From contig NZ_LT629762.1 of assembly GCF_900105155.1 (NCBI RefSeq), positions 3,780,501 to 3,844,500 on the forward strand: a stretch of DNA of 64,000 nt, read 5' to 3'. Every line of letters begins with the position of its first letter. The first letter of the stretch is position 1. Source of the DNA: Pseudomonas prosekii. Its GTDB lineage: Bacteria; Pseudomonadota; Gammaproteobacteria; Pseudomonadales; Pseudomonadaceae. Below, piece after piece: positions 1 through 64,000 of this stretch. The notes beneath the pieces were generated by a model. The model was not told the DNA's origin. It saw only the letters and a list, made by a program, of their open reading frames with translations, and ran no database searches. A program made the position numbers and the translations under genes.

Positions 1-2
1 TG

Positions 3-1328
3 CTCAGTGAGCCGTTCGTGTGGGACGCGCTGAAGCGCGCCCTGCAATCGCGCAAACTGAAAATGGAGTCGCCGCTCGGTGAACTCGGTCGTCTGGCCAC
101 GGTGACGCTGACTCCGCAACACATTCCGTTGCAGGTCAAAGTCATCATCATCGGCGCGCGGCAGCTGTACTACACGCTGCAGGACCTCGATCCGGACTTC
201 CAGGAAATGTTTCGTGTCCTCGTCGACTTCGACGAAGACATCCCGATGGTCGACGAAAGCCTGGAGCAGTTCGCCCAGTTGCTGAAAACCCGCACCTCTG
301 AAGAAGGCATGGCGCCGCTGACGGCGGATGCGGTGGCGCGTCTGGCGACTTACAGCGCGCGGCTGGCCGAGCATCAGGGACGTTTGTCGGCGCGTATCGG
401 CGATCTGTTTCAACTGGTCAGCGAGGCCGATTTCATCCGCCATCTGGCGAGTGACGAAATGACCGACGCCGGGCACATCGAGCGTGCGCTCAAAGCCAAG
501 GCAACCCGTACCGGGCGTGTTTCGGCGCGGATTCTCGACGACATGCTGGCGGGGATCATCCTGATCGACACCGATGGCGCAGCGGTCGGCAAGTGCAACG
601 GGCTGACGGTGCTGGAGGTCGGTGATTCGGCATTCGGCGTGCCGGCGCGGATTTCCGCCACGGTCTATCCGGGCGGCAGCGGCATTGTCGACATCGAACG
701 AGAGGTCAACCTTGGCCAGCCGATTCACTCCAAAGGCGTGATGATCCTGACCGGTTACCTGGGCAGCCGTTACGCGCAGGAATTCCCGCTGGCGATCTCC
801 GCGAGCATCGCCCTCGAGCAATCCTACGGTTACGTGGATGGCGACAGTGCGTCGCTGGGCGAGGCCTGCACGCTGATTTCGGCGTTGTCGAAGACGCCGC
901 TCAAGCAGTGTTTCGCGATCACCGGCTCGATCAACCAGTTCGGCGAAGTGCAAGCGGTGGGTGGGGTCAACGAGAAGATCGAAGGCTTCTTCCGCCTCTG
1001 CGAAGCGCGCGGGCTGACCGGCGAGCAGGGCGCGATCATTCCGCAGGCCAACGTGGCAACGCTGATGCTCGATGAAAAAGTGCTCTCGGCAGTGCGCGCG
1101 GGGCAGTTCCATGTCTACGCCGTGCGTCAGGCGGATGAAGCGCTGAGCCTGTTGGTAGGCGAGCCGGCCGGTGAGCCGGATGCTGATGGCCAATTCCCTG
1201 AGGGCAGCGTCAATGCGCGGGTGGTGGAACGCCTGCGAGCCATCGCGGAAATGATCAGCGAAGAAGACCTCAAGGAAGCCGAAAAGGAAATGGCCCTGGA
1301 AGCACTGGTGGAAGCCAAACCAGCGTGA
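3..1328 (+). CDS. Lon-like ATP-dependent protease, 3' part only
   Basis: The reading frame is open from the window edge, so the start and most or all of the ATPase half lie outside. The visible part holds the end of the AAA lid region and a full Lon-type proteolytic domain. The serine-lysine dyad can be placed: Ser in DGDSAS (codon 846-848, matching Lon's DGPSAG) and Lys in VGGVNEKIEG (codon 975-977, matching VGGLKEK). The family degrades unfolded proteins in the cytoplasm. Gene order suggests the counterpart of P. aeruginosa PA4576, a second Lon-like protease distinct from Lon itself. A REPIN follows the stop codon, with no clear terminator. Confidence 0.9.
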   Translation, partial: LSEPFVWDALKRALQSRKLKMESPLGELGRLATVTLTPQHIPLQVKVIIIGARQLYYTLQDLDPDFQEMFRVLVDFDEDIPMVDESLEQFAQLLKTRTSEEGMAPLTADAVARLATYSARLAEHQGRLSARIGDLFQLVSEADFIRHLASDEMTDAGHIERALKAKATRTGRVSARILDDMLAGIILIDTDGAAVGKCNGLTVLEVGDSAFGVPARISATVYPGGSGIVDIEREVNLGQPIHSKGVMILTGYLGSRYAQEFPLAISASIALEQSYGYVDGDSASLGEACTLISALSKTPLKQCFAITGSINQFGEVQAVGGVNEKIEGFFRLCEARGLTGEQGAIIPQANVATLMLDEKVLSAVRAGQFHVYAVRQADEALSLLVGEPAGEPDADGQFPEGSVNARVVERLRAIAEMISEEDLKEAEKEMALEALVEAKPA

Positions 1329-1345
1329 TTTGAGCCATACCTCCC

Positions 1346-1433
1346 GTAGGAGCGAGGCTTGCCCGCGAAGGCCATCTGCCAACCCACATTGATGTTGGCT
1401 GACACGCCGCCTTCGCGGGCAAGCCTTGCTCCT
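1346..1433. repeat. REPIN (family A, GAAGG type)
   Basis: Two inverted arms, GTAGGAGCGAGGCTTGCCCG near 1346 and CGGGCAAGCCTTGCTCCT near 1433, flank a variable centre. This is the paired REP arrangement common in P. fluorescens. The rest of the 1329-1652 gap shows nothing else I can support. Confidence 0.85.
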
Positions 1434-1652
1434 TCAGTTTTTTGTGCATTGGCAAAATCGACATTTCGCTGCGAGAGTGCCATCACGCTGGCGTCAATAT
1501 TCACACAATGACCGCTCGGCGCCTTCTGGTCTCGCTTTGCTTGCGAAGCGAACTTTTCTTCTATTCTCAGCTCAAGGATAAGGACAGCAATCATAGGATC
1601 GAAACAGCCTTTTCACCGAGGCTGAATACCGGATCTACCGAGGGTCGCCGCC

Positions 1653-1994
1653 ATGTCGCGCAACCTCTGCCTCACCCGTCAATGCCTGGGCCTTGTGACC
1701 CGTATCGAGTGCGCCATCCGCCCATTGGCGGGCGATACGGGCATGTGGACCTTACTCTTCGCCGCCGGAATGGCCGGTGAACAACCTTCGGCCATCAAGG
1801 CCCAAGGCCCGTTTCATGGCCCGTTCGCGGCTGAATCGATCCTCGACACCATCGTTGAAAGCCTGACGCTGCACGGCTACGAACTCGCCGACGACCCGCA
1901 AATCTGGTGCCTGCATCTGCAAGCCCAACTGCGGGAAATCAACGGCGGTCGTTGCCGCAGCCTGGGTGGTTTCGACTCCCGACCCGATCATTAG
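1653..1994 (+). CDS. conserved Pseudomonas hypothetical protein (PA4575-like)
   Basis: The 113-residue product has no domain that I recognise. The N-terminal 30 residues are Cys/Arg-rich; a short hydrophobic stretch (MWTLLFAAGMAG) follows, and the C-terminal half looks soluble and helical. The start is supported by GAGGGT about 7 bases upstream of the ATG. Placement directly after the Lon-like protease matches the PA4576-PA4575 order remembered from P. aeruginosa, which argues for a real gene. It converges on the lipoprotein gene, whose stop lies 12 bases away. Function unknown. Confidence 0.6.
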   Translation: MSRNLCLTRQCLGLVTRIECAIRPLAGDTGMWTLLFAAGMAGEQPSAIKAQGPFHGPFAAESILDTIVESLTLHGYELADDPQIWCLHLQAQLREINGGRCRSLGGFDSRPDH

Positions 1995-2006
1995 CCCCCG
2001 GCCGAA

Positions 2007-3836
2007 TCACTGAACCGGGTTGGGCAGTTCGGTCTTGTCGAGTTTGACCTCAAACCCGTATTGCACGGTGGTGAGGTCGGTTCGCTGATAGCTTTCCAGT
2101 TGCGTCGGCTGGCCATAGAAGTAATGCACGCCAAACAGCGCCGGGCCTTCTGCGCTGGCGTTGTGGCTGACGGCGAGAATCTCTTTCAGGTAATTGCCGC
2201 TGTCGTCCTTGGCGTAGAAACGCCACTCATCAGCTGGAAACAGTTTCTGATCTACCACCAACGCGTTGCCCTTGAGCTCCAGGCCTTCGGGTAACTGCTT
2301 CGCGCCGAGGCTTTTCTTGGCCACGGTCGCCAGAAACAGCGGCATCGAGCCCACCGCGTAGGCCGGGGTTTCCGGAAACAGATTCAGGTCGTAAGTGATG
2401 GTCCGGCGCAACGGGTCGACCTGATAAGCCTCCGGCGGCAACTCGATCGGCTCATCACGCTTGCCTCTGCCGTCCTCGGTAAAAAAGCTCACCGGGCCGT
2501 CAACCGGTTTCAACGCGGTGCCGAGCATTTCCTCGTTGAAGCTGCGCGGGCGATCAAATTCGATCTGCGCGGCGCTCGTGTCGTCCACCGATTGGCTGAT
2601 GCGCACGCTCTTCTTCAACTGTTCTTCGTCGAGCGTCGCGCCTTTGAGCCACGCCGGGGCCTGGTCGTCATACACCACCACCGGCAGATCCAGCGGCTGA
2701 ATGTTTTTCTGCGTGGTGTTTTGCTCGAAACGGCGCACCGGCAGGTTGAGATCCTTGCGCGTCACTGTGGCGCTGGAGAAGTCCAGCACGCTGACCTCAA
2801 GCGTCTCGATCGGGCCGTTGAAATACACCTTGGAGTAATTACGCGTCTGCTGCTTTTCGAAGGCTCGCTGATCGTCTTCGAGCTGCTTTTCCAGCGAATC
2901 GCTCCAGGTTTTTTCCTGCTGCAACCTGGCCAGTTGTTTCTGATAAAAAGCGATTTGCGCAGCGGTTTCATTGATCGAGCCCGAGCGCGAAAGGAACTGC
3001 CCGGTGCTGTCGCGAGCCTGCACGATCAGCGGGTTGAGCGGCGTCTCGCTGACTTCGGCGGCCGTTGGCAGGCTGTTATCGAATTCGATCTCGGCGTAAT
3101 TGGGCTCGAGTTTGAGCAGCTTCACGCTGAGGTTGTCGTTGCTGCGCGTCTGCCCGACATCCTTTTTCGTCAGCTCAAAACTGTAGAGCCGACGCGGCGC
3201 CACCACTTCAACCTTGCCTTGCAGGCTCACCGGTTGCGGCTGCTGTTTGTTGTCGACATCCAAGCCGTCGATGAACGGGTAGGTCACGGTCAAATCTTCG
3301 GGGTTGGTCAGGTTCGAACTCGAAGGACTGAGCTGGATGCCGGGATCGGTTTCCGACCATTCCGGTTGAAAACCGATGACGCGTTTGTCGCTCAGGGTCA
3401 CCGATTGCCATTCCAGGCCATTGGGAAAAAGAAACGTGTCGGGAATGTTGAAGTTGAACGGGAACACCGGTTGCAGATCGGTCAGGTAGTCGGAGCTGGA
3501 ATCTTTGTGCAACACAAACAAGCCGTTGATGTAGGTGTCGACCAGCGCCTGCGGGGTGGGGTAGTGCTTGAGCACTGCCAGCACGTCTTCGCTGTATTCG
3601 GTTTGCAGCGGCTTGGTGTCGAGTTTGAGCTGCGCGCGTTCGAGCAACAGCAGCGAGCCGCCCAACTCGGCGATGGCGTTCTTGAGTTTCGGGTCCTGAA
3701 TGGCATTTAATGACGTTTCGAACTGCGCGGTTTTTTCGTCAAGGCTGACTTGGCGTTTTTCATCGCTGGGTGAGCAACCGCTGAGCAGCAACGCCAGGCA
3801 CACGCCGGCACTCGTAAAAGGCAATCGCACATCCAT
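2007..3836 (-). CDS. large predicted outer-membrane lipoprotein, unknown function
   Basis: The product has 609 residues. The N-terminus carries a type II signal peptide ending in a lipobox (LLLSGC, Cys21), followed by SPSDEK, so it is probably a lipoprotein. The mature part has mixed beta-rich stretches and a charged helical segment around residues 290-330 (QKQLARLQQEKTWSDSLEKQ) that may form a coiled coil. I recognise no enzymatic motif. The opposite strand is also open over long parts, but only this frame has a signal peptide and ordinary protein composition. It is divergent from the UPF0114 gene and shares a 170-base promoter region with it. Function not known. Confidence 0.75.
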   Translation of the reverse strand: MDVRLPFTSAGVCLALLLSGCSPSDEKRQVSLDEKTAQFETSLNAIQDPKLKNAIAELGGSLLLLERAQLKLDTKPLQTEYSEDVLAVLKHYPTPQALVDTYINGLFVLHKDSSSDYLTDLQPVFPFNFNIPDTFLFPNGLEWQSVTLSDKRVIGFQPEWSETDPGIQLSPSSSNLTNPEDLTVTYPFIDGLDVDNKQQPQPVSLQGKVEVVAPRRLYSFELTKKDVGQTRSNDNLSVKLLKLEPNYAEIEFDNSLPTAAEVSETPLNPLIVQARDSTGQFLSRSGSINETAAQIAFYQKQLARLQQEKTWSDSLEKQLEDDQRAFEKQQTRNYSKVYFNGPIETLEVSVLDFSSATVTRKDLNLPVRRFEQNTTQKNIQPLDLPVVVYDDQAPAWLKGATLDEEQLKKSVRISQSVDDTSAAQIEFDRPRSFNEEMLGTALKPVDGPVSFFTEDGRGKRDEPIELPPEAYQVDPLRRTITYDLNLFPETPAYAVGSMPLFLATVAKKSLGAKQLPEGLELKGNALVVDQKLFPADEWRFYAKDDSGNYLKEILAVSHNASAEGPALFGVHYFYGQPTQLESYQRTDLTTVQYGFEVKLDKTELPNPVQ

Positions 3837-4006
3837 TTCCTGTCTTCCTGTCCGGTGTCACTGACTTGTGAATGGTTTGGACACTAGCAGAAAAGCTTTG
3901 TCACATACGCGCAGGTTACGGATTTATCGATGGTTTCCGGATGCTTCTGGGCACTGGCAGCGCGTTGTATACTCGCCGCCATTTTCCAGCCCTTGTGTGA
4001 GATCCG

Positions 4007-4495
4007 ATGGAACGCTTTATCGAAAATGCAATGTACGCCTCCCGCTGGTTGCTCGCGCCGATCTATTTCGGCCTGTCGCTGGGCCTGCTGGCGCTGGCGC
4101 TGAAGTTTTTCCAGGAAGTCTTCCACGTCATCCCCAACGTCTTCTCGATGGCCGAATCGGACCTGATTCTGGTGCTGCTGTCGCTGATCGACATGGCGCT
4201 GGTCGGCGGCCTGCTGGTGATGGTGATGATCTCCGGCTACGAGAATTTCGTCTCGCAACTGGACATCGACGAAGACAAAGAGAAGCTGCACTGGCTGGGG
4301 ACCATGGATTCGTCCTCGCTGAAAATGAAAGTCGCCGCCTCGATCGTGGCGATCTCGTCGATCCACTTGCTGCGGATTTTCATGGACGCAAAAAACGTCG
4401 ATCCCGAGCACTTGAAGTGGTACGTGATCATTCACATGACGTTCGTGGTGTCGGCGTTTGCGATGGGTTATCTGGATAAGTTGACCAAGCACTGA
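4007..4495 (+). CDS. UPF0114 (YqhA/TIGR00645) family inner-membrane protein
   Basis: The 162-residue product has about four hydrophobic segments (roughly residues 13-33, 50-75, 103-125 and 135-155) and the family-typical N-terminus [20 protein letters not shown]. The motif [25 protein letters not shown] is also characteristic of the family. Its role is unknown; it is probably a small integral membrane protein. A TATACT -10 element lies at 3968-3973, about 35 bases upstream, but no good -35 accompanies it. A REPIN follows the gene. It matches PA4574 by position. Confidence 0.88.
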
Positions 4496-4507
4496 TCACC
4501 CCCGGTC

Positions 4508-4600
4508 CTGTAGGAGCAAGGCTTGCCCGCGAAGGCGGTGTGTCTGTAACCGTTCATGTTAAATGTGACGATGCCTTCGCGGGCAAGCCTCGCTCCTACG
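4508..4600. repeat. REPIN (family A, GAAGG type)
   Basis: Inverted arms TAGGAGCAAGGCTTGCCCGC and GCGGGCAAGCCTCGCTCCTA flank about 50 variable bases. It sits in the gap between the UPF0114 gene and the next small gene. Confidence 0.85.
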
Positions 4601-4726
4601 GGTTGGGATGAATCAGCAGGTTTGGTGAGGGGCGACCGGACCAATGGTGCAGTTTGTGGGTTGTGCTTTTTCGTGACCAGGCTTATCCCTGTAAGGCCCG
4701 GATCTGCCATTGCTTGAGGTGCTTTC

Positions 4727-5038
4727 ATGAACCTGCAAGAGCTGAATGCCTACGCCATCGCCGGCAAGGTCGATGAGCTGAACCTGATTTCGCTGGAAGG
4801 CGGAATTTATCTGCTGGAGGCGCGCATGCACGGCATGGCGTATCCGTTGAACGATCCACGTGGCAAGGCGTTTCATCTGCGTTCGGTCGAGCATGCCCGC
4901 GAAGTGCTGCATGCGTTTCCCCAGCTGCCGTTCAATCTGGTGCACACCTCGGTGCATGACGAGATGTGCGGACTCGGCGCCAGTGCCGAAGAAAGCCTGA
5001 AAGTGCCGATTGCCTGGCGTTCTGCCTGGCAGGGCTGA
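4727..5038 (+). CDS. conserved hypothetical protein, possibly DUF6482 family (PA4573-like)
   Basis: A 103-residue soluble protein begins MNLQELNAYAIAGKVDEL and contains a GGIYLLEARMHG strand-like segment. My recollection is that this type is called DUF6482 in Pseudomonas genomes, but I could not check it. It has no signal peptide, membrane segment or catalytic motif. Placement before fklB follows the PA4573-PA4572 order. The ATG is preceded by TTGAGGTGCTTTC, giving a plausible GAGGT ribosome binding site. Function unknown. Confidence 0.6.
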   Translation: MNLQELNAYAIAGKVDELNLISLEGGIYLLEARMHGMAYPLNDPRGKAFHLRSVEHAREVLHAFPQLPFNLVHTSVHDEMCGLGASAEESLKVPIAWRSAWQG

Positions 5039-5160
5039 CGCGCGCTCATCCATGACAGGGCATCTGTGCTAGTCTGCTCGCCCTTTTGGTTCCGGGCGTT
5101 CCGGGATGCGCTGTGCACGCACGGCATGTTCCAGGGCCGTCCGCACAGCGGAGCAGTGTC

Positions 5161-5778
5161 ATGTCCGAAGTAAATCTGTCCACCGACGAAACCCGCGTCA
5201 GCTACGGCATCGGCCGTCAGTTGGGCGACCAACTGCGCGACAACCCGCCACCGGGCGTTAACCTGGACGCGATCCTGGCTGGCCTGACCGACGCATTCGC
5301 CGGCAAGCCGAGCCGTGTGGGTCAGGAAGAAATGTCCGCCAGCTTCAAAGTGATCCGCGAGATCATGCAAGCCGAAGCAGCGGCCAAAGCTGAAGCGGCT
5401 GCTGGCGAAGGCCTGGCTTTCCTGGCGGAAAACGCCAAGCGTGACGGCATCACTACCCTGGCTTCCGGCCTGCAATTTGAAGTGCTGACTCAGGGTGAAG
5501 GCGCCAAGCCGAGCCGTGAAGATCAAGTGCGCACTCACTACCACGGCACCCTGATCGACGGCACTGTGTTCGACAGTTCCTACGAGCGCGGCCAGCCTGC
5601 AGAATTCCCGGTTGGCGGCGTGATCGCTGGCTGGACCGAAGCCCTGCAACTGATGAATGCCGGCAGCAAATGGCGTCTGTACGTGCCGAGCGAACTGGCT
5701 TACGGCGCTCAAGGCGTTGGCAGCATTCCGCCGCACAGCGTACTGGTGTTCGACGTCGAGCTGCTCGACGTTCTGTAA
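5161..5778 (+). CDS. fklB: FKBP-type peptidyl-prolyl cis-trans isomerase, FklB/FkpA type
   Basis: The 205-residue protein has the two-part layout of FklB. An N-terminal helical dimerisation domain (about 1-110, beginning MSEVNLSTDETRVSYGIGRQ) is followed by a C-terminal FKBP domain (about 115-205). The FKBP part shows VRTHYHGTLIDGTVFDSSYERGQPAEF, the VIAGWTEALQLM segment and the SELAYG...GSIPPHSVLVFDVELL ending, all typical of active-site strands. It catalyses proline isomerisation during protein folding. There is no signal peptide, so it is likely cytoplasmic. An in-frame extension upstream to 5086 lacks family similarity, so the ATG at 5161 was chosen. Confidence 0.93.
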   Translation: MSEVNLSTDETRVSYGIGRQLGDQLRDNPPPGVNLDAILAGLTDAFAGKPSRVGQEEMSASFKVIREIMQAEAAAKAEAAAGEGLAFLAENAKRDGITTLASGLQFEVLTQGEGAKPSREDQVRTHYHGTLIDGTVFDSSYERGQPAEFPVGGVIAGWTEALQLMNAGSKWRLYVPSELAYGAQGVGSIPPHSVLVFDVELLDVL

Positions 5779-5820
5779 ATCGAAGATCCCGTGATCCTGC
5801 GGTCGCGTGATTAACGTGAT

Positions 5821-5916
5821 CCTGTAGGAGCGAAGCTTGCTCGCGAAGGCGGTGTCTCAGTCAACGATGATGTTGAATGTGATGGCCTCTTCGCGGGCAA
5901 GCCTTGCTCCTACAGG
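5821..5916. repeat. REPIN (family A, mixed arms)
   Basis: The left arm CTGTAGGAGCGAAGCTTGCT and right arm GCAAGCCTTGCTCCTACAGG are inverted. It lies between fklB and the convergent small Fur-associated gene and may help end both transcripts. Confidence 0.85.
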
Positions 5917-5931
5917 GTTTTGCAGGGTGTT

Positions 5932-6189
5932 TCATAATTCGATCTTGTGATTCAGATCGCCGTGCGGGCGCAATGCTCGGGCGTAGCAGAACAGAAACAG
6001 ATTGCGCACCAGTTCCTTGAGCACCACCGGCTCGCTGGAACTCAAGCCGCTGACGTCCAGGTCACCCTGATCCTGCAACTCGTTCAAGGCTTCCTCTTCA
6101 AGCACGGCACAAACTTCCCCGGTCTCGCGATGCAGGATTCTGAGGTAAGGGTGTGGGCGGTCCAGCCAGGCATCGATCAAATAAGTCAT
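5932..6189 (-). CDS. small conserved protein, probably iron-regulated (PA4570-like)
   Basis: An 85-residue protein begins MTYLIDAWLDRPHPYLRILH, with a C-terminal half rich in Leu (VLKELVRNLFLFCYARAL). Two further in-frame ATGs lie upstream, up to 6204. The chosen ATG at 6189 is the one preceded by GGAGATGAGATTC, a good ribosome binding site with 8-base spacing. A near-palindromic Fur box ends 27 bases upstream of the start, over the expected promoter. I recall PA4570 of P. aeruginosa as induced by iron starvation, which fits. There is no known domain. The role may be in iron sparing, but that is inference only. Confidence 0.75.
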   Translation of the reverse strand: MTYLIDAWLDRPHPYLRILHRETGEVCAVLEEEALNELQDQGDLDVSGLSSSEPVVLKELVRNLFLFCYARALRPHGDLNHKIEL

Positions 6190-6215
6190 GAATCTCATCT
6201 CCATTGATTGGTTTC

Positions 6216-6234
6216 AATGAGAATAATTCTTATT
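6216..6234 (-). promoter_or_regulatory. predicted Fur box
   Basis: The 19-base site reads AATGAGAATAATTCTTATT. Its two halves are inverted repeats with one mismatch around a central A, and it matches the 19-base Fur consensus at 12 positions. It lies 27-45 bases upstream of the start of the small gene on the minus strand. Confidence 0.7.
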
Positions 6235-6395
6235 CAATAAATAGCAAGGGACTATTGGCAGTTTGTGTTTTTTTCCGGGTAAAGGTTGTGTCAGGTCAAA
6301 GTGACTGGCATTTGGCTATTGCGGGGGATTGCGGGGCGGAGCCGGGGAGGGTGACGCACCATCCCACGCCGGGCGCGGGATGGCAGATAACAGAA

Positions 6396-6737
6396 TCAGA
6401 CTTTTCTGACGAACTCGGATTTGAGCTTCATCGGGCCGATGCCGTCGATCTTGCAGTCGATGTCGTGATCGCCATCGCACAGGCGGATGTTCTTGACCTT
6501 GGTGCCGACCTTGACCACCAGCGACGTGCCTTTGACCTTGAGGTCTTTGATCACGGTGATGGTGTCGCCGTCCTGCAGGACGTTGCCCACCGAATCCTTT
6601 TTCACGGCGTCATCGGACGCCACTTCAGCTTCGCCACTGGCGGACCACTCGTGGGCGCACTCCGGGCAGATCAGCTGTGCGCCGTCTTCGTAGGTGTATT
6701 CGGAATTGCATTTCGGGCAGGGTGGCAACGTGCTCAC
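6396..6737 (-). CDS. yjdM: zinc-ribbon protein YjdM (PhnA family)
   Basis: The 113-residue protein starts with a zinc ribbon (CPKC near residue 8 and CPEC near residue 24). A KOW-like beta domain follows, containing [15 protein letters not shown] and the conserved [13 protein letters not shown] ending. This is the YjdM/PhnA family, found beside phosphonate genes in E. coli but not itself a proven phosphonoacetate hydrolase. The ATG is preceded by an AAGGAGCC-type ribosome binding site (reading CCAAGGAGCCTTAGTGAGC). It stands alone between the Fur-box gene and a family B repeat. The exact role is unknown. Confidence 0.88.
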
Positions 6738-6825
6738 TAAGGCTCCTTGGAATGAGGATCGCTAAAAGTCGCACATTGTATAGGGTTTTAGCCGGGAGGT
6801 GGGGCGGCGCTACCTATGGGGCGGT

Positions 6826-6938
6826 TGTGGCGAGGCGGCTTGCCCCCGTTCGGCTGCGCAGCAGTCGTAAAATCAGTCTGACTGTGAAATGCCTGGGGCC
6901 GCTTCGCGACCCAACGGGGGCAAGCCCCCTCGCCACAG
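6826..6938. repeat. long REP-like inverted repeat (family B, GGCGAGG type)
   Basis: The arms TGTGGCGAGGCGGCTTGCCC and GGGCAAGCCCCCTCGCCACA flank about 70 bases. The arm sequence differs from family A and recurs near 19081-19209 and 52832-52942. Confidence 0.82.
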
Positions 6939-6962
6939 TGTTCGCCCCGCATGGGATTGGCT

Positions 6963-7931
6963 TTAGTGCGTGCGGGCTACCGCGAACTCGCTCAGTTCCA
7001 CCAGCGCATCGCGATATTCGCTGGCCGGCAGGGCGTCGAGGCACTTGATCGCGCGGGCCACGTAATCGCGGGCCAGTTGCGCGGTGTATTCCAGCGAACC
7101 GGACGCCTCAACGGCCTCGCGGATGCTTTCCAGGTCTTCGATGCCACCCTTCTGGATCGCCTGGCGTACCAGTGCGGCCTGTTCCGGGGTGCCTTCGCGC
7201 ATGGTGTAGATCAGCGGCAGGGTCGGCTTGCCTTCGGCCAGATCGTCACCGACGTTCTTGCCCAGGGTTTCCGCGTCGCCCTTGTAGTCCAGCAGGTCGT
7301 CGACCAGTTGGAAGGCTACGCCCAGATGATCGCCAAAGGTGCGCAGCGCTTCGCTTTGCTCCGCAGTGGCTTCACACAGGGCCGCGGCGCTGTGGGTCGA
7401 GGCCTCGAACAGCATCGCGGTTTTGCCGCGGATGACTTCCATGTAGGTCTCTTCGGTGGTGCTCGCGTCGCGCACCTTCGACAACTGCAGCACTTCGCCT
7501 TCAGCGATGATGCGCGTGGCCTGCGAAAGGATCTTCATCACCGGCATCGAGCCCAGTTCGACCATCATTTCGAAAGAACGCGAATACAGGAAGTCGCCGA
7601 CCAGCACGCTGGGCGCGTTGCCCCACATGGCGTTGGCGGTCGAGCGGCCACGGCGCATGCCGGACATGTCGACGACGTCGTCATGCAGCAGGGTGGCGGT
7701 GTGCAGGAACTCGATTGTGGCGGCGAGCAGGCGCAAGTCATCGCCTTCGCGACCCAGGGCCTTGCCACACAGCAACACTAATAGAGGACGCAGGCGTTTA
7801 CCGCCGGCCGAAGTGATGTAGTCGCCGATTTTCGATACCAGCGGCACTCGGGAAGTCAGCTGCTTCTTGATGATGCCGTCGACGGCGTTAAAATCGTCCG
7901 CCACCGCGCGGTAGAAAGCTTGGGGTTGCAT
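6963..7931 (-). CDS. ispB: octaprenyl/polyprenyl diphosphate synthase
   Basis: The 322-residue trans-polyprenyl synthase condenses isopentenyl diphosphate onto an allylic primer to make the ubiquinone side chain. The two Asp-rich metal sites are present: LLHDDVVDMSGMRRG near residue 83 and FQLVDDLLDYKG near 210. GGKRLRP near residue 43 is the usual substrate-binding motif. The length fits IspB. It is divergent from rplU-rpmA, the classic ispB/rplU arrangement in gammaproteobacteria. Confidence 0.95.
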   Translation of the reverse strand: MQPQAFYRAVADDFNAVDGIIKKQLTSRVPLVSKIGDYITSAGGKRLRPLLVLLCGKALGREGDDLRLLAATIEFLHTATLLHDDVVDMSGMRRGRSTANAMWGNAPSVLVGDFLYSRSFEMMVELGSMPVMKILSQATRIIAEGEVLQLSKVRDASTTEETYMEVIRGKTAMLFEASTHSAAALCEATAEQSEALRTFGDHLGVAFQLVDDLLDYKGDAETLGKNVGDDLAEGKPTLPLIYTMREGTPEQAALVRQAIQKGGIEDLESIREAVEASGSLEYTAQLARDYVARAIKCLDALPASEYRDALVELSEFAVARTH

Positions 7932-8010
7932 CAGCGACAGTTGCTCCAGAAGGGTTGCGCGGCATGCTAGGACCCGCGTCCGGACCTGTCAAGGCGCGAT
8001 GGACGGCCTC

Positions 8011-8039
8011 TTGCATCGCTCAAGCAGCTTGCGTACAAT
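8011..8039 (+). promoter_or_regulatory. sigma-70 promoter for rplU-rpmA
   Basis: TTGCAT at 8011-8016 and TACAAT at 8034-8039 are separated by 17 bases. A GC-rich stretch (CGCGC) follows the -10 and would suit growth-rate and stringent control of ribosomal protein genes. Confidence 0.7.
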
Positions 8040-8171
8040 CGCGCACCCTGAACTTCCTGGGCAGCACCTGCCTTACGCAATTGCAATCGGGCCTTCCAGC
8101 CCAATGCAGCCATGCCAGCCAATACCTCTTCTTATAAAGAGCTGGGTGAGCAGGATTATCGGAGAAATACC

Positions 8172-8486
8172 ATGTCGTACGCAGTAATTGTTACTGGTGG
8201 CAAGCAATACAAGGTCGCCCCAGGTGAATACCTGAAGATCGAAAAACTGGAAATCGCTACTGGCGAATCCGTTACTTTTGATCGCGTTCTGTTGGTCGCC
8301 AATGGCGATGACGTGAACATCGGCGCCCCGGTTGTTGCTGGCGCTACCGTTGTGGCTGAAGTGATCTCCCAAGGTCGTCACGATAAAGTCCGCATCATCA
8401 AGTTCCGTCGTCGTAAGCACCACATGAAGCGTATGGGCCACCGCCAGTGGTACACCGAGATCAAAATCACCGGTATTCAGGCTTAA
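8172..8486 (+). CDS. rplU: 50S ribosomal protein L21
   Basis: The 104-residue protein begins [20 protein letters not shown] and ends with the basic [23 protein letters not shown] region, which is diagnostic of L21, a 23S rRNA-binding protein of the large subunit. The ATG at 8172 is preceded by TCGGAGAAATACC. It is the first gene of the rplU-rpmA operon, 33 bases ahead of rpmA. Confidence 0.98.
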
Positions 8487-8519
8487 TTTCAGCCTAATCC
8501 TCACTAGGAGAATTGACTC

Positions 8520-8777
8520 ATGGCACACAAAAAAGCTGGTGGTAGTACCCGTAACGGTCGCGACTCAGAAGCCAAACGCCTTGGCGTGAAGATGTATGGC
8601 GGCCAGAAGATCATTCCGGGCAACATCATCGTGCGTCAGCGCGGCACCCAATTCCACGCCGGTTACGGTGTTGGCATGGGTAAGGATCACACCCTCTTCG
8701 CGAAAATCGAAGGCGTGATCAAGTTTGAAGTAAAGGGCGCTTTCAACCGCCGTTACGTGAGCGTTGTCGCCGCTTAA
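8520..8777 (+). CDS. rpmA: 50S ribosomal protein L27
   Basis: The 85-residue protein begins [20 protein letters not shown], the conserved L27 N-terminus that reaches toward the peptidyl transferase centre. It lacks the cleaved N-terminal extension seen in Firmicutes. The [24 protein letters not shown] core is intact. TAGGAGAATTGACTC supplies the ribosome binding site, and a terminator follows. Confidence 0.98.
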
Positions 8778-8792
8778 TTGCGCGATCGCTGG

Positions 8793-8821
8793 AAAAGCCC
8801 TGTCTCGCGACGGGGCTTTTT
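8793..8821 (+). terminator. rho-independent terminator after rpmA
   Basis: An AAAAGCCC / GGGGCTTTTT hairpin with a T-run lies 16 bases after the rpmA stop. It separates the ribosomal pair from obg. Confidence 0.85.
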
Positions 8822-8835
8822 CGTTTATGGGGTGA

Positions 8836-10194
<1,359 letters not shown>

Positions 10195-10211
10195 TCCGTT
10201 GCGATAAACTT

Positions 10212-10238
10212 GAACGCCGCTCAATCGAGCGGCGTTTT
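10212..10238 (+). terminator. terminator after obg
   Basis: The GAACGCCGCTC / GAGCGGCGTTTT hairpin has a short T-run. It lies between obg and proB. Confidence 0.75.
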
Positions 10239-10331
10239 AGTATCTGCAAATCGATCATTGGTCACGAATAATCACGAATAACGTCACGGGCAGCGCTGGG
10301 TCGCGCTGTCCTCAAGCTAAGGTTGAAGATG

Positions 10332-11450
10332 ATGCGGAGCAAGGTGACAGGTGCGCAGCGTTGGGTCGTGAAGATCGGCAGCGCTTTGCTGACGGCGGAT
10401 GGCAAAGGCCTGGATCGCGCGGCAATGGGTGTCTGGGTTGAACAGATGGTGGCCTTGCATGAGGCGGGCGTCGAGTTGGTGCTGGTGTCCTCCGGGGCGG
10501 TGGCGGCCGGCATGAGCCGTCTGGGCTGGACCGTGCGACCCAGTGCAATGCACGAATTGCAGGCCGCTGCGGCAATCGGTCAGATGGGCCTGGTGCAGGC
10601 CTGGGAATCGAGCTTTGCCGAGCACGCCCGGCATACCGCGCAGATTCTCCTGACCCATGACGACCTGTCCGACCGCAAACGCTACCTTAACGCCCGCAGC
10701 ACTTTGCGCGCGTTGGTCGAACTCAAGGTTATCCCGGTGATCAACGAGAACGACACCGTGGTCACCGACGAAATCCGTTTCGGCGACAACGACACGTTGG
10801 CGGCGCTGGTGGCGAATCTGGTCGAGGCTGATTTGCTGGTGATCCTTACCGATCGCGACGGCATGTTCGACGCCGATCCGCGCAATAACCCTGACGCCAG
10901 CCTGATTTACGAAGCGCGCGCCGATGATCCGGCGCTCGACGCGGTGGCGGGCGGCACCGGTGGCGCGTTGGGTCGTGGCGGCATGCAAACCAAATTGCGC
11001 GCCGCACGGCTGGCCGCGCGTTCGGGGGCGCACACCGTTATTGTTGGCGGGCGTATTGAGCGCGTGCTCGATCGCCTGAAGGCTGGCGAGCGCATCGGCA
11101 CGTTGCTGTCGCCGGAGCGCGGCATGCTCGCGGCGCGCAAGCAATGGCTGGCCGGGCATCTGCAAACGCGCGGCACGCTGGTGCTCGATGCTGGCGCGGT
11201 GACGGCGTTGTCGCAAGGCAATAAAAGTTTGCTGCCGGTCGGCGTCAAACTGGTTCAAGGCAGTTTTCGACGTGGCGAAATGGTCGTTTGCGTGGCGCCC
11301 GACGGCCGAGAAATCGCCCGTGGCCTCGCCAATTACAGCGCTCTCGAAGCACAAAAAATCATTGGTCAGTCGTCTGAAGCGATTGTCGGTCTGTTGGGTT
11401 ACATGGCTGAACCGGAACTGGTTCACCGCGATAACCTGATCCTGGTCTGA
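10332..11450 (+). CDS. proB: glutamate 5-kinase
   Basis: The 372-residue enzyme phosphorylates glutamate in the first step of proline synthesis. The amino-acid kinase domain (about 1-260) shows [20 protein letters not shown] and NENDTV...[14 protein letters not shown]-terminal PUA domain follows (about 280-365), giving the longer ProB form. Upstream TTG (10323) and ATG (10329) codons are in frame. The ATG at 10332 was chosen from the family N-terminus ([11 protein letters not shown]) and its distance from AAGG at 10318. It follows obg, as in other Pseudomonas. Confidence 0.95.
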
Positions 11451-11461
11451 AGGAATATTGA

Positions 11462-11926
11462 ATGCGCGTAGCAAAAGGGTTGTTGGGTTTGCTGTTGGCG
11501 ATGCCGTTGCTGGCGTCGGCAGAAGAGATTGCCCAGGTGTCGACGGTGTTCAAATTCGTCGGCCCGAATGATCGGATCGTCGTCGAAGCGTTTGATGATC
11601 CCAAGGTAGAAGGCGTGACCTGCTACCTGTCGCGCGCCAAGACTGGCGGCGTGAAGGGCGGTTTGGGTCTGGCGGAGGATCGAGCCGAGGCGTCGCTGGC
11701 CTGTCGTCAGGTTGGCCCGATCAGCTTTAAAGGCGAACTGAAGGATGGCGATGAGGTGTTCAAAGAGCGCACATCGCTGGTATTCAAGTCGATGCAGGTC
11801 GTGCGTTTCCTCGACAAGAAGCGCAATACCCTGGTGTATCTGGTGTACAGCGATCGTCTGATCGAAGGCAGCCCGCAGAATGCGGTAACGGCGATTCCAA
11901 TCCTACCGTGGCCGCACGCGCAATAA
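11462..11926 (+). CDS. creA: CreA family periplasmic protein
   Basis: The 154-residue protein has a Sec signal peptide ([20 protein letters not shown], cleavage near residue 20). The CreA signature follows: [34 protein letters not shown] and a conserved ending [21 protein letters not shown]. The molecular role of CreA is unknown. It starts 11 bases after proB and may be cotranscribed with it. A REPIN follows. Confidence 0.92.
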
Positions 11927-11944
11927 GTCAGACGAAAAACCAAA

Positions 11945-12033
11945 TGTGGGGGCGAGCTTGCTCGCGATGACTGGCTAACATTCAACATCTCTGTTGGCTG
12001 AAAGTCCGCTATCGCGAGCAGGCACACTCCTAC
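11945..12033. repeat. REPIN (family A, GCGATA type)
   Basis: The left arm TGTGGGGGCGAGCTTGCTCG and right arm CGCGAGCAGGCACACTCCTACA are inverted, with some decay in the right arm. It lies between creA and the rpsT terminator. Confidence 0.8.
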
Positions 12034-12067
12034 ATTTTTTTGTATTGAATTCACCAAATCGCAGGCA

Positions 12068-12097
12068 ATAAAAAACCGACCCTGAGGTCGGTTTTTT
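12068..12097 (-). terminator. terminator after rpsT (possibly bidirectional)
   Basis: The AAAAAACCGACC / GGTCGGTTTTTT hairpin has A-runs and T-runs on both sides. It lies 15 bases beyond the rpsT stop and could also stop transcripts coming from creA. Confidence 0.85.
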
Positions 12098-12111
12098 AAC
12101 AAGCTTATCGC

Positions 12112-12390
12112 TTATGCGGCTACAGCAAGGTTCAGAGCCTTGACGTGACCGTTCAGGCGGCTCTTATGACGAGCAGCCTTGTTCTTGTGGATGATGCCTT
12201 TATCGGCCATACGGTCGATAACTGGCACGGCCAGAACGTAAGCAGCTTGAGCTTTTTCAGCGTCTTTTGCGTCGATGGCTTTAACTACATTCTTGATGTA
12301 GGTACGAACCATGGAACGCAGGCTGGCGTTGTGGCTGCGACGCTTCTCAGCCTGTTTTGCACGTTTTTTGGCGGAAGGTGTGTTGGCCAC
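12112..12390 (-). CDS. rpsT: 30S ribosomal protein S20
   Basis: The 92-residue, very basic, Ala-rich helical protein begins [20 protein letters not shown] and carries the typical [21 protein letters not shown] segment. It binds 16S rRNA during early small-subunit assembly. It is a single-gene unit with its own promoter and terminator. CGAGGAGCTCGACGG upstream supplies the ribosome binding site. It is divergent from murJ. Confidence 0.98.
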
Positions 12391-12443
12391 CGTCGAGCTC
12401 CTCGAAAGACTTTTTAGGAAATAGCAAACAAAATAGGCCGCGA

Positions 12444-12472
12444 ATCATGCCGATGAGTTGATGTCTTGTCAA
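12444..12472 (-). promoter_or_regulatory. sigma-70 promoter for rpsT
   Basis: On the minus strand TTGACA (12472-12467) and CATGAT (12449-12444) are 17 bases apart. A GC-rich discriminator (TCGCGGCC) follows, giving a strong ribosomal-type promoter 54 bases upstream of the rpsT start. Confidence 0.8.
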
Positions 12473-12642
12473 GGGCGGTTGAGACGTTCCGCTAAGTGGT
12501 AGGTATAAAGAGGCGGGATATTTATTTCCGGCGCTTGACCTGTAAACTCGCGAGCTTTGGCTCTGTGCTGCTGCGGCGCGGAGTATCGCATAAGTAGGCG
12601 CTTTGTTCGCCTGCTGTTTATCGACAGGCACAAACTCTTTCA

Positions 12643-14181
12643 ATGAATCTGCTCAAATCGTTGGCCGCCGTCAGCTCTATCACGATGCTTTCCCGGGTTC
12701 TGGGGTTCGTTCGTGACACTCTCATCGCACGTACATTTGGTGCCGGGATGGCGACGGACGCCTTCTTTATCGCCTTCAAACTGCCCAATCTGCTGCGCCG
12801 GATCTTTGCCGAAGGCGCATTTTCCCAAGCCTTCGTGCCGATTCTCGCCGAATACAAGAGCCAGAAGGGCGAGGAGGCGACGCGAACCTTCATTGCCTAC
12901 GTCTCGGGCCTGCTGACGCTGGTATTGGCGCTGGTGACCGCGCTGGGCATGCTCGCCGCGCCATGGGTCATCTGGGCGACCGCGCCGGGTTTCACCGATA
13001 CCCCGGAAAAATTCCAGCTCACGTCCGATCTGCTGCGCGTGACCTTCCCCTATATATTGCTGATTTCCCTGTCTTCATTGGCCGGGGCAATCCTCAATAC
13101 CTACAACCGCTTCTCGGTGCCGGCGTTCGTGCCGACCCTGCTGAACGTCAGCATGATCATCTTTTCGGTGTTCCTGACGCCGTATTTCGATCCGCCGGTC
13201 ATGGCGTTGGGCTGGGCGGTACTGGTCGGTGGTCTGGCGCAATTGCTTTATCAACTGCCGCACCTGAAAAAGATCGGCATGCTGGTATTGCCGCGCCTGA
13301 ACCTGCGTGACAGCGGCGTCTGGCGCGTACTGAAACAAATGCTGCCGGCGATCCTCGGGGTTTCCGTCAGCCAGATTTCGCTGATTATCAACACGATTTT
13401 CGCCTCGTTCCTGGTAGCGGGCTCGGTGTCGTGGATGTATTACGCCGATCGCCTGATGGAATTGCCGTCCGGCGTGCTGGGCGTGGCTCTGGGCACCATT
13501 CTGCTGCCGACGCTGGCCAAGACTTACGCCAGCAGGGACCGCCAGGAATATTCGCGCATCCTCGATTGGGGCCTGCGCCTGTGCTTTGTGCTGGTGTTGC
13601 CATGCTCACTGGCGCTGGCGATTCTGGCCGAACCGCTGACCGTTTCGCTGTTCCAGTACGGCGCATTCAGCGGCTTTGATGCGTTGATGACCCAGCGCGC
13701 GCTGATCGCTTATTCGGTCGGTTTGCTCGGGATCATCGTGATCAAAGTGCTGGCCCCGGGCTTCTACGCGCAACAAAACATCCGCACGCCGGTGAAAATC
13801 GCGATATTCACACTGATCGTTACGCAACTGTTCAACCTGGTCTTGATCGGCCCGCTGGCCCACGCCGGGCTGGCGCTGGCCATCAGCATTGGCGCCTGCA
13901 TCAACGCCGGGCTGCTGTTCTATCAACTGCGCAAACAGCAGATGTACCAACCGCAACCGGGCTGGGCAAAGTTTGGACTCAAACTGGTGATTGCTGTGTT
14001 GGTGATGTCCGCGGTATTGCTGTGCGGCATGCATTTCATGCCGGCGTGGGAGCAGGGGCACATGCTTGAACGCTTCCTGCGCCTGGGCGCGTTGGTCGCG
14101 GCTGGCGTGGTCGCCTATTTCGGCATGCTGCTGTTGATGGGTTTCCGTTTGCGCGACTTCAATCGCAAGGCGTTGAGCTGA
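12643..14181 (+). CDS. murJ: lipid II flippase MurJ (MviN)
   Basis: The 512-residue inner-membrane protein has about 14 hydrophobic segments. The MviN signatures are visible: [17 protein letters not shown] near the start, [28 protein letters not shown], and [23 protein letters not shown] in the middle. It moves lipid-linked peptidoglycan precursor to the periplasm. The start lies just after a stretch reading TTTCA, with no strong Shine-Dalgarno. It heads the murJ-ribF-ileS-lspA-fkpB-ispH run. Confidence 0.97.
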
Positions 14182-14310
14182 GGCGTTCGCTGCGATAGAC
14201 ACGGGCGGGGCGGCAGTTTTGTCGGCTCGATCACTTTGGGTTACGGTGTTGCCTGTCGTCGGCCGCCGGGTGTGGTTATAATCGACCACTTTATGAGCAA
14301 GAAGCGCGTT

Positions 14311-15261
14311 ATGCAGCTGGTTCGAGGCCTCCACAATCTGCGCCCCCAGCATCGGGGCTGTGTCGCCACTATTGGCAACTTTGACGGTGTTCACCGTGGT
14401 CACCAGGCAATCCTGGTCAGGCTGCGTGAACGTGCGCTCGAGTTGGGCGTGCCCAGCTGCGTGGTGATTTTCGAGCCACAGCCGCGGGAGTTTTTTGCCC
14501 CCGACACCGCTCCGGCGCGTCTGGCGCGCTTGCGCGACAAACTTCAATTGCTCGCCGATGAAGGCGTTGACCGGGTCTTGTGCCTGGCCTTCAACCAGCG
14601 GCTGAGCAAACTCAGCGCCAGCGAATTCGTCGATACGATTCTGGTCGACGGCCTGGGCGTGCAGCATCTGGAGGTCGGTGACGACTTCCGTTTCGGCTGT
14701 GATCGGGTAGGCGATTTCGATTTCCTGCAGCAGGCCGGCGTGATGCAGGGTTTTACCGTGGAAGCGGCGCAAACCGTCGAGCTCGACGGAATTCGCGTCA
14801 GCAGCACGCAAGTGCGTAATGCCCTGGCCGCTGCCGATTTTGCCCTCGCCGAACGCTTGCTCGGCCGCCCGTACCGGATCGCCGGGCGTGTGTTGCACGG
14901 CCAGAAACTGGCGCGGCAATTGGGTACGCCCACCGCCAACATCCAACTCAAGCGTCGTCGCGTGCCGTTGTCCGGGGTGTATCTGGTCAGCGTTGATATC
15001 GACGGCAAGAGCTGGCCCGGTGTCGCCAATATCGGCGTGCGGCCAACGGTCCAGGGTGATGGCAAGGCCCACCTCGAAGTACATCTTTTAGATTTTGCCG
15101 GCGATCTATATGACCGGCGTTTGACGGTGGTTTTCCACCAAAAGCTGCGTGAAGAGCAGCGTTTCGCCTCTCTGGAGGCGCTTAAGACGGCGATCAATGC
15201 GGATGTCGCCGCCGCCCGTGCCCTGTCGCACCTAGCGCCAATCGCTAATGAAGAGCCTTAA
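14311..15261 (+). CDS. ribF: bifunctional riboflavin kinase / FAD synthetase
   Basis: The 316-residue enzyme makes FMN and FAD. The N-terminal adenylyltransferase half carries the nucleotidyl-transfer motif TIGNFDGVHRGHQ near residue 20 and GDDFRFG. The C-terminal riboflavin kinase half carries GTPTANIQLKRRRVPLSGVY. The ATG at 14311 was chosen from the family N-terminus (MQLVRGLHNL). A TATAAT box at 14277-14282 ends only 10 bases before an earlier in-frame ATG (14293), which favours the later start. The stop abuts the ileS ATG (TAAATG). Confidence 0.95.
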   Translation: MQLVRGLHNLRPQHRGCVATIGNFDGVHRGHQAILVRLRERALELGVPSCVVIFEPQPREFFAPDTAPARLARLRDKLQLLADEGVDRVLCLAFNQRLSKLSASEFVDTILVDGLGVQHLEVGDDFRFGCDRVGDFDFLQQAGVMQGFTVEAAQTVELDGIRVSSTQVRNALAAADFALAERLLGRPYRIAGRVLHGQKLARQLGTPTANIQLKRRRVPLSGVYLVSVDIDGKSWPGVANIGVRPTVQGDGKAHLEVHLLDFAGDLYDRRLTVVFHQKLREEQRFASLEALKTAINADVAAARALSHLAPIANEEP

Positions 15262-18093
15262 ATGACCGACTATAAAGCCACGCTAAACCTTCCGGACACC
15301 GCCTTCCCAATGAAGGCCGGCCTGCCACAGCGCGAACCGCAGATTCTGCAGCGCTGGGACAGTATTGGCCTGTACGGTAAGTTGCGCGAAATTGGCAAGG
15401 ATCGTCCGAAGTTCGTCCTGCACGACGGCCCTCCGTACGCCAACGGCACGATTCACATCGGTCACGCACTGAACAAGATTCTCAAGGACATGATCATTCG
15501 CTCGAAGACCCTGTCGGGTTTCGACGCGCCTTATGTTCCGGGCTGGGACTGCCATGGCCTGCCGATCGAACACAAAGTCGAAGTGACCCACGGCAAGAAC
15601 CTGGGCGCGGACAAGACCCGCGAACTGTGCCGTGCCTACGCCACCGAGCAGATCGAAGGGCAGAAGTCCGAATTCATCCGTCTCGGCGTGTTGGGCGACT
15701 TCGCCAACCCGTACAAGACCATGGACTTCAAAAACGAGGCCGGTGAAATCCGTGCCTTGGCCGAAATCGTCAAGGGCGGTTTCGTCTTCAAGGGCCTGAA
15801 GCCGGTGAACTGGTGCTTCGATTGCGGTTCGGCGCTGGCTGAAGCGGAAGTCGAGTACGAGAACAAAAAGTCCTCGACCATCGACGTTGCGTTCCCGATT
15901 GCCGACGAAGGCAAACTGGCGACGGCGTTCGGTCTGTCGTCGCTGGCCAAACCGGCTTCGATCGTGATCTGGACCACCACCCCGTGGACCATCCCGGCCA
16001 ACCAGGCGCTGAACGTTCACCCGGAATTCAACTACGCGCTGGTCGATGTCGGCGACAAACTGCTGGTATTGGCTGAAGAGCTGGTCGAGTCGTGCCTGGT
16101 TCGTTACAACCTGCAAGGCTCGGTCATCGCGACCACCACCGGTAAAGAACTCGAACTGATCAACTTCCGTCACCCGTTCTACGATCGTCTGTCGCCGGTT
16201 TACCTGGCTGACTACGTCGAACTGGGCGCTGGCACTGGCGTGGTTCACTCCGCGCCGGCCTATGGCGTGGACGACTTCGTGACCTGCAAGAAATACGGCA
16301 TGGTCAACGACGACATCATCAATCCGGTGCAAAGCAACGGCGTGTACGTGCCGTCGCTGGAATTCTTTGGCGGCCAGTTCATCTGGAAAGCCAACCCGGC
16401 GATCGTCGACAAGCTGACCGAAGTCGGTGCGCTGCTGCACACCGCGATCATCGAACACAGCTACATGCACTGCTGGCGTCACAAGACTCCGCTGATCTAT
16501 CGCGCCACCGCGCAGTGGTTCATCGGCATGGACAAAGAGCCTGCAACCGGCGAAACCCTGCGCAAACGCGCGATCAAAGCCATCGAAGAAACCAAGTTCG
16601 TCCCGGCCTGGGGCCAGGCGCGCCTGCACTCGATGATCGCCAACCGTCCGGACTGGTGCATCTCGCGTCAACGCAACTGGGGCGTGCCGATCCCGTTTTT
16701 CCTCAACAAGGAAAGCGGCGAGCTGCACCCACGCACCGTCGAGCTGATGGAACAAGTCGCCCAACGCGTTGAAGTCGAAGGCATCGAAGCCTGGTTCAAA
16801 ATGGACGCGGCCGAGTTGCTCGGCGATGAAGCGCCGCTGTACGACAAGATCAGCGACACCCTCGACGTCTGGTTCGATTCGGGCACCACGCACTGGCACG
16901 TCCTGCGCGGTTCACACCCGATGGGCCACGAGAGCGGCCCGCGCGCCGACCTGTACCTGGAAGGCTCGGACCAACACCGTGGCTGGTTCCACTCGTCGTT
17001 GCTGACCGGTTGCGCCATCGACAACCACGCGCCTTACCGCGAACTGCTGACTCACGGCTTCACCGTCGACGAGTCCGGGCGCAAGATGTCCAAGTCGCTG
17101 GGCAACGTAATTGCGCCGCAGAAGGTCAACGACACGCTGGGCGCCGACATCATGCGTCTGTGGGTGGCGTCCACCGATTACTCGGGTGAAATGGCAGTTT
17201 CCGAGCAGATCCTGCAACGCAGTGCCGACGCCTACCGGCGGATCCGTAACACCGCGCGCTTCCTGCTCTCGAACCTGACCGGTTTCAACCCGGCCACCGA
17301 CATCCTGCCGGCCGAAGACATGCTGGCGCTGGACCGTTGGGCCGTGGACCGTACCCTGCTGCTGCAACGCGAGTTGCAAGAGCATTACGGCGAATACCGT
17401 TTCTGGAACGTCTACTCGAAGATCCACAATTTCTGCGTGCAGGAATTGGGCGGTTTCTACCTCGACATCATCAAGGACCGTCAGTACACCACTGGCGCCA
17501 ACAGCAAGGCGCGCCGCTCGGCGCAAACCGCGCTGTACCACATCAGTGAAGCGCTGGTGCGCTGGATCGCGCCGATCCTCGCGTTCACCGCTGACGAACT
17601 GTGGCAATACCTGCCGGGCGAGCGCAACGAATCGGTGATGCTCAACACCTGGTACGAAGGCCTGAGCGAACTGCCGGACAACGTCGAACTGGGCCGCGCC
17701 TACTGGGAGCGGATCATGGCGGTGAAAGTCGCGGTCAACAAGGAAATGGAAATCCAGCGCGCGGCCAAGGCTGTCGGTGGCAACCTGCAAGCCGAAGTGA
17801 CGCTGTTCGCCGAAGAGGCGCTGAGCGCCGACCTGGCCAAGCTGAGCAACGAGTTGCGCTTCGTTCTGATCACTTCGACCGCCAGCGTCGCTCCATTCGT
17901 TCAGGCTCCGGCCGATGCGGTGGTGACCGAAGTCAGCGGTTTGAAGCTGAAAATCGTCAAGTCCGCCTTCGCCAAGTGCGCCCGTTGCTGGCACTGCCGT
18001 GAAGACGTCGGCGTGAACCCGGAGCATCCGGAAATCTGCGGTCGTTGCGTCGACAACATCAGCGGCGCCGGCGAGGTACGTCACTATGCCTAA
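15262..18093 (+). CDS. ileS: isoleucyl-tRNA synthetase
   Basis: The 943-residue class I synthetase charges tRNA-Ile. The HIGH motif ([16 protein letters not shown], near residue 58) and the KMSKS motif ([10 protein letters not shown], near residue 608) are intact. An editing domain lies between them. The C-terminus has a four-Cys zinc site (CARCWHC ... CGRC, about 909-930). The length matches E. coli IleS. It starts immediately after ribF and overlaps lspA by 8 bases. Confidence 0.98.
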
Positions 18094-18598
18094 CGCGGCT
18101 GGCCGTTTCGGACGGCTGAGCTGGCTCTGGTTGAGCTTGCTGGTTCTGGTCATTGACCAGGCCAGCAAGTTTTACTTTGAAGGCAAGCTCGAAATGTTCC
18201 AGCAGATCGTGGTGATCCCCGATCTGTTCAGTTGGACGCTGGCCTACAACACCGGCGCGGCGTTCAGCTTCCTGGCCGACAGTTCCGGTTGGCAGCGCTG
18301 GCTGTTTGCGCTGATCGCGATTGTTGTCAGTGCGGTGCTGGTGGTCTGGCTCAAGCGCCTTGGGCGCAACGAAACCTGGCTGGCCATCGCCTTGGCGCTG
18401 GTGCTGGGTGGCGCGCTGGGCAATCTGTATGACCGCATTGCCTTGGGCCATGTGATCGATTTCATTCTGGTGCATTGGCAGAACCAGTGGTACTTCCCGG
18501 CGTTCAACTTCGCCGACAGTGCGATTACGGTGGGTGCTGTAATGCTGGCACTGGATATGTTCAAAAGTAAGAAAACCGGAGAAGCCGTTCATGACTGA
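18086..18598 (+). CDS. lspA: lipoprotein signal peptidase (signal peptidase II)
   Basis: The 170-residue membrane aspartyl protease has four hydrophobic segments. The two catalytic Asp boxes are present: [14 protein letters not shown] and [11 protein letters not shown]. The conserved [11 protein letters not shown] loop is also seen. It cleaves prolipoproteins at the lipobox Cys. It overlaps ileS by 8 bases and fkpB by 8 bases, so translation is likely coupled. BamD and the 609-residue lipoprotein in this window are likely clients. Confidence 0.97.
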
Positions 18599-19043
18599 AC
18601 AGGTATTGGCTGAGCAACGCATCCGCCAGAACACGGAAGTCACTCTGCACTTTGCATTGCGCCTGGAGAACGGCGACACGGTCGACAGCACCTTCGACAA
18701 AGCCCCGGCGACCTTTCAGGTCGGCGACGGCAACCTGTTACCAGGTTTCGAAGCCGCGCTGTTCGGTTTCAAGGCGGGCGACAAGCGCACCCTGAGCATT
18801 GCTCCGGAAAAAGCTTTTGGCCAGCCTAACCCGCAGAACGTGCAGGTTATTCCGCGTTCGCAGTTCAAGGACATGGACCTGTCGCCGGGCTTGCTGGTGA
18901 TCTTCAACGATGCGGCCAATACTGAGCTGCCGGGTATCGTCAAGGAATTCGATGATGACCAAGTCACCATCGACTTCAACCACCCGCTGGCCGGCAAGAC
19001 GCTGACCTTTGATGTCGAAATCATCAGCGTCAAATCGCTGTAA
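18591..19043 (+). CDS. fkpB: FKBP-type peptidyl-prolyl isomerase (SlpA type)
   Basis: The 150-residue protein has the SlyD/SlpA form of FKBP: an N-terminal FKBP half (VTLHFALRLENGDTVDSTFD, PATFQVGDGNLLPGFEAALFG) with an inserted-flap domain (APEKAFGQPNPQNVQVIPRSQF). It lacks SlyD's long metal-binding His/Cys tail. Its position between lspA and ispH is the standard one. The start overlaps the end of lspA. Confidence 0.94.
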   Translation: MTEQVLAEQRIRQNTEVTLHFALRLENGDTVDSTFDKAPATFQVGDGNLLPGFEAALFGFKAGDKRTLSIAPEKAFGQPNPQNVQVIPRSQFKDMDLSPGLLVIFNDAANTELPGIVKEFDDDQVTIDFNHPLAGKTLTFDVEIISVKSL

Positions 19044-19062
19044 CTGACCGAATACGGTCAGC

Positions 19063-19226
19063 TGTAGGAGCGAAGCTTGTTGTGGCGAGGGGGCTCGCCC
19101 CCGTTCGATTGCGCAGCAATCGTAGGCAGTCACCGTATATCATTGAAAAATTGCGGTGACTGATTCAGGGGCGCTTCGCCCCCCGACGGGGGCAAGCCCC
19201 CTCGCCACAAAAGCTTGCTCCCACAG
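19063..19226. repeat. nested REPINs: family B element inside a family A element
   Basis: The outer arms CTGTAGGAGCGAAGCTTGT (19062-19080) and AAAGCTTGCTCCCACAG (19209-19226) belong to family A. Between them lies a complete family B element, TGTGGCGAGGGGGCTCGCCC to GGGCAAGCCCCCTCGCCACA (19081-19209). The inner element itself contains a smaller inverted pair (CAGTCACCG / CGGTGACTG). Confidence 0.8.
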
Positions 19227-19277
19227 TAGTTTTTCATCGTTTTCGCTATTTCTTGCGCGCAAGACACGAGGCACAGC

Positions 19278-20225
19278 ATGCAAATCAAACTCGCCAACCC
19301 CCGTGGCTTCTGCGCCGGTGTGGACCGGGCGATCGAAATCGTCAACCGCGCCCTGGAAGTCTTCGGGCCGCCGATTTACGTGCGCCACGAAGTGGTCCAC
19401 AACAAATTCGTCGTCGAAGACCTGCGTTCGCGCGGTGCAATCTTCGTTGAAGAACTCGATCAGGTGCCGGACGACGTCATCGTGATCTTCAGTGCCCACG
19501 GCGTTTCCCAGGCTGTGCGCACCGAAGCGGCGGGTCGTGGCTTGAAAGTGTTCGACGCGACCTGCCCACTGGTCACCAAAGTGCACATCGAAGTCGCGCG
19601 TTACAGCCGCGACGGGCGTGAATGCATCCTCATCGGCCACGCCGGGCACCCGGAAGTCGAAGGCACCATGGGCCAGTACGATGGCAGCAATGGTGGCGCG
19701 ATTTACCTGGTCGAAGACGAAAAAGACGTCGCCACGCTGCAAGTGCAAAACCCTGATCGCCTGGCGTTCGTGACCCAGACCACGCTGTCGATGGACGACA
19801 CCAGTCGCGTCATTGATGCGCTGCGTTCACGCTTTCCGGCCATCGGCGGTCCGCGCAAGGACGACATCTGCTACGCCACGCAAAACCGTCAGGACGCCGT
19901 CAAGCAACTGGCCGACGAGTGCGACGTGGTACTGGTGGTCGGCAGCCCGAACAGCTCCAACTCCAATCGCTTGCGCGAACTCGCCGAACGCATGGCCACC
20001 CCGGCCTACCTGATCGACGGCGCCGAAGACATGCAAAAGAGCTGGTTCGACGGTGTCGAGCGTATCGGCATCACCGCTGGCGCCTCCGCACCGGAAGTGC
20101 TGGTGCGTGGCGTGATCCAGCAATTGCAGGCCTGGGGCGCTACCGGCGCCGACGAGTTGGCCGGTCGCGAAGAGAACATCACGTTCTCGATGCCGAAAGA
20201 GCTGCGCGTGAAGTCGCTGCTTTAA
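19278..20225 (+). CDS. ispH: 4-hydroxy-3-methylbut-2-enyl diphosphate reductase
   Basis: The 315-residue iron-sulfur enzyme makes IPP and DMAPP in the last step of the MEP pathway. The three cluster Cys are present: FCAGVDRA (Cys12), DATCPLVTK (near 96) and [10 protein letters not shown] (near 197). The substrate-binding motifs [14 protein letters not shown] and [11 protein letters not shown] are intact. It supplies the building blocks used by IspB, also encoded here. Its last 47 bases overlap the convergent fimT gene. Confidence 0.97.
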
Positions 20226-20751
20226 GTCGTTTCTCCTCGGCACACAGCGCCTGTTCAGCCTTGCGGTTGTCCAGGCGCACGCGACCGGACGGCGCCAGCA
20301 CCACTTGCAGGTGACTGACCGGCTCGCGCGCCGCGCAGAGGTACAACGTCCCCGCTTGAAATGCCCGCCCCGGCATCAACGGTTGGCCGAGATGGCTGAA
20401 CCGCACAAAACTCCTGACACTCCAATTACCGACAATCGGCACCCGATTACCATTCGCGTGCTCGACCAACAGCGGGTTGCTGCTGTCCTGCGGTCCTCGG
20501 CCGCTGACGTCCAGAATGATCCGCCAGCCCTGAGCCCAATCGCCGTTAATGGCGTAGATCACCGTGTTCTGATTGTGCGTCAGGGCAATCGTCCTGGCGT
20601 GGCGAATTCCACTGATCAGCGACTGCGCCGCGACCTCGCGATAATTGGCCTGGGTCAGCGCGGCAAATGCCGGACTGACCAGCAGCAGAACAATCCCGGC
20701 AATTGCCAGTCCCATAAGCAGTTCGATCAGGCTGAAGCCGTCCTGATGCAT
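20179..20751 (-). CDS. fimT: GspH/FimT family pseudopilin
   Basis: The 190-residue prepilin-like protein has the class III signal [21 protein letters not shown], with Glu5 after the cleavage Gly. A GspH/FimT globular domain follows. The ATG at 20751 was chosen because AGGGAGGAAAAAC precedes it; the longer frame to 20811 lacks a site. It is divergent from fimU, whereas in P. aeruginosa fimT and fimU are tandem. Its stop lies inside the 3' end of ispH on the other strand. It is probably processed by PilD, but its need for pilus assembly is uncertain. Confidence 0.85.
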
Positions 20752-20880
20752 GTTTTTCCTCCCTGGAGTGCTGCGGTTCGCGCAATCCGTGCGCGATAAA
20801 AGGCGAAACAACCGAACGCGTGCCGGTTGAATGTTCTAGCGTGTAGAAGCAGGTATAGCCGACGGCAACGGAGGGCACCG

Positions 20881-21354
20881 ATGGATCATCGTACAAAAGG
20901 TTTCACGCTGGTCGAGTTGCTGATCGCGCTCGCGGTGTTTCTGATCCTGATCACCATGGCGGTGCCCATGTTTACCCGTTCGATCCAGGGCACCCGTGCC
21001 GACACCGAGGTCGGCGACCTGCAACGCGCGCTCAATTTCGCGCGCCTGGAAGCCATCGATCGCGGAGTGACCACGCGCCTGCGCCCGACCGCCGGTGGCA
21101 GCATCTGGACCGGCGAACTCTCGGTCTACGACAGTACTGGCAATCCGGCCAATGTATTGCGGGTTGTTCCAGCGGTGAGCAGCGGCGCCACTCTGACGCT
21201 ACCCTCTGGAGTGACCGCGATTGATTTCAACAATCTCGGCGGTTTGTCGGCACCGTCCACGGCGGTGCCGATCAGTTATGTGTTGGGCGCGCAGAGCAGG
21301 ACGCTGATGGTGTGTTTGAACGGACGGATTTTTTCAGGTGGAATTTGCGGATGA
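20881..21354 (+). CDS. fimU: type IV minor pilin FimU
   Basis: The 157-residue minor pilin starts MDHRTKG/FTLVELLIALAVF, a PilD cleavage site with Glu5, followed by a GspH-type domain. FimU is part of the PilV-PilW-PilX-FimU priming complex at the pilus tip. GGAGGGCACCG precedes the ATG. It heads the fimU-pilV-W-X-Y1-E operon, and its stop overlaps the pilV start (ATGA). Confidence 0.9.
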   Translation: MDHRTKGFTLVELLIALAVFLILITMAVPMFTRSIQGTRADTEVGDLQRALNFARLEAIDRGVTTRLRPTAGGSIWTGELSVYDSTGNPANVLRVVPAVSSGATLTLPSGVTAIDFNNLGGLSAPSTAVPISYVLGAQSRTLMVCLNGRIFSGGICG

Positions 21355-21800
21355 GGGATCGGAGCAGGCGCGCACAGGAAGGCATGACGCTGATCGAAGT
21401 CTTGGTCGCTTTGGTGATTTTGACCGTCGGGCTGTTGGGGGCGGCGGCGATTCAGGTCAATGCGCTGAAGTACACCGACAGTGCGCGGATGACCAGCCAG
21501 GCGAGTTTTATCGCCTACGACATGATGGACCGCATACGCGCCAACTCCGGCGCTGATTACACCGTCGCGCCGCCGACCTCAGGCAATCTGAGCGTCGCGC
21601 GGGATCAGGACCTCTACGATTTCATCAGCAACATCGTCAGTTTCGGCGGCCCGACCGCGACTGGCAGCGTGGCCCTGAATCAACGCGTGTACACCATCAC
21701 CGTCACCTGGGACGACTCGCGCGCCGCCAACGTTGCCAACTCGCGCCGCAGCTTCGTCCTGACCAGCCGTGCCGCCGTTGATCCGGTGACGTCGCCATGA
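21351..21800 (+). CDS. pilV: type IV minor pilin PilV
   Basis: The 149-residue protein starts MRDRSRRAQEG/MTLIEVLVALVILTVGLLG, the PilV-type signal. The following AAIQVNALKYTDSARMTSQASFIAYDMMDRIRAN region is conserved in PilV. The start uses the ATGA overlap with fimU, and the stop overlaps pilW in the same way, indicating translational coupling. Confidence 0.92.
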   Translation: MRDRSRRAQEGMTLIEVLVALVILTVGLLGAAAIQVNALKYTDSARMTSQASFIAYDMMDRIRANSGADYTVAPPTSGNLSVARDQDLYDFISNIVSFGGPTATGSVALNQRVYTITVTWDDSRAANVANSRRSFVLTSRAAVDPVTSP

Positions 21801-22510
21801 AGCATTCAAGCAAAGGTTTCGGCCTGATCGAATTGCTGATTGCCCTGGCATTGAGCCTGATTGTGGTGCTCGGCGTGGCGCAGGTGTTCATCTCGGCGAA
21901 GAACACTTACGTCAGCCAGAACACCGCTGCGGCCATGCAGGAGGACGCGCGGTTCGTGCTGAGCAAGATGATTCAGGAAATTCGCATGGTCGGCATGTTC
22001 GGTTGCCTGGGCACGGTGATCGACGCCAGCACGATCGGGGATTTCAACGCCAGCCAGATCGCGCCGATCAGTTGGGACAACGCCAATCTCAAGCTGACAT
22101 TGGTCACCGCCGATGTCGGCAGTGGCGGCGGCACGCCAACCTGGACCGTGCTGTCGGACTGTAAAACCGGCGCCACGGCCTACACGGATTTACGCGCGCC
22201 GGCCTCCGGGCAAATGGCTTTTCCGATACGTCGATTGATCTACAGCTTCAGCAACAACCAATTGTTGATGGGCAGCGGGCACGGCACGCCGGCCCAAGCG
22301 GTGCTGATCAATAACGTCAGTGCGTTCAACGTATCTTTCGGCATGGCCACCAGTACCAGCGATGTGGCGGCGACCAGTTACACCACCAACCCGAGCAACC
22401 CCGCGCTGATTCGCAGTGTGCGCCTGAGCCTGACGCTGGCCGATCCCAAGCAACGTGTGCGCAATCAAACCTTCAACGTGGTTGCCGCTTTGCGCAACCG
22501 GCTGCAGTAG
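21797..22510 (+). CDS. pilW: type IV minor pilin PilW
   Basis: The 237-residue protein starts MKHSSKG/FGLIELLIALALSLIVVLG, with the PilW-typical QEDARFVLSKMIQEIRMVGMFGC segment near residue 50. It is a GspJ-like minor pilin of the initiation complex. It overlaps pilV by 4 bases, and 25 bases separate it from pilX. Confidence 0.93.
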   Translation: MKHSSKGFGLIELLIALALSLIVVLGVAQVFISAKNTYVSQNTAAAMQEDARFVLSKMIQEIRMVGMFGCLGTVIDASTIGDFNASQIAPISWDNANLKLTLVTADVGSGGGTPTWTVLSDCKTGATAYTDLRAPASGQMAFPIRRLIYSFSNNQLLMGSGHGTPAQAVLINNVSAFNVSFGMATSTSDVAATSYTTNPSNPALIRSVRLSLTLADPKQRVRNQTFNVVAALRNRLQ

Positions 22511-22535
22511 GTGAACGCATGAGAGCTTTTTCACT

Positions 22536-23018
22536 ATGAAAGCGTGTTCATGCCTGCCGAAGCGCCAACGCGGAATGGCCTTGCTGGTCAGTCTGGTGTT
22601 TCTGCTGTTGCTGACGCTGATCGGCATTTCATCGATGCAGAACGCGACGTTGCAGGAAAAAATGGCCGGCAGCGTGAGCCTGCGCAATCAGTCTTTCCAA
22701 TTGGCCGAGGCGACGTTGCGTATCGGCGAAAGCGCGGTGCAATTGCCAACTTATACCCAGGCGGTGTGCGGCAGCACCGCGCAATGCGCACCGCCAGCGG
22801 AATCGGCAACGCTGACCGCGCCCGGGGTCAATGGATCCTCGGGGGTTAACTGGATTGCCGTGGGCGGCGGTTTTTATGGTGTGCAGAACATCGGCACGAC
22901 CACAGGCGCGATCAATATCCCCAGCAACACCTCGGCGACCCTGTACCGGGTCACGGCCGTAGGCATTGTCGGCAACAACATTCGCAGCGTGGTGGAGAGC
23001 ATCTATGCCAAATATTGA
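22536..23018 (+). CDS. pilX: type IV minor pilin PilX
   Basis: The 160-residue protein starts MKACSCLPKRQRG/MALLVSLVFLLLLTLIG. The residue five places after the cleavage point is Val instead of Glu, as expected for GspK-like PilX, which caps the tip complex. SSMQNATLQEKMAGSVSLRNQ is the conserved PilX segment. The gene overlaps the pilY1 start by 14 bases. Confidence 0.92.
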   Translation: MKACSCLPKRQRGMALLVSLVFLLLLTLIGISSMQNATLQEKMAGSVSLRNQSFQLAEATLRIGESAVQLPTYTQAVCGSTAQCAPPAESATLTAPGVNGSSGVNWIAVGGGFYGVQNIGTTTGAINIPSNTSATLYRVTAVGIVGNNIRSVVESIYAKY

Positions 23019-26000
23019 TGCTCGCGCAGGCATGCGCCGACGATGGGCGCAGGTGCTTTTTGGGTTCTTGTTGAGCCTGTACCTGACGGCGCCGGTCTAC
23101 GCCTTTACGCCGTCGGACTCACCGCTGTTGAGCGCGGCAGCGGTGCCGCCGAACGTGATGCTGCTGATCGACAACTCGGGGAGCATGAACACCATCATCT
23201 TCGCGCCGGGGTTCGATCCGACCGTCAATCGCACACCGGCGAAGCAGTGCAACGCGTTTCTCGGTTTGTGTCTGGGTTCGTCGGACATCGTCGGCAGCTC
23301 GATTTTCCTCTCCAGCCTGCCGACGTCCGGGTGTTCCGGCGGGGCCTACGCGTTCTACAACAACAGCCTGACGCCGCAATGCATCAAGCTGCCCGACCCG
23401 GTCGGCAACGGCAACACGCGTTACACCGATGATTACATCTCGTATCTGGTGGGATTGGCCGCCGGCAGTAACCGCGACTTCACCAACGGCTCGATTCCCA
23501 CTGACTACCGGATCAACGTCGCGCGCAACGTCTCGACATCATTGGTCACCAGCAACCGCGGCTTGCGTATAGGCCTGGCCTCATTCAACGCACCTACCAG
23601 CAACAACTCCGGCAATGGTGGCTACATTGCCCGCTCGGTCGCCGATCTGACGGCGGTCAGCGGCAGCGTTACCCAGGCGCAGGCGGATACCAACTACAAC
23701 ACCCTGATCAACGGGATCAATGGCCTTTCCGCCGTGGCCAACACGCCGCTGGCCGAGACCTATTACGAAATCACTCGTTACTTCCGAGGTCTGGCGCCGT
23801 TCTACAACACTACGCCGAGCACCTACACCAGCCCGATCCAGTACCGTTGCCAGAAAAACTACGGCGTGGTTATCACCGACGGTTTGCCGACTTACGACCG
23901 GACGTTCCCGACCACCGATCCGTTGGGTAGCGGCCGCTTGCCGAACTGGGACGGGATCAGCAACGACGGCAACGACCCGAATGGCGACGACGAGGGCGAC
24001 ACGCTGTATCTGGATGACATCGCCAAGTTCGCCTTCGACATCGATATGCGTTCGACCGGTACCGACCTCGCGGGTAAAGCCTGGAACGCCGCAGATTTCC
24101 CCAAACAGAACATGAACACCTACACCGTCGGTTTCACCGCCGCCAACCAGATGCTCTCCGACGCCGCCGCTTACGGTCAGGGCCTGTATTACCAGGCCAA
24201 CGATGCCGCCGGTTTGAACGCGGCGCTGTCCTCGGCGCTGAGCAACATCACGTCCAAGGCCGGCTCCGGCGGCAGCGGCGTGACCAGCAGCAGTACGCTG
24301 TCCAGCGGTTCGAGTTATTACCAGACCACTTACGATCCCAAGGATTGGCGCGGCACGATCAAGGCGTTCGGCGTCACCGCCAGCGGCTCGGTGAATACCG
24401 CCGTCGTGCAATGGAACACCGACAACGTGATCGTCCCCGGCGCGGCGGCGCCCACTTATCAATCGTGGAACACCCTGAACAATGCGCCGGTCACCCTGGC
24501 CTACGGCAACTTTTCCCCGGCCCAGCAAACGACGCTCAACCAGAACCTGCCGACCGGGATTGTCGGCAACGATTTGGTGGAGTGGAGCAAAGGCGTCAAC
24601 AAAGTCGGCCTGAAAGTGCGCACGGTTCTGCTCGGCGACATCATCAACTCGCCGCTGGCGCTGGCCTCGCCAACCGCTCAGACCGCAGCGGATCTGGTCG
24701 GCGATCCGGCCTACACCACTTATCTGGCGACCAAAGCGGCGAACATGAGCGCCAGCCTGGTGGTCAACGCCAACGACGGTTTTCTCAACGTGATCAATGC
24801 CGGCAATGGCACCCGCCGTTATGCCTACATGCCGTCCAGTGTGCTGCCGTCGTTGCGCTACATCGCGGACCCGAATTACATCAACGGCGTCAGCCACAAG
24901 TTTCTGGTCGACGGGCAGGTCGGCATATTTGATGCGCAGCTTGGCACTGCCTGGAAAACATTGGCGCTGGGCGGCACCGGGGCGGGTGGCAAGACGTTTT
25001 ATGCGGTGCAGTTGTTCGACGCCTCGGCGGGTAATGCCTTCCGGGCGCTGTGGGAAATCAGCGCACCGGCCACGTCGATCCCGACCAATGTTTTTAATGA
25101 TCTGGGTTACGCCTACGCTCGCCCCGAAGTGGCACGCTTGGCCGATGGGCGCTGGGCGGCGTTCATTTCCAACGGTTACGGGAGCAATTCCGGGGTGGCA
25201 GCGTTGTACGTGGTGGATGTGCGCGACGGCTCGCTGATCAAGAAAATCGTCATCGACAGCACGGAAACCACCAACGGTTTGTCCTCGGTAGAACTCAGGG
25301 TCAATTCGCAGAACGTCGTGCAAGCGGCGTATGGCGGCGACTTGAAAGGGCGCCTGTGGAAGTTCGATTTGAGCGCCACGGCGCCGGAAACCTGGGGCGT
25401 GGCGTTCGCCGGCAAACCTCTGTTCACCACGCCGGGCGGCGCCACTCAGCCAATCACCGCGCAACCGTTGCTGGCGGACAATGCCCAGGGTGGCAAACAG
25501 ATATTCTTCGGCACGGGCAAATTCAACGAGACCCCGGACAAGATCAACAAGGATCTGCAGGGTTTCTACTCGATATGGGATGCCGACGGCGGCGGGGGCC
25601 AGCTGACAGTGGCCAACTTGCAATCCCAGTCCATAACCGGCGTGACCAGCAGCAGTACCGGCGGACAGTTCATCACCACCACGCAGAACGAAACGACGTA
25701 TCCGGCAGAAAAGGGCTGGTACCTGCCACTGGTGTACAACAACGTGCTGACGGGTGAACGGGTGATCAACCAGGCCAGTCTGGTGGCCGGGCGCATTGTC
25801 TTCACCACGGCCAGTGTCGATACCACTGACCCTTGTGCCAGTTTTGGTACCGGCAAACTGGTCGAACTCGATGCGTTCAGCGGTAAGATGCTCAACTACG
25901 CGGTGCTCGACACCAACGGCGACGGGCTGGTCGACAGCACGGACTCGATTTCCAGCGGGGTGATTTTCACCGGGGGGATTCCGACGCTGAATGCGATCGT

Positions 26001-26112
26001 CAACAATGCATCGCGCAAAATCGTCAACGACTCCAGCGGCGGCATCAGCTCGCTGGTGGAAAAACCCGGCGGTGGCGGCAGCCGTCGCATCATGTGGCGA
26101 CAAATACAGTAA
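23005..26112 (+). CDS. pilY1: pilus tip adhesin / mechanosensor PilY1
   Basis: The 1035-residue secreted protein has a signal peptide ending ..LTAPVYA (near residue 34). A von Willebrand A-like N-terminal part carries a MIDAS motif DNSGSM near residue 56. The C-terminal beta-propeller carries a calcium loop DTNGDGLVDSTD (about 969-980) like the one that controls pilus retraction in P. aeruginosa. The C-terminal half has the PilY1 segments LVNANDGFLNVINA and YGGDLKGRLWKFDLS. The ATG at 23005 was chosen over an in-frame codon at 22966 because GTGGAGAG precedes it and the signal peptide follows. It overlaps pilX. Confidence 0.95.
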   Translation: MPNIDARAGMRRRWAQVLFGFLLSLYLTAPVYAFTPSDSPLLSAAAVPPNVMLLIDNSGSMNTIIFAPGFDPTVNRTPAKQCNAFLGLCLGSSDIVGSSIFLSSLPTSGCSGGAYAFYNNSLTPQCIKLPDPVGNGNTRYTDDYISYLVGLAAGSNRDFTNGSIPTDYRINVARNVSTSLVTSNRGLRIGLASFNAPTSNNSGNGGYIARSVADLTAVSGSVTQAQADTNYNTLINGINGLSAVANTPLAETYYEITRYFRGLAPFYNTTPSTYTSPIQYRCQKNYGVVITDGLPTYDRTFPTTDPLGSGRLPNWDGISNDGNDPNGDDEGDTLYLDDIAKFAFDIDMRSTGTDLAGKAWNAADFPKQNMNTYTVGFTAANQMLSDAAAYGQGLYYQANDAAGLNAALSSALSNITSKAGSGGSGVTSSSTLSSGSSYYQTTYDPKDWRGTIKAFGVTASGSVNTAVVQWNTDNVIVPGAAAPTYQSWNTLNNAPVTLAYGNFSPAQQTTLNQNLPTGIVGNDLVEWSKGVNKVGLKVRTVLLGDIINSPLALASPTAQTAADLVGDPAYTTYLATKAANMSASLVVNANDGFLNVINAGNGTRRYAYMPSSVLPSLRYIADPNYINGVSHKFLVDGQVGIFDAQLGTAWKTLALGGTGAGGKTFYAVQLFDASAGNAFRALWEISAPATSIPTNVFNDLGYAYARPEVARLADGRWAAFISNGYGSNSGVAALYVVDVRDGSLIKKIVIDSTETTNGLSSVELRVNSQNVVQAAYGGDLKGRLWKFDLSATAPETWGVAFAGKPLFTTPGGATQPITAQPLLADNAQGGKQIFFGTGKFNETPDKINKDLQGFYSIWDADGGGGQLTVANLQSQSITGVTSSSTGGQFITTTQNETTYPAEKGWYLPLVYNNVLTGERVINQASLVAGRIVFTTASVDTTDPCASFGTGKLVELDAFSGKMLNYAVLDTNGDGLVDSTDSISSGVIFTGGIPTLNAIVNNASRKIVNDSSGGISSLVEKPGGGGSRRIMWRQIQ

Positions 26113-26126
26113 GTGAGAGTTGAGGC

Positions 26127-26522
26127 ATGCGCAGATCCAACCGAGGTTTTACCCTGATCGAAATCATGATCGTGATTGCGATCATCGGGATCGTCATCAC
26201 CATTGGCTACCCGAGCCTGACCGAATACATGAAAAAGGGCCGTCGCGCCGACGCCGCCGGGTTGCTGACCGAGCAAGCGCAGATCCTCGAGCGCTTCTAC
26301 TCCAAGAGCAACCTTTATACCGGCGCGACGGGCCTGAGCACGGGCAATGACTTCTACACCATCACCCCGACCATTGCCGATCAGACGTTCACCCTGACGG
26401 CGATCCGCAAGCCAGGCTCAAGCATGGCGACCGACAAGTGTGGCGATTTCACCATCAGCAACACCGGCGCCCGAGGCCTGGTCAACAACACCGCCACCGT
26501 CAAGGATTGCTGGGGCCGCTAG
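26127..26522 (+). CDS. pilE: type IV minor pilin PilE
   Basis: The 131-residue prepilin starts MRRSNRG/FTLIEIMIVIAIIGIVITI. EYMKKGRRADAAGLLTEQAQILERFYS and a C-terminal Cys pair (DKCGDF ... VKDCWGR) are typical of PilE, which connects the tip complex to the PilA fibre. It closes the operon, 14 bases after pilY1. No separate pilY2 is present between pilY1 and pilE. Confidence 0.92.
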   Translation: MRRSNRGFTLIEIMIVIAIIGIVITIGYPSLTEYMKKGRRADAAGLLTEQAQILERFYSKSNLYTGATGLSTGNDFYTITPTIADQTFTLTAIRKPGSSMATDKCGDFTISNTGARGLVNNTATVKDCWGR

Positions 26523-26578
26523 ATTTCTCTTTCGGGCGCCGATTTGCGCCCTCTGTCTATTAACGGTTGGATCAGAAC

Positions 26579-27679
26579 ATGACCAGGCAACAGCAAGTGG
26601 TGATTGTCGGCGGCGGGGTGATTGGCCTGCTGACCGCATTCAATCTCGCGTCCGAAGTGCAAAGTGTGGTGTTGCTGGATCGCGCCAACCTCGGCCAGGA
26701 ATCATCCTGGGCGGGTGGCGGAATTGTTTCGCCGCTGTACCCGTGGCGCTACAGCCCGGCGGTCACGGCGCTGGCGCACTGGTCGCAGGATTTTTATCCA
26801 CAGCTCGGCGAGCGCCTGTTCGCAGCGACCGGCGTCGATCCTGAAGTGCACACAACCGGCCTGTACTGGCTGGATCTGGATGACGAAGCCGAGGCGCTGG
26901 CCTGGGCCAAACGGGAAAACCGTCCGTTGCGCGCGGTGGATATTTCGGCTGCTCACGATGCGGTGCCGGTGCTCGGCGGCGGATTTTCGCGGGCGATCTA
27001 CATGGCGGATGTGGCCAATGTGCGCAATCCGCGACTGGTCAAATCGCTGAAAGCGGCGCTGCTGGCGCTGCCGAACGTGACCATCCACGAGCATTGCGAA
27101 GTCAGCGGATTTATCCGCGACGGCAACAGCGTAGTCGGCGTGCAAACGTCCGACGGCGCAATTCATGGTGATCATGTGGTGCTGACGGCCGGCGCCTGGA
27201 GCGGTGACCTGCTGAAAAGTCTCGGTCTGCAACTGCCGGTCGAGCCGGTCAAAGGGCAGATGATTCTCTACAAATGCGCGGCGGATTTTCTGCCGAGCAT
27301 GGTCCTGGCTAAAGGACGCTATGCGATTCCGCGGCGTGACGGACATATCCTGATCGGCAGCACGCTGGAGCATGAAGGATTCGACAAGACGCCTACCGAA
27401 TCGGCGCTGGAGAGCCTCAAGGCTTCGGCGGAGGAACTGATTCCGGCGCTGGCCGATGCCGAGGTGGTGGGGCATTGGGCGGGGTTGCGCCCGGGTTCGC
27501 CGGAAGGGATTCCGTACATTGGGCAGGTGCCGGGGTTCGCCGGGCTGTGGCTCAATTGCGGGCATTACCGCAATGGGCTGGTGCTGGCGCCGGCGTCGTG
27601 CCAGTTGTTTGCGGATGTGATGTTGGGGCGGGCGCCGATTATTGATCCGGTGCCGTACTCGCCGGTTGGGCGGATTTGA
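26579..27679 (+). CDS. thiO: glycine oxidase ThiO
   Basis: The 366-residue FAD-dependent amine oxidase shows the dinucleotide fold VVIVGGGVIGLLTAFNLA at the start. The DAO-type segments SSWAGGGIVSPLYPW and GHYRNGLVLAP near the end are also present. It oxidises glycine to the imine used in thiazole synthesis for thiamine. The ATG at 26579 was chosen; a TTG at 26567 is also in frame. It lies between pilE and the convergent pilR, as in other Pseudomonas. Confidence 0.92.
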   Translation: MTRQQQVVIVGGGVIGLLTAFNLASEVQSVVLLDRANLGQESSWAGGGIVSPLYPWRYSPAVTALAHWSQDFYPQLGERLFAATGVDPEVHTTGLYWLDLDDEAEALAWAKRENRPLRAVDISAAHDAVPVLGGGFSRAIYMADVANVRNPRLVKSLKAALLALPNVTIHEHCEVSGFIRDGNSVVGVQTSDGAIHGDHVVLTAGAWSGDLLKSLGLQLPVEPVKGQMILYKCAADFLPSMVLAKGRYAIPRRDGHILIGSTLEHEGFDKTPTESALESLKASAEELIPALADAEVVGHWAGLRPGSPEGIPYIGQVPGFAGLWLNCGHYRNGLVLAPASCQLFADVMLGRAPIIDPVPYSPVGRI

Positions 27680-27707
27680 CTGCTGGGTATAGGTTGTTTG
27701 GTGGATT

Positions 27708-27804
27708 GCTATCGCGAGCAAGCTCGCTCCCACAGTAGATCTTTAGCGCACACAGATATGTGTTCATAGAAGATCCCTGTGGGAGCGAGCTTGCTCGCGA
27801 TAGG
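27708..27804. repeat. REPIN with near-perfect arms (family A, GCGATA type)
   Basis: GCTATCGCGAGCAAGCTCGC at 27708 and GCGAGCTTGCTCGCGATAG ending at 27803 form an inverted pair of about 27 bases. It lies between convergent thiO and pilR. Confidence 0.9.
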
Positions 27805-27808
27805 GCTC

Positions 27809-29149
27809 TCAATCCAACCCCAATTTCTTCAACCGATAACGCATCGACCGAAACGACAAATTCAGCCGTTGCGCCGCCGCCGTACGGTTCCAGCGCGTTT
27901 CTTCCAGCGCCTGGAGGATAAGTTTGCGCTCGACGTTTTCCAGATAATGTTCCAGGTTATCGATCTGCGTCAGGTCTGCGACGCCAGCATCGGCCGTGCA
28001 ATTGCCCTCCGCCAGACGCAAATCACCGGCCTCGATTTGCTTGTTCTCACACAAGGTATGAGCGCGTTCGAGCATGTTCTCCAGTTCGCGCACATTGCCC
28101 GGAAACCGATAACCCTTCAGCGCTTCAACCGCCTGCGGATGCAGTTTGGCTGGCGGTTGCCCGGTGCCCGCCGCCAGCCGTTTGAGCACATGGCTCGCCA
28201 ATGTTTCGATGTCGTCGCGGCGTTCGCGCAATGGCGGCACGCGTAGCTCGATGACGTTCAGCCGATAGTACAAATCCTGGCGAAAACGTTCGGCGCTGAC
28301 TTCGGCGTCGAGGTCTTTGTGGGTCGCGCAGAGGATGCGCACATCGACCACGGTTTCCTGTTGGCCGCCGACGCTGCGCACGGCTTTTTCCTGAATCGCC
28401 CGCAGCAGTTTGACCTGCATCGCCAACGGCAAGTCAGCCACCTCGTCGAGGAACAGCGTGCCACCGCGCGCCGCGAGAAACAGTCCGGGGTTGTCTTCGA
28501 TGGCGCCGCTGAAACTGCCTTTGCGATGGCCGAAGAATTCGCTTTCCATCAGCTCTGAGGGAATCGCCCCGCAGTTGACTGGAACAAACGGGCCGTTGGC
28601 GCGCGGGCCTTGTTCGTGGATCAGGCGCGCGACCAACTCTTTGCCGCTGCCGGATTCGCCGCTGATGTACACCGGCGCCTGGCTGCGCGCGAGTTTGTCG
28701 ATCTGTTTGCGCAAGGCCCGCATCGGCAGCGAATCACCGAGCAAACGGCGGTCGATGGCGGTGCTGACGCCACCCGGCGCGGGCAGGCGCAGGGCGCTGG
28801 TGACCAGTTCACGCAGGCGCGTGAGGTCAACCGGTTTGGTCAGGAAGTCGAACGCGCCAGCCTTCAAGGCGTTGATCGCGGTTTCGAGGCTGCCGTACGC
28901 GGTGATCATCGCCACCGGCAGCAAGGGATAACGTTGCTGGATGTGTTGCACCAGTTCGAGGCCCGTGCCATCGGGCAGGCGCATGTCGGTCAGGCACAGG
29001 TCGAATGTCTCCCGACCGAGCAATGCCTGGGCTTCGCTGAGATTACGGGCGCTGAAGGTGTCGAGTTTCATTCGTCCCAGAGTGATCTCCAGGAGTTCGC
29101 GAATATCGGGTTCGTCGTCAACGATCAGGACTTTTTGCCGTGAGCTCAT
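27809..29149 (-). CDS. pilR: sigma-54 response regulator PilR
   Basis: The 446-residue NtrC-type activator has a receiver domain (about 1-115, VLIVDDEPDIREL), an AAA+ domain (about 135-370, GESGSGKE) and a Fis-type helix-turn-helix (TAAAQRLNLSFRSMRYRLKKLG). The sigma-54 contact loop reads GSFSGA instead of GAFTGA. It activates pilA from sites upstream of its -24/-12 promoter. The ATG at 29149 was chosen for the receiver start. It follows pilS by 2 bases. An in-frame extension to 29245 lies inside pilS. Confidence 0.96.
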   Translation of the reverse strand: MSSRQKVLIVDDEPDIRELLEITLGRMKLDTFSARNLSEAQALLGRETFDLCLTDMRLPDGTGLELVQHIQQRYPLLPVAMITAYGSLETAINALKAGAFDFLTKPVDLTRLRELVTSALRLPAPGGVSTAIDRRLLGDSLPMRALRKQIDKLARSQAPVYISGESGSGKELVARLIHEQGPRANGPFVPVNCGAIPSELMESEFFGHRKGSFSGAIEDNPGLFLAARGGTLFLDEVADLPLAMQVKLLRAIQEKAVRSVGGQQETVVDVRILCATHKDLDAEVSAERFRQDLYYRLNVIELRVPPLRERRDDIETLASHVLKRLAAGTGQPPAKLHPQAVEALKGYRFPGNVRELENMLERAHTLCENKQIEAGDLRLAEGNCTADAGVADLTQIDNLEHYLENVERKLILQALEETRWNRTAAAQRLNLSFRSMRYRLKKLGLD

Positions 29150-29151
29150 GT

Positions 29152-30756
29152 TCAACTTTGTTTCCGTCCGTGTGCAAAGGTGATGCGAAAGCAGCCGCCG
29201 CCTTGGCGTGGTTTGAAGTCTAGGCGGGCTTGGTTGCTTTCGCACAGCTCACGGGACAGATAGAGCCCCAGGCCTGTGCCTTGGGTGCTGGTGGTGAAGA
29301 ACGGTTCGAACAGATGCGCCTGCTGCTCCGGTGCCACGCCGGGACCGTTGTCGAGCACTTCGAGGACCGGCAACTGGCTGTCGGCATCGACAAACAACTG
29401 CAGCCACACCTCGGCCGTGTCATGGCGCAAGGCGCTGTGGCGCCAGGCATTGCGTAACAGGTTGTCGAGAATCTGGTTGAGCTGATTCGGGTCCATCAAC
29501 GTGGTGAAGTTACCCGCGCCGATCTGCAGATGAATGCGTTGGCGCTGCGTCGCGGCCTCAAGAGTGTCGGCGACGAACTGCGTCAGCCACGGCTTGAGAT
29601 CCAGGCGTTGCGGCGCGGTTTGCTGGCGACGGGACAATTGCAGGACGTTTTCGATAACCCGATTCATTCTCTTAGAGTGGTCTTGAACAATCTGCGTCAG
29701 ACGCCGATCCGCGCCATTCAGTTCCTCGGATTCCTGCAGCAGCTGCGCGGCATGACTAATGGCGCCCAACGGGTTGCGGATCTCGTGGGCGATCCCCGCA
29801 GTCAGGCGTCCGAGGGCGGCCAGTTTCAGCTGCTGGGCCTGCTGGGCGATCTGCGCGAGGTCTTCGAGAAAAACCAGGGTTTGATGATGCAGGCTCTGAT
29901 GGTGCGGACTTTGGTCGAGGGCGATAAAACTGGGCTGCAGCTCCAGTCCGGAACTGGCGATTTTCAGGCTTTGCGGGCGCAGGGTCGGGTTGTTGAGCCA
30001 CAGTTGCAGGCGCTCGACCAGGGCCGGCGAATAATCATCGATCAGTTCGCCGACAAGGCGTTCCTGACCCAGCAACGACAACGCGCTGTGATTGGCCAGT
30101 TGCACGCGCCGCTGGTCGTCGAGCACCAGAATGCCGGTGCGCATGCGTTGCAGGATCAGCGCATTGAGGGCTTCGAGGCCGACGACTTCGCTGGCGCGCT
30201 GCTCGGCAAGGTGCTCGCTGACTTCCAGGCGCTGGATCAAACCTTGCACCAGCAACGCGGCGGCAAAACACAGCGCGCCGAGAGTGCCTGCTTGCAGGTA
30301 ATCACTGGGCGTAGCGGGGTGGCTGAAGCTGAGCAGGAAGCTCAATCCGACGATGCCGAGGGCGGCGACCGCTGCGATCAGCAGGCCGATGCGTCGTCGC
30401 AACAGGGTGTTGCCGATCGCCACCGAGACGATCAGCAAGTTGCCGATGGCGCTGGCGACACCGCCGGCAGCGTAGAACAGGCCGCAGAGCAGCAACACGT
30501 CAACGAGGGTCAGGCTGAACAGTTGCGCCGGGCGCCGGGTGTTTTCGAGGAACACCACCAGCAGGATGTTTAGCACCAGATACAACCAACTGCCACTGCG
30601 CAGCAGGTCGTTATTGGCGAGCGTCAGCAACTGGTTGTCCATGTTGCTGGAGATCAGCAACACCAGGGTGATGCCGACGCTTAAACGGTAGAGATGATAG
30701 AGGCGCAGCAGTCGCTGCGCCTGTTTGCTGCCGGGGCTGGTCGCCTCAGCGATCAC
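29152..30756 (-). CDS. pilS: sensor histidine kinase PilS
   Basis: The 534-residue membrane kinase has six hydrophobic segments in about the first 190 residues, a PAS-like region, and a HisKA box AGIAHEIRNPLGAISHAAQLL (His near 324). The HATPase ends DNGPGVAPEQQ...GTGLGLYLSRELC. In P. aeruginosa it senses PilA level in the membrane. The start is uncertain: no ATG is available, a GTG at 30756 gives the family-like N-terminus, and a TTG at 30777 is also possible. Either start overlaps the preceding small gene. Confidence 0.93.
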   Translation of the reverse strand: MIAEATSPGSKQAQRLLRLYHLYRLSVGITLVLLISSNMDNQLLTLANNDLLRSGSWLYLVLNILLVVFLENTRRPAQLFSLTLVDVLLLCGLFYAAGGVASAIGNLLIVSVAIGNTLLRRRIGLLIAAVAALGIVGLSFLLSFSHPATPSDYLQAGTLGALCFAAALLVQGLIQRLEVSEHLAEQRASEVVGLEALNALILQRMRTGILVLDDQRRVQLANHSALSLLGQERLVGELIDDYSPALVERLQLWLNNPTLRPQSLKIASSGLELQPSFIALDQSPHHQSLHHQTLVFLEDLAQIAQQAQQLKLAALGRLTAGIAHEIRNPLGAISHAAQLLQESEELNGADRRLTQIVQDHSKRMNRVIENVLQLSRRQQTAPQRLDLKPWLTQFVADTLEAATQRQRIHLQIGAGNFTTLMDPNQLNQILDNLLRNAWRHSALRHDTAEVWLQLFVDADSQLPVLEVLDNGPGVAPEQQAHLFEPFFTTSTQGTGLGLYLSRELCESNQARLDFKPRQGGGCFRITFAHGRKQS

Positions 30757-30979
30757 TGGAACCCGGGCCTTGCTCAAGGTGAGCCTGGCTGCAATACCAC
30801 TGTTGTTGAAGGTTCAGCGCACGGTCGCGCGGCAAGTGCACGCCGCAATGGGCGCAACGCACCATCGGTGCAGCGTCCAGTTCAGCGGAGGATTTGGGTG
30901 CTGCGACCTGACCCTTGAACTTGCGCCAGAACCAAATGGCGGCGGCGATCAGGGCGATCCAGAACAATAAACGAAGCAT
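30746..30979 (-). CDS. PP0621 family small zinc-ribbon membrane protein
   Basis: The 77-residue protein has one N-terminal membrane segment (MLRLLFWIALIAAAIWFWRKF). A short treble-clef-like module follows, with CAHC near residue 42, an HLP segment and a later CSQAH. It matches the protein called PP0621 family in Pseudomonas. It overlaps the start of pilS, so it may be cotranscribed with the sensor. An ATG at 30979 was preferred to one at 30997 because the membrane segment begins there. Function unknown. Confidence 0.75.
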   Translation of the reverse strand: MLRLLFWIALIAAAIWFWRKFKGQVAAPKSSAELDAAPMVRCAHCGVHLPRDRALNLQQQWYCSQAHLEQGPGSSDR

Positions 30980-31056
30980 GGCGGGCTGCTTTGGCAATGA
31001 TGATCAGGCAGTTTAGCCAAGGACATGACAGGCGCACAGCGCAAAATCGCGGCAAT

Positions 31057-31087
31057 AAAAAAGGGAGACTCGAGAGTCTCCCTTTTT
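31057..31087 (-). terminator. terminator after bamD (bidirectional form)
   Basis: The AAAAAAGGGAGACT / AGTCTCCCTTTTT hairpin lies 16 bases beyond the bamD stop on the minus strand. Confidence 0.88.
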
Positions 31088-31102
31088 CTGTCACCCGGGG
31101 TG

Positions 31103-32119
31103 TCAGTCGAACATGCCAAAGGTCATGTAGCTGAACCACGAACGATCGTTTTCCGGGGTTTCAGGTTCTTCCGGCTCGATCACATCGCCGTTTTCATCTT
31201 TAGGCTTGAGGTCGTTCGGGATCGAATCCTTCGCGTCCTGGAACTGCTTCTGCACGTCCTGGTTGGCGCGGGTTTCGCCCGGCGGCAGCGGTGGACGCGA
31301 TTCGATCAGGCCCAGGGTGGCCTTGCTCAGCCACGAACGGTTGTCCGCTTCGTCGACCGAAGGGCGGAACTCACCGTCCACCAGGCTTGGGTGGTTCGGG
31401 TAGTTCAGCTTCAGGGTTTCGAGGCTGGTGGTCGCCAGTTCGTCCAGGTGCAGACGCTGGTAGGACTCGACCATCACCGCCAGGCCGTCACCGACCGCAG
31501 GGGTTTCCTGGAAGTTTTCCACCACGTAACGACCACGGTTGGCGGCGGCGACATAGGCCTGACGGGTCAGGTAGTAGTCGGCAACGTGAATCTCGTAGGC
31601 CGCCAGCAGGTTGCGCAGGTAAATCATGCGCTGCTTGGCGTCCGGCGAGTAGCGGCTGTTCGGGAAGCGGCTGGTGAGCTGGGCGAACTCGTTGTACGAG
31701 TCGCGGGCAGCGCCCGGGTCACGCTTGGTCATGTCCAGCGGCAGGAAGCGCGCGAGAATGCCGACGTCCTGGTCGAAGGAAGTCAGACCCTTCAGGTAAT
31801 ACGCGTAATCCACGTTCGGATGCTGTGGGTGCAAACGAATAAAACGCTCGGCGGCAGACTTCGCAGCCTCAGGCTCGGCGTTTTTGTAGTTGGCGTAGAT
31901 AAGCTCGAGTTGAGCCTGATCAGCGTAGCGGCCGAACGGATAACGCGACTCCAGGGCCTTCAGTTTCGAAGTGGCGCTGGTGTAGCTGTTGTTATCCAGG
32001 TCGGTCTGAGCCTGCTGGTACAGCTCGACTTCGCTTAGGTTTTCGTCTACGACTTCCTTCGATGAGCAAGCAGCGGTCAATGCGAGGATGGCGATCAGCA
32101 GCAGGTGTTTCACTTGCAT
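31103..32119 (-). CDS. bamD: outer-membrane assembly lipoprotein BamD
   Basis: The 338-residue lipoprotein has the lipobox LTAAC (Cys18). A run of TPR repeats follows, starting with [20 protein letters not shown] and [25 protein letters not shown]. It is an essential part of the BAM complex that folds beta-barrels. The C-terminal 60 residues are a charged extension ([15 protein letters not shown]) longer than in E. coli, as in other Pseudomonas. The ATG at 32119 was chosen because the signal peptide starts there. It is divergent from rluD. Confidence 0.95.
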
Positions 32120-32270
32120 GGCGGCTTGCGTCCCTATGACGGCCGCTGTCTTGGGCGGGGCCGTCCTGTTATGATGAGCGCCCCGTTGAATAGCCTCGGG
32201 GCAAAAGACGCCGTATTTAACCACAAGCGCGCAGCCGAAACCAAAGGCTGTGCCGACGCCTAGTCTGAGC

Positions 32271-33233
32271 ATGTCCGATAAAATTGAACTTCGCGCAGAG
32301 GTGCCGTCCGAATTGGGCGGCCAACGCCTCGATCAAGTCGCCGCACAATTATTCGCTGAGCACTCGCGCTCGCGCCTTTCCGCCTGGATCAAAGACGGCC
32401 GCCTGACTGTGGATGGGGCGGTTATCCGCCCGCGAGACATCGTTCATGGTGGTGCCATTCTTGAACTCACTGCCGAGCAGGAAGCTCAGGGCGAATGGAT
32501 CGCTCAGGACATCGAGCTGGACATCGTCTACGAAGATGACGACATCCTGGTGATCAACAAACCTGCGGGTCTGGTGGTTCACCCGGCTGCTGGCCACGCT
32601 GACGGCACCTTGCTCAACGCCTTGCTGCACCACGTGCCGGACATCATCAATGTGCCCCGCGCCGGTATCGTGCATCGCCTCGACAAGGACACCACCGGCC
32701 TGATGGTGGTCGCCAAGACCATTCAAGCGCAGACGCAACTGGTAACACAGTTGCAGAGCCGCAGCGTCAGCCGCATCTATGAATGCATCGTTATTGGTGT
32801 GGTCACGGCCGGCGGCAAGATCAACGCGCCAATCGGTCGTCACGGCCAGCAGCGCCAGCGCATGGCGGTGATGGAAGGCGGCAAGCAAGCCGTCAGCCAC
32901 TACCGCGTGCTCGAGCGTTTCCGCTCTCACACGCACGTGCGGGTGAAGCTGGAAACCGGGCGTACGCACCAGATTCGTGTGCACATGGCGCACATCAACT
33001 TCCCGTTGGTCGGAGACCCTGCCTACGGCGGTCGTTTCCGTATTCCGCCATCGGCAAGTGTGACCATGGTCGAATCGTTGAAGGCGTTCCCGCGCCAGGC
33101 ACTGCATGCGCGGTTCCTTGAGCTGGATCATCCGACGACCGGTAAACGCATGAGCTGGGAATCGCCGTTGCCGGACGACTTCGTCTGGTTGCTGACCTTG
33201 CTCAAGCAGGACCGCGAGGCGTTCATCGGATGA
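32271..33233 (+). CDS. rluD: 23S rRNA pseudouridine synthase RluD
   Basis: The 320-residue enzyme modifies 23S rRNA helix 69 (positions 1911, 1915 and 1917). It has an N-terminal S4 RNA-binding domain (about 15-70) and the catalytic motif [13 protein letters not shown], with Asp138. The ATG at 32271 was chosen from the family N-terminus ([12 protein letters not shown]). A TATGAT -10-like box at 32170 lies upstream. Its stop overlaps the pgeF start. Confidence 0.96.
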
Positions 33234-33955
33234 GTGACTGGCAGATTCCCGACTGGCCTGCGCCTGCCGGGGTGAAAGCCTGCGTTACCACCCGTGCGGG
33301 CGGCGTCAGTCTGGCGCCGTTCGACAGCCTCAACCTCGGCGATCACGTCGATGACAGCCCCGACGCGGTGGCCGAAAATCGCCGTCGCCTCACCAATCAA
33401 TTCTCGATCCAGCCGGCCTGGTTGCAGCAGGTTCACGGCATCGTCGTGACCGCAGCAGACCCGAGCCGAGTGGTTACTGCCGACGCCAGTTGGACGCAAA
33501 CCCCCGGTATCGCCTGCGCGGCGATGACTGCCGATTGCCTGCCCGCACTGTTTTGCGACCGTGCCGGCACGCGCGTAGCGGCGGCCCATGCCGGTTGGCG
33601 CGGATTGGCAGCAGGCGTGCTCGAAGCGACCCTCGACAGCCTCGATGTGGCGCCCGACGAAGTGCTGGTCTGGCTCGGCCCGGCGATTGGCCCGCAAGCC
33701 TTTGAGGTCGGCGCGGAAGTGCGCGAAGTCTTCATCCAGCAACTGCCCGAAGCCGCCAATGCCTTCGTCCCGAGCCAGAATCCCGGCAAGTTCATGGCCG
33801 ACATCTATGCGCTGGCGCGTCTGCGCCTGTCGGCACGCGGTGTCACGGCGGTTTATGGCGGTGGTTTCTGCACCGTAAGCGATCCGCGCTTCTTTTCTTA
33901 CCGCCGCAGTCCACGCACTGGTCGGTTTGCCTCCCTCGTTTGGTTGGAACGCTAG
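33230..33955 (+). CDS. pgeF: peptidoglycan editing factor PgeF (YfiH, polyphenol oxidase family)
   Basis: The 241-residue protein has the metal-binding triad of the family: His69 (QQVHG), Cys103 (TADCLPAL) and His120 (AAHAGWRGL). The family was once called multicopper polyphenol oxidase; E. coli YfiH removes wrongly inserted L-Ser from peptidoglycan precursors. It overlaps rluD by 4 bases (ATGA), the usual pairing. clpB follows from its own promoter. Confidence 0.93.
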   Translation: MSDWQIPDWPAPAGVKACVTTRAGGVSLAPFDSLNLGDHVDDSPDAVAENRRRLTNQFSIQPAWLQQVHGIVVTAADPSRVVTADASWTQTPGIACAAMTADCLPALFCDRAGTRVAAAHAGWRGLAAGVLEATLDSLDVAPDEVLVWLGPAIGPQAFEVGAEVREVFIQQLPEAANAFVPSQNPGKFMADIYALARLRLSARGVTAVYGGGFCTVSDPRFFSYRRSPRTGRFASLVWLER

Positions 33956-33985
33956 ACTTCCCTGACCTGCATCAACTGCCCGGCG

Positions 33986-34013
33986 CTTGAAACTCCCAGA
34001 ATCGACCGCATCT
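33986..34013 (+). promoter_or_regulatory. sigma-32 heat-shock promoter for clpB
   Basis: CTTGAAA at 33986-33992 and CCGCATCT at 34006-34013 are 13 bases apart. Against the CTTGAAA / CCCCATNT heat-shock consensus there is one mismatch. It lies 73 bases upstream of the clpB start. Confidence 0.85.
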
Positions 34014-34086
34014 ACAGTGGTATCTGGCAGGTTTCTTTATTCAGGATGGTTTCTTAGGTCCGGCCTGCTCAAAAGGAAGGTGACCC

Positions 34087-36651
34087 ATGCGTATAGACCG
34101 TTTAACCAGCAAATTACAGTTAGCCCTGTCCGACGCCCAATCTCTGGCCGTCGGCCTCGATCATCCGGGCATTGAACCGGCGCACTTGATGCAAGCCATG
34201 CTTGAACAACAGGGTGGTTCGATCAAACCCCTGTTGATGCAAGTCGGTTTCGACGTCAACAGTTTGCGCAAAGAGCTGACCAAAGAGCTCGACCAACTAC
34301 CAAAAATCCAGAACCCAACCGGCGACGTGAACATGTCGCAGGATCTGGCGCGTCTGCTCAACCAGGCCGATCGCCTGGCGCAGCAGAAGGGCGATCAGTT
34401 CATCTCCAGCGAACTGGTGCTGCTCGCCGCCATGGACGAGAACAGCAAGATCGGCAAGTTGCTGCTTGGCCAGGGCGTCAGCAAAAAAGCTTTGGAAAAC
34501 GCGATCAACAACCTGCGTGGCGGCGAAGCGGTGAACGACGCCAACCACGAAGAATCGCGCCAAGCGCTGGACAAGTACACCGTCGACCTGACCAAGCGCG
34601 CCGAAGAAGGCAAACTCGATCCGGTGATCGGCCGTGACGATGAAATTCGCCGGACGATTCAGGTGCTGCAACGCCGCACCAAGAACAACCCGGTACTGAT
34701 CGGTGAGCCTGGCGTCGGTAAAACCGCGATTGCCGAAGGTCTGGCGCAGCGCATCATCAATGGTGAAGTGCCGGATGGCCTCAAAGGCAAACGCCTGTTG
34801 TCGCTGGACATGGGCGCGCTGATCGCTGGCGCCAAGTACCGTGGCGAGTTCGAAGAACGCCTTAAATCCCTGCTCAACGAACTGTCGAAGCAGGAAGGGC
34901 AGATCATTCTGTTCATCGACGAACTGCACACCATGGTCGGCGCCGGCAAGGGCGAGGGCTCGATGGATGCCGGCAATATGCTCAAACCGGCATTGGCGCG
35001 CGGCGAGTTGCACTGCGTCGGCGCGACCACGCTGAATGAATATCGCCAATATATAGAGAAGGACGCGGCCCTCGAGCGGCGCTTCCAGAAAGTATTGGTA
35101 GAAGAACCGAGCGAAGAAGACACCATCGCGATCCTGCGTGGCCTCAAAGAGCGTTACGAGGTCCACCATAAAGTGGCGATCACCGATGGCGCGATCATTG
35201 CGGCGGCCAAGCTCAGCCACCGCTACATCACTGATCGGCAGTTGCCGGACAAAGCCATCGACCTGATCGACGAGGCCGCCAGCCGCATCCGCATGGAGAT
35301 CGACTCCAAACCGGAAGTGCTCGACCGTCTTGAACGCCGCTTGATTCAGCTCAAAGTTGAATCCCAGGCACTGAAGAAAGAAAGCGACGACGCGGCGAAG
35401 AAACGCCTGGAAAAACTTCAGGAAGAAATCGTCCGTCTCGAACGCGAGTATTCGGACCTCGAAGAAATCTGGAATTCGGAGAAAGCCGAAGTTCAGGGTT
35501 CGGCGCAGATCCAGCAGAAAATCGAACAGTCGCGTCAGGAACTGGAAGCGGCTCGCCGCAAAGGTGACCTCAACCGCATGGCCGAGCTGCAATACGGGGT
35601 GATCCCGGACCTGGAGCGCAGCCTGCAAATGGTCGATCAGCACGGCAAAAGCGAAAACCAGTTGCTGCGCAGCAAAGTGACTGAGGAAGAAATCGCTGAA
35701 GTGGTTTCGAAGTGGACCGGCATTCCCGTGTCGAAAATGCTCGAAGGCGAGCGCGACAAGCTGATGAAGATGGAAAGCCTGTTGCACCAACGTGTGATCG
35801 GCCAGAACGAAGCGGTGATCGCCGTCTCCAACGCGGTACGCCGTTCGCGTGCCGGGTTGTCCGACCCGAATCGCCCGAGCGGTTCGTTCATGTTCCTCGG
35901 CCCGACCGGCGTGGGTAAAACCGAGCTGTGCAAGGCGCTGGCCGAATTCCTCTTTGATACTGAAGAGGCGATGGTGCGCATCGACATGTCCGAATTCATG
36001 GAGAAACACTCCGTGGCCCGACTGATCGGCGCGCCACCAGGCTATGTCGGTTATGAAGAGGGCGGTTACCTGACTGAGGCGGTGCGTCGCAAGCCTTACT
36101 CGGTAATCCTCCTGGACGAGGTCGAGAAGGCGCACCCGGATGTGTTCAACATCTTGCTGCAAGTGCTCGAAGATGGCCGGTTGACCGACAGCCACGGGCG
36201 TACGGTGGATTTCAAGAACACCGTGATTGTCATGACCTCCAACCTCGGCTCGGTGCAGATCCAGGAACTGGTCGGTGATCGTGAAGCGCAGCGCGCGGCA
36301 GTAATGGACGCGATTTCCACTCACTTCCGGCCGGAGTTCATCAACCGGGTCGACGAAGTGGTGATCTTCGAGCCACTGGCGCGGGATCAGATCGCAGGCA
36401 TTACCGAGATTCAGTTGGGTCGTCTGCGCAGTCGCCTGACCGAGCGCGAGCTGAAACTGGAGCTCAGCCCTGAGGCGATGGATAAATTGATCGCTGTCGG
36501 TTACGACCCGGTCTACGGTGCGCGGCCGCTGAAACGGGCAATCCAGCGCTGGATCGAGAACCCGTTGGCGCAGTTGATTTTGTCCGGGCAATTCATGCCG
36601 GGCGAGACGGCGGTGGGCAAAGTCGAAAACGACGAAATCGTTTTCTCCTGA
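34087..36651 (+). CDS. clpB: ATP-dependent disaggregase ClpB
   Basis: The 854-residue Hsp100 protein has an N-terminal Clp repeat domain (about 1-145) and a first AAA+ domain with GEPGVGKT near 206. A coiled-coil middle domain (about 410-525) and a second AAA+ domain with GPTGVGKT near 606 follow. It works with DnaK to dissolve heat-aggregated proteins in the cytoplasm. GGAAGGTGACCC gives the ribosome binding site. An internal Met near residue 150 could start the short ClpB form, but I did not see a strong site for it. Confidence 0.98.
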
Positions 36652-36674
36652 GTCGTAACGCCACGGAAATAAAC

Positions 36675-36702
36675 AAGGCCTCGCATTGCGAGGCCTTTTT
36701 TT
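36675..36702 (+). terminator. terminator after clpB
   Basis: The AAGGCCTCGC / GCGAGGCCTTTTTTT hairpin has a long T-run, 24 bases after the stop codon. Confidence 0.92.
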
Positions 36703-36835
36703 CGCCAGGCTGTTGAACTCAAAGGAAAAGGCTTGTAAAGTGCGCCCCGCAGTAAGTCACCCGGAAGGGTTTCTGCTCCCCAAGCGGAAATCTGAATTAA
36801 GTTGCAAATCATTAACTTGAATGCAATTTAGGGGG

Positions 36836-36863
36836 TTGACAGAGGTGCTTAAGATTGTAGAAT
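36836..36863 (+). promoter_or_regulatory. sigma-70 promoter of the tRNA operon
   Basis: A consensus TTGACA at 36836-36841 and TAGAAT at 36858-36863 have a 16-base spacer. A GC-rich discriminator (AGCGCGCCT) follows, typical of stringently controlled stable RNA promoters. Confidence 0.85.
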
Positions 36864-36951
36864 AGCGCGCCTCAGACACACGAACGCAGCGATGCGAACG
36901 GGTCGAAGAGAACGTTACAAAGCTTCAAATGTTGTAATTGAAATATGTAGT

Positions 36952-37027
36952 TCCGTGATAGCTCAGTCGGTAGAGCAAATGACTGTTAATCATTGGGTCC
37001 CAGGTTCGAGTCCTGGTCACGGAGCCA
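36952..37027 (+). tRNA. tRNA-Asn (GTT)
   Basis: The 76-base cloverleaf has acceptor TCCGTGA / TCACGGA, the T-arm GGTTCGAGTCC and an encoded CCA. The anticodon GTT lies at 36985-36987. It is the first tRNA of the operon. Confidence 0.97.
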
Positions 37028-37036
37028 ATTTCAAAC

Positions 37037-37113
37037 CGGGGTATAGCGCAGTCCGGTAGCGCGCCTGCTTTGGGAGCAGGATGTCAGGAGTTCGAATCCC
37101 CTTACCCCGACCA
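37037..37113 (+). tRNA. tRNA-Pro (TGG), copy 1
   Basis: The 77-base cloverleaf has acceptor CGGGGTA / TACCCCG and an encoded CCA. The anticodon loop CTTTGGGAG gives TGG. It is identical in sequence to the copy at 37292. Confidence 0.97.
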
Positions 37114-37118
37114 TTTTT

Positions 37119-37194
37119 GGGTCGTTAGCTCAGTTGGTAGAGCAGTTGGCTTTTAACCAATTGGTCGTAGGTTCGAATCCCACACGACCCACCA
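37119..37194 (+). tRNA. tRNA-Lys (TTT)
   Basis: The 76-base cloverleaf has acceptor GGGTCGT / ACGACCC and an encoded CCA. The anticodon loop CTTTTAAC gives TTT. Confidence 0.97.
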
Positions 37195-37261
37195 TTTTTG
37201 AAACCAGTTAACGCTGGGATCAGATCTTAAGATCAGCGGCCAAAAGCCCTGATCGAAGAAG

Positions 37262-37289
37262 AAGGCGACTGAGAGGTCGCCTTTTTTTT
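37262..37289 (+). terminator. terminator between tRNA-Lys and the second tRNA-Pro
   Basis: The AGGCGAC / GTCGCCT hairpin is followed by eight T. Its T-run ends two bases before the next tRNA starts. Confidence 0.85.
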
Positions 37290-37291
37290 AC

Positions 37292-37368
37292 CGGGGTATA
37301 GCGCAGTCCGGTAGCGCGCCTGCTTTGGGAGCAGGATGTCAGGAGTTCGAATCCCCTTACCCCGACCA
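37292..37368 (+). tRNA. tRNA-Pro (TGG), copy 2
   Basis: An exact copy of the 77-base tRNA-Pro at 37037, with encoded CCA. It lies directly behind a terminator with no visible promoter of its own. Confidence 0.96.
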
Positions 37369-37373
37369 TATTA

Positions 37374-37410
37374 AAAATCCTCGTATCGAAAGATACGGGG
37401 ATTTTTTTTT
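37374..37410 (+). terminator. terminator after the second tRNA-Pro
   Basis: AAATCCTCGTATC / GATACGGGGATTT hairpin followed by a run of T, closing the tRNA cluster. Confidence 0.88.
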
Positions 37411-37442
37411 GTCCTCAGGAAAGCGCCTTCAATCAGCGGCCA

Positions 37443-37480
37443 ATAAAAAGCCCCGATTCTTCATGGAGAATCGGGGCTTG
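37443..37480 (-). terminator. terminator after the EGKCG/EF-hand gene
   Basis: The AAGCCCCGATTCT / AGAATCGGGGCTT hairpin has a T-run on the minus strand (AAAAA at 37445-37449 as read on the plus strand). It lies 40 bases past the stop of the gene at 37521. Confidence 0.85.
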
Positions 37481-37520
37481 GCGGTTCGAGATCGGAGCTT
37501 TGAGGATCAGGCCTCGAGGA

Positions 37521-37979
37521 TCAGACGCCGTCTTGATCTTTCAGGTGTTCGAATAGGCCTTTCGGCATTTTTTTGCCATTGGCTTCGAAGTTGGCTTTGA
37601 CGTTGTCGTAAGCCTCTTGCTCGTCGATGAAGCCATCGTGGTTTTTGTCGATCTTGTCGAAGTCGGATTTTGGCGCGACAGCCTTGAACTCGGCGCGCGA
37701 GACCTTGCCGTCGCCATTGGTATCAGTCTTGGCCATCGAGGCGTCGCCGCATTTACCCTCGCCACACTTGCCTTCGGGGGTCTTCGCCGATTGCTCGGCT
37801 TTGCCTTCACCGCATTTACCTTCGCCACACTTGCCTTCAGGCGTTTTCACCACTTGCTCAGCCGAGGCCAGCAGGTAGCCCTGGGTGAGCGGCTGTGCAG
37901 CGAATACAGAGCCGGACAACATCATGCCGCCGGCCAGCACAGCGCCGAGCAGACCAATAGTATTGTTGGTGTGGGACAT
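37521..37979 (-). CDS. secreted HvfA-like EGKCG-repeat protein with EF-hand pair
   Basis: The 152-residue protein has three parts. Residues 1-27 are a Sec signal peptide (MSHTNNTIGLLGAVLAGG.. ending VFA). Residues 45-78 hold two copies of KTPEGKCGEGKCG with four Cys (51, 56, 72, 77); a fifth motif has Ala in place of Cys (EGKA, 58-61). Residues 86-97 and 111-122 are two complete EF-hand loops (DTNGDGKVSRAE, DKNHDGFIDEQE), so calcium binding is likely. The EGKCG motif is that of HvfA/bufferin peptides, whose Cys are turned into copper-binding oxazolone-thioamide by DUF692-DUF2063 enzymes. No such enzyme gene is in this window. CCAGGAGAGTTGAA precedes the chosen ATG. Confidence 0.85.
   Translation of the reverse strand: MSHTNNTIGLLGAVLAGGMMLSGSVFAAQPLTQGYLLASAEQVVKTPEGKCGEGKCGEGKAEQSAKTPEGKCGEGKCGDASMAKTDTNGDGKVSRAEFKAVAPKSDFDKIDKNHDGFIDEQEAYDNVKANFEANGKKMPKGLFEHLKDQDGV
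37746..37847 (-). repeat. imperfect tandem coding repeat (EGKCG units)
   Basis: A 63-base unit encoding residues 45-65 is followed by a partial copy encoding residues 66-78. The two share the KTPEGKCGEGKCG core with several silent differences, so the peptide sequence has been kept while the DNA diverged. Confidence 0.8.
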
Positions 37980-38194
37980 TTCAACTCTCCTGGGTTGCAC
38001 GACACAACCGCTCGATAAAGGATGCCGCGTGAGTGCGGCGTGCCCCGCAGCAGGCAGTGCCTTGCTCGGGTGTGGCCATTTAGCCGGGCGGGTGTATCGC
38101 TACTGTGTCGCGCGAGGGGGAGTTTGTAAGCGAGAGGGATGAAACGGCGGGGAGATACAGTGAGACACAGATCTACAGGCTTGTGAGTCAAAAA

Positions 38195-38286
38195 TGTGCG
38201 AGCGAGCTTGCTCGCGATGATGGACTGACATTCGACATATGTGCTGAATGTCAGACCGCTATCGCGAGCAGGCTCACTCCTGCAGG
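38195..38286. repeat. REPIN (family A, GCGATA type)
   Basis: The inverted arms GTGCGAGCGAGCTTGCTCGC and GCGAGCAGGCTCACTCCTGC have an inner pair CTGACATTC / GAATGTCAG. The rest of the 37980-38298 gap shows no gene and no clear promoter. Confidence 0.82.
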
Positions 38287-38298
38287 AGGATTTGTGAA

Positions 38299-39597
38299 TT
38301 AGTGAAGTTTGAGACGCGGCTCGGTCCCGCGTCCGATCTTGCTGCCGAGCATCAGCATCGCCGTGCGAAACGCGCCATACAGCGCCATCTGGTGCATGCG
38401 ATACAGCGACACGTAAAACATCCGCGCCAGCCAGCCTTCGAGCATCACGCTGCCGGTCAGGTTACCCATCAAGTTACCCACAGCGGAAAAACGCGACAGC
38501 GAGATCAGCGAGCCGTAGTCGGTGTATTTGTACTCCGGCAACGCCTTGCCTTCGATCCGCAGCTTCAGCGATTTGGCCAGCAACGAGGCCTGCTGATGCG
38601 CGGCTTGCGCACGCGGCGGCACATTGCGGTCGGTGCCCGGTTGCGGACATGCCGCGCAGTCGCCGAAAGCGAAAATGTTCTCGTCGCGGGTGGTTTGCAG
38701 CGTTGGCAGCACTTGCAGTTGATTGATCCGATTGGTTTCCAGGCCATCGATGTCCTTGAGGAAACCCGGCGCACGTATCCCCGCGGCCCAGACTTTCAGG
38801 CTGGCGTTGATCACCTTGCCGTCGGCGGTGATCAGGCTGTCCGCCGTCACTTCGCTGACCGCCGCGTTGGTCATCACATTGACCCCGAGTTTCTCCAGGG
38901 TTTTATGCACAGGCCCGCCAATGCGTTCCGGCAGGGCTGGCAACACGCGCGGCCCGGCTTCAATCAGAGTGATGTGCATGTTTTCCGGTTTGATTCGGTC
39001 CAGCCCATAAGCAGCCAGTTCGTGCGCGGCGTTGTGCAGTTCGGCGGCCAGTTCGACGCCCGTGGCGCCAGCGCCGACGATAGCGACGCTGATTTGCTCG
39101 ACGGTATCCGTTTGCCCGGCATGGGCGCGCAGATAGTGATTGAGCAATTGCTGATGGAAACGCTCGGCCTGTTTGCGCGTATCAAGGAACAGGCAATGCT
39201 GCGCCGCGCCTTCAGTGCCGAAATCGTTGGTGGTGCTGCCGACCGCGATCACCAGCGAGTCGTAACCGAGCTCGCGGGCCGGCACCAGCTCTACGCCGGC
39301 TTCGTCATAAGTGGCGGCCAGCTGGATTTTCTTCGCGGCGCGATCAAGCCCGCTCATGCGCCCCAGCTGAAACTCGAAGTGGTTCCATTTGGCTTGGGCA
39401 ACATAATTGAGTTCGTCTTCGGAAGAGTTCAGCGATCCGGCGGCCACTTCGTGCAACAGCGGTTTCCAGATGTGCGTCAGGTTCGCGTCGACCAGCATCA
39501 CGCTGGCGGTGCCGCGCTTGCCCAGAGTCTTACCCAGACGGGTAGCCAACTCCAGACCGCCGGCGCCGCCGCCGACGATAATAATACGATGAGTCAT
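38299..39597 (-). CDS. ndh: type II NADH dehydrogenase (NAD(P)/FAD-dependent oxidoreductase)
   Basis: The 432-residue flavoprotein passes electrons from NADH to quinone without pumping protons. It has an FAD fold at the start (HRIIIVGGGAGGLELATRLG), a second NADH fold (ISVAIVGAGATGVELAAELH) and the FAFGDCAACPQP motif. The C-terminal part carries amphipathic helices typical of NDH-2, which sits on the inner face of the membrane. The ATG at 39597 was chosen because the FAD motif starts right after it. Confidence 0.92.
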   Translation of the reverse strand: MTHRIIIVGGGAGGLELATRLGKTLGKRGTASVMLVDANLTHIWKPLLHEVAAGSLNSSEDELNYVAQAKWNHFEFQLGRMSGLDRAAKKIQLAATYDEAGVELVPARELGYDSLVIAVGSTTNDFGTEGAAQHCLFLDTRKQAERFHQQLLNHYLRAHAGQTDTVEQISVAIVGAGATGVELAAELHNAAHELAAYGLDRIKPENMHITLIEAGPRVLPALPERIGGPVHKTLEKLGVNVMTNAAVSEVTADSLITADGKVINASLKVWAAGIRAPGFLKDIDGLETNRINQLQVLPTLQTTRDENIFAFGDCAACPQPGTDRNVPPRAQAAHQQASLLAKSLKLRIEGKALPEYKYTDYGSLISLSRFSAVGNLMGNLTGSVMLEGWLARMFYVSLYRMHQMALYGAFRTAMLMLGSKIGRGTEPRLKLH

Positions 39598-39657
39598 GGG
39601 GATATCTCGCAAGGCTAAAAGAAATCGGTGCGGTTACCCAAGCGAGCGCGAGGCAGC

Positions 39658-39831
39658 TCATAGCGTCAGATAACCGATAAGGCGGCTCAACAGGCCCAAA
39701 CCAATGGTCACTGCCAGCACCAGCACAAGGAGCATCCACGGCCGGAATGGCCGGCGCTCGACTCGGTGCTGGGACAAGTGCAGGTACTCTTCGACATGCT
39801 TCTGGTCGTCTGGTTTCAGGCGGCTGGTCAT
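39658..39831 (-). CDS. DUF3094 family small membrane protein
   Basis: A 57-residue protein reads MTSRLKPDDQKHVEEYLHLS at the N-terminus, followed by a basic RVERRPFRPW stretch. One membrane segment (MLLVLVLAVTIGLGLL) comes next, ending SRLIGYLTL. I recognise it as the DUF3094 type found beside ndh in Pseudomonas. It lies between ndh and the MOSC gene on the same strand. Function unknown. Confidence 0.75.
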   Translation of the reverse strand: MTSRLKPDDQKHVEEYLHLSQHRVERRPFRPWMLLVLVLAVTIGLGLLSRLIGYLTL

Positions 39832-39885
39832 ATTGGGCCTCGTCAGGAGTAGACGTTGCTGAATGTGTAGAAGCTACAGGCGGAT

Positions 39886-40416
39886 TTAACGAACATTGAA
39901 CGGAGCATAGCCGCTCTCGGGAATCGGCTCGACGCTGACCGTATCGTCCAGTCGAATGATTCCACTTTGTAACACCCGAGCGGTGATTCCGCCATGTCCG
40001 CGAACGGCCTGGAAAGTCCCCGGCCCGAGGTTGTTTTGCAGGCGCGCGCACGGTTGGCACCAGCCAGTGGTTTCGAAAATCGCCTGGCCAATCCTGAAGC
40101 GCCGACCCTTGAGGCTGAACAGGTTGATACCGCTGATGACGAGGTTGCGGCGCAAATCTTCAGGCAAGACCGGATTATCCTCGGCGCGGCCCATCAACGA
40201 GCTGATCACCGCCAGGTGTTCCCACTGAATCAACGTCACTTGCCGCGCATTGCGCACGCCGGGGCGCGCACGGTCGCCGGTCAATCCGGCCTCTAGCCGC
40301 GCCTCCACGGCGTCCAGCTCGATCATCGGTGCATGGCGCTCGGGGCGCACGCCGATCCAGCGCACGCGGCCGGTCTGCGGCACTTCGGCGATCAATTCTT
40401 GCAGGGGTGAGTTCAC
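39886..40416 (-). CDS. MOSC domain protein
   Basis: The 176-residue MOSC protein has the conserved Cys in TTGWCQPCARLQ near residue 120. It also shows NARQVTLIQWEHLAVI, NLVISGINLFSLKGRRF and a GHGGITARVLQSG strand. MOSC domains are thought to carry sulfur on a Cys or to bind molybdenum cofactor. There is no N-terminal beta-barrel domain, so this is the stand-alone form. Its start overlaps the stop of the DUF1780 gene by 4 bases. Confidence 0.87.
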   Translation of the reverse strand: MNSPLQELIAEVPQTGRVRWIGVRPERHAPMIELDAVEARLEAGLTGDRARPGVRNARQVTLIQWEHLAVISSLMGRAEDNPVLPEDLRRNLVISGINLFSLKGRRFRIGQAIFETTGWCQPCARLQNNLGPGTFQAVRGHGGITARVLQSGIIRLDDTVSVEPIPESGYAPFNVR

Positions 40417-41039
40417 AGGCTGATCCCGACGTCAAAAACGATGCTGCGCCCGAGGTTGCTGCGCAGGAAATCCGGCGCATCCGGGTGCGCGAACAGCACG
40501 CGGGCGAAGGTTGGCCCGACCAGTGACAGCGAGCGCCAGCCCTGGCGCAGGTACTCGGTGGGCGGCGGAAAGTGGCTGTTGAGGTCGAGCACTTCGCGCT
40601 TGAGGCTGGCGAAGGCAATGATGTCCAGCTCGCCGAGGTCCATTCCGCGTTCTTTGTAGTTGTGGGCTTTTTTGCGCAAGGTCGGCGCCAGTCTCAGGAG
40701 GAATTCATTGGCCGGGATCCGCCGTGGCTTGGCTTCACGCCGCACCAGCGAACTCAGGGAAAACGCGCTGCGCCGCCGCTGCAATTCGTCGCGCCATTCG
40801 TCGTTGAGGCGCCGACCTTCGTCGAGCACGAAGAACACCTCGAAACTGGCGTCGCGAAACAGCACGTCCGGCGGCTCGCCGGCAGGGGCGAATTCATCAG
40901 CGCGATAAGGAATGTTCAGGCCTTGCAGCAGGCGTTGGCAGACCCAACGCTCACGCTCCCATTTGCGGGCATTGGACAGGAACGCGTTGGCTTGCTCGGC
41001 CGCGATGGTCAGCAGGCGTAAGTAATCTGAGTCATCCAT
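40413..41039 (-). CDS. DUF1780 domain protein
   Basis: The 208-residue soluble protein begins MDDSDYLRLLTIAAEQANAF, with an SNARKWERERWVCQRLLQGL segment and PDVLFRDASFEVFFVLDEGR that looks like a beta-strand core. I recall it as DUF1780, found in Pseudomonas and relatives. The E..D...F.V pattern could hint at a nuclease-like fold, but that is a guess. The ATG at 41039 was preferred over one at 41069. It is coupled to the MOSC gene by ATGA overlap. Confidence 0.78.
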   Translation of the reverse strand: MDDSDYLRLLTIAAEQANAFLSNARKWERERWVCQRLLQGLNIPYRADEFAPAGEPPDVLFRDASFEVFFVLDEGRRLNDEWRDELQRRRSAFSLSSLVRREAKPRRIPANEFLLRLAPTLRKKAHNYKERGMDLGELDIIAFASLKREVLDLNSHFPPPTEYLRQGWRSLSLVGPTFARVLFAHPDAPDFLRSNLGRSIVFDVGISL

Positions 41040-41172
41040 AGGCCCAAGCTTAGCGTTCAAATGCGACAAGCAGAAAGCTTTGCTTGGAGTGGAGCGACTT
41101 TTGCACCGGTGTATGCTGGCGGGGAGCCGTAGCTATCAAGGAGAGAGTCGTGGTGTTCGAGGGGACGTTGTC

Positions 41173-41862
41173 ATGATCGGTGCCGAGGTGTTGTCGCCGC
41201 AGAGCCTGACGCTCGGTTGGCTGATTTACCTGCCCGTGGTGATCTGGGCGATCTGCCGTGCGCCGTGGGTCGAGCTGTTCACTGACCGGCGTCGCCAGCA
41301 TTTGCTGTTCGGCACGGTGTTCGCGCTGTTCATGTTGTGGCTGGTGCGGCGCGATTTTGATACCGGCGTGTCGTACCACTTTATCGGCATGACCGCGGTG
41401 ACCTTGCTGCTCGACTGGCCGCTGGCGATCGTCGGCGGCCTGGTCGCGCAAGCGGGGCTGGTGTTGCTCGGTCGCCAGGATCTGGACGCCGCCGGAGTGA
41501 ACGGCGCGTTGTTCATTCTGCTGCCGGTGCTGGTCACCGAATGCTGCGCGATTCTGGTCGAGCGCGCGCAACCGCGAAATCCCTTTGTGTATATCTTCGT
41601 TTCCGGATTTTTTGCGGCAGCGCTGTCGGCGTTGCTCTGCCTGCTGCTGGCGCTGACGTTGCTGTGGTGGGATGAACTGTTCGCCATGCCATATTGGCTG
41701 GAGGATTTTATCGGTTACCTGTGGCTGATCATTTTCCCCGAGGCGTTTATCAACGGCATGATCATCAGCGCGCTGGTGGTGTTCAGCCCGGAATGGCTGG
41801 AGACGTTCAATCGCACCCGTTACCTTTCGGCGCCGTGGAACGACGACGATCCCAAGTCTTGA
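41173..41862 (+). CDS. CbiM-like energy-coupling-factor transporter permease (orphan)
   Basis: The 229-residue membrane protein has about six hydrophobic segments. It shows GMTAVTLLLDWPLAIVGGLV, LLPVLVTECCAILVERA and PEAFINGMIISALVVFSPEW, which fit the CbiM-type fold. Such S components usually import cobalt or nickel with partners CbiN, CbiQ and CbiO. None of these is encoded nearby, so the substrate and function are uncertain. The ATG at 41173 was chosen for the membrane start. Divergent from DUF1780. Confidence 0.65.
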   Translation: MIGAEVLSPQSLTLGWLIYLPVVIWAICRAPWVELFTDRRRQHLLFGTVFALFMLWLVRRDFDTGVSYHFIGMTAVTLLLDWPLAIVGGLVAQAGLVLLGRQDLDAAGVNGALFILLPVLVTECCAILVERAQPRNPFVYIFVSGFFAAALSALLCLLLALTLLWWDELFAMPYWLEDFIGYLWLIIFPEAFINGMIISALVVFSPEWLETFNRTRYLSAPWNDDDPKS

Positions 41863-41925
41863 TCCACATCAAACCCGCCAACCGCTGACGATTCCATGCT
41901 TCGGGAAATCTTCAGGAGCATCGCC

Positions 41926-42141
41926 ATGAGTGTCTACGAATGGGCAAGGCAAGAGTTGCGTCACAGTCTGGAGGCGGCGCAGGAGGTCGGGTTTGATCCG
42001 GGGTTGAGCCTGCGCGCCTTGCTCAGCGCGGTGGTGCAGCAGAGCAAGACGGTGCGCAGTGTCGAGGATCTGGCGGACGAGTTGCAGTTTCTCGCCGAGA
42101 ACCTCGATGACACTCAGGACTACGGTTTCATGCGGCCCTGA
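41926..42141 (+). CDS. conserved small acidic protein (PA4531-like)
   Basis: A 71-residue soluble helical protein begins MSVYEWARQELRHSLEAAQE and ends LDDTQDYGFMRP. There is no recognised domain. AGGAGCATCGCC precedes the chosen ATG; an earlier ATG at 41896 is weaker. It lies between the ECF-like permease and convergent yacG. Its place in the PA4531-PA4530 order supports it as a real gene. Confidence 0.65.
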   Translation: MSVYEWARQELRHSLEAAQEVGFDPGLSLRALLSAVVQQSKTVRSVEDLADELQFLAENLDDTQDYGFMRP

Positions 42142-42162
42142 TTTTTTCAGTGAAGACGCGAA

Positions 42163-42363
42163 TCAGTGACGCGGTTCGAAGTCTTCGCTGAACAGATCGT
42201 CTTCGGCGTCCGGGCTGACCGGGATCTTGTGTTCTTCCGAGGCCCAGGCGCCGAGGTCGATCAGTTTGCAGCGGTCCGAGCAGAACGGCCGGAATTCATT
42301 GTCGGTTTTCCATTCGACGGGTGCACCGCAAGTCGGGCATTCGACGGTTGAGATTGGGCTCAT
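42163..42363 (-). CDS. yacG: DNA gyrase inhibitor YacG
   Basis: The 66-residue zinc protein has the four-Cys finger CPTC ... CSDRC, followed by [16 protein letters not shown], which is diagnostic of YacG. In E. coli it binds GyrB and blocks DNA binding. It ends the pilB-pilC-pilD-coaE-yacG run and overlaps coaE by 4 bases. Confidence 0.95.
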
Positions 42364-42983
42364 GACTGGCCTCCACGCAAAGTAAGGTAAAAGTGATGCA
42401 GGCGTTCGACCTCGCTGTGCAGCCAGGCGAGGTCGCGGTCGTTGACCACCACGTCGTCGGCATGGCTCACGCGATCTTCGCGGCTGGACTGGGCCTTGAG
42501 AATCGCCTGGACCTGTTGCTCGCTGGTCTGGTCACGCTGCAGGGTGCGTTCGATCTGTAGTTGTTGCGGCGCATCGATCACCAGCACGCGTTGGGTCATG
42601 GCGTACTGCCCGGACTCGATCAACAGCGGCGACACCAGAATCGCGTAAGGCGATTGTGCCTTGGCCAGGTGCGCGACGATTTCCTCGGCGATCAGCGGAT
42701 GCAGCAACGCTTCGAGCCAGCGGCGTTCCTCCGGCACTTCGAAGATCAGTTTGCGCAACGCGCCGCGATCCAGTTGGCCATCGGCTTGCAACACGCCGGG
42801 GCCGAAGTGCTCGACGATCCTCGCCAGCGCCGGACGCCCCGGCTCCACCACCCAGCGCGCCGCATGATCGGCGTCGACCACGTGCACGCCGAGGTCGATG
42901 AAGTGCTGCGCTGCGGCACTTTTGCCGCTACCGATGCCGCCGGTGAGGCCGAGAATCCAGGGTTTTTCCACAGGGGTATTCAT
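42360..42983 (-). CDS. coaE: dephospho-CoA kinase
   Basis: The 207-residue P-loop kinase ([15 protein letters not shown]) catalyses the last step of CoA synthesis. [13 protein letters not shown] and HPLIAEEIV are family motifs. The ATG at 42983 was chosen, giving a 4-base overlap with the pilD stop. PanB and PanC, encoded at the other end of the window, feed the same pathway. Confidence 0.96.
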
Positions 42984-43852
42984 TGCAAACCGACAAACTG
43001 CCAATAGAAGCCGGTTATTTGACCACCCCAGAGCAATGCAATCCAGCCGGCAATCGCCAGGAACGGCCCAAACGGGATCGGCGTCGAGGTTTTTGCGTCG
43101 CGCAAGCGCAGCAGAATCACCCCGATAATCGCGCCGACCAGCGATGACAACAGAATCGTCAGCGGCAAAATCTGCCAGCCGCCCCACGCCCCGAGCAGCG
43201 CCAGCAGCTTGAAATCACCATGACCGATGCCGTCCTTGCCGGTGATCAACTTGAATAACCAGAACACCGACCACAGCAACAGATAACCCGCCACCGCGCC
43301 CCACACCGCGTCGAGCAGTGGCACCAGCAGTTCGAAGCTGTTGACGATCAGCCCCAGCCACAACAACGGCAGCACCAGCACATCGGGCAACAGTTGATGC
43401 TCGGCGTCGATCAGGCTCATCGCCAGCAACCCCCAGGTCAGCAACAGCAGCATGGCCGCCGACCAGCCGAAACCGAAATGCCACGCGACGAACGCCGAAA
43501 GCGCACCGCAGGCCAGTTCGGTCAGTGGATACCGCTTGCTGATCGGCGCCGCGCAATTGGAACAGCGCCCGCGCAACAGCAGGTAACTCAGCAGCGGGAT
43601 ATTTTCCCAGGCGCGAATCGGCTGGGCGCAGTGCGGGCATTGCGAGTGCGGCAGCAGCAGGTTGTACGTCGGCAGCGGCGTCTCGGTCGGCAGACCCAAC
43701 ACGTCGCGGGCCTGTACGCGCCATTCGCGCTCGAGCATTTTCGGCAGGCGCCAGACCAGCACGTTGAGGAAACTGCCGACCAGCAGCCCGAGCACCAGCG
43801 CGGTGATGACGAAGGCCAGCGGATACAGGCTCAGGTATTCATTCAGGGGCAT
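42980..43852 (-). CDS. pilD: prepilin leader peptidase / N-methyltransferase PilD
   Basis: The 290-residue inner-membrane aspartyl protease has a cytoplasmic loop with the zinc-type Cys pairs CPHC and CSNC (near residues 72 and 97). The methyltransferase and peptidase halves carry the Asp sites [12 protein letters not shown] and [14 protein letters not shown]. It cleaves and methylates PilA and all minor pilins encoded here, and probably type II pseudopilins too. It overlaps coaE. Confidence 0.96.
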
Positions 43853-43853
43853 G

Positions 43854-45071
43854 TCAGATCGCAGAGCCAAGTTGGAAAATAGGCAGGTACATCGCCACGA
43901 CGAGGCCGCCGACGACCACGCCAAGCACCACCATGATGAACGGCTCCATCAGGCTGGTGAGGTTGTCGACCATATTGTCGACGTCGTCCTCGTAGAAACT
44001 CGCGACCTTGTCGAGCATATCGTCGAGCGCGCCGGACTCCTCGCCGATCGCCGCCATCTGAATCGCCATGTTCGGGAACACCCCCGAGGTGCGCATGGCG
44101 AAATTCAGCTGCATGCCGGTCGACACGTCTTGGCGGATGCGCAGCACCGCGCGCTTGAACACGACATTGCCGGTGGCGCCGGCCACGGATTCCAGCGCAT
44201 CGACCAGCGGCACCCCGGCGGCGAACGTGGTCGAGAGCGTGCGCGCGTAACGGGCGACGGCGGACTTGTAGGTCAGCGCGCCGACCAGCGGCAGTTTCAG
44301 CAGCCAGATGTCGAGTTTGTCGCGAAAGGCTTGCGACTTTTTGAAGGCACGGCGCAAACCGAAAATCGCCGCGACCAGTGCGCCGAGCATCATCCACCAA
44401 TATTTCTGCATGAATTCCGAAAGGCTGATCACCATCAGCGTGAAGCCCGGCAACTCGGCGCCGAACCCGGCGAATACCGTTTTGAATTGCGGCACCACTT
44501 TCACCAGCAGAATCCCGGTAACGATCATCGCGACAAACACCACGGCCAGCGGATAGGTCATGGCTTTCTTGATTTTGGCTTTGAGCTTTTCGCTCTTCTC
44601 CTTATAGGTCGCCACCCGGTCCAGCAAGGTATCGAGGGCACCGGCCTGTTCGCCGGCATCGACGAGGTTGCAGTACAGCTCATCGAAATACTGCGGCTTC
44701 TTGCGCAACGACGCGGCGAAACTGTTACCCGCCGCGACTTCCTGTTTGACCTCGTCCACCAGTTTGCGCATGGCCGGGTTATCGAAGCCTTCGCCGATGA
44801 TGTCGAACGACTGCAGCAGCGGCACGCCGGCCTTCATCATCGTCGTCATTTGCCGGGTGAACAGGGAAATGTCCTGGGCCTTGATGCGCTTGCCGAGGTT
44901 GAAAATCGACACGCTTTTCTTGCGCACCTTGCCGGGGTTGATGCCTTGCTTGCGCAACTGTGCCTTGATCAGCGCCGGGTTCTGACCGCTGAGCTCGCCG
45001 GTCATCTTCGTGCCTTTCTTGTCCGTGCCTTCCCAGGCATACACGCTGATTTTTGCTGCCTTGACCGCCAT
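43854..45071 (-). CDS. pilC: type IV pilus inner-membrane platform protein PilC
   Basis: The 405-residue GspF-type protein has two homologous halves with three membrane segments. KGTKMTGELSGQNPALIKAQLRKQG, SLFTRQMTTMMKAGVPL and VARYARTLSTTFAAGVPLVDAL are family signatures. It is the platform that links the PilB motor to the growing fibre. The ATG at 45071 was chosen over an in-frame TTG at 45077 because AAGGATTGAAC precedes it. It is 2 bases from pilB and 1 base from pilD. Confidence 0.97.
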   Translation of the reverse strand: MAVKAAKISVYAWEGTDKKGTKMTGELSGQNPALIKAQLRKQGINPGKVRKKSVSIFNLGKRIKAQDISLFTRQMTTMMKAGVPLLQSFDIIGEGFDNPAMRKLVDEVKQEVAAGNSFAASLRKKPQYFDELYCNLVDAGEQAGALDTLLDRVATYKEKSEKLKAKIKKAMTYPLAVVFVAMIVTGILLVKVVPQFKTVFAGFGAELPGFTLMVISLSEFMQKYWWMMLGALVAAIFGLRRAFKKSQAFRDKLDIWLLKLPLVGALTYKSAVARYARTLSTTFAAGVPLVDALESVAGATGNVVFKRAVLRIRQDVSTGMQLNFAMRTSGVFPNMAIQMAAIGEESGALDDMLDKVASFYEDDVDNMVDNLTSLMEPFIMVVLGVVVGGLVVAMYLPIFQLGSAI

Positions 45072-45073
45072 GT

Positions 45074-46774
45074 TCAATCCTTGGTGACCCGGTTGATTTC
45101 TTCAAGGCTGGTGATGCCTTGCATGGCCTTGAGCAAACCCGAGGTACGCAGATCGTTGAAGCCGTCCTTGCGCATCTGGATCTCGATTTCCAGTGAGTTG
45201 CCCTCGGCCATGATCAGCCGTTGCAGGTCCGGCGTGTTCTTCACCACTTCATAAATCCCGATCCGCCCTTTGTAGCCGTGGTTGCAGTGATCGCAACCGA
45301 CGGGCTCATAGATCGTGAATGTGCCGATGCGTTCCTCGGGGAAGCCCTCCTTGACCAGCGCTTCGCGGGGGATGTCGATCGGCTTCTTGCAGTGGCTGCA
45401 CAATTTGCGCGCCAGGCGCTGGGCGATGATCAGGCTGACCGAGGTGGCGATGTTGAAACCGGGGATGCCCATGTTGTGCAGGCGCGTCAGGGTTTCCGCG
45501 GCGCTGTTGGTGTGCAGCGTCGACAGCACCAAGTGCCCGGTCTGCGCGGCTTTGATCGCAATTTCTGCGGTTTCGAGGTCGCGGATCTCGCCGACCATGA
45601 TCACGTCCGGATCCTGGCGCAGGAACGAGCGCAAGGCCTGGGCGAAATCCAGCCCTTGCTTGGGATTGACGTTGACCTGGTTGATGCCTTCCATGTTGAT
45701 CTCCACCGGGTCTTCGGCGGTGGAAATGTTGATGTCGACGGTGTTGAGAATATTCAGCCCAGTGTACAGCGACACGGTCTTGCCCGAGCCGGTGGGGCCG
45801 GTGACCAGGATCATCCCTTGCGGTTGTTTCAGCGCGGCCATGAACAGGGTTTTCTGGTCCGGTTCATAACCGAGGGCGTCGATGCCCATCTGTGCGCTCG
45901 ACGGGTCGAGGATCCGGATCACCACTTTCTCGCCCCACAAGGTCGGCAAGGTGTTGACCCGGAAGTCGATGGATTTGCTTTTCGACAAGCGCATCTTGAT
46001 CCGCCCGTCCTGCGGGCGCCGACGTTCGGAGATGTCCAGACTGGCCATGACCTTGAGCCGCGCGGCGATGCGCCCGGCCAGTTGAATCGGCGGTTTGGCG
46101 ACTTCGCGCAGGATGCCGTCGGTGCGCATGCGTACCCGGTAATTCTTTTCGTAAGGTTCGAAGTGCAAGTCGGACGAGCCGCTTTTGATCGCGTCCAGCA
46201 GCATCTTGTGGACGAAACGCACCACCGGCGCATCGTCGGCGTCCTGCCCGGCAATCGAGTCCTGGTGTTTGTCGTCGACCGATTCGACGTCGAGGCCATC
46301 GAGGTCAACGTCGGCCATTTCCTCGAGGCCGCTGGTGTGGCTGTCGAAGAACTTCTCGATGGCGTCGCTGAGCTTGTCGTCCTCGACCAGAATCGCTTCG
46401 GTGCTCAGGCCGGTGCTGAACTGGATGTCGTTGATCGCCTGATGGTTGGTCGGGTCGGAAATCCCCACGAACAATTTATTGCCGCGCCGCCAGAGGGGCA
46501 GGGCATGGTGCTGGCGCACCAGTTTCTCGCTGACCAGGCCTTTGGGCTGGGTTTCCTTGTCGAGGCAATTAAGGTCGAGCAGGGCCATGCCGAAATGCTC
46601 CGAGGCAATCTCCGCGACCTGACGACTGCGCACCAGTTTGTTTTGCACCAGGTAGCTGACCAGCGAGATGCGATTGCGTTGGGCCTGCAGATACGCCTGT
46701 TGCGCGCTTTTGTCAGTGAGCAGTTCGGCCAGCACCAATTGCTTGGCCAGGCCGCTGAGGGCGATGTCGTTCAT
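45074..46774 (-). CDS. pilB: type IV pilus assembly ATPase PilB
   Basis: The 566-residue GspE-type ATPase powers pilus extension. It has the N-terminal MshEN/GspE_N region and Walker A (GPTGSGKTVSLYTGLNIL, near residue 328). The Asp box MVGEIRDLETAEIA, the His box TGHLVLSTLHTNSA and a tetra-Cys zinc site (CSHC ... CDHC, about 459-498) follow. It is divergent from pilA, with a 225-base shared region. Confidence 0.97.
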   Translation of the reverse strand: MNDIALSGLAKQLVLAELLTDKSAQQAYLQAQRNRISLVSYLVQNKLVRSRQVAEIASEHFGMALLDLNCLDKETQPKGLVSEKLVRQHHALPLWRRGNKLFVGISDPTNHQAINDIQFSTGLSTEAILVEDDKLSDAIEKFFDSHTSGLEEMADVDLDGLDVESVDDKHQDSIAGQDADDAPVVRFVHKMLLDAIKSGSSDLHFEPYEKNYRVRMRTDGILREVAKPPIQLAGRIAARLKVMASLDISERRRPQDGRIKMRLSKSKSIDFRVNTLPTLWGEKVVIRILDPSSAQMGIDALGYEPDQKTLFMAALKQPQGMILVTGPTGSGKTVSLYTGLNILNTVDINISTAEDPVEINMEGINQVNVNPKQGLDFAQALRSFLRQDPDVIMVGEIRDLETAEIAIKAAQTGHLVLSTLHTNSAAETLTRLHNMGIPGFNIATSVSLIIAQRLARKLCSHCKKPIDIPREALVKEGFPEERIGTFTIYEPVGCDHCNHGYKGRIGIYEVVKNTPDLQRLIMAEGNSLEIEIQMRKDGFNDLRTSGLLKAMQGITSLEEINRVTKD

Positions 46775-46847
46775 TGGGATTCCGGACGCAGACAGTTCAT
46801 GACTTATAGCCTAGTCAACGGAATGAACCAAACCAGCGGCTTGGAGG

Positions 46848-46862
46848 TGACAAAAAGTGTCA
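46848..46862. promoter_or_regulatory. candidate PilR binding site upstream of pilA
   Basis: The inverted repeat TGACA-N5-TGTCA lies about 75 bases upstream of the pilA -24 element. P. aeruginosa PilR sites contain a TGTC core, so this is a plausible activator site, but it rests on the pattern only. Confidence 0.45.
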
Positions 46863-46934
46863 GATAGTGCGGTTACAAGGTGTAGGAAACGTCGCGGCCA
46901 TAACCTCGCGCCCTGTGGGCAGGGCGCGCGGGGC

Positions 46935-46951
46935 TTGGCATGGAGCATGCT
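46935..46951 (+). promoter_or_regulatory. sigma-54 promoter of pilA
   Basis: TTGGCATGGAGCATGCT matches the -24/-12 consensus YTGGCACGNNNNTTGCW at all fixed positions but two, with GG-N10-GC spacing exact. It places the transcript start near 46962, about 38 bases before the pilA ATG. Confidence 0.85.
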
Positions 46952-46999
46952 GGGGCTATGTCAGATCATGAGATTCCGACTCATGCATGGAGCTTGTCT

Positions 47000-47416
47000 A
47001 TGAATAACCAAAAAGGTTTTACCCTGATCGAGCTGCTGATCGTGGTGGCGATCATCGGGATTCTGGCGACATTTGCGATTCCGCAGTATTCGAAGTATCA
47101 GGCTCGGGCCAAAGTGACGGCGGGTATTGCTGAAGTGTCGGCGCTCAAAGTGCCTTACGAAGATGTCATCAACGCGGGTTCCGCAGATCCGACGCTGACA
47201 AACGTTAATGCTGGTGTAGCCGCGACGCAGAACTGCACCCTTTCAATGACGGGTACGGTTGCAGCAGGTACTGGCACGATCGTTTGCACATTGGTTAATG
47301 CGCCGGCTCCGGTATTGGGCAAGACGATTACCCTGAGTCGAAGTGCAACGGCCGGCTGGACCTGTGCGACTACCGCCGCCAAGGACTACTCGACTACTAG
47401 CTGCCCAGGCGTCTAA
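47000..47416 (+). CDS. pilA: type IVa major pilin PilA
   Basis: The 138-residue prepilin starts MNNQKG/FTLIELLIVVAIIGILATFA, with Glu5 after the PilD site. A conserved YSKYQARAKVTAGIAEVSALK helix follows. Two Cys pairs are seen; the C-terminal pair (WTCATTAAKDYSTTSC) should form the D-loop. GGAGCTTGTCT precedes the ATG. It is transcribed away from pilBCD under a sigma-54 promoter, as PilR targets are. No pilin glycosyltransferase follows. Confidence 0.95.
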   Translation: MNNQKGFTLIELLIVVAIIGILATFAIPQYSKYQARAKVTAGIAEVSALKVPYEDVINAGSADPTLTNVNAGVAATQNCTLSMTGTVAAGTGTIVCTLVNAPAPVLGKTITLSRSATAGWTCATTAAKDYSTTSCPGV

Positions 47417-47432
47417 ACCTGATGGTGTAATC

Positions 47433-47467
47433 AATACCCCGCCGTGACTGGCGGGGTATTTTTTTGT
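47433..47467 (+). terminator. terminator after pilA
   Basis: The AATACCCCGCC / GGCGGGGTATT hairpin is followed by a long T-run. Confidence 0.92.
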
Positions 47468-47567
47468 GCTGATTTTTCGATTCCGACCTTATAGAAGAAA
47501 ACCCCGACAATTCATGGCCTTAGGCCTGCGTCAAAGCCTGCAACTTGCATGTCGATAATCACCACCT

Positions 47568-47582
47568 CATGCAATTTGCATG
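47568..47582. promoter_or_regulatory. perfect palindrome upstream of the BON-domain gene
   Basis: CATGCAATTTGCATG is a perfect 15-base palindrome. A related half-site, AACTTGCATG, lies about 30 bases upstream. It lies 64 bases ahead of the candidate sigma-54 promoter, a distance typical of enhancer-binding protein sites. Confidence 0.5.
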
Positions 47583-47645
47583 ATTCCGAAATTCACAAAA
47601 ATTTATAACTCATTGTTTTTTAAGGATTTATTGCCTGTCTCAAAG

Positions 47646-47662
47646 TTGGCACAGCGTTCGCA
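47646..47662 (+). promoter_or_regulatory. candidate sigma-54 promoter of the BON-domain gene
   Basis: TTGGCACAGCGTTCGCA keeps TTGGCAC and GC with exact GG-N10-GC spacing, and differs from the consensus at two positions. The transcript would start near 47673, giving a 55-base leader. Confidence 0.6.
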
Positions 47663-47727
47663 ATATATCCAGTAACCCTGCTGAAGAGACTCTCAGCAGA
47701 CTTTATAGAAAAACAGGAGTTACTCGT

Positions 47728-48075
47728 ATGAAGAAGTTCGCTATTGCTACTGCTACCGCGCTGACCCTGACCATGGCTGGTGCAGCTTTTGCACAAACCA
47801 CTACTACCCAAGCCCCGATGACTCTGGCGGCTGGTGAAGTGACACAAGCCAAAGAAGCAACTTCCGATACCTGGATCACCACCAAAGTCAAAGCTGATCT
47901 GGTAACCGAGAAAGGCATTCCTGGTTCCGACATCAAAGTCGAAACCAACAAAGGTGTTGTGTCCCTGTCGTCGACCGTCGCTGTGACTGAATCGCAGAAA
48001 GACGTTGCAGTTGCCATCACCAAGAAAATCAAAGGCGTCAAAGCGGTATCCGCTGACGGCCTGAAAGCCGAGTAA
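47728..48075 (+). CDS. periplasmic BON domain protein
   Basis: The 115-residue protein has a signal peptide (MKKFAIATATALTLTMAGAA, cleavage near AFA-Q). A single BON domain runs from about residue 45 to 112 (SDTWITTKVKADLVTEKGIPGSDIKVETNKG ... SADGLKAE). BON domains often bind lipid or envelope surfaces; OsmY is the best-known relative. CAGGAGTTACTCGT supplies the ribosome binding site. The candidate sigma-54 promoter lies 66 bases upstream. The codon set (many gct/aaa) suggests high expression. Confidence 0.9.
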   Translation: MKKFAIATATALTLTMAGAAFAQTTTTQAPMTLAAGEVTQAKEATSDTWITTKVKADLVTEKGIPGSDIKVETNKGVVSLSSTVAVTESQKDVAVAITKKIKGVKAVSADGLKAE

Positions 48076-48182
48076 GGCAAGACTTCTCGCCTGAACCGGG
48101 AGAAGGGTGCGGCAGACGGGCCGGGTAATACGTCTGCCACCTCTGAAGTGTTCATGCGAAAGGCCACAAGGACGTGGTCATT

Positions 48183-48220
48183 ACAGGCCTCCGCCATTCG
48201 TGACGGGGGCCTGTTCTATT
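48183..48220 (+). terminator. possible terminator after the BON-domain gene
   Basis: The ACAGGCC / GGCCTGT stem encloses a partly paired loop and is followed by TCTATT. The T-run is weak, so function is uncertain. The 48076-48398 gap otherwise holds only the REPIN at 48260. Confidence 0.5.
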
Positions 48221-48259
48221 GTGGGCGCTGCAAAAACATCTGTGGCGCTGCAAAACCTC

Positions 48260-48352
48260 TGTAGGAGCGAGGCTTGCCCGCGAAGGGGCCGGCACATCCA
48301 AAACCTGGTTGACTGACAGATTGCCTTCGCGGGCAAGCCTCGCTCCTACAGG
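48260..48352. repeat. REPIN (family A, GAAGG type)
   Basis: The arms TGTAGGAGCGAGGCTTGCCC and GGGCAAGCCTCGCTCCTACA are a perfect inverted pair over 20 bases. Confidence 0.9.
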
Positions 48353-48398
48353 TATCGCGTTCCTACAGTGGGGATGTGTTGCCGTTGTAACGGGGGAT

Positions 48399-48710
48399 TC
48401 AGTTACCGCGCTTGCTGTTGATCTGCCGGAGCCGATTGCCTTCGAAGCGCAGGTATTGGTACATCCCGCCGTTCGGTCCGTAGGTCCACTCCTCGACCTG
48501 AAACTCTTCCCGGCGGTTGGCGCTGCGCTTGTAGCCCAGCAAGTCGCGGCTGACCGGTTCGCCGCACTTCTGCAGCACTTCGCTGGAGCGGTCGCCGACG
48601 CTGATCAACTGGCTGCCACAGCGCAGCGTATCAGCCGCCGCAGCCTGACTGGCTAGCAACGCCAGCGCCAGACTCAGCGCCGGTCCCATCAGCCATCGCG
48701 CGCTCATCAT
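48399..48710 (-). CDS. DUF2845 domain periplasmic protein
   Basis: The 103-residue protein has a signal peptide (WLMGPALSLALALLASQAAA) and then the DUF2845 core: DTLRCGSQLISVGDRSSEVLQKCGEP with two Cys, followed by EEWTYGPNGGMYQYLRFEGNRL. Two adjacent ATGs are possible starts (48710 and 48707). Its start overlaps the stop of the DUF748 gene, so the two are likely cotranslated. Function unknown; the two Cys could form a disulfide. Confidence 0.85.
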   Translation of the reverse strand: MMSARWLMGPALSLALALLASQAAAADTLRCGSQLISVGDRSSEVLQKCGEPVSRDLLGYKRSANRREEFQVEEWTYGPNGGMYQYLRFEGNRLRQINSKRGN

Positions 48711-51661
48711 TCGGCGTCCAAATGCATGGGCGTGATCACCCGGCCATCGCTTTCCGCCTGACCGAGTTGCGCGTCGATAAAGTACACACGTTCGTCAGCC
48801 AATTGCGCTTTCTCGACCAGGAAATCCTTGATGCTGCTGGCACGTTCCTGACCCAACTGGCGCAACAGCACTTCGCTGCCGCTCCAGAACTTGATCACTT
48901 CGGCGCGCATTTTCGTCGTACGTTCTTCCTTGCCCAAATCCTTCCATTCCGCCGGCGGCTGAGTCTTCAGGCGCGTGCGGTAAATGCCTTCCAGCAACGG
49001 CGCTTTCTCGGCGTCCGGTACTTCCAGCAGCGAAGCTTGAGCCGGGACTTTATCGCCGCGACGCTGGAGCATCTTGTAATAGTTGTATTGGTATTCGCGT
49101 TCCAGGCGTTGCTCGGCGAGCAATGGGCCGTCGCTGTTTTGCGCGGCGGTGCCTTCGATCTCCAGGCGCAGCGCCGGACGTTCCTTGAGCGCGCTGGCGA
49201 GTTTGACCAGCGAGGCCTCGGCGTCCTTGCTCAATTCGCTCGAACCCGGCGCAAACGAAACAGTGCCGAGGTCTTGCGAACCGCCGCCGCTGATCAATCC
49301 GCCAATCATCTTGAACGGCGCCGCAGCAGCCTTGACGAGCAGGTTGCGCAGGGTCTGCCAGACAATCGGCATCACGCTGAACTGCGGATTGTTGAGGTCG
49401 CCGGTCACCGGCAATTCGATGGAAATCTTGCCGTCGACATCCTTGAGCAACGCGATTGCCAGTTTCAGCGGCAGGCTCACGGCGTCCGGGCTGTCGACTT
49501 TTTCGCCGAGTTGCAGTTGTTCGACCACTACTTTGTTTTCAGCCTTCAACTGACCTTTGGTGATCAGGTAATGCAGGTCGAGATTGAGTCGCCCCTTGCG
49601 GATGCGGTAACCGGCGAACTTGCCGGAGTAGGGCGTCAGCGTCGTCAGTTCGACCCGTTTGAAACTGGTCGCGATGTCGAGGCTGGCCATCGGGTCGAAC
49701 GGGTTGACCGCCCCTTTGATGGTGACCGGCGCGTAGCGGTCGACCTTGCCTTTGATGTCGACCGTGGCCGGTTTCCCCTGGCGGCTGTCGATGGTGCCGA
49801 TCGCACCGTTGAGCTGCTGCACCGCCGTGGCAAAGTTCGGCGTCAGGCTGAAGTCGGCGAAGTTCGCCGAGCCGTCATTGATCGCCACGCCGCCCACGCG
49901 AATCGCCAGCGCTTTGTCCTTGCCCGCCGCCGGTTTCGCTGCAGCGGTTTTGCCCGCGGAATCGGCCGGTTGCGGCACCAGCAAATCGTCGACGTTGGTG
50001 GTGCGGTCGTCGTTGATCATGAAGCGCACGTAGGGTTGAAACAGGTTGACCTTGTCGATCGACAGGCTGTCGCCGTGTTGATAATTCAGGCCTTCGAGCA
50101 CCAACTGCTGCCATTTCAGGAAGTCGCGGGTTTTCAGGGTGTCGAGCGTGTGCAATTGATCGACCTGGGCACGGCCGGTCACGCTGAACGCCAGCGGCTC
50201 GGTGCTTTTCAGATCGACCGCGAGGTCACTGCCGAGCATGCCGCTGCGCAGTTCCAGGCGAATGAACGGGGTGATGTAGGACTGCGCGACGCGCAGGTCG
50301 ATGTCTTTGGTCTGCACATTCAGCTTAGCGCTGACCGGCGCGAGATTGACCTGGCCGTCTGCGGTGATCTTGCCTTGCTTGCCGACGCCGGTGTCGAGCT
50401 TGAGCTTGAAAGGCGAGCCGTTGAGGCTGTCGAAATTTTGCAGGTCGAGGTTCAGCGGGCCGACTTCCAACGGCACCGGCGGCTGCGCCTTGCGGTCCTC
50501 CAGATGCACCTGATAATTGCGCAGTTGCACATCTTTGAGCAGCACTTGCCACGGTTTGCTCGGCGCGGCGGCGGCTGGCGGTGGTGAATCGGCAGCGGCC
50601 GGGGCGTTGGCGGGTTCAGCCTTGGCTTTGGCGGCGGCTTTCGACGGCTGGCTGGCGAACAGTTTCTGCCAGTCGAGTTGGCCATCGGCTTCCAGCGCTG
50701 CCCAGGTTTCGAGTTTGTTGCTGCGGATCTTGCCGACCACCACTTGTTGCTTGGCCAGATCGATGCTGGTGTCGCTGACGTCGAGGCGTTCCAGACGCAC
50801 CAGCGGCCGACCGTCCGGGGCATTGATGGCGAACGGCGCAACGCTGACCGCAACGTTGTTCAGTTGCAGCTCGGTTTCCTTGGCGAGGTTGAGCTTGTAG
50901 TCAGTGCTCAGGTTCAGCACGCCGTTTTCCAGGGCCAGCGGCAGCGCATCGCGCACATATGGCCACCAGACTTTCATCTGCCCGTCGGTGACTTTCAACT
51001 TACCTTCGGAAGCAATCGGGATCAGGCTGAAATTGCCGGTCCAGTCGATTTGCCCACCTTCCGGCCCCGCCGCGACCAGGGTCATGTCGGCGTTGTCGTC
51101 GGGCAGGGTGCTGAGGTTTTTCAGCTCGAAATCGAGTTTGTCGTAGAGGAATTCGATCGGCTCGCTCGGGCGCGCGTCCTGAAAATGCACGTAGCCGCCG
51201 GCCAGTCTGATGCGCTCGACACGTAGCGGGAACGGCTTGGCATTCGGGTCGGCGGGCGTTGGTTCGCTGGCGGGGATTTTGAACAGGCCCAGCAGATTGA
51301 GCTTGCCGTCCTTGCCGAAGAGGATTTCCGTTTTGGGTTTGTCCAGTTCGATGTCGGAGAGGTGCAGCGCTTTGGTCCAGAGACTGTCGAGTTGCAGGTT
51401 GGCGTATAGCCGTTCGAAGCCGACCTGCTCCTTGCCCGGTTCGCCGATGATCAGGCCCCACAAGGTCACTTCAAGGCTGAACGGATTGAGTTCGATCCGC
51501 TGAATATGCGCAGGGGTCGTCGCGTAATTGGCCAACTGCTGGTTGGCGATGCGCAGGGCAATGCCCGGCAAAATCAGAAATCCCAGCAGGCTGTAGAGGG
51601 CCAGCGCAGTCAACAGGGCGCCGAGAGCGCGAATCAATCCTTTGGGCATGTGCGGCTTCAT
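48707..51661 (-). CDS. DUF748 / AsmA-like protein with OmpA-like C-terminal segment
   Basis: The 984-residue protein has one N-terminal membrane segment (ALGALLTALALYSLLGFLILPGIAL) and a long repeat-rich beta body typical of DUF748/AsmA-like proteins, which may carry phospholipids between membranes. An Ala/Pro-rich linker lies near residues 345-375. From about residue 795 the segment VSFAPGSSELSKDAEASLVKLA...LRLEIEG resembles the start of an OmpA-type peptidoglycan-binding domain. Two nearby ATGs (51661 and 51649) are possible starts and neither has a clear ribosome binding site. DUF2845 follows by overlap. Confidence 0.85.
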   Translation of the reverse strand: MKPHMPKGLIRALGALLTALALYSLLGFLILPGIALRIANQQLANYATTPAHIQRIELNPFSLEVTLWGLIIGEPGKEQVGFERLYANLQLDSLWTKALHLSDIELDKPKTEILFGKDGKLNLLGLFKIPASEPTPADPNAKPFPLRVERIRLAGGYVHFQDARPSEPIEFLYDKLDFELKNLSTLPDDNADMTLVAAGPEGGQIDWTGNFSLIPIASEGKLKVTDGQMKVWWPYVRDALPLALENGVLNLSTDYKLNLAKETELQLNNVAVSVAPFAINAPDGRPLVRLERLDVSDTSIDLAKQQVVVGKIRSNKLETWAALEADGQLDWQKLFASQPSKAAAKAKAEPANAPAAADSPPPAAAAPSKPWQVLLKDVQLRNYQVHLEDRKAQPPVPLEVGPLNLDLQNFDSLNGSPFKLKLDTGVGKQGKITADGQVNLAPVSAKLNVQTKDIDLRVAQSYITPFIRLELRSGMLGSDLAVDLKSTEPLAFSVTGRAQVDQLHTLDTLKTRDFLKWQQLVLEGLNYQHGDSLSIDKVNLFQPYVRFMINDDRTTNVDDLLVPQPADSAGKTAAAKPAAGKDKALAIRVGGVAINDGSANFADFSLTPNFATAVQQLNGAIGTIDSRQGKPATVDIKGKVDRYAPVTIKGAVNPFDPMASLDIATSFKRVELTTLTPYSGKFAGYRIRKGRLNLDLHYLITKGQLKAENKVVVEQLQLGEKVDSPDAVSLPLKLAIALLKDVDGKISIELPVTGDLNNPQFSVMPIVWQTLRNLLVKAAAAPFKMIGGLISGGGSQDLGTVSFAPGSSELSKDAEASLVKLASALKERPALRLEIEGTAAQNSDGPLLAEQRLEREYQYNYYKMLQRRGDKVPAQASLLEVPDAEKAPLLEGIYRTRLKTQPPAEWKDLGKEERTTKMRAEVIKFWSGSEVLLRQLGQERASSIKDFLVEKAQLADERVYFIDAQLGQAESDGRVITPMHLDAE

Positions 51662-51767
51662 ATGTCTGATCGGAGTGCCTTGGAGTATGGCACGCGATTT
51701 CGGTTCCGAAGTGATCGCCGTTGCGCAGGATTGTTCAGCCGGTTGCGTAGGAATACGGACGCGCGGT

Positions 51768-52784
51768 TCAGAGTTGCAGAATCAGCGTCTTCAGCGGTGG
51801 CTGCTGATCCAGCGACGGGAAGTCCGCGCCCGGGGTCATCACCGACCATTCACGCACCGGACGCCCAGCCTTCTCGGCGCAACGCAGCACCTGTTCGCGC
51901 CAGTCATCCATGCTGACTTTCGCCAGATTGTTGCAGCAGATCAGCACGCCATTGTCAGCAGTGGTCAGCAGCGCAGGCTTGAGCAGGCTCTGATAGTCGC
52001 GCAGCAGGTCGACGGTGCCGAACGCGCTCTTGGCCCAGGCCGGCGGGTCTAACAGCACCAGATCGTACTGACGCTGTTCCAGACGTTCGTAGCTCGGCAG
52101 TTTGTGCCCGCGCCGCTGGCTGATCGGCAGGCCGGCCAGTTGGCGGATCGCCGGGAAGTAATCGGATTGAATAAATTGCATGGCCGGCAGCTGCGGATTG
52201 AGCAGACCGTTTTCGCGACCGACCGCGAGGTTACCTTCGGCAAAGTCGAGGTTGCACACTTCGCTGGCGCCACCGGCCGCTGCACTCAGGCCGACGCCGC
52301 AGGTGTAGGCGAACAGGTTGAGCACGCTTTTGTTGTGGCTGTGCTGTTTGACCCAGCCGCGGGTGTTGCGCAAGTCGAGGAACAGCAGCGGATCTTGCCC
52401 GGCGTGACGCCCGCGGACCCGATAGTTGAGGCCCCATTCGTGGCCGATCAGGTCTTGCAGCGCGGCGTCGTCGGCGCGGTACACGGTGTCTTCGCGGTCG
52501 ATGCGCGAATTGCCCCGCGAGCGGTCGTTGTAGACCAGCAGGGTTTCGAAGCCCAAGTGTTGATTGATTGTTTGGTGGATGTGCAGCAGCGCGTCACGTT
52601 CCAGCGCCTGGTGGAAACTTTGCACCAGCAATTGCGGGCCGTAGCGGTCGATGGTCAGGCCGCCGGCGCCTTCCTGGCTGCCATGAAACAGGCGATAGCA
52701 GTCGGTGCCTTGCTGATGCAGTTCGGCCAGCAGGTCCTGGCGATGATCGAGGGCGGCGCGCAGCGCCTGATTCAAGGAAGACAT
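51768..52784 (-). CDS. class I SAM-dependent methyltransferase (RlmI-like)
   Basis: The 338-residue protein has the SAM-binding motif SVLNLFAYTCGVGLSAAAGG and the catalytic-type DPPAWAKSAFGTVDLL motif. It resembles the methyltransferase half of RlmI/RlmK rRNA methylases, without an obvious N-terminal PUA domain. The substrate may be 23S rRNA; this is not shown. The ATG at 52784 (AAGGCGCCCAGC upstream) was preferred over a long in-frame extension to 52943 that runs through a family B repeat. Confidence 0.85.
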   Translation of the reverse strand: MSSLNQALRAALDHRQDLLAELHQQGTDCYRLFHGSQEGAGGLTIDRYGPQLLVQSFHQALERDALLHIHQTINQHLGFETLLVYNDRSRGNSRIDREDTVYRADDAALQDLIGHEWGLNYRVRGRHAGQDPLLFLDLRNTRGWVKQHSHNKSVLNLFAYTCGVGLSAAAGGASEVCNLDFAEGNLAVGRENGLLNPQLPAMQFIQSDYFPAIRQLAGLPISQRRGHKLPSYERLEQRQYDLVLLDPPAWAKSAFGTVDLLRDYQSLLKPALLTTADNGVLICCNNLAKVSMDDWREQVLRCAEKAGRPVREWSVMTPGADFPSLDQQPPLKTLILQL

Positions 52785-52831
52785 GCTGGGCGCCTTGCAG
52801 GATGAAGTAATTTGGCGCGGGAGTTTAACAC

Positions 52832-52942
52832 TGTGGTGAGGGGGCTTGCCCCCGTTCCAGTGCGCAGCACTGGCAGATTTCAGTAACACCGCAGATTTTG
52901 TGGCCGCTTTGCAGCCCAACGGGGGCAAGCCCCCTCGCCACA
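52832..52942. repeat. long REP-like inverted repeat (family B)
   Basis: The arms TGTGGTGAGGGGGCTTGCCC and GGGCAAGCCCCCTCGCCACA flank about 70 bases. It lies between the oxygenase and methyltransferase genes. Confidence 0.85.
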
Positions 52943-52952
52943 AGGTTATCGG

Positions 52953-53825
52953 TCAGTTCAGCAACCCCATGCGCCGCTTCGCTCGTTGCACCGAACCGTT
53001 GCGCATGGCCCAGCGCAGCATTGGCGCGCTGCGTTTGACGCTGGCGCGGATCAACTGGCGTTGCAGCGGGTTCTGATGCACGCCGAGCATATCGCTCGCC
53101 CAATCCGGCAGCAGGTCGATGCCGGCCTGCATCATCATCCCGCCAAACGGCTTGGCCATGCGGCTGGGCGCGGGCGCGTTCAGGAGCAAGCGCAACACCT
53201 CGCGACTGCGGGCGTCGCACAACAATTGTGGGCGAATACGTTGCAGATAATCGGCGATTGCCTGCCGGCTCTTCGGCACATTGCGCGCACCGAGGCGCTC
53301 GGCGATCACGGCGATTTCCGCGTAATAACGATCCTGGTCCGCCAGTGACAGCTGCGGATTGCGGTAACGCAAATGCGCGCCGAGAAAGTTGCTGACCTCG
53401 GCCACGTGCACCCACGTCAGCAAGTCCGGATCGCTCGCCGCGTACGGGCGGCCATCCGCCGCGGTGCCGGTCACTTGCAGGTGAATGGTGCGCACTTTCT
53501 CGATCAGCCAGTCGGCGTCCCTGCGTGAACCAAAAGTAGTCCCGGCGATGAACTGACTGGTGCGCCGCAAGCGCCCGAGCATGTCCTGGCGAAAATTCGA
53601 GTGATCCCAAACCCCGGCCAACGCCAATGGATGCAGGGCTTGCAGCATCAGCGCAGTGATCCCGCCGATGAGCATGCTGGTGAAATCGCCATGCACCTGC
53701 CAACTCACCGAATCGGGGCCGAACAGTCCGGGATCGCCCTTGGGGTTTTCCAGATCAAGTTTGCCCAGCGACAACCCGGTCAGGCTCATTAGCTGGTTTT
53801 CGATGCGTGTACGAATGAATTCCAT
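52953..53825 (-). CDS. MpaB-type (DUF2236) oxygenase family protein
   Basis: The 290-residue protein has the DUF2236/MpaB signature: SWQVHGDFTSMLIGG, ALMLQALHPLALAGVWDHS and FGSRRDADWLIEKVRTIH. The WVHVAEVSNFLGAH segment carries the conserved His. Relatives include latex-clearing and mycophenolate-cleaving haem oxygenases, but the substrate here is unknown. It lies downstream of acs on the same strand, 66 bases from its stop. Confidence 0.87.
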   Translation of the reverse strand: MEFIRTRIENQLMSLTGLSLGKLDLENPKGDPGLFGPDSVSWQVHGDFTSMLIGGITALMLQALHPLALAGVWDHSNFRQDMLGRLRRTSQFIAGTTFGSRRDADWLIEKVRTIHLQVTGTAADGRPYAASDPDLLTWVHVAEVSNFLGAHLRYRNPQLSLADQDRYYAEIAVIAERLGARNVPKSRQAIADYLQRIRPQLLCDARSREVLRLLLNAPAPSRMAKPFGGMMMQAGIDLLPDWASDMLGVHQNPLQRQLIRASVKRSAPMLRWAMRNGSVQRAKRRMGLLN

Positions 53826-53891
53826 GGCAACTCAGTGGCGAAAAAAAGGCGCGGCCAGCAGTGGCCGCGCAGACTTTTTGAAACAAGCGAT

Positions 53892-55829
<1,938 letters not shown>

Positions 55830-55838
55830 GACGGTTCC

Positions 55839-55849
55839 TTATTCTTGTT
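55839..55849 (-). promoter_or_regulatory. candidate Hfq/Crc A-rich (CA) motif at the acs ribosome binding site
   Basis: The minus strand reads AACAAGAATAA, directly ahead of GGAACCGTC and the ATG. It fits the AANAANAA pattern used for catabolite repression in Pseudomonas. Confidence 0.6.
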
Positions 55850-55911
55850 TTGCGACAAGGATAAAGATGCGCCGAGTGAAGAAAGGGATCAAGAGCGCCG
55901 ACAAACGAGCC

Positions 55912-56006
55912 TTGTAGGAGCAAAGCTTGCTCGCGATGGCGTCAGGTCAGCCAACATTAATGCTGAATGACCCACCGCAATCGCGGGCAAGCCTTGTTCC
56001 TACAGG
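55912..56006. repeat. REPIN (family A, mixed arms)
   Basis: The inverted arms TTGTAGGAGCAAAGCTTGCT and GCAAGCCTTGTTCCTACAGG lie between pgi and acs. Confidence 0.82.
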
Positions 56007-56016
56007 ATTCGGAGCG

Positions 56017-57681
56017 TTAGCCGCGGTGACGGCCGCGGAAGTAGTTGATCAGGCCTTGGGTTGAAGCGTCGTCAGCCGGGGTTTCTTCGCTGCCGACCAA
56101 ACGGTTGTAGACGCCTTTGCCCAGCTCTTTACCCAGCTCCACGCCCCACTGGTCGAAGGCGTTGATGCCCCAGACCACGCTTTGCACGAAGACTTTGTGT
56201 TCGTACATCGCCACCAGTGCGCCGAGACGACGCGGGCTGATGCGCTCGACCACCAAGGTGTTGCTCGGACGGTTGCCCGGGATCACCTTGTGCGGAGCGA
56301 CTTTGTGCACTTCTTCTTCGCTCACGCCTTTGTCGCGCAACTCGGCTTCGGCTTCGGCCAGGGTCTTGCCCAGCATCAGCGCCTGGCTCTGCGACAGGCA
56401 GTTGGCATACAGCCACTGGTGGTGGTCGGCCACCGGGTTGAAGCTGACAATCGGCACAATGAAATCGGCCGGGATCAGTTGGGTGCCTTGGTGCAGCAAC
56501 TGGTGATAAGCGTGCTGACCGTTGCAACCGACGCCGCCCCAGATCACCGGGCCGGTATCGGTGGACACCGGCGTGCCGTCCTGGCGCACGCTCTTGCCGT
56601 TGGATTCCATGTCCAACTGTTGCAAATGCTTGGTGATGTTGCGCAGGTAATGGTCGTACGGCAGGATCGCGTGGCTCTGCGCGCCCCAGAAGTTGCCGTA
56701 CCAGACGCCGAGCAAGGCCAGCAGCACCGGCATGTTCTGCTCGAACGGCGCGCTCTGGAAATGCTGGTCCATGGTGTAGGCACCGGAGAGCAGTTCCTTG
56801 AAGTTCGACATGCCGATGGCCAAAGCAATCGGCAAACCGATGGCCGACCACAGCGAGTAACGACCGCCGACCCAGTCCCACATCGGGAAGATGTTTTCTT
56901 CACGAATACCGAACGCCACAGCCGCCGCGTTGTTGCTCGATACGGCGATGAAGTGACGATACAGCTCGGCTTCCGAACCGCCCTGAGCCAGATACCAGGC
57001 GCGAGCGGCCTGGGCATTTTTCAGGGTTTCGAGGGTGTTGAAAGATTTCGACGAAACGATAAACAGCGTGGTCTCGGCGCGCAGCTTCATGGTCAGTTCG
57101 TGGAACTCACTGCCATCGATGTTCGCCAGGTAATGGCAGCGAACGCCTTTTTGCGCGTAGGACAACAGCGCTTCGGAGACCAGCTCCGGGCCGAGGAACG
57201 AACCACCGATGCCGATGTTGACCACGTCGGTGATCGGCTTCTCGGTGTAACCGCGCCAGAGACCATCGTGGATGCGGCCCACGAGGTCAGTGATCTGGTT
57301 CAGCACCTTGTGCACTTCGGGCATCACGTTGACGCCGTTGACCGACAACTTGTCGCCCACCGGACGACGCAAAGCGGTGTGCAGCGCCGGACGGCCTTCG
57401 GAAGAGTTGACGATTTCGCCGTCAAACAACGCTTTGATCGCGCCTTTGAGGTCGACTTCGTTAGCCAGGCCCACCAGCAGGTCGCGGGTCTCGGCGTTGA
57501 TCAGGTTTTTCGAGTAATCGAGAAACAGACCGCAGCTGCTGAGGGTGAATTGAGTGAAGCGCTGCGGGTCGGCATTGAAGGCTTCGCGCATGCTGAAATC
57601 CTGCATGGCTTGGCGGTGATCTTTCAACGCTTGCCAGGCGGGCAGAGCGGTAACGTCGTGAGGAGTGCGGTAGTACGCCAT
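56017..57681 (-). CDS. pgi: glucose-6-phosphate isomerase
   Basis: The 554-residue enzyme interconverts glucose 6-phosphate and fructose 6-phosphate. Family motifs are [67 protein letters not shown] (catalytic His) and [15 protein letters not shown] (catalytic Lys). In pseudomonads lacking phosphofructokinase it mainly works toward the hexose cycle and alginate or LPS sugars. It lies downstream of panB-panC. Confidence 0.97.
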
Positions 57682-57912
57682 CGCTGCGGTTTTCCTTTTT
57701 ACTTGAACGGCCTTTTGATCACGATAAATCCCGGAGCGCTGCGGTGGGGCGTCCGGTCAACTGCGTCGAGACGATTTCATGGCGCAGGGCGAATACAGTA
57801 AACCTCGCGCTGCGATCTGTCTTGACTTTGTCTGACCCGTTCCCGGTACTTTTTTATACAACGAAGGGAAAAACGTCCGACCAACGGAAGGGGGGACAAT
57901 ACAAAATCCACA

Positions 57913-57930
57913 GTGGGAGCTTGCTCCCAC
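57913..57930. repeat. single REP palindrome
   Basis: GTGGGAGCTTGCTCCCAC is an isolated half-element between panC and pgi. On the minus strand it ends with TGTGGATTTTG, so it may act as a weak terminator after panC. Confidence 0.7.
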
Positions 57931-57950
57931 AGGGAATGGCGTTGCCAGGG

Positions 57951-58805
57951 TTATGCGTCGAGGTTCAGGTGCAAGTTGTCGATCAACCGCGTGGTGCCGA
58001 GGAACGCCGCCACCAGAATCACCAGATCGCGATCCTGCGCAGTTGCCGGGCGCAGCGTCAGGGCGTGACGGATTTCCAGATAATCACTGCGCAAACCTGC
58101 CGCTTGCAACTGTTGGACTTGCGCGGCGATCAGCGCCGGATAATCGCGATCACCTTGTTGGATCGCCTCGGCAATCGCCGCCAGTGTGCGATACACCACC
58201 GGCGCCGTGGCGCGTTGTGCTTCGTCGAGAAAACCATTGCGCGAGGACAACGCCAGGCCATCGGCGGCGCGCACGGTCGGTTCGCCGATGATCTGGATCG
58301 GCATGTTCAGGTCGTGCACCAGCGCGCGGATCACTGCCAGTTGCTGAAAGTCTTTCTGGCCAAAGATCGCCAAGTCAGGCTGAACCATGTTGAACAGTTT
58401 GCTGACCACGGTCGCCACGCCTTCGAAATGCCCCGGACGGCTGGCGCCGCACAAGCCTTCGGACAATTGCGGGACGCTGACGCGGGTCTGGCCGGTCATG
58501 CCGTCGGGGTACATTTCTTCAACGGTCGGGGCGAACAACAAGTGGCAACCGGCCTGGAGCAGTTTTTCCTGATCCGCCGCCAGGGTTCGCGGGTATTTGT
58601 CGAGGTCTTCGCCGGCGCCGAATTGCAGCGGGTTGACGAAGATGCTCGCGACCACGAAATCGGCGCGTTGCGCGGCTTTGGTGATCAGCGCGACGTGGCC
58701 GCTGTGCAGGTTGCCCATGGTCGGCACGAAGGCAATGCGCTTGCCTTCACCGCGAGCACGGGCGACGGCGGCGCGCAATTCGCGGACGGTTTTAACAGTG
58801 TTCAT
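57951..58805 (-). CDS. panC: pantothenate synthetase
   Basis: The 284-residue enzyme joins pantoate and beta-alanine. It has the class I nucleotidyl-transfer motif [14 protein letters not shown] near residue 29 and [23 protein letters not shown]. The [10 protein letters not shown] motif comes later. Its start overlaps the panB stop by 4 bases. panD, which follows panC in P. aeruginosa, is not between panC and pgi here. Confidence 0.97.
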
Positions 58806-59602
58806 GCAGAGAATCCGTGTTCGATACCAGGGAAAGTCACCGCTTTGACCTCGGTGACGTAAGCGCCAAGCGCCGCTTGAATGCTGACTTGGCCGGCCAT
58901 GAAGTTCTTCACGAACTTCGGCACGCGGCCGGTGATCGACAGGCCGAGCATGTCGTGCAAGACCAGCACCTGGCCATCGGTGTCACTGCCGGCGCCGATG
59001 CCGATCACCGGGATGCCGACGGCTTGAGTAATTTCCTGCGCCAGTTCGCTCGGCACACATTCGAGCAGCAACATGCTGGCGCCGGCCTGCTCCAGCGCGA
59101 TGGCGTCGGCACGCATCTGCCGCGCCTGGTTCTCGCTGCGGCCCTGGACTTTATAGCCGCCCAGAATGTTCACCGATTGCGGGGTCAGACCCATGTGCGC
59201 GCACACCGGGATGCCGCGCTCGGCGAGCAAGCGAATCGAATCGGCCAGCCACAATGCGCCTTCAACCTTGACCATGTGCGCACCGGCCTGCATCAGCAGG
59301 GCGCTGTTGGCCATGGCTTGTTCGGTGGTCGCGTACGCCATGAACGGCAGGTCGGCGAGGATCAGTGCATCGCTGTTGCCGCGTTTGACGGCGGCGACGT
59401 GGTAGGCCATTTCCGCGGTGGTCACGGGCAGGGTGCTGTCGTGACCTTGCAAAACCATGCCGAGGGAGTCGCCCACCAGCAGCACTTCGACACCGGCCTC
59501 GTTGCAGGCGTGGGCGAAAGTCGCGTCATAGCAGGTCAGCATGGTGATCTTTTCACCTTTCTGCTTGAGGCTCTGGAGCGTGGTCAGGGTGATGGCTGGC
59601 AT
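58802..59602 (-). CDS. panB: 3-methyl-2-oxobutanoate hydroxymethyltransferase
   Basis: The 266-residue enzyme makes ketopantoate. The conserved [39 protein letters not shown] and [12 protein letters not shown] motifs are present. It overlaps panC by 4 bases. A 322-base gap to folK holds only a REPIN that I can support. Confidence 0.97.
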
Positions 59603-59828
59603 GTAAGAAATCCTCGTTCAGGCGCTATGGAAACTACTGCGAGTAACGCGCGTGATTCTTCATTTACTCAGGCGCACGGTCTTTTTGTCGTGCTTATAAG
59701 GCCTGGATTGCGCCCTTGGCGCCGCGTTGGCGGCAGCGGGACGCCTATAGTCGTGAGGAGAACTCGGGAAGTCAATTGCGTGTGTTACCGGGTTGTTACG
59801 TGTGGGGTGTTACCGGAGAAATAAACGC

Positions 59829-59923
59829 CTGTAGGAGCAAAGCTTGCTCGCGATAGCGTCAGGTCAGACAGGATTGGGTCTGAATCCTGGACCGCTATCG
59901 CGAGCAAGCTTTGCTCCTACAGG
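59829..59923. repeat. REPIN (family A, GCGATA type)
   Basis: The arms CCTGTAGGAGCAAAGCTTGC and GCAAGCTTTGCTCCTACAGG are inverted over 20 bases. The region 59603-59828 has no gene and no clear signal. Confidence 0.88.
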
Positions 59924-59924
59924 A

Positions 59925-60416
59925 TCAGTGTGCAGTTTGTGGGATGCGTTCGAGGCCGATGAACGGGCAGGCTGCCAGCAGGTCGGTGAGGGTTCTGCCA
60001 TCCGCCAGACGCAAATTCGCTGGCGCCAGTTCGGCCAATGGATAGAGGACAAACGCGCGTTCCTGCAGATGGTAATGCGGGACCTTGAGGCGCGGCTCGT
60101 CGATCAGGCGATCGCCAAACAGCACAATGTCGAGGTCCAGCGTGCGCGGCCCCCAGCGTTCAAGGCGCTCGCGGCCCTGAGCGTTTTCGATGGCTTGCAG
60201 CGCATCGAGCAAGTCCAGCGGCGCGAGTGAACTGTCGAGGGCGGCGACTGCGTTGGTGTAGCGCGGTTGCCCGGGGAGCAGCGAATCACTCTGATAAAAC
60301 GCCGAAACCGCGACCAGTTCGGTGTGCGGCAATTGCGCCAGCGACTCGACGGCGCTGCGCAATTGTTCGGCGGGGTCAGCCAGATTGCTGCCCATGCCGA
60401 TGTAGATGCGTTCCAT
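59925..60416 (-). CDS. folK: 2-amino-4-hydroxy-6-hydroxymethyldihydropteridine pyrophosphokinase
   Basis: The 163-residue folate enzyme has IYIGMGSNLADP at the start, SAFYQSDSLLPGQPRYTNAVA and the metal motif GPRTLDLDIVLFG, with H...RAFVLYPLAELAP following. The ATG at 60416 lies 3 bases after a GTG that is also in frame, just after the pcnB stop (TAAGTGATG), so translation is likely coupled to pcnB. Confidence 0.95.
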   Translation of the reverse strand: MERIYIGMGSNLADPAEQLRSAVESLAQLPHTELVAVSAFYQSDSLLPGQPRYTNAVAALDSSLAPLDLLDALQAIENAQGRERLERWGPRTLDLDIVLFGDRLIDEPRLKVPHYHLQERAFVLYPLAELAPANLRLADGRTLTDLLAACPFIGLERIPQTAH

Positions 60417-60419
60417 CAC

Positions 60420-61820
60420 TTACTCGCCCGTAGCGCTCGGGGCGCCGGCCGCGCGTTTACGCTTGGCGCCGCCGCTGCGACGACGTTTGCGCGGTGCGCC
60501 AGTGCCGTCGTCCTTGCCGCTGAGGTCACGAATCATGTCGCGACGTTCGCTGTCGTTGGCGTCCTGATAATCGGTCCACCACTCGCCCAGGCCATCGGTC
60601 TGCTCGCCGGCGCTTTCGCGCAGCAACAGGAAATCGTAACCGGCGCGGAACCGTGGGTTGTCGAGCAACAGGTCGGCGCGCTTGCCGCTACGGCGGGGCA
60701 GACGTTCCTGCATATCCCAGATTTCGCGGATCGGCATGGTGAAACGTTTTGGAATCGCAATGCGCTGGCACTGTTCGGCAATCAGCTCGTGCGCCGCTTC
60801 CTGCATTGCCGGAATCGGCGGCATGCCACGTTCCTGCAGGCGCAACACGCGCGCCGGCAGCGCTGGCCACAGTAGGGCGGCAAACAGGAACGCCGGGGTC
60901 ACCGGTTTGTTCTGCTTGATCCGCAGGTCAGTGTTGATCAAAGCTTCGCTGATCAGCGTGTGCGTGTACGTCGGGTTGTATTCCAGGGCCTCGGCGCTCG
61001 CCGGGAACAATGGATCAAACAACTGCAAGTCGACCAGCATTTCGAAGGTGTCTGCGGCGTGGCCGGAGAGGAACAGCTTGAGCACTTCTTCGAACAGCCG
61101 CGCCGAAGGAATTTCGCGCAGCATCGGTGCGAGATCGCGAATCGGCGCAGCGCTGTGTTTTTCGATGCCGAAATTCAGCTTCGCGGCGAAACGCACGGCT
61201 CGCAGCATGCGCACCGGGTCTTCCTGATAACGCTGCTTCGGATCGCCGATCAGGCGGATCAGGTGATTGCGGATGTCGTGCACGCCGTTGGCGTAATCGA
61301 GAATGCGCTCGCTGACCGGATCGTAATACAGGGCGTTGATGGTGAAGTCGCGGCGTTGCGCGTCTTCTTCCAGCGTGCCGTAAACGTTGTCGCGCAAAAT
61401 GCGCCCGCTCTCGTTGCGGGAAGACTGGTTGCTGTCTTCCTCTTCATCGTTTTGCGGGTGATTGGCGCGGAAGGTCGCGACTTCAATGATTTCGCGGCCG
61501 AAGTGGATGTGCACCAGTTTGAAGCGACGACCAATGATCCGCGCGTTGCGGAATTCGGCCCGTACCTGTTCAGGGGTGGCACTGGTGGCTACGTCAAAAT
61601 CTTTCGGCGTGATGCCGAGCATCATGTCTCGCACACAACCGCCGACCAGATAAGCCTGGTAACCGGCGTTCTGCAGGCGTTCGACGATATTCACCGCGTA
61701 ACGGCTGAATTGGCCCTTCTGCAGCGAATGTTGGCCGCTGTTGAGCACTTCAGGCGTGCTGCGGATGTGTTGCGTAGGACGCTTGGGAGAACGGAGTGAC
61801 TGGAACAACTTCTTCAGCAT
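60420..61820 (-). CDS. pcnB: poly(A) polymerase I
   Basis: The 466-residue nucleotidyltransferase has the LVGGCVRDMMLG and FDVATSATPEQV motifs near residues 59 and 75, and RRDFTINALYYD further on. The C-terminal tail is very basic (RKRRRSGGAKRKR). It adds A-tails that mark RNAs for decay. The ATG at 61820 was chosen from the family start (MLKKLFQSL). It follows crcZ and heads the pcnB-folK pair. Confidence 0.96.
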   Translation of the reverse strand: MLKKLFQSLRSPKRPTQHIRSTPEVLNSGQHSLQKGQFSRYAVNIVERLQNAGYQAYLVGGCVRDMMLGITPKDFDVATSATPEQVRAEFRNARIIGRRFKLVHIHFGREIIEVATFRANHPQNDEEEDSNQSSRNESGRILRDNVYGTLEEDAQRRDFTINALYYDPVSERILDYANGVHDIRNHLIRLIGDPKQRYQEDPVRMLRAVRFAAKLNFGIEKHSAAPIRDLAPMLREIPSARLFEEVLKLFLSGHAADTFEMLVDLQLFDPLFPASAEALEYNPTYTHTLISEALINTDLRIKQNKPVTPAFLFAALLWPALPARVLRLQERGMPPIPAMQEAAHELIAEQCQRIAIPKRFTMPIREIWDMQERLPRRSGKRADLLLDNPRFRAGYDFLLLRESAGEQTDGLGEWWTDYQDANDSERRDMIRDLSGKDDGTGAPRKRRRSGGAKRKRAAGAPSATGE

Positions 61821-61991
61821 GGGATGCACTGTTTGAAGGAATGTTCGGCCATAACCAGGAATGACCGCATGATGGGCCGGGATTCTAGCATTTAGTCGAG
61901 GGATGGTGTAGGACACAGCAGATATGAGCTGCAAGCCGCAAGCTACAAGGGAAAAACGCAGGTCAAAAGCGCGATTTTAATCAAATCGCAG

Positions 61992-62361
61992 AAACTACAA
62001 GGGGAGCCGAAGCTCCCCAAGAAGTAGTTGCATGCTCTATTTTTATTATTGGTTTCGGGCTTTTTGTTTTTGTTAAGTGCCCTCGCCATGAAGATTTTCC
62101 TTCATGACCCTCCCAATCGGGAGCCAAGAGCAAACGGATTGCTTTGGTCGCTGTGCTGCAGTGATCTTGCGATCCAACCAGTTCAGGCTCTGTCTTAGGA
62201 CAGTTTTTGTTGTTCTCGGCCTGGTCGTGGGGCAAGCCCCAAATACAACGCCTCTCCAAAAGAATCAGTTAGCTGCGCCTCTCGCCGTCTTGTTTTTATT
62301 GTGCGTGAGTCGATTCGTCTTATTTTTATTGTCTTGTGCATTGCTTGTTATTGTTCTTGTA
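61992..62361 (-). ncRNA. crcZ: CrcZ small RNA (Crc/Hfq antagonist)
   Basis: This 370-base region between cbrB and pcnB has no convincing gene but carries the signs of CrcZ. Its minus strand contains at least five A-rich motifs: AAGAACAATAACAA, AAGACAATAAAAATAA, AATAAAAACAAG, AACAACAAAAA and AACAAAAACAAAAAG. A sigma-54 promoter lies just upstream. It ends at a GGGGAGC-TTCG-GCTCCCC hairpin (62001-62018) followed by TTGTAGTTT. The position cbrB-crcZ-pcnB is conserved in Pseudomonas. CrcZ binds the Hfq-Crc complex and relieves catabolite repression. Ends are estimated from the promoter and hairpin. Confidence 0.88.
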
Positions 62362-62371
62362 CCAAACATAT

Positions 62372-62388
62372 AGCAGGGTGCGTGCCAA
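62372..62388 (-). promoter_or_regulatory. sigma-54 promoter of crcZ
   Basis: On the minus strand TTGGCACGCACCCTGCT matches the -24/-12 consensus with one mismatch, with GG-N10-GC exact. The transcript start is expected near 62361. Confidence 0.88.
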
Positions 62389-62445
62389 CTTTTGCCATGC
62401 CCAGCAAAACAAGGGCTTAGACGGTTTTCGAGGGTTTTTCGAGGC

Positions 62446-62482
62446 ATAAAAAACCGGGGCTTCGTTACCGTAAGCCCCGGTT
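62446..62482 (-). terminator. terminator after cbrB
   Basis: The AACCGGGGCTT / AAGCCCCGGTT hairpin has a T-run on the minus strand (plus-strand A-run at 62448-62453). It separates cbrB from crcZ. Its loop also contains GTTACCGTAA. Confidence 0.85.
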
Positions 62483-62483
62483 C

Positions 62484-62535
62484 TGTTACGTGGAAAAAAC
62501 TGAGGTAACAGTTTTTCCAGCAAGTCACGTGTTAC
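62484..62535. promoter_or_regulatory. CbrB upstream activating sites for crcZ
   Basis: TGTTAC at 62484-62489 and GTAACA at 62505-62510 are 15 bases apart, matching the TGTTAC-N12-15-GTAACA form recalled for CbrB. A third half-site TGTTAC lies at 62530-62535. They sit about 100-150 bases upstream of the sigma-54 promoter. Confidence 0.75.
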
Positions 62536-62557
62536 CCGCACACTCGACAGGTGCCGT

Positions 62558-63994
62558 TCAGCTCTCGCTGGCCACTCCGGTTTTGCGTCGCGGAATGCCC
62601 AGGCGCTGGCGGCGTTCCCACAGGCATTTGCGGCTCACCCCAAGTTTGCGCGCCAGTTCGGTCTCGGTCATGTGGTCCTGATGCTCGAGGACAAAGTGCT
62701 GGAAGTAGTCTTCCAGTGACAGGTCTTCGGTCGGCTCATGGCTGCTGTTACCGGCGGCGGTGCCTTGTTGCGGCGGCAGGCCGATGAAATCGTCATCGTC
62801 CAGATCGCTCAGTTCGATGTCTATGCCCAGCAGCTCGGCAGAGATTTCCGGGCTTTCGCACAGGATCACCGCGCGTTCGACCGCATTCTCCAGTTCACGA
62901 ACGTTACCCGGCCAGCTGTAGTGACGAATCGCCTGCTCGGCATCCGGGGCAAACTTCAGATCGGTGCGGTTGACCCGCGCGCTCTGCCGCGCCAGGAAGG
63001 CATTGGCGATTTCGTTGACGTCGGCACCACGCTCGCGCAAGGCGGGCAGTTTCAGGGCAATAACGTGCAAGCGGTAATAAAGGTCTTCACGGAACTGGCC
63101 GATCTTCGCCAGGCTCTTGAGGTCGCGGTGCGTTGCAGCGATCAGGCGTACATCGACCTTCTGCGACTGCACCGAACCGACCCGGCGAATTTCGCCTTCC
63201 TGCAACACGCGCAGCAGACGGGCCTGGGCTTCGAGCGGCAATTCGCCGATTTCATCGAGGAACAACGTGCCGCCGTCCGCCGCTTCCACCAGCCCCGCAC
63301 GCCCGGCGCTGGCGCCGGTGAATGCGCCTTTTTCGTGACCGAACAGTTCGGACTCGATCAGGCTTTCCGGGATGGCCGCGCAGTTCACCGAAATCATCGG
63401 CGCCTTGGCACGTTTCGACAGGTTGTGCAGGGCGCGCGCCACCAGTTCTTTACCGGTGCCGGACTCGCCCTGAATCAGTACATTGGAATCGGTCGGCGCG
63501 ACTTTGCGGATCTTGCTGTAAAGATCCTGCATCGGCGGGCACGAGCCGATGATGCCGATCTCGCCGTTGCTGTTATCGATGCCCGGTTTGGCTGCGCCAG
63601 TGCTGGCTTTGCCGACCACCGGCTCACCGACGACTGGCGCCGATTGACGATCACGCAGGATACGCGCGACAGCCTGGAGCATTTCGTCGTGATCGAAAGG
63701 CTTGGCGATGTAATCCACCGCGCCCATCTTCATCGAATCGACGGCCGAACGCAGGCTGGCGTAGCTCGTCATGATCAGCACCGGAGTGCCTTGGCCGAGC
63801 TTGATCAACTCGGTGCCCGGTGCGCCAGGCAGGCGCAGGTCACTGACGATCAGGTCAAACGTGGGAATGCTGAAACGCTCTTGTGCTTCCTGCACGGATC
63901 CGGCTTCGCTGACCTGGTACTGGTTACGTTCCAGCAGGCGGCGCAAGGCGGAGCGGATAATTGTTTCGTCTTCGACGATCAAAATGTGCGGCAT
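62558..63994 (-). CDS. cbrB: sigma-54 response regulator CbrB
   Basis: The 478-residue NtrC-type activator has a receiver domain (about 1-118, [19 protein letters not shown]), an AAA+ domain with GESGTGKE near 170 and an intact GAFTGA loop near 222-227. A Fis-type helix-turn-helix ([27 protein letters not shown]) follows. With sensor CbrA, whose gene should lie just beyond the window edge, it controls carbon and nitrogen use and activates crcZ. The ATG at 63994 is 6 bases from the window end, so its ribosome binding site is not visible. Confidence 0.97.
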
Positions 63995-64000
63995 TGATTC

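Follow-up and report, generated by a model that had tools for sequence, protein, structure and literature searches.

The precursor gene and its locus

The window, by which we mean the whole 64,000-nucleotide stretch of Pseudomonas prosekii DNA that was analyzed, holds on its minus strand a gene (ATG at 37979–37977, stop at 37523–37521) for a 152-residue precursor, the N-terminus of which was judged by eye to be signal-like. The stretch QPLTQGYLLASAEQ lies between this N-terminus and the EGKCG motifs of the Cys core, which is built from two KTPEGKCGEGKCG units (residues 45–57 and 66–78) with each of its four cysteines inside an EGKCG, and a pair of EF-hand loops follows (Table 1). An earlier note on this DNA had described a secreted-type protein bearing four EGKCG motifs plus a pair of complete EF-hand loops, situated beside tRNA genes and ndh in a window free of modifying-enzyme genes, and all of this was borne out; it had given neither the strand nor the lineage-specific nature of the second repeat unit.

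Table 1. Features of the precursor gene and its flanks, in window positions
Feature	Position	Strand	Basis or remark
HvfA-type EGKCG protein with EF-hand pair, 152 aa	37521..37979	-	ORF, NCBIfam and Pfam models
Signal-peptide-like stretch, residues 1–27	37899..37979	-	Sequence; cleavage site estimated by eye
LxxGYxxA stretch, residues 31–38, conserved	37866..37889	-	Alignment, 42 rows
Cys core, residues 45–78, two KTPEGKCGEGKCG units, Cys 51, 56, 72, 77	37746..37847	-	
EF-hand loop 1, DTNGDGKVSRAE, residues 86–97	37689..37724	-	Pfam models, sequence
EF-hand loop 2, DKNHDGFIDEQE, residues 111–122	37614..37649	-	Pfam models, sequence
Likely ribosome-binding site GGAGAG	37985..37990	-	By eye
Two-box operator: box 1 38154–38169, inverted box 2 38093–38109	38093..38169	-	Layout also at hvfBC and hvfX
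Terminator-like hairpin 3' of gene, 13 pairs then T-run	37448..37479	-	

The precursor passed the NF050137 KCGExKCG_twice domain model (34.5 against a cut-off of 19.5 bits), in agreement with the motifs read from the sequence, and fell below the cut-off of NF050188, the full-length HvfA equivalog model (31.6 against 95 bits), for which reason we call it HvfA-type and not HvfA. Four Pfam EF-hand models scored above their cut-offs, including EF-hand_5 at two stretches (37.9 against 25.9 bits), and the order of the parts, a short EGKCG core followed toward the C-terminus by two EF-hand_5 domains, is that by which Buf_EGKCG|EF-hand_5 chimaeras are recognized. Among 1663 candidates, 1167 homologues were found at E ≤ 1e-3, so the resemblance is more than chance; the search was biased toward query-like sequences, and 120 of the 1167 were listed. 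Lanmodulin was considered and rejected: the LanM equivalog model was missed (23.7 against 135 bits) and PDB matches to lanmodulin, which we take entry 8fns to be, were weak (E about 0.001), although the protein may have a lanthanide role.

The neighbors of the gene in the window are four tRNA genes and an ndh-type ORF, with a clpB-type ORF farther out, the names ndh and clpB being presumptive ones based on the sequences. With its operator, likely ribosome-binding site, and terminator-like hairpin, the precursor gene appears to form a unit by itself; seven terminator-like sites were counted in the region, against 1.2 expected. Two tRNA-Pro(tgg) genes lie within 260 bp (37037–37113 and 37292–37368), the second apart from the Asn-Pro-Lys run.

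Repeat units and sequence conservation

Five positions distinguish the two 13-codon units, and the change at each of them is synonymous. Given that 21% of single changes are expected to be synonymous under neutrality (26% with transitions weighted 3:1), the probability of this outcome is near 0.001; the earlier note had likewise pointed to silent-site differences between the units. In a sample of 99 Pseudomonas genomes, the ndh-locus gene was present in 19, being intact in 17 and frame-broken in two (G046 and G011). A single EGKCGEGKCG is carried by 15 of the 17 intact orthologues, three EGKCG motifs by G087, and four by P. prosekii, so the second repeat unit is lineage-specific. The earlier note had asked whether orthologues keep their cysteines: at least two EGKC motifs are kept in 17 of 17 intact orthologues and in 35 of 35 ndh-locus loci from a set of named genomes (the best 80 of 366 loci, with up to 3 kb of DNA on each side), and the answer was less favorable for three of the 120 listed homologues (P0024, P0026, and P0037), which have one GKCG only.

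In an alignment of 42 rows, in which the query was joined by 41 homologues out of the 120 listed, L31, G34, and Y35 are invariant, and the conserved LxxGYxxA stretch may be an enzyme recognition element. The EF ligands are also among the invariant columns, all liganding positions being kept in both loops. Two canonical EF loops conserved to this degree would suit a protein engaged mainly in calcium signalling of the EfhP kind, with the Cys core secondary, and the accessible text of Antoine et al. 2025 (PMC12452194) raises a possible calcium role for EGKCG/EF fusions. We nonetheless judge this account decidedly unlikely, as EF-less relatives with the Cys core share the operator described below and adjoin hvfX or HvfB, and no EF-only relative lacking the core was found among the matches inspected in the 99 genomes.

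Joining a copper-type module to a calcium module had been thought unusual, a view that did not hold: EGKCG/EF-hand fusions are a published group of MNIO-linked precursors in the accessible text of PMC12452194, and at least one EF loop was present in 27 of the 35 HvfB-adjacent precursors among the best 80 of 366 named-genome loci. Permuted precursors (EGKCG, EF, EF, EGKCGEGKCG) were also seen directly upstream of HvfB, at L079 4125–4511 (G039) and L077 3759–4250 (G035).

Modifying enzymes and their co-occurrence with the precursor

The P. prosekii genome is a single 6.09-Mb contig, and the search of it that the earlier note had called for returned two DUF692 and two DUF2063 genes, arranged as two pairs at 4.07 Mb and 5.39 Mb, all outside the window. 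Equivalog models identify the members of the 5.39-Mb pair as HvfB (418.4 against a cut-off of 360 bits) and HvfC (270.5 against 142 bits), and residues 10–276 of the 279 of HvfB align with the solved DUF692 structure 3bww (271.8 bits). No precursor was found beside hvfBC at 5.39 Mb, and the distance from there to the precursor is 1.57 Mb; in other lineages the precursor adjoins hvfBC. The description of the precursor as an orphan thus stands locally and fails genome-wide. The HvfX equivalog is a DoxX gene (155.1 against 80 bits) with a dienelactone hydrolase gene after it.

The enzyme of the pair at 4.07 Mb is a BufB equivalog (355.2 against 310 bits), and the locus reads by eye as a Buf1 cluster with sigma and anti-sigma genes and a DUF2282-like peptide of its own, for which no NCBIfam match was found. 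The cluster is like the hvf genes in having an MNIO, a DUF2063 partner, and a DoxX gene, and unlike them in its DUF2282-like precursor, BufB-type enzyme, and sigma/anti-sigma genes and in lacking the two-box operator. Maturation of the window precursor by BufB and its DUF2063 partner would draw on a pair that is intact and a BufB model that is passed, but these differences, together with genome G011, where the precursor has decayed although MNIO genes below the HvfB cut-off were kept, led us to reject this pair as the less likely maturase, and its involvement appears highly improbable. Adjoining the cluster is an ORF of 1167 aa with GYGSTxTAG repeats (L006 17–3520), which by its repeat motif we presume to resemble an ice-nucleation protein.

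Of the 99 genomes, 41 gave a precursor-like match and 40 an HvfB scoring over the cut-off; both were present in 40 genomes, neither in 58, and the precursor alone in one, G011 (Fisher's p = 5e-27, without correction for shared ancestry). In G011 the precursor is frame-broken, HvfB and the regulator are absent, and the MNIO genes fall below the HvfB cut-off. Among the best 80 of 366 named-genome loci, 35 were at ndh with no HvfB in the flanking DNA (up to 3 kb on each side), 35 were beside HvfB, and 10 belonged to neither class. A tree was built from BufB and 40 of the 42 HvfB matches over the cut-off (G036 and G047 were left out), and it placed P. prosekii HvfB in a supported split clade of 19 rows (96/97), in 18 of which no EGKC ORF occurs within 800 bp upstream of HvfB; an operon-type group, with support of only 82/73, has such an ORF upstream in 16 of 16 rows.

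The earlier note had left two choices, a distant enzyme or unmodified cysteines, and the first is favored by the HvfB and HvfC equivalogs and by the finding that precursor and HvfB are jointly present or jointly absent in 98 of the 99 genomes. If the cysteines were unmodified, the protein would be a plain thiol/EF-hand metal binder of the periplasm; no adjacent enzyme gene was found at the ndh locus in any of the 19 sample genomes that have it, and the accessible text of Antoine et al. (PMC12452194) allows that unlinked precursors may be unmodified. Against this, HvfB accompanies the precursor in 40 of 41 genomes with a broken gene as the sole exception, one operator is common to the precursor, hvfBC, and hvfX, and EF-hand relatives adjoin HvfB elsewhere, so that we consider unmodified cysteines improbable.

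In genome G088 only one HvfB scored above the cut-off, whereas three EGKCG/EF precursors lie dispersed (L069, L070, L071, and L072), which suggests that one enzyme pair serves several precursors. As for the two frame-broken ndh-locus orthologues, the genome of L025 (G046) keeps HvfB and the regulator and also has a short precursor, and that of L066 (G011) is without both HvfB and the regulator.

A two-box operator shared by dispersed loci

From aligned promoters of orthologues of the precursor gene and of short or permuted precursors, we derived an operator composed of a TGTATCGCnnTGTGTAC-like box and an inverted GACACAnnnnnGATACA with a span of 76–77 bp. A relaxed form of this pattern had six sites in the 6.09 Mb of P. 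prosekii, compared with none for the reversed control, and 185 matches in 57 of the 99 genomes, compared with three for the control, on which grounds a chance operator was rejected; the 185 include a few overlapping doubles, one in a TG repeat (G036), and sites without a recognized target. Three of the sites in P. prosekii precede the window precursor, hvfBC, and a DUF2790 gene divergent from the regulator/kinase pair beside hvfBC, another precedes the HvfX-equivalog DoxX gene, and the last two, which lie to the left and right of a second regulator, precede genes for a secreted repeat protein free of Cys and for an alpha/beta hydrolase with a signal sequence. Precursor, hvfBC, and hvfX occupy three distant loci, each behind the same operator, and the other three sites flank two paralogous OmpR-type regulator genes. 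The Cys-free repeat protein (L117 2653–3039, minus strand) has a signal sequence closely like that of the short HvfA of G053, and its PtrA match was below threshold (29.1 against 31 bits).

We examined 29 operator loci, one per genome, from 29 of the 56 other genomes with matches. Twelve precede DUF2790/DipZ genes, 10 of these with the regulator alongside; eight precede hvf genes (two a short precursor and hvfX, two hvfX and hvfB, two hvfB, and two the ndh-locus precursor); four precede the hydrolase, one a PtrA-like gene, and one a distant HvfX-like gene; and three have nothing recognized downstream. Box 2 was seen at every one of the 19 ndh-locus genes from the 99-genome sample; in the named genomes, 34 of the 35 genes at ndh had the full pattern, as against one of the 35 adjacent to HvfB. 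Upstream of HvfB, the exact operator was found in 12 of the 19 split-clade rows, and in the other seven one or both boxes were seen with no more than one mismatch. Since 21 genomes that lack HvfB have operator sites too, the regulon extends beyond hvf, and non-hvf genes are served as well.

The candidate regulator

Beside hvfBC are genes for an OmpR-type regulator and an EnvZ-type kinase, and the second regulator is 89% identical to the first. With orthologues defined by an identity of 84% or more, the regulator was present in 57 of the 99 genomes and the operator in 57, with both in 54 and neither in 39 (p = 2e-20, uncorrected for shared ancestry). The operator alone was found in G011, G018, and G022, the G018 site looking like chance, and the regulator alone in G009, G051, and G086. 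There were 69 regulator genes in total, 55 of them in genomes with listed sites; 42 of these 55 had a listed site at most 400 bp away, and 44 of the 148 distinct sites listed were at most 400 bp from a regulator gene. The regulator was present in 36 of the 40 HvfB genomes, the exceptions (G008, G012, G069, and G078) having operon-type genes.

These patterns of occurrence and position suggest, as the most likely binder of the operator, the OmpR-type regulator encoded next to hvfBC, its 89% identical paralogue, or both. It may instead be a real operator that is bound by some other regulator, given the three genomes that have it without the OmpR-type regulator, the 13 of 55 regulator genes with no site nearby among those listed, and the fact that proximity does not equal binding; yet regulator and operator occur jointly in 54 of 57 genomes, and the proximity of 42 of the 55 regulator genes to a site extends to genomes both with and without hvf genes, which makes another binder unlikely.

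With a two-component pair and a DsbD-like gene on the flanks of hvfBC, DsbRS was considered as the regulator. This copper-sensing two-component system (Yu et al. 2022, per the accessible text of PMC10141476 and PMC13101516) is similar in being a pair near a thiol-disulfide gene; DsbRS is divergent from dsbDEG, whereas the P. prosekii pair is divergent from the DUF2790 gene and a DipZ-like fusion. The DsbD-like gene by hvfBC is a shorter DsbD_TM/thioredoxin fusion, two DsbD_N genes lie elsewhere, and some 2 kb from dsbD (4.96 Mb) there is a different regulator, 36% identical. The pair beside hvfBC may be DsbRS or another two-component system.

Proposed break-up of the hvf set

Three genomes (G033, G034, and G098) have a contiguous arrangement of operator, hvfX, hvfB, hvfC, and hvfA(EF), with only a one-mismatch box 2 seen before hvfA itself. 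In 10 of 10 split genomes a short EF-less hvfA stands just before hvfX, behind an exact operator in eight. This short gene is absent from P. prosekii, where the operator leads straight to hvfX (L116 4150–4330), so the EF-hand protein is the only recognized EGKCG precursor in this genome. That the loss of the short hvfA is linked to the EGKCG duplication in P. prosekii is speculation on our part.

Proposed function and comparison with known systems

We consider it likely that P. prosekii has a dispersed oxazolin-type gene set, with hvfA, hvfBC, and hvfX at three loci under a two-component regulon, and our results suggest that the broken-up hvf cluster still works as one unit. We infer that an envelope signal, perhaps copper, thiol, or oxidant stress, would activate the two-component system, which would raise hvfA, hvfBC, and hvfX together. 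HvfBC, encoded 1.57 Mb away, would bind the precursor via its signal and LxxGY stretch and turn its cysteines into 5-thiooxazoles in the cytoplasm; the precursor, presumably of the Sec-exported oxazolin/captophorin type, would be exported after modification and bind copper in the envelope, and the EF hands of the exported protein may carry calcium or some similar ion. Since HOCl induces a doxX/DUF692/DUF2063 operon of Haemophilus influenzae through RpoE2, according to the accessible text of PMC7907618, oxidant stress is no less plausible than copper as the signal.

The oxazolone-thioamide chemistry assumed in the earlier note has been superseded, HvfA-type cysteines now being assigned as 5-thiooxazoles in the accessible parts of PMC13097082 and PMC13419390, and the predicted mass loss, 4 Da for each Cys, is unaffected. 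Removal of the signal peptide is reported to leave HvfA far less modified, so the signal peptide seems to serve as a leader. Some evidence is against the dispersed-set reading: in part, the one-GKCG homologues (three of the 120 listed), while FonBC modified a two-repeat peptide and not a one-repeat peptide (PMC13097082, accessible text); and further, the missed NF050188 model, the retention of HvfB in G046 even though its ndh-locus precursor is broken, the exceptions to the pairing of operator and regulator, the inexact boxes before some HvfB and hvfA genes, and the presence of the operator at non-hvf genes and in genomes that lack HvfB.

The Buf_EGKCG|EF-hand_5 chimaeras of PMC12452194 resemble the P. 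prosekii precursor in having an N-terminus of signal or membrane type, a short EGKCG core, and a C-terminal pair of EF-hand_5 domains, and stand-alone precursor genes are described there as well; 67 of 2583 Buf_EGKCG genomes in that work lack MNIO genes, and its accessible text describes no dispersed set or shared operator. HvfABCX of H. influenzae likewise combines an EGKCG precursor with a Sec signal (signal-like in P. prosekii), an HvfB MNIO, an HvfC partner, and a DoxX-like HvfX (PMC13419390, accessible text), but is one operon, RpoE2-dependent and HOCl-induced (PMC7907618, accessible text; matched to hvf by gene order), whereas in P. prosekii the genes lie at three loci, the precursor has an EF-hand pair, and the candidate regulator is of the OmpR type. 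Fontiphorin and the captophorins share the EGKCG repeats, the MNIO with DUF2063 partner, and the 5-thiooxazole, and differ in that the fon genes form one cluster and in having no EF-hand, a term absent from the main text of PMC13097082 as accessible.

The protein type is already known; what is new is the dispersed hvf set united by one operator. No prior report of such a set was found in our literature search, most subscription papers being outside its reach, and nothing relevant was found there on the operator or on DUF692 under two-component control. Mining for modified peptides leans on gene neighborhood; here the shared operator, rather than proximity, connects a seemingly orphaned precursor with its probable enzymes, so other orphans may be paired likewise. 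The Pseudomonas hvf genes also gain a regulator candidate, whereas the similarly composed cluster of H. influenzae is under an ECF sigma factor, and the reason for joining EF hands to a copper-type peptide becomes testable in ordinary soil bacteria. One possible extension, which we offer tentatively, is an exploded RiPP cluster, its precursor, maturase, and membrane helper genes dispersed but held together as one operator/two-component unit, with a two-metal envelope protein as its product, in which calcium or a lanthanide on the EF pair would tune the thiooxazole copper arm. In P. alloputida KT2440, DUF2790 genes are lanthanide-responsive (PMC11520305, accessible text), which we take as a lead only where the P. 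prosekii set is concerned.
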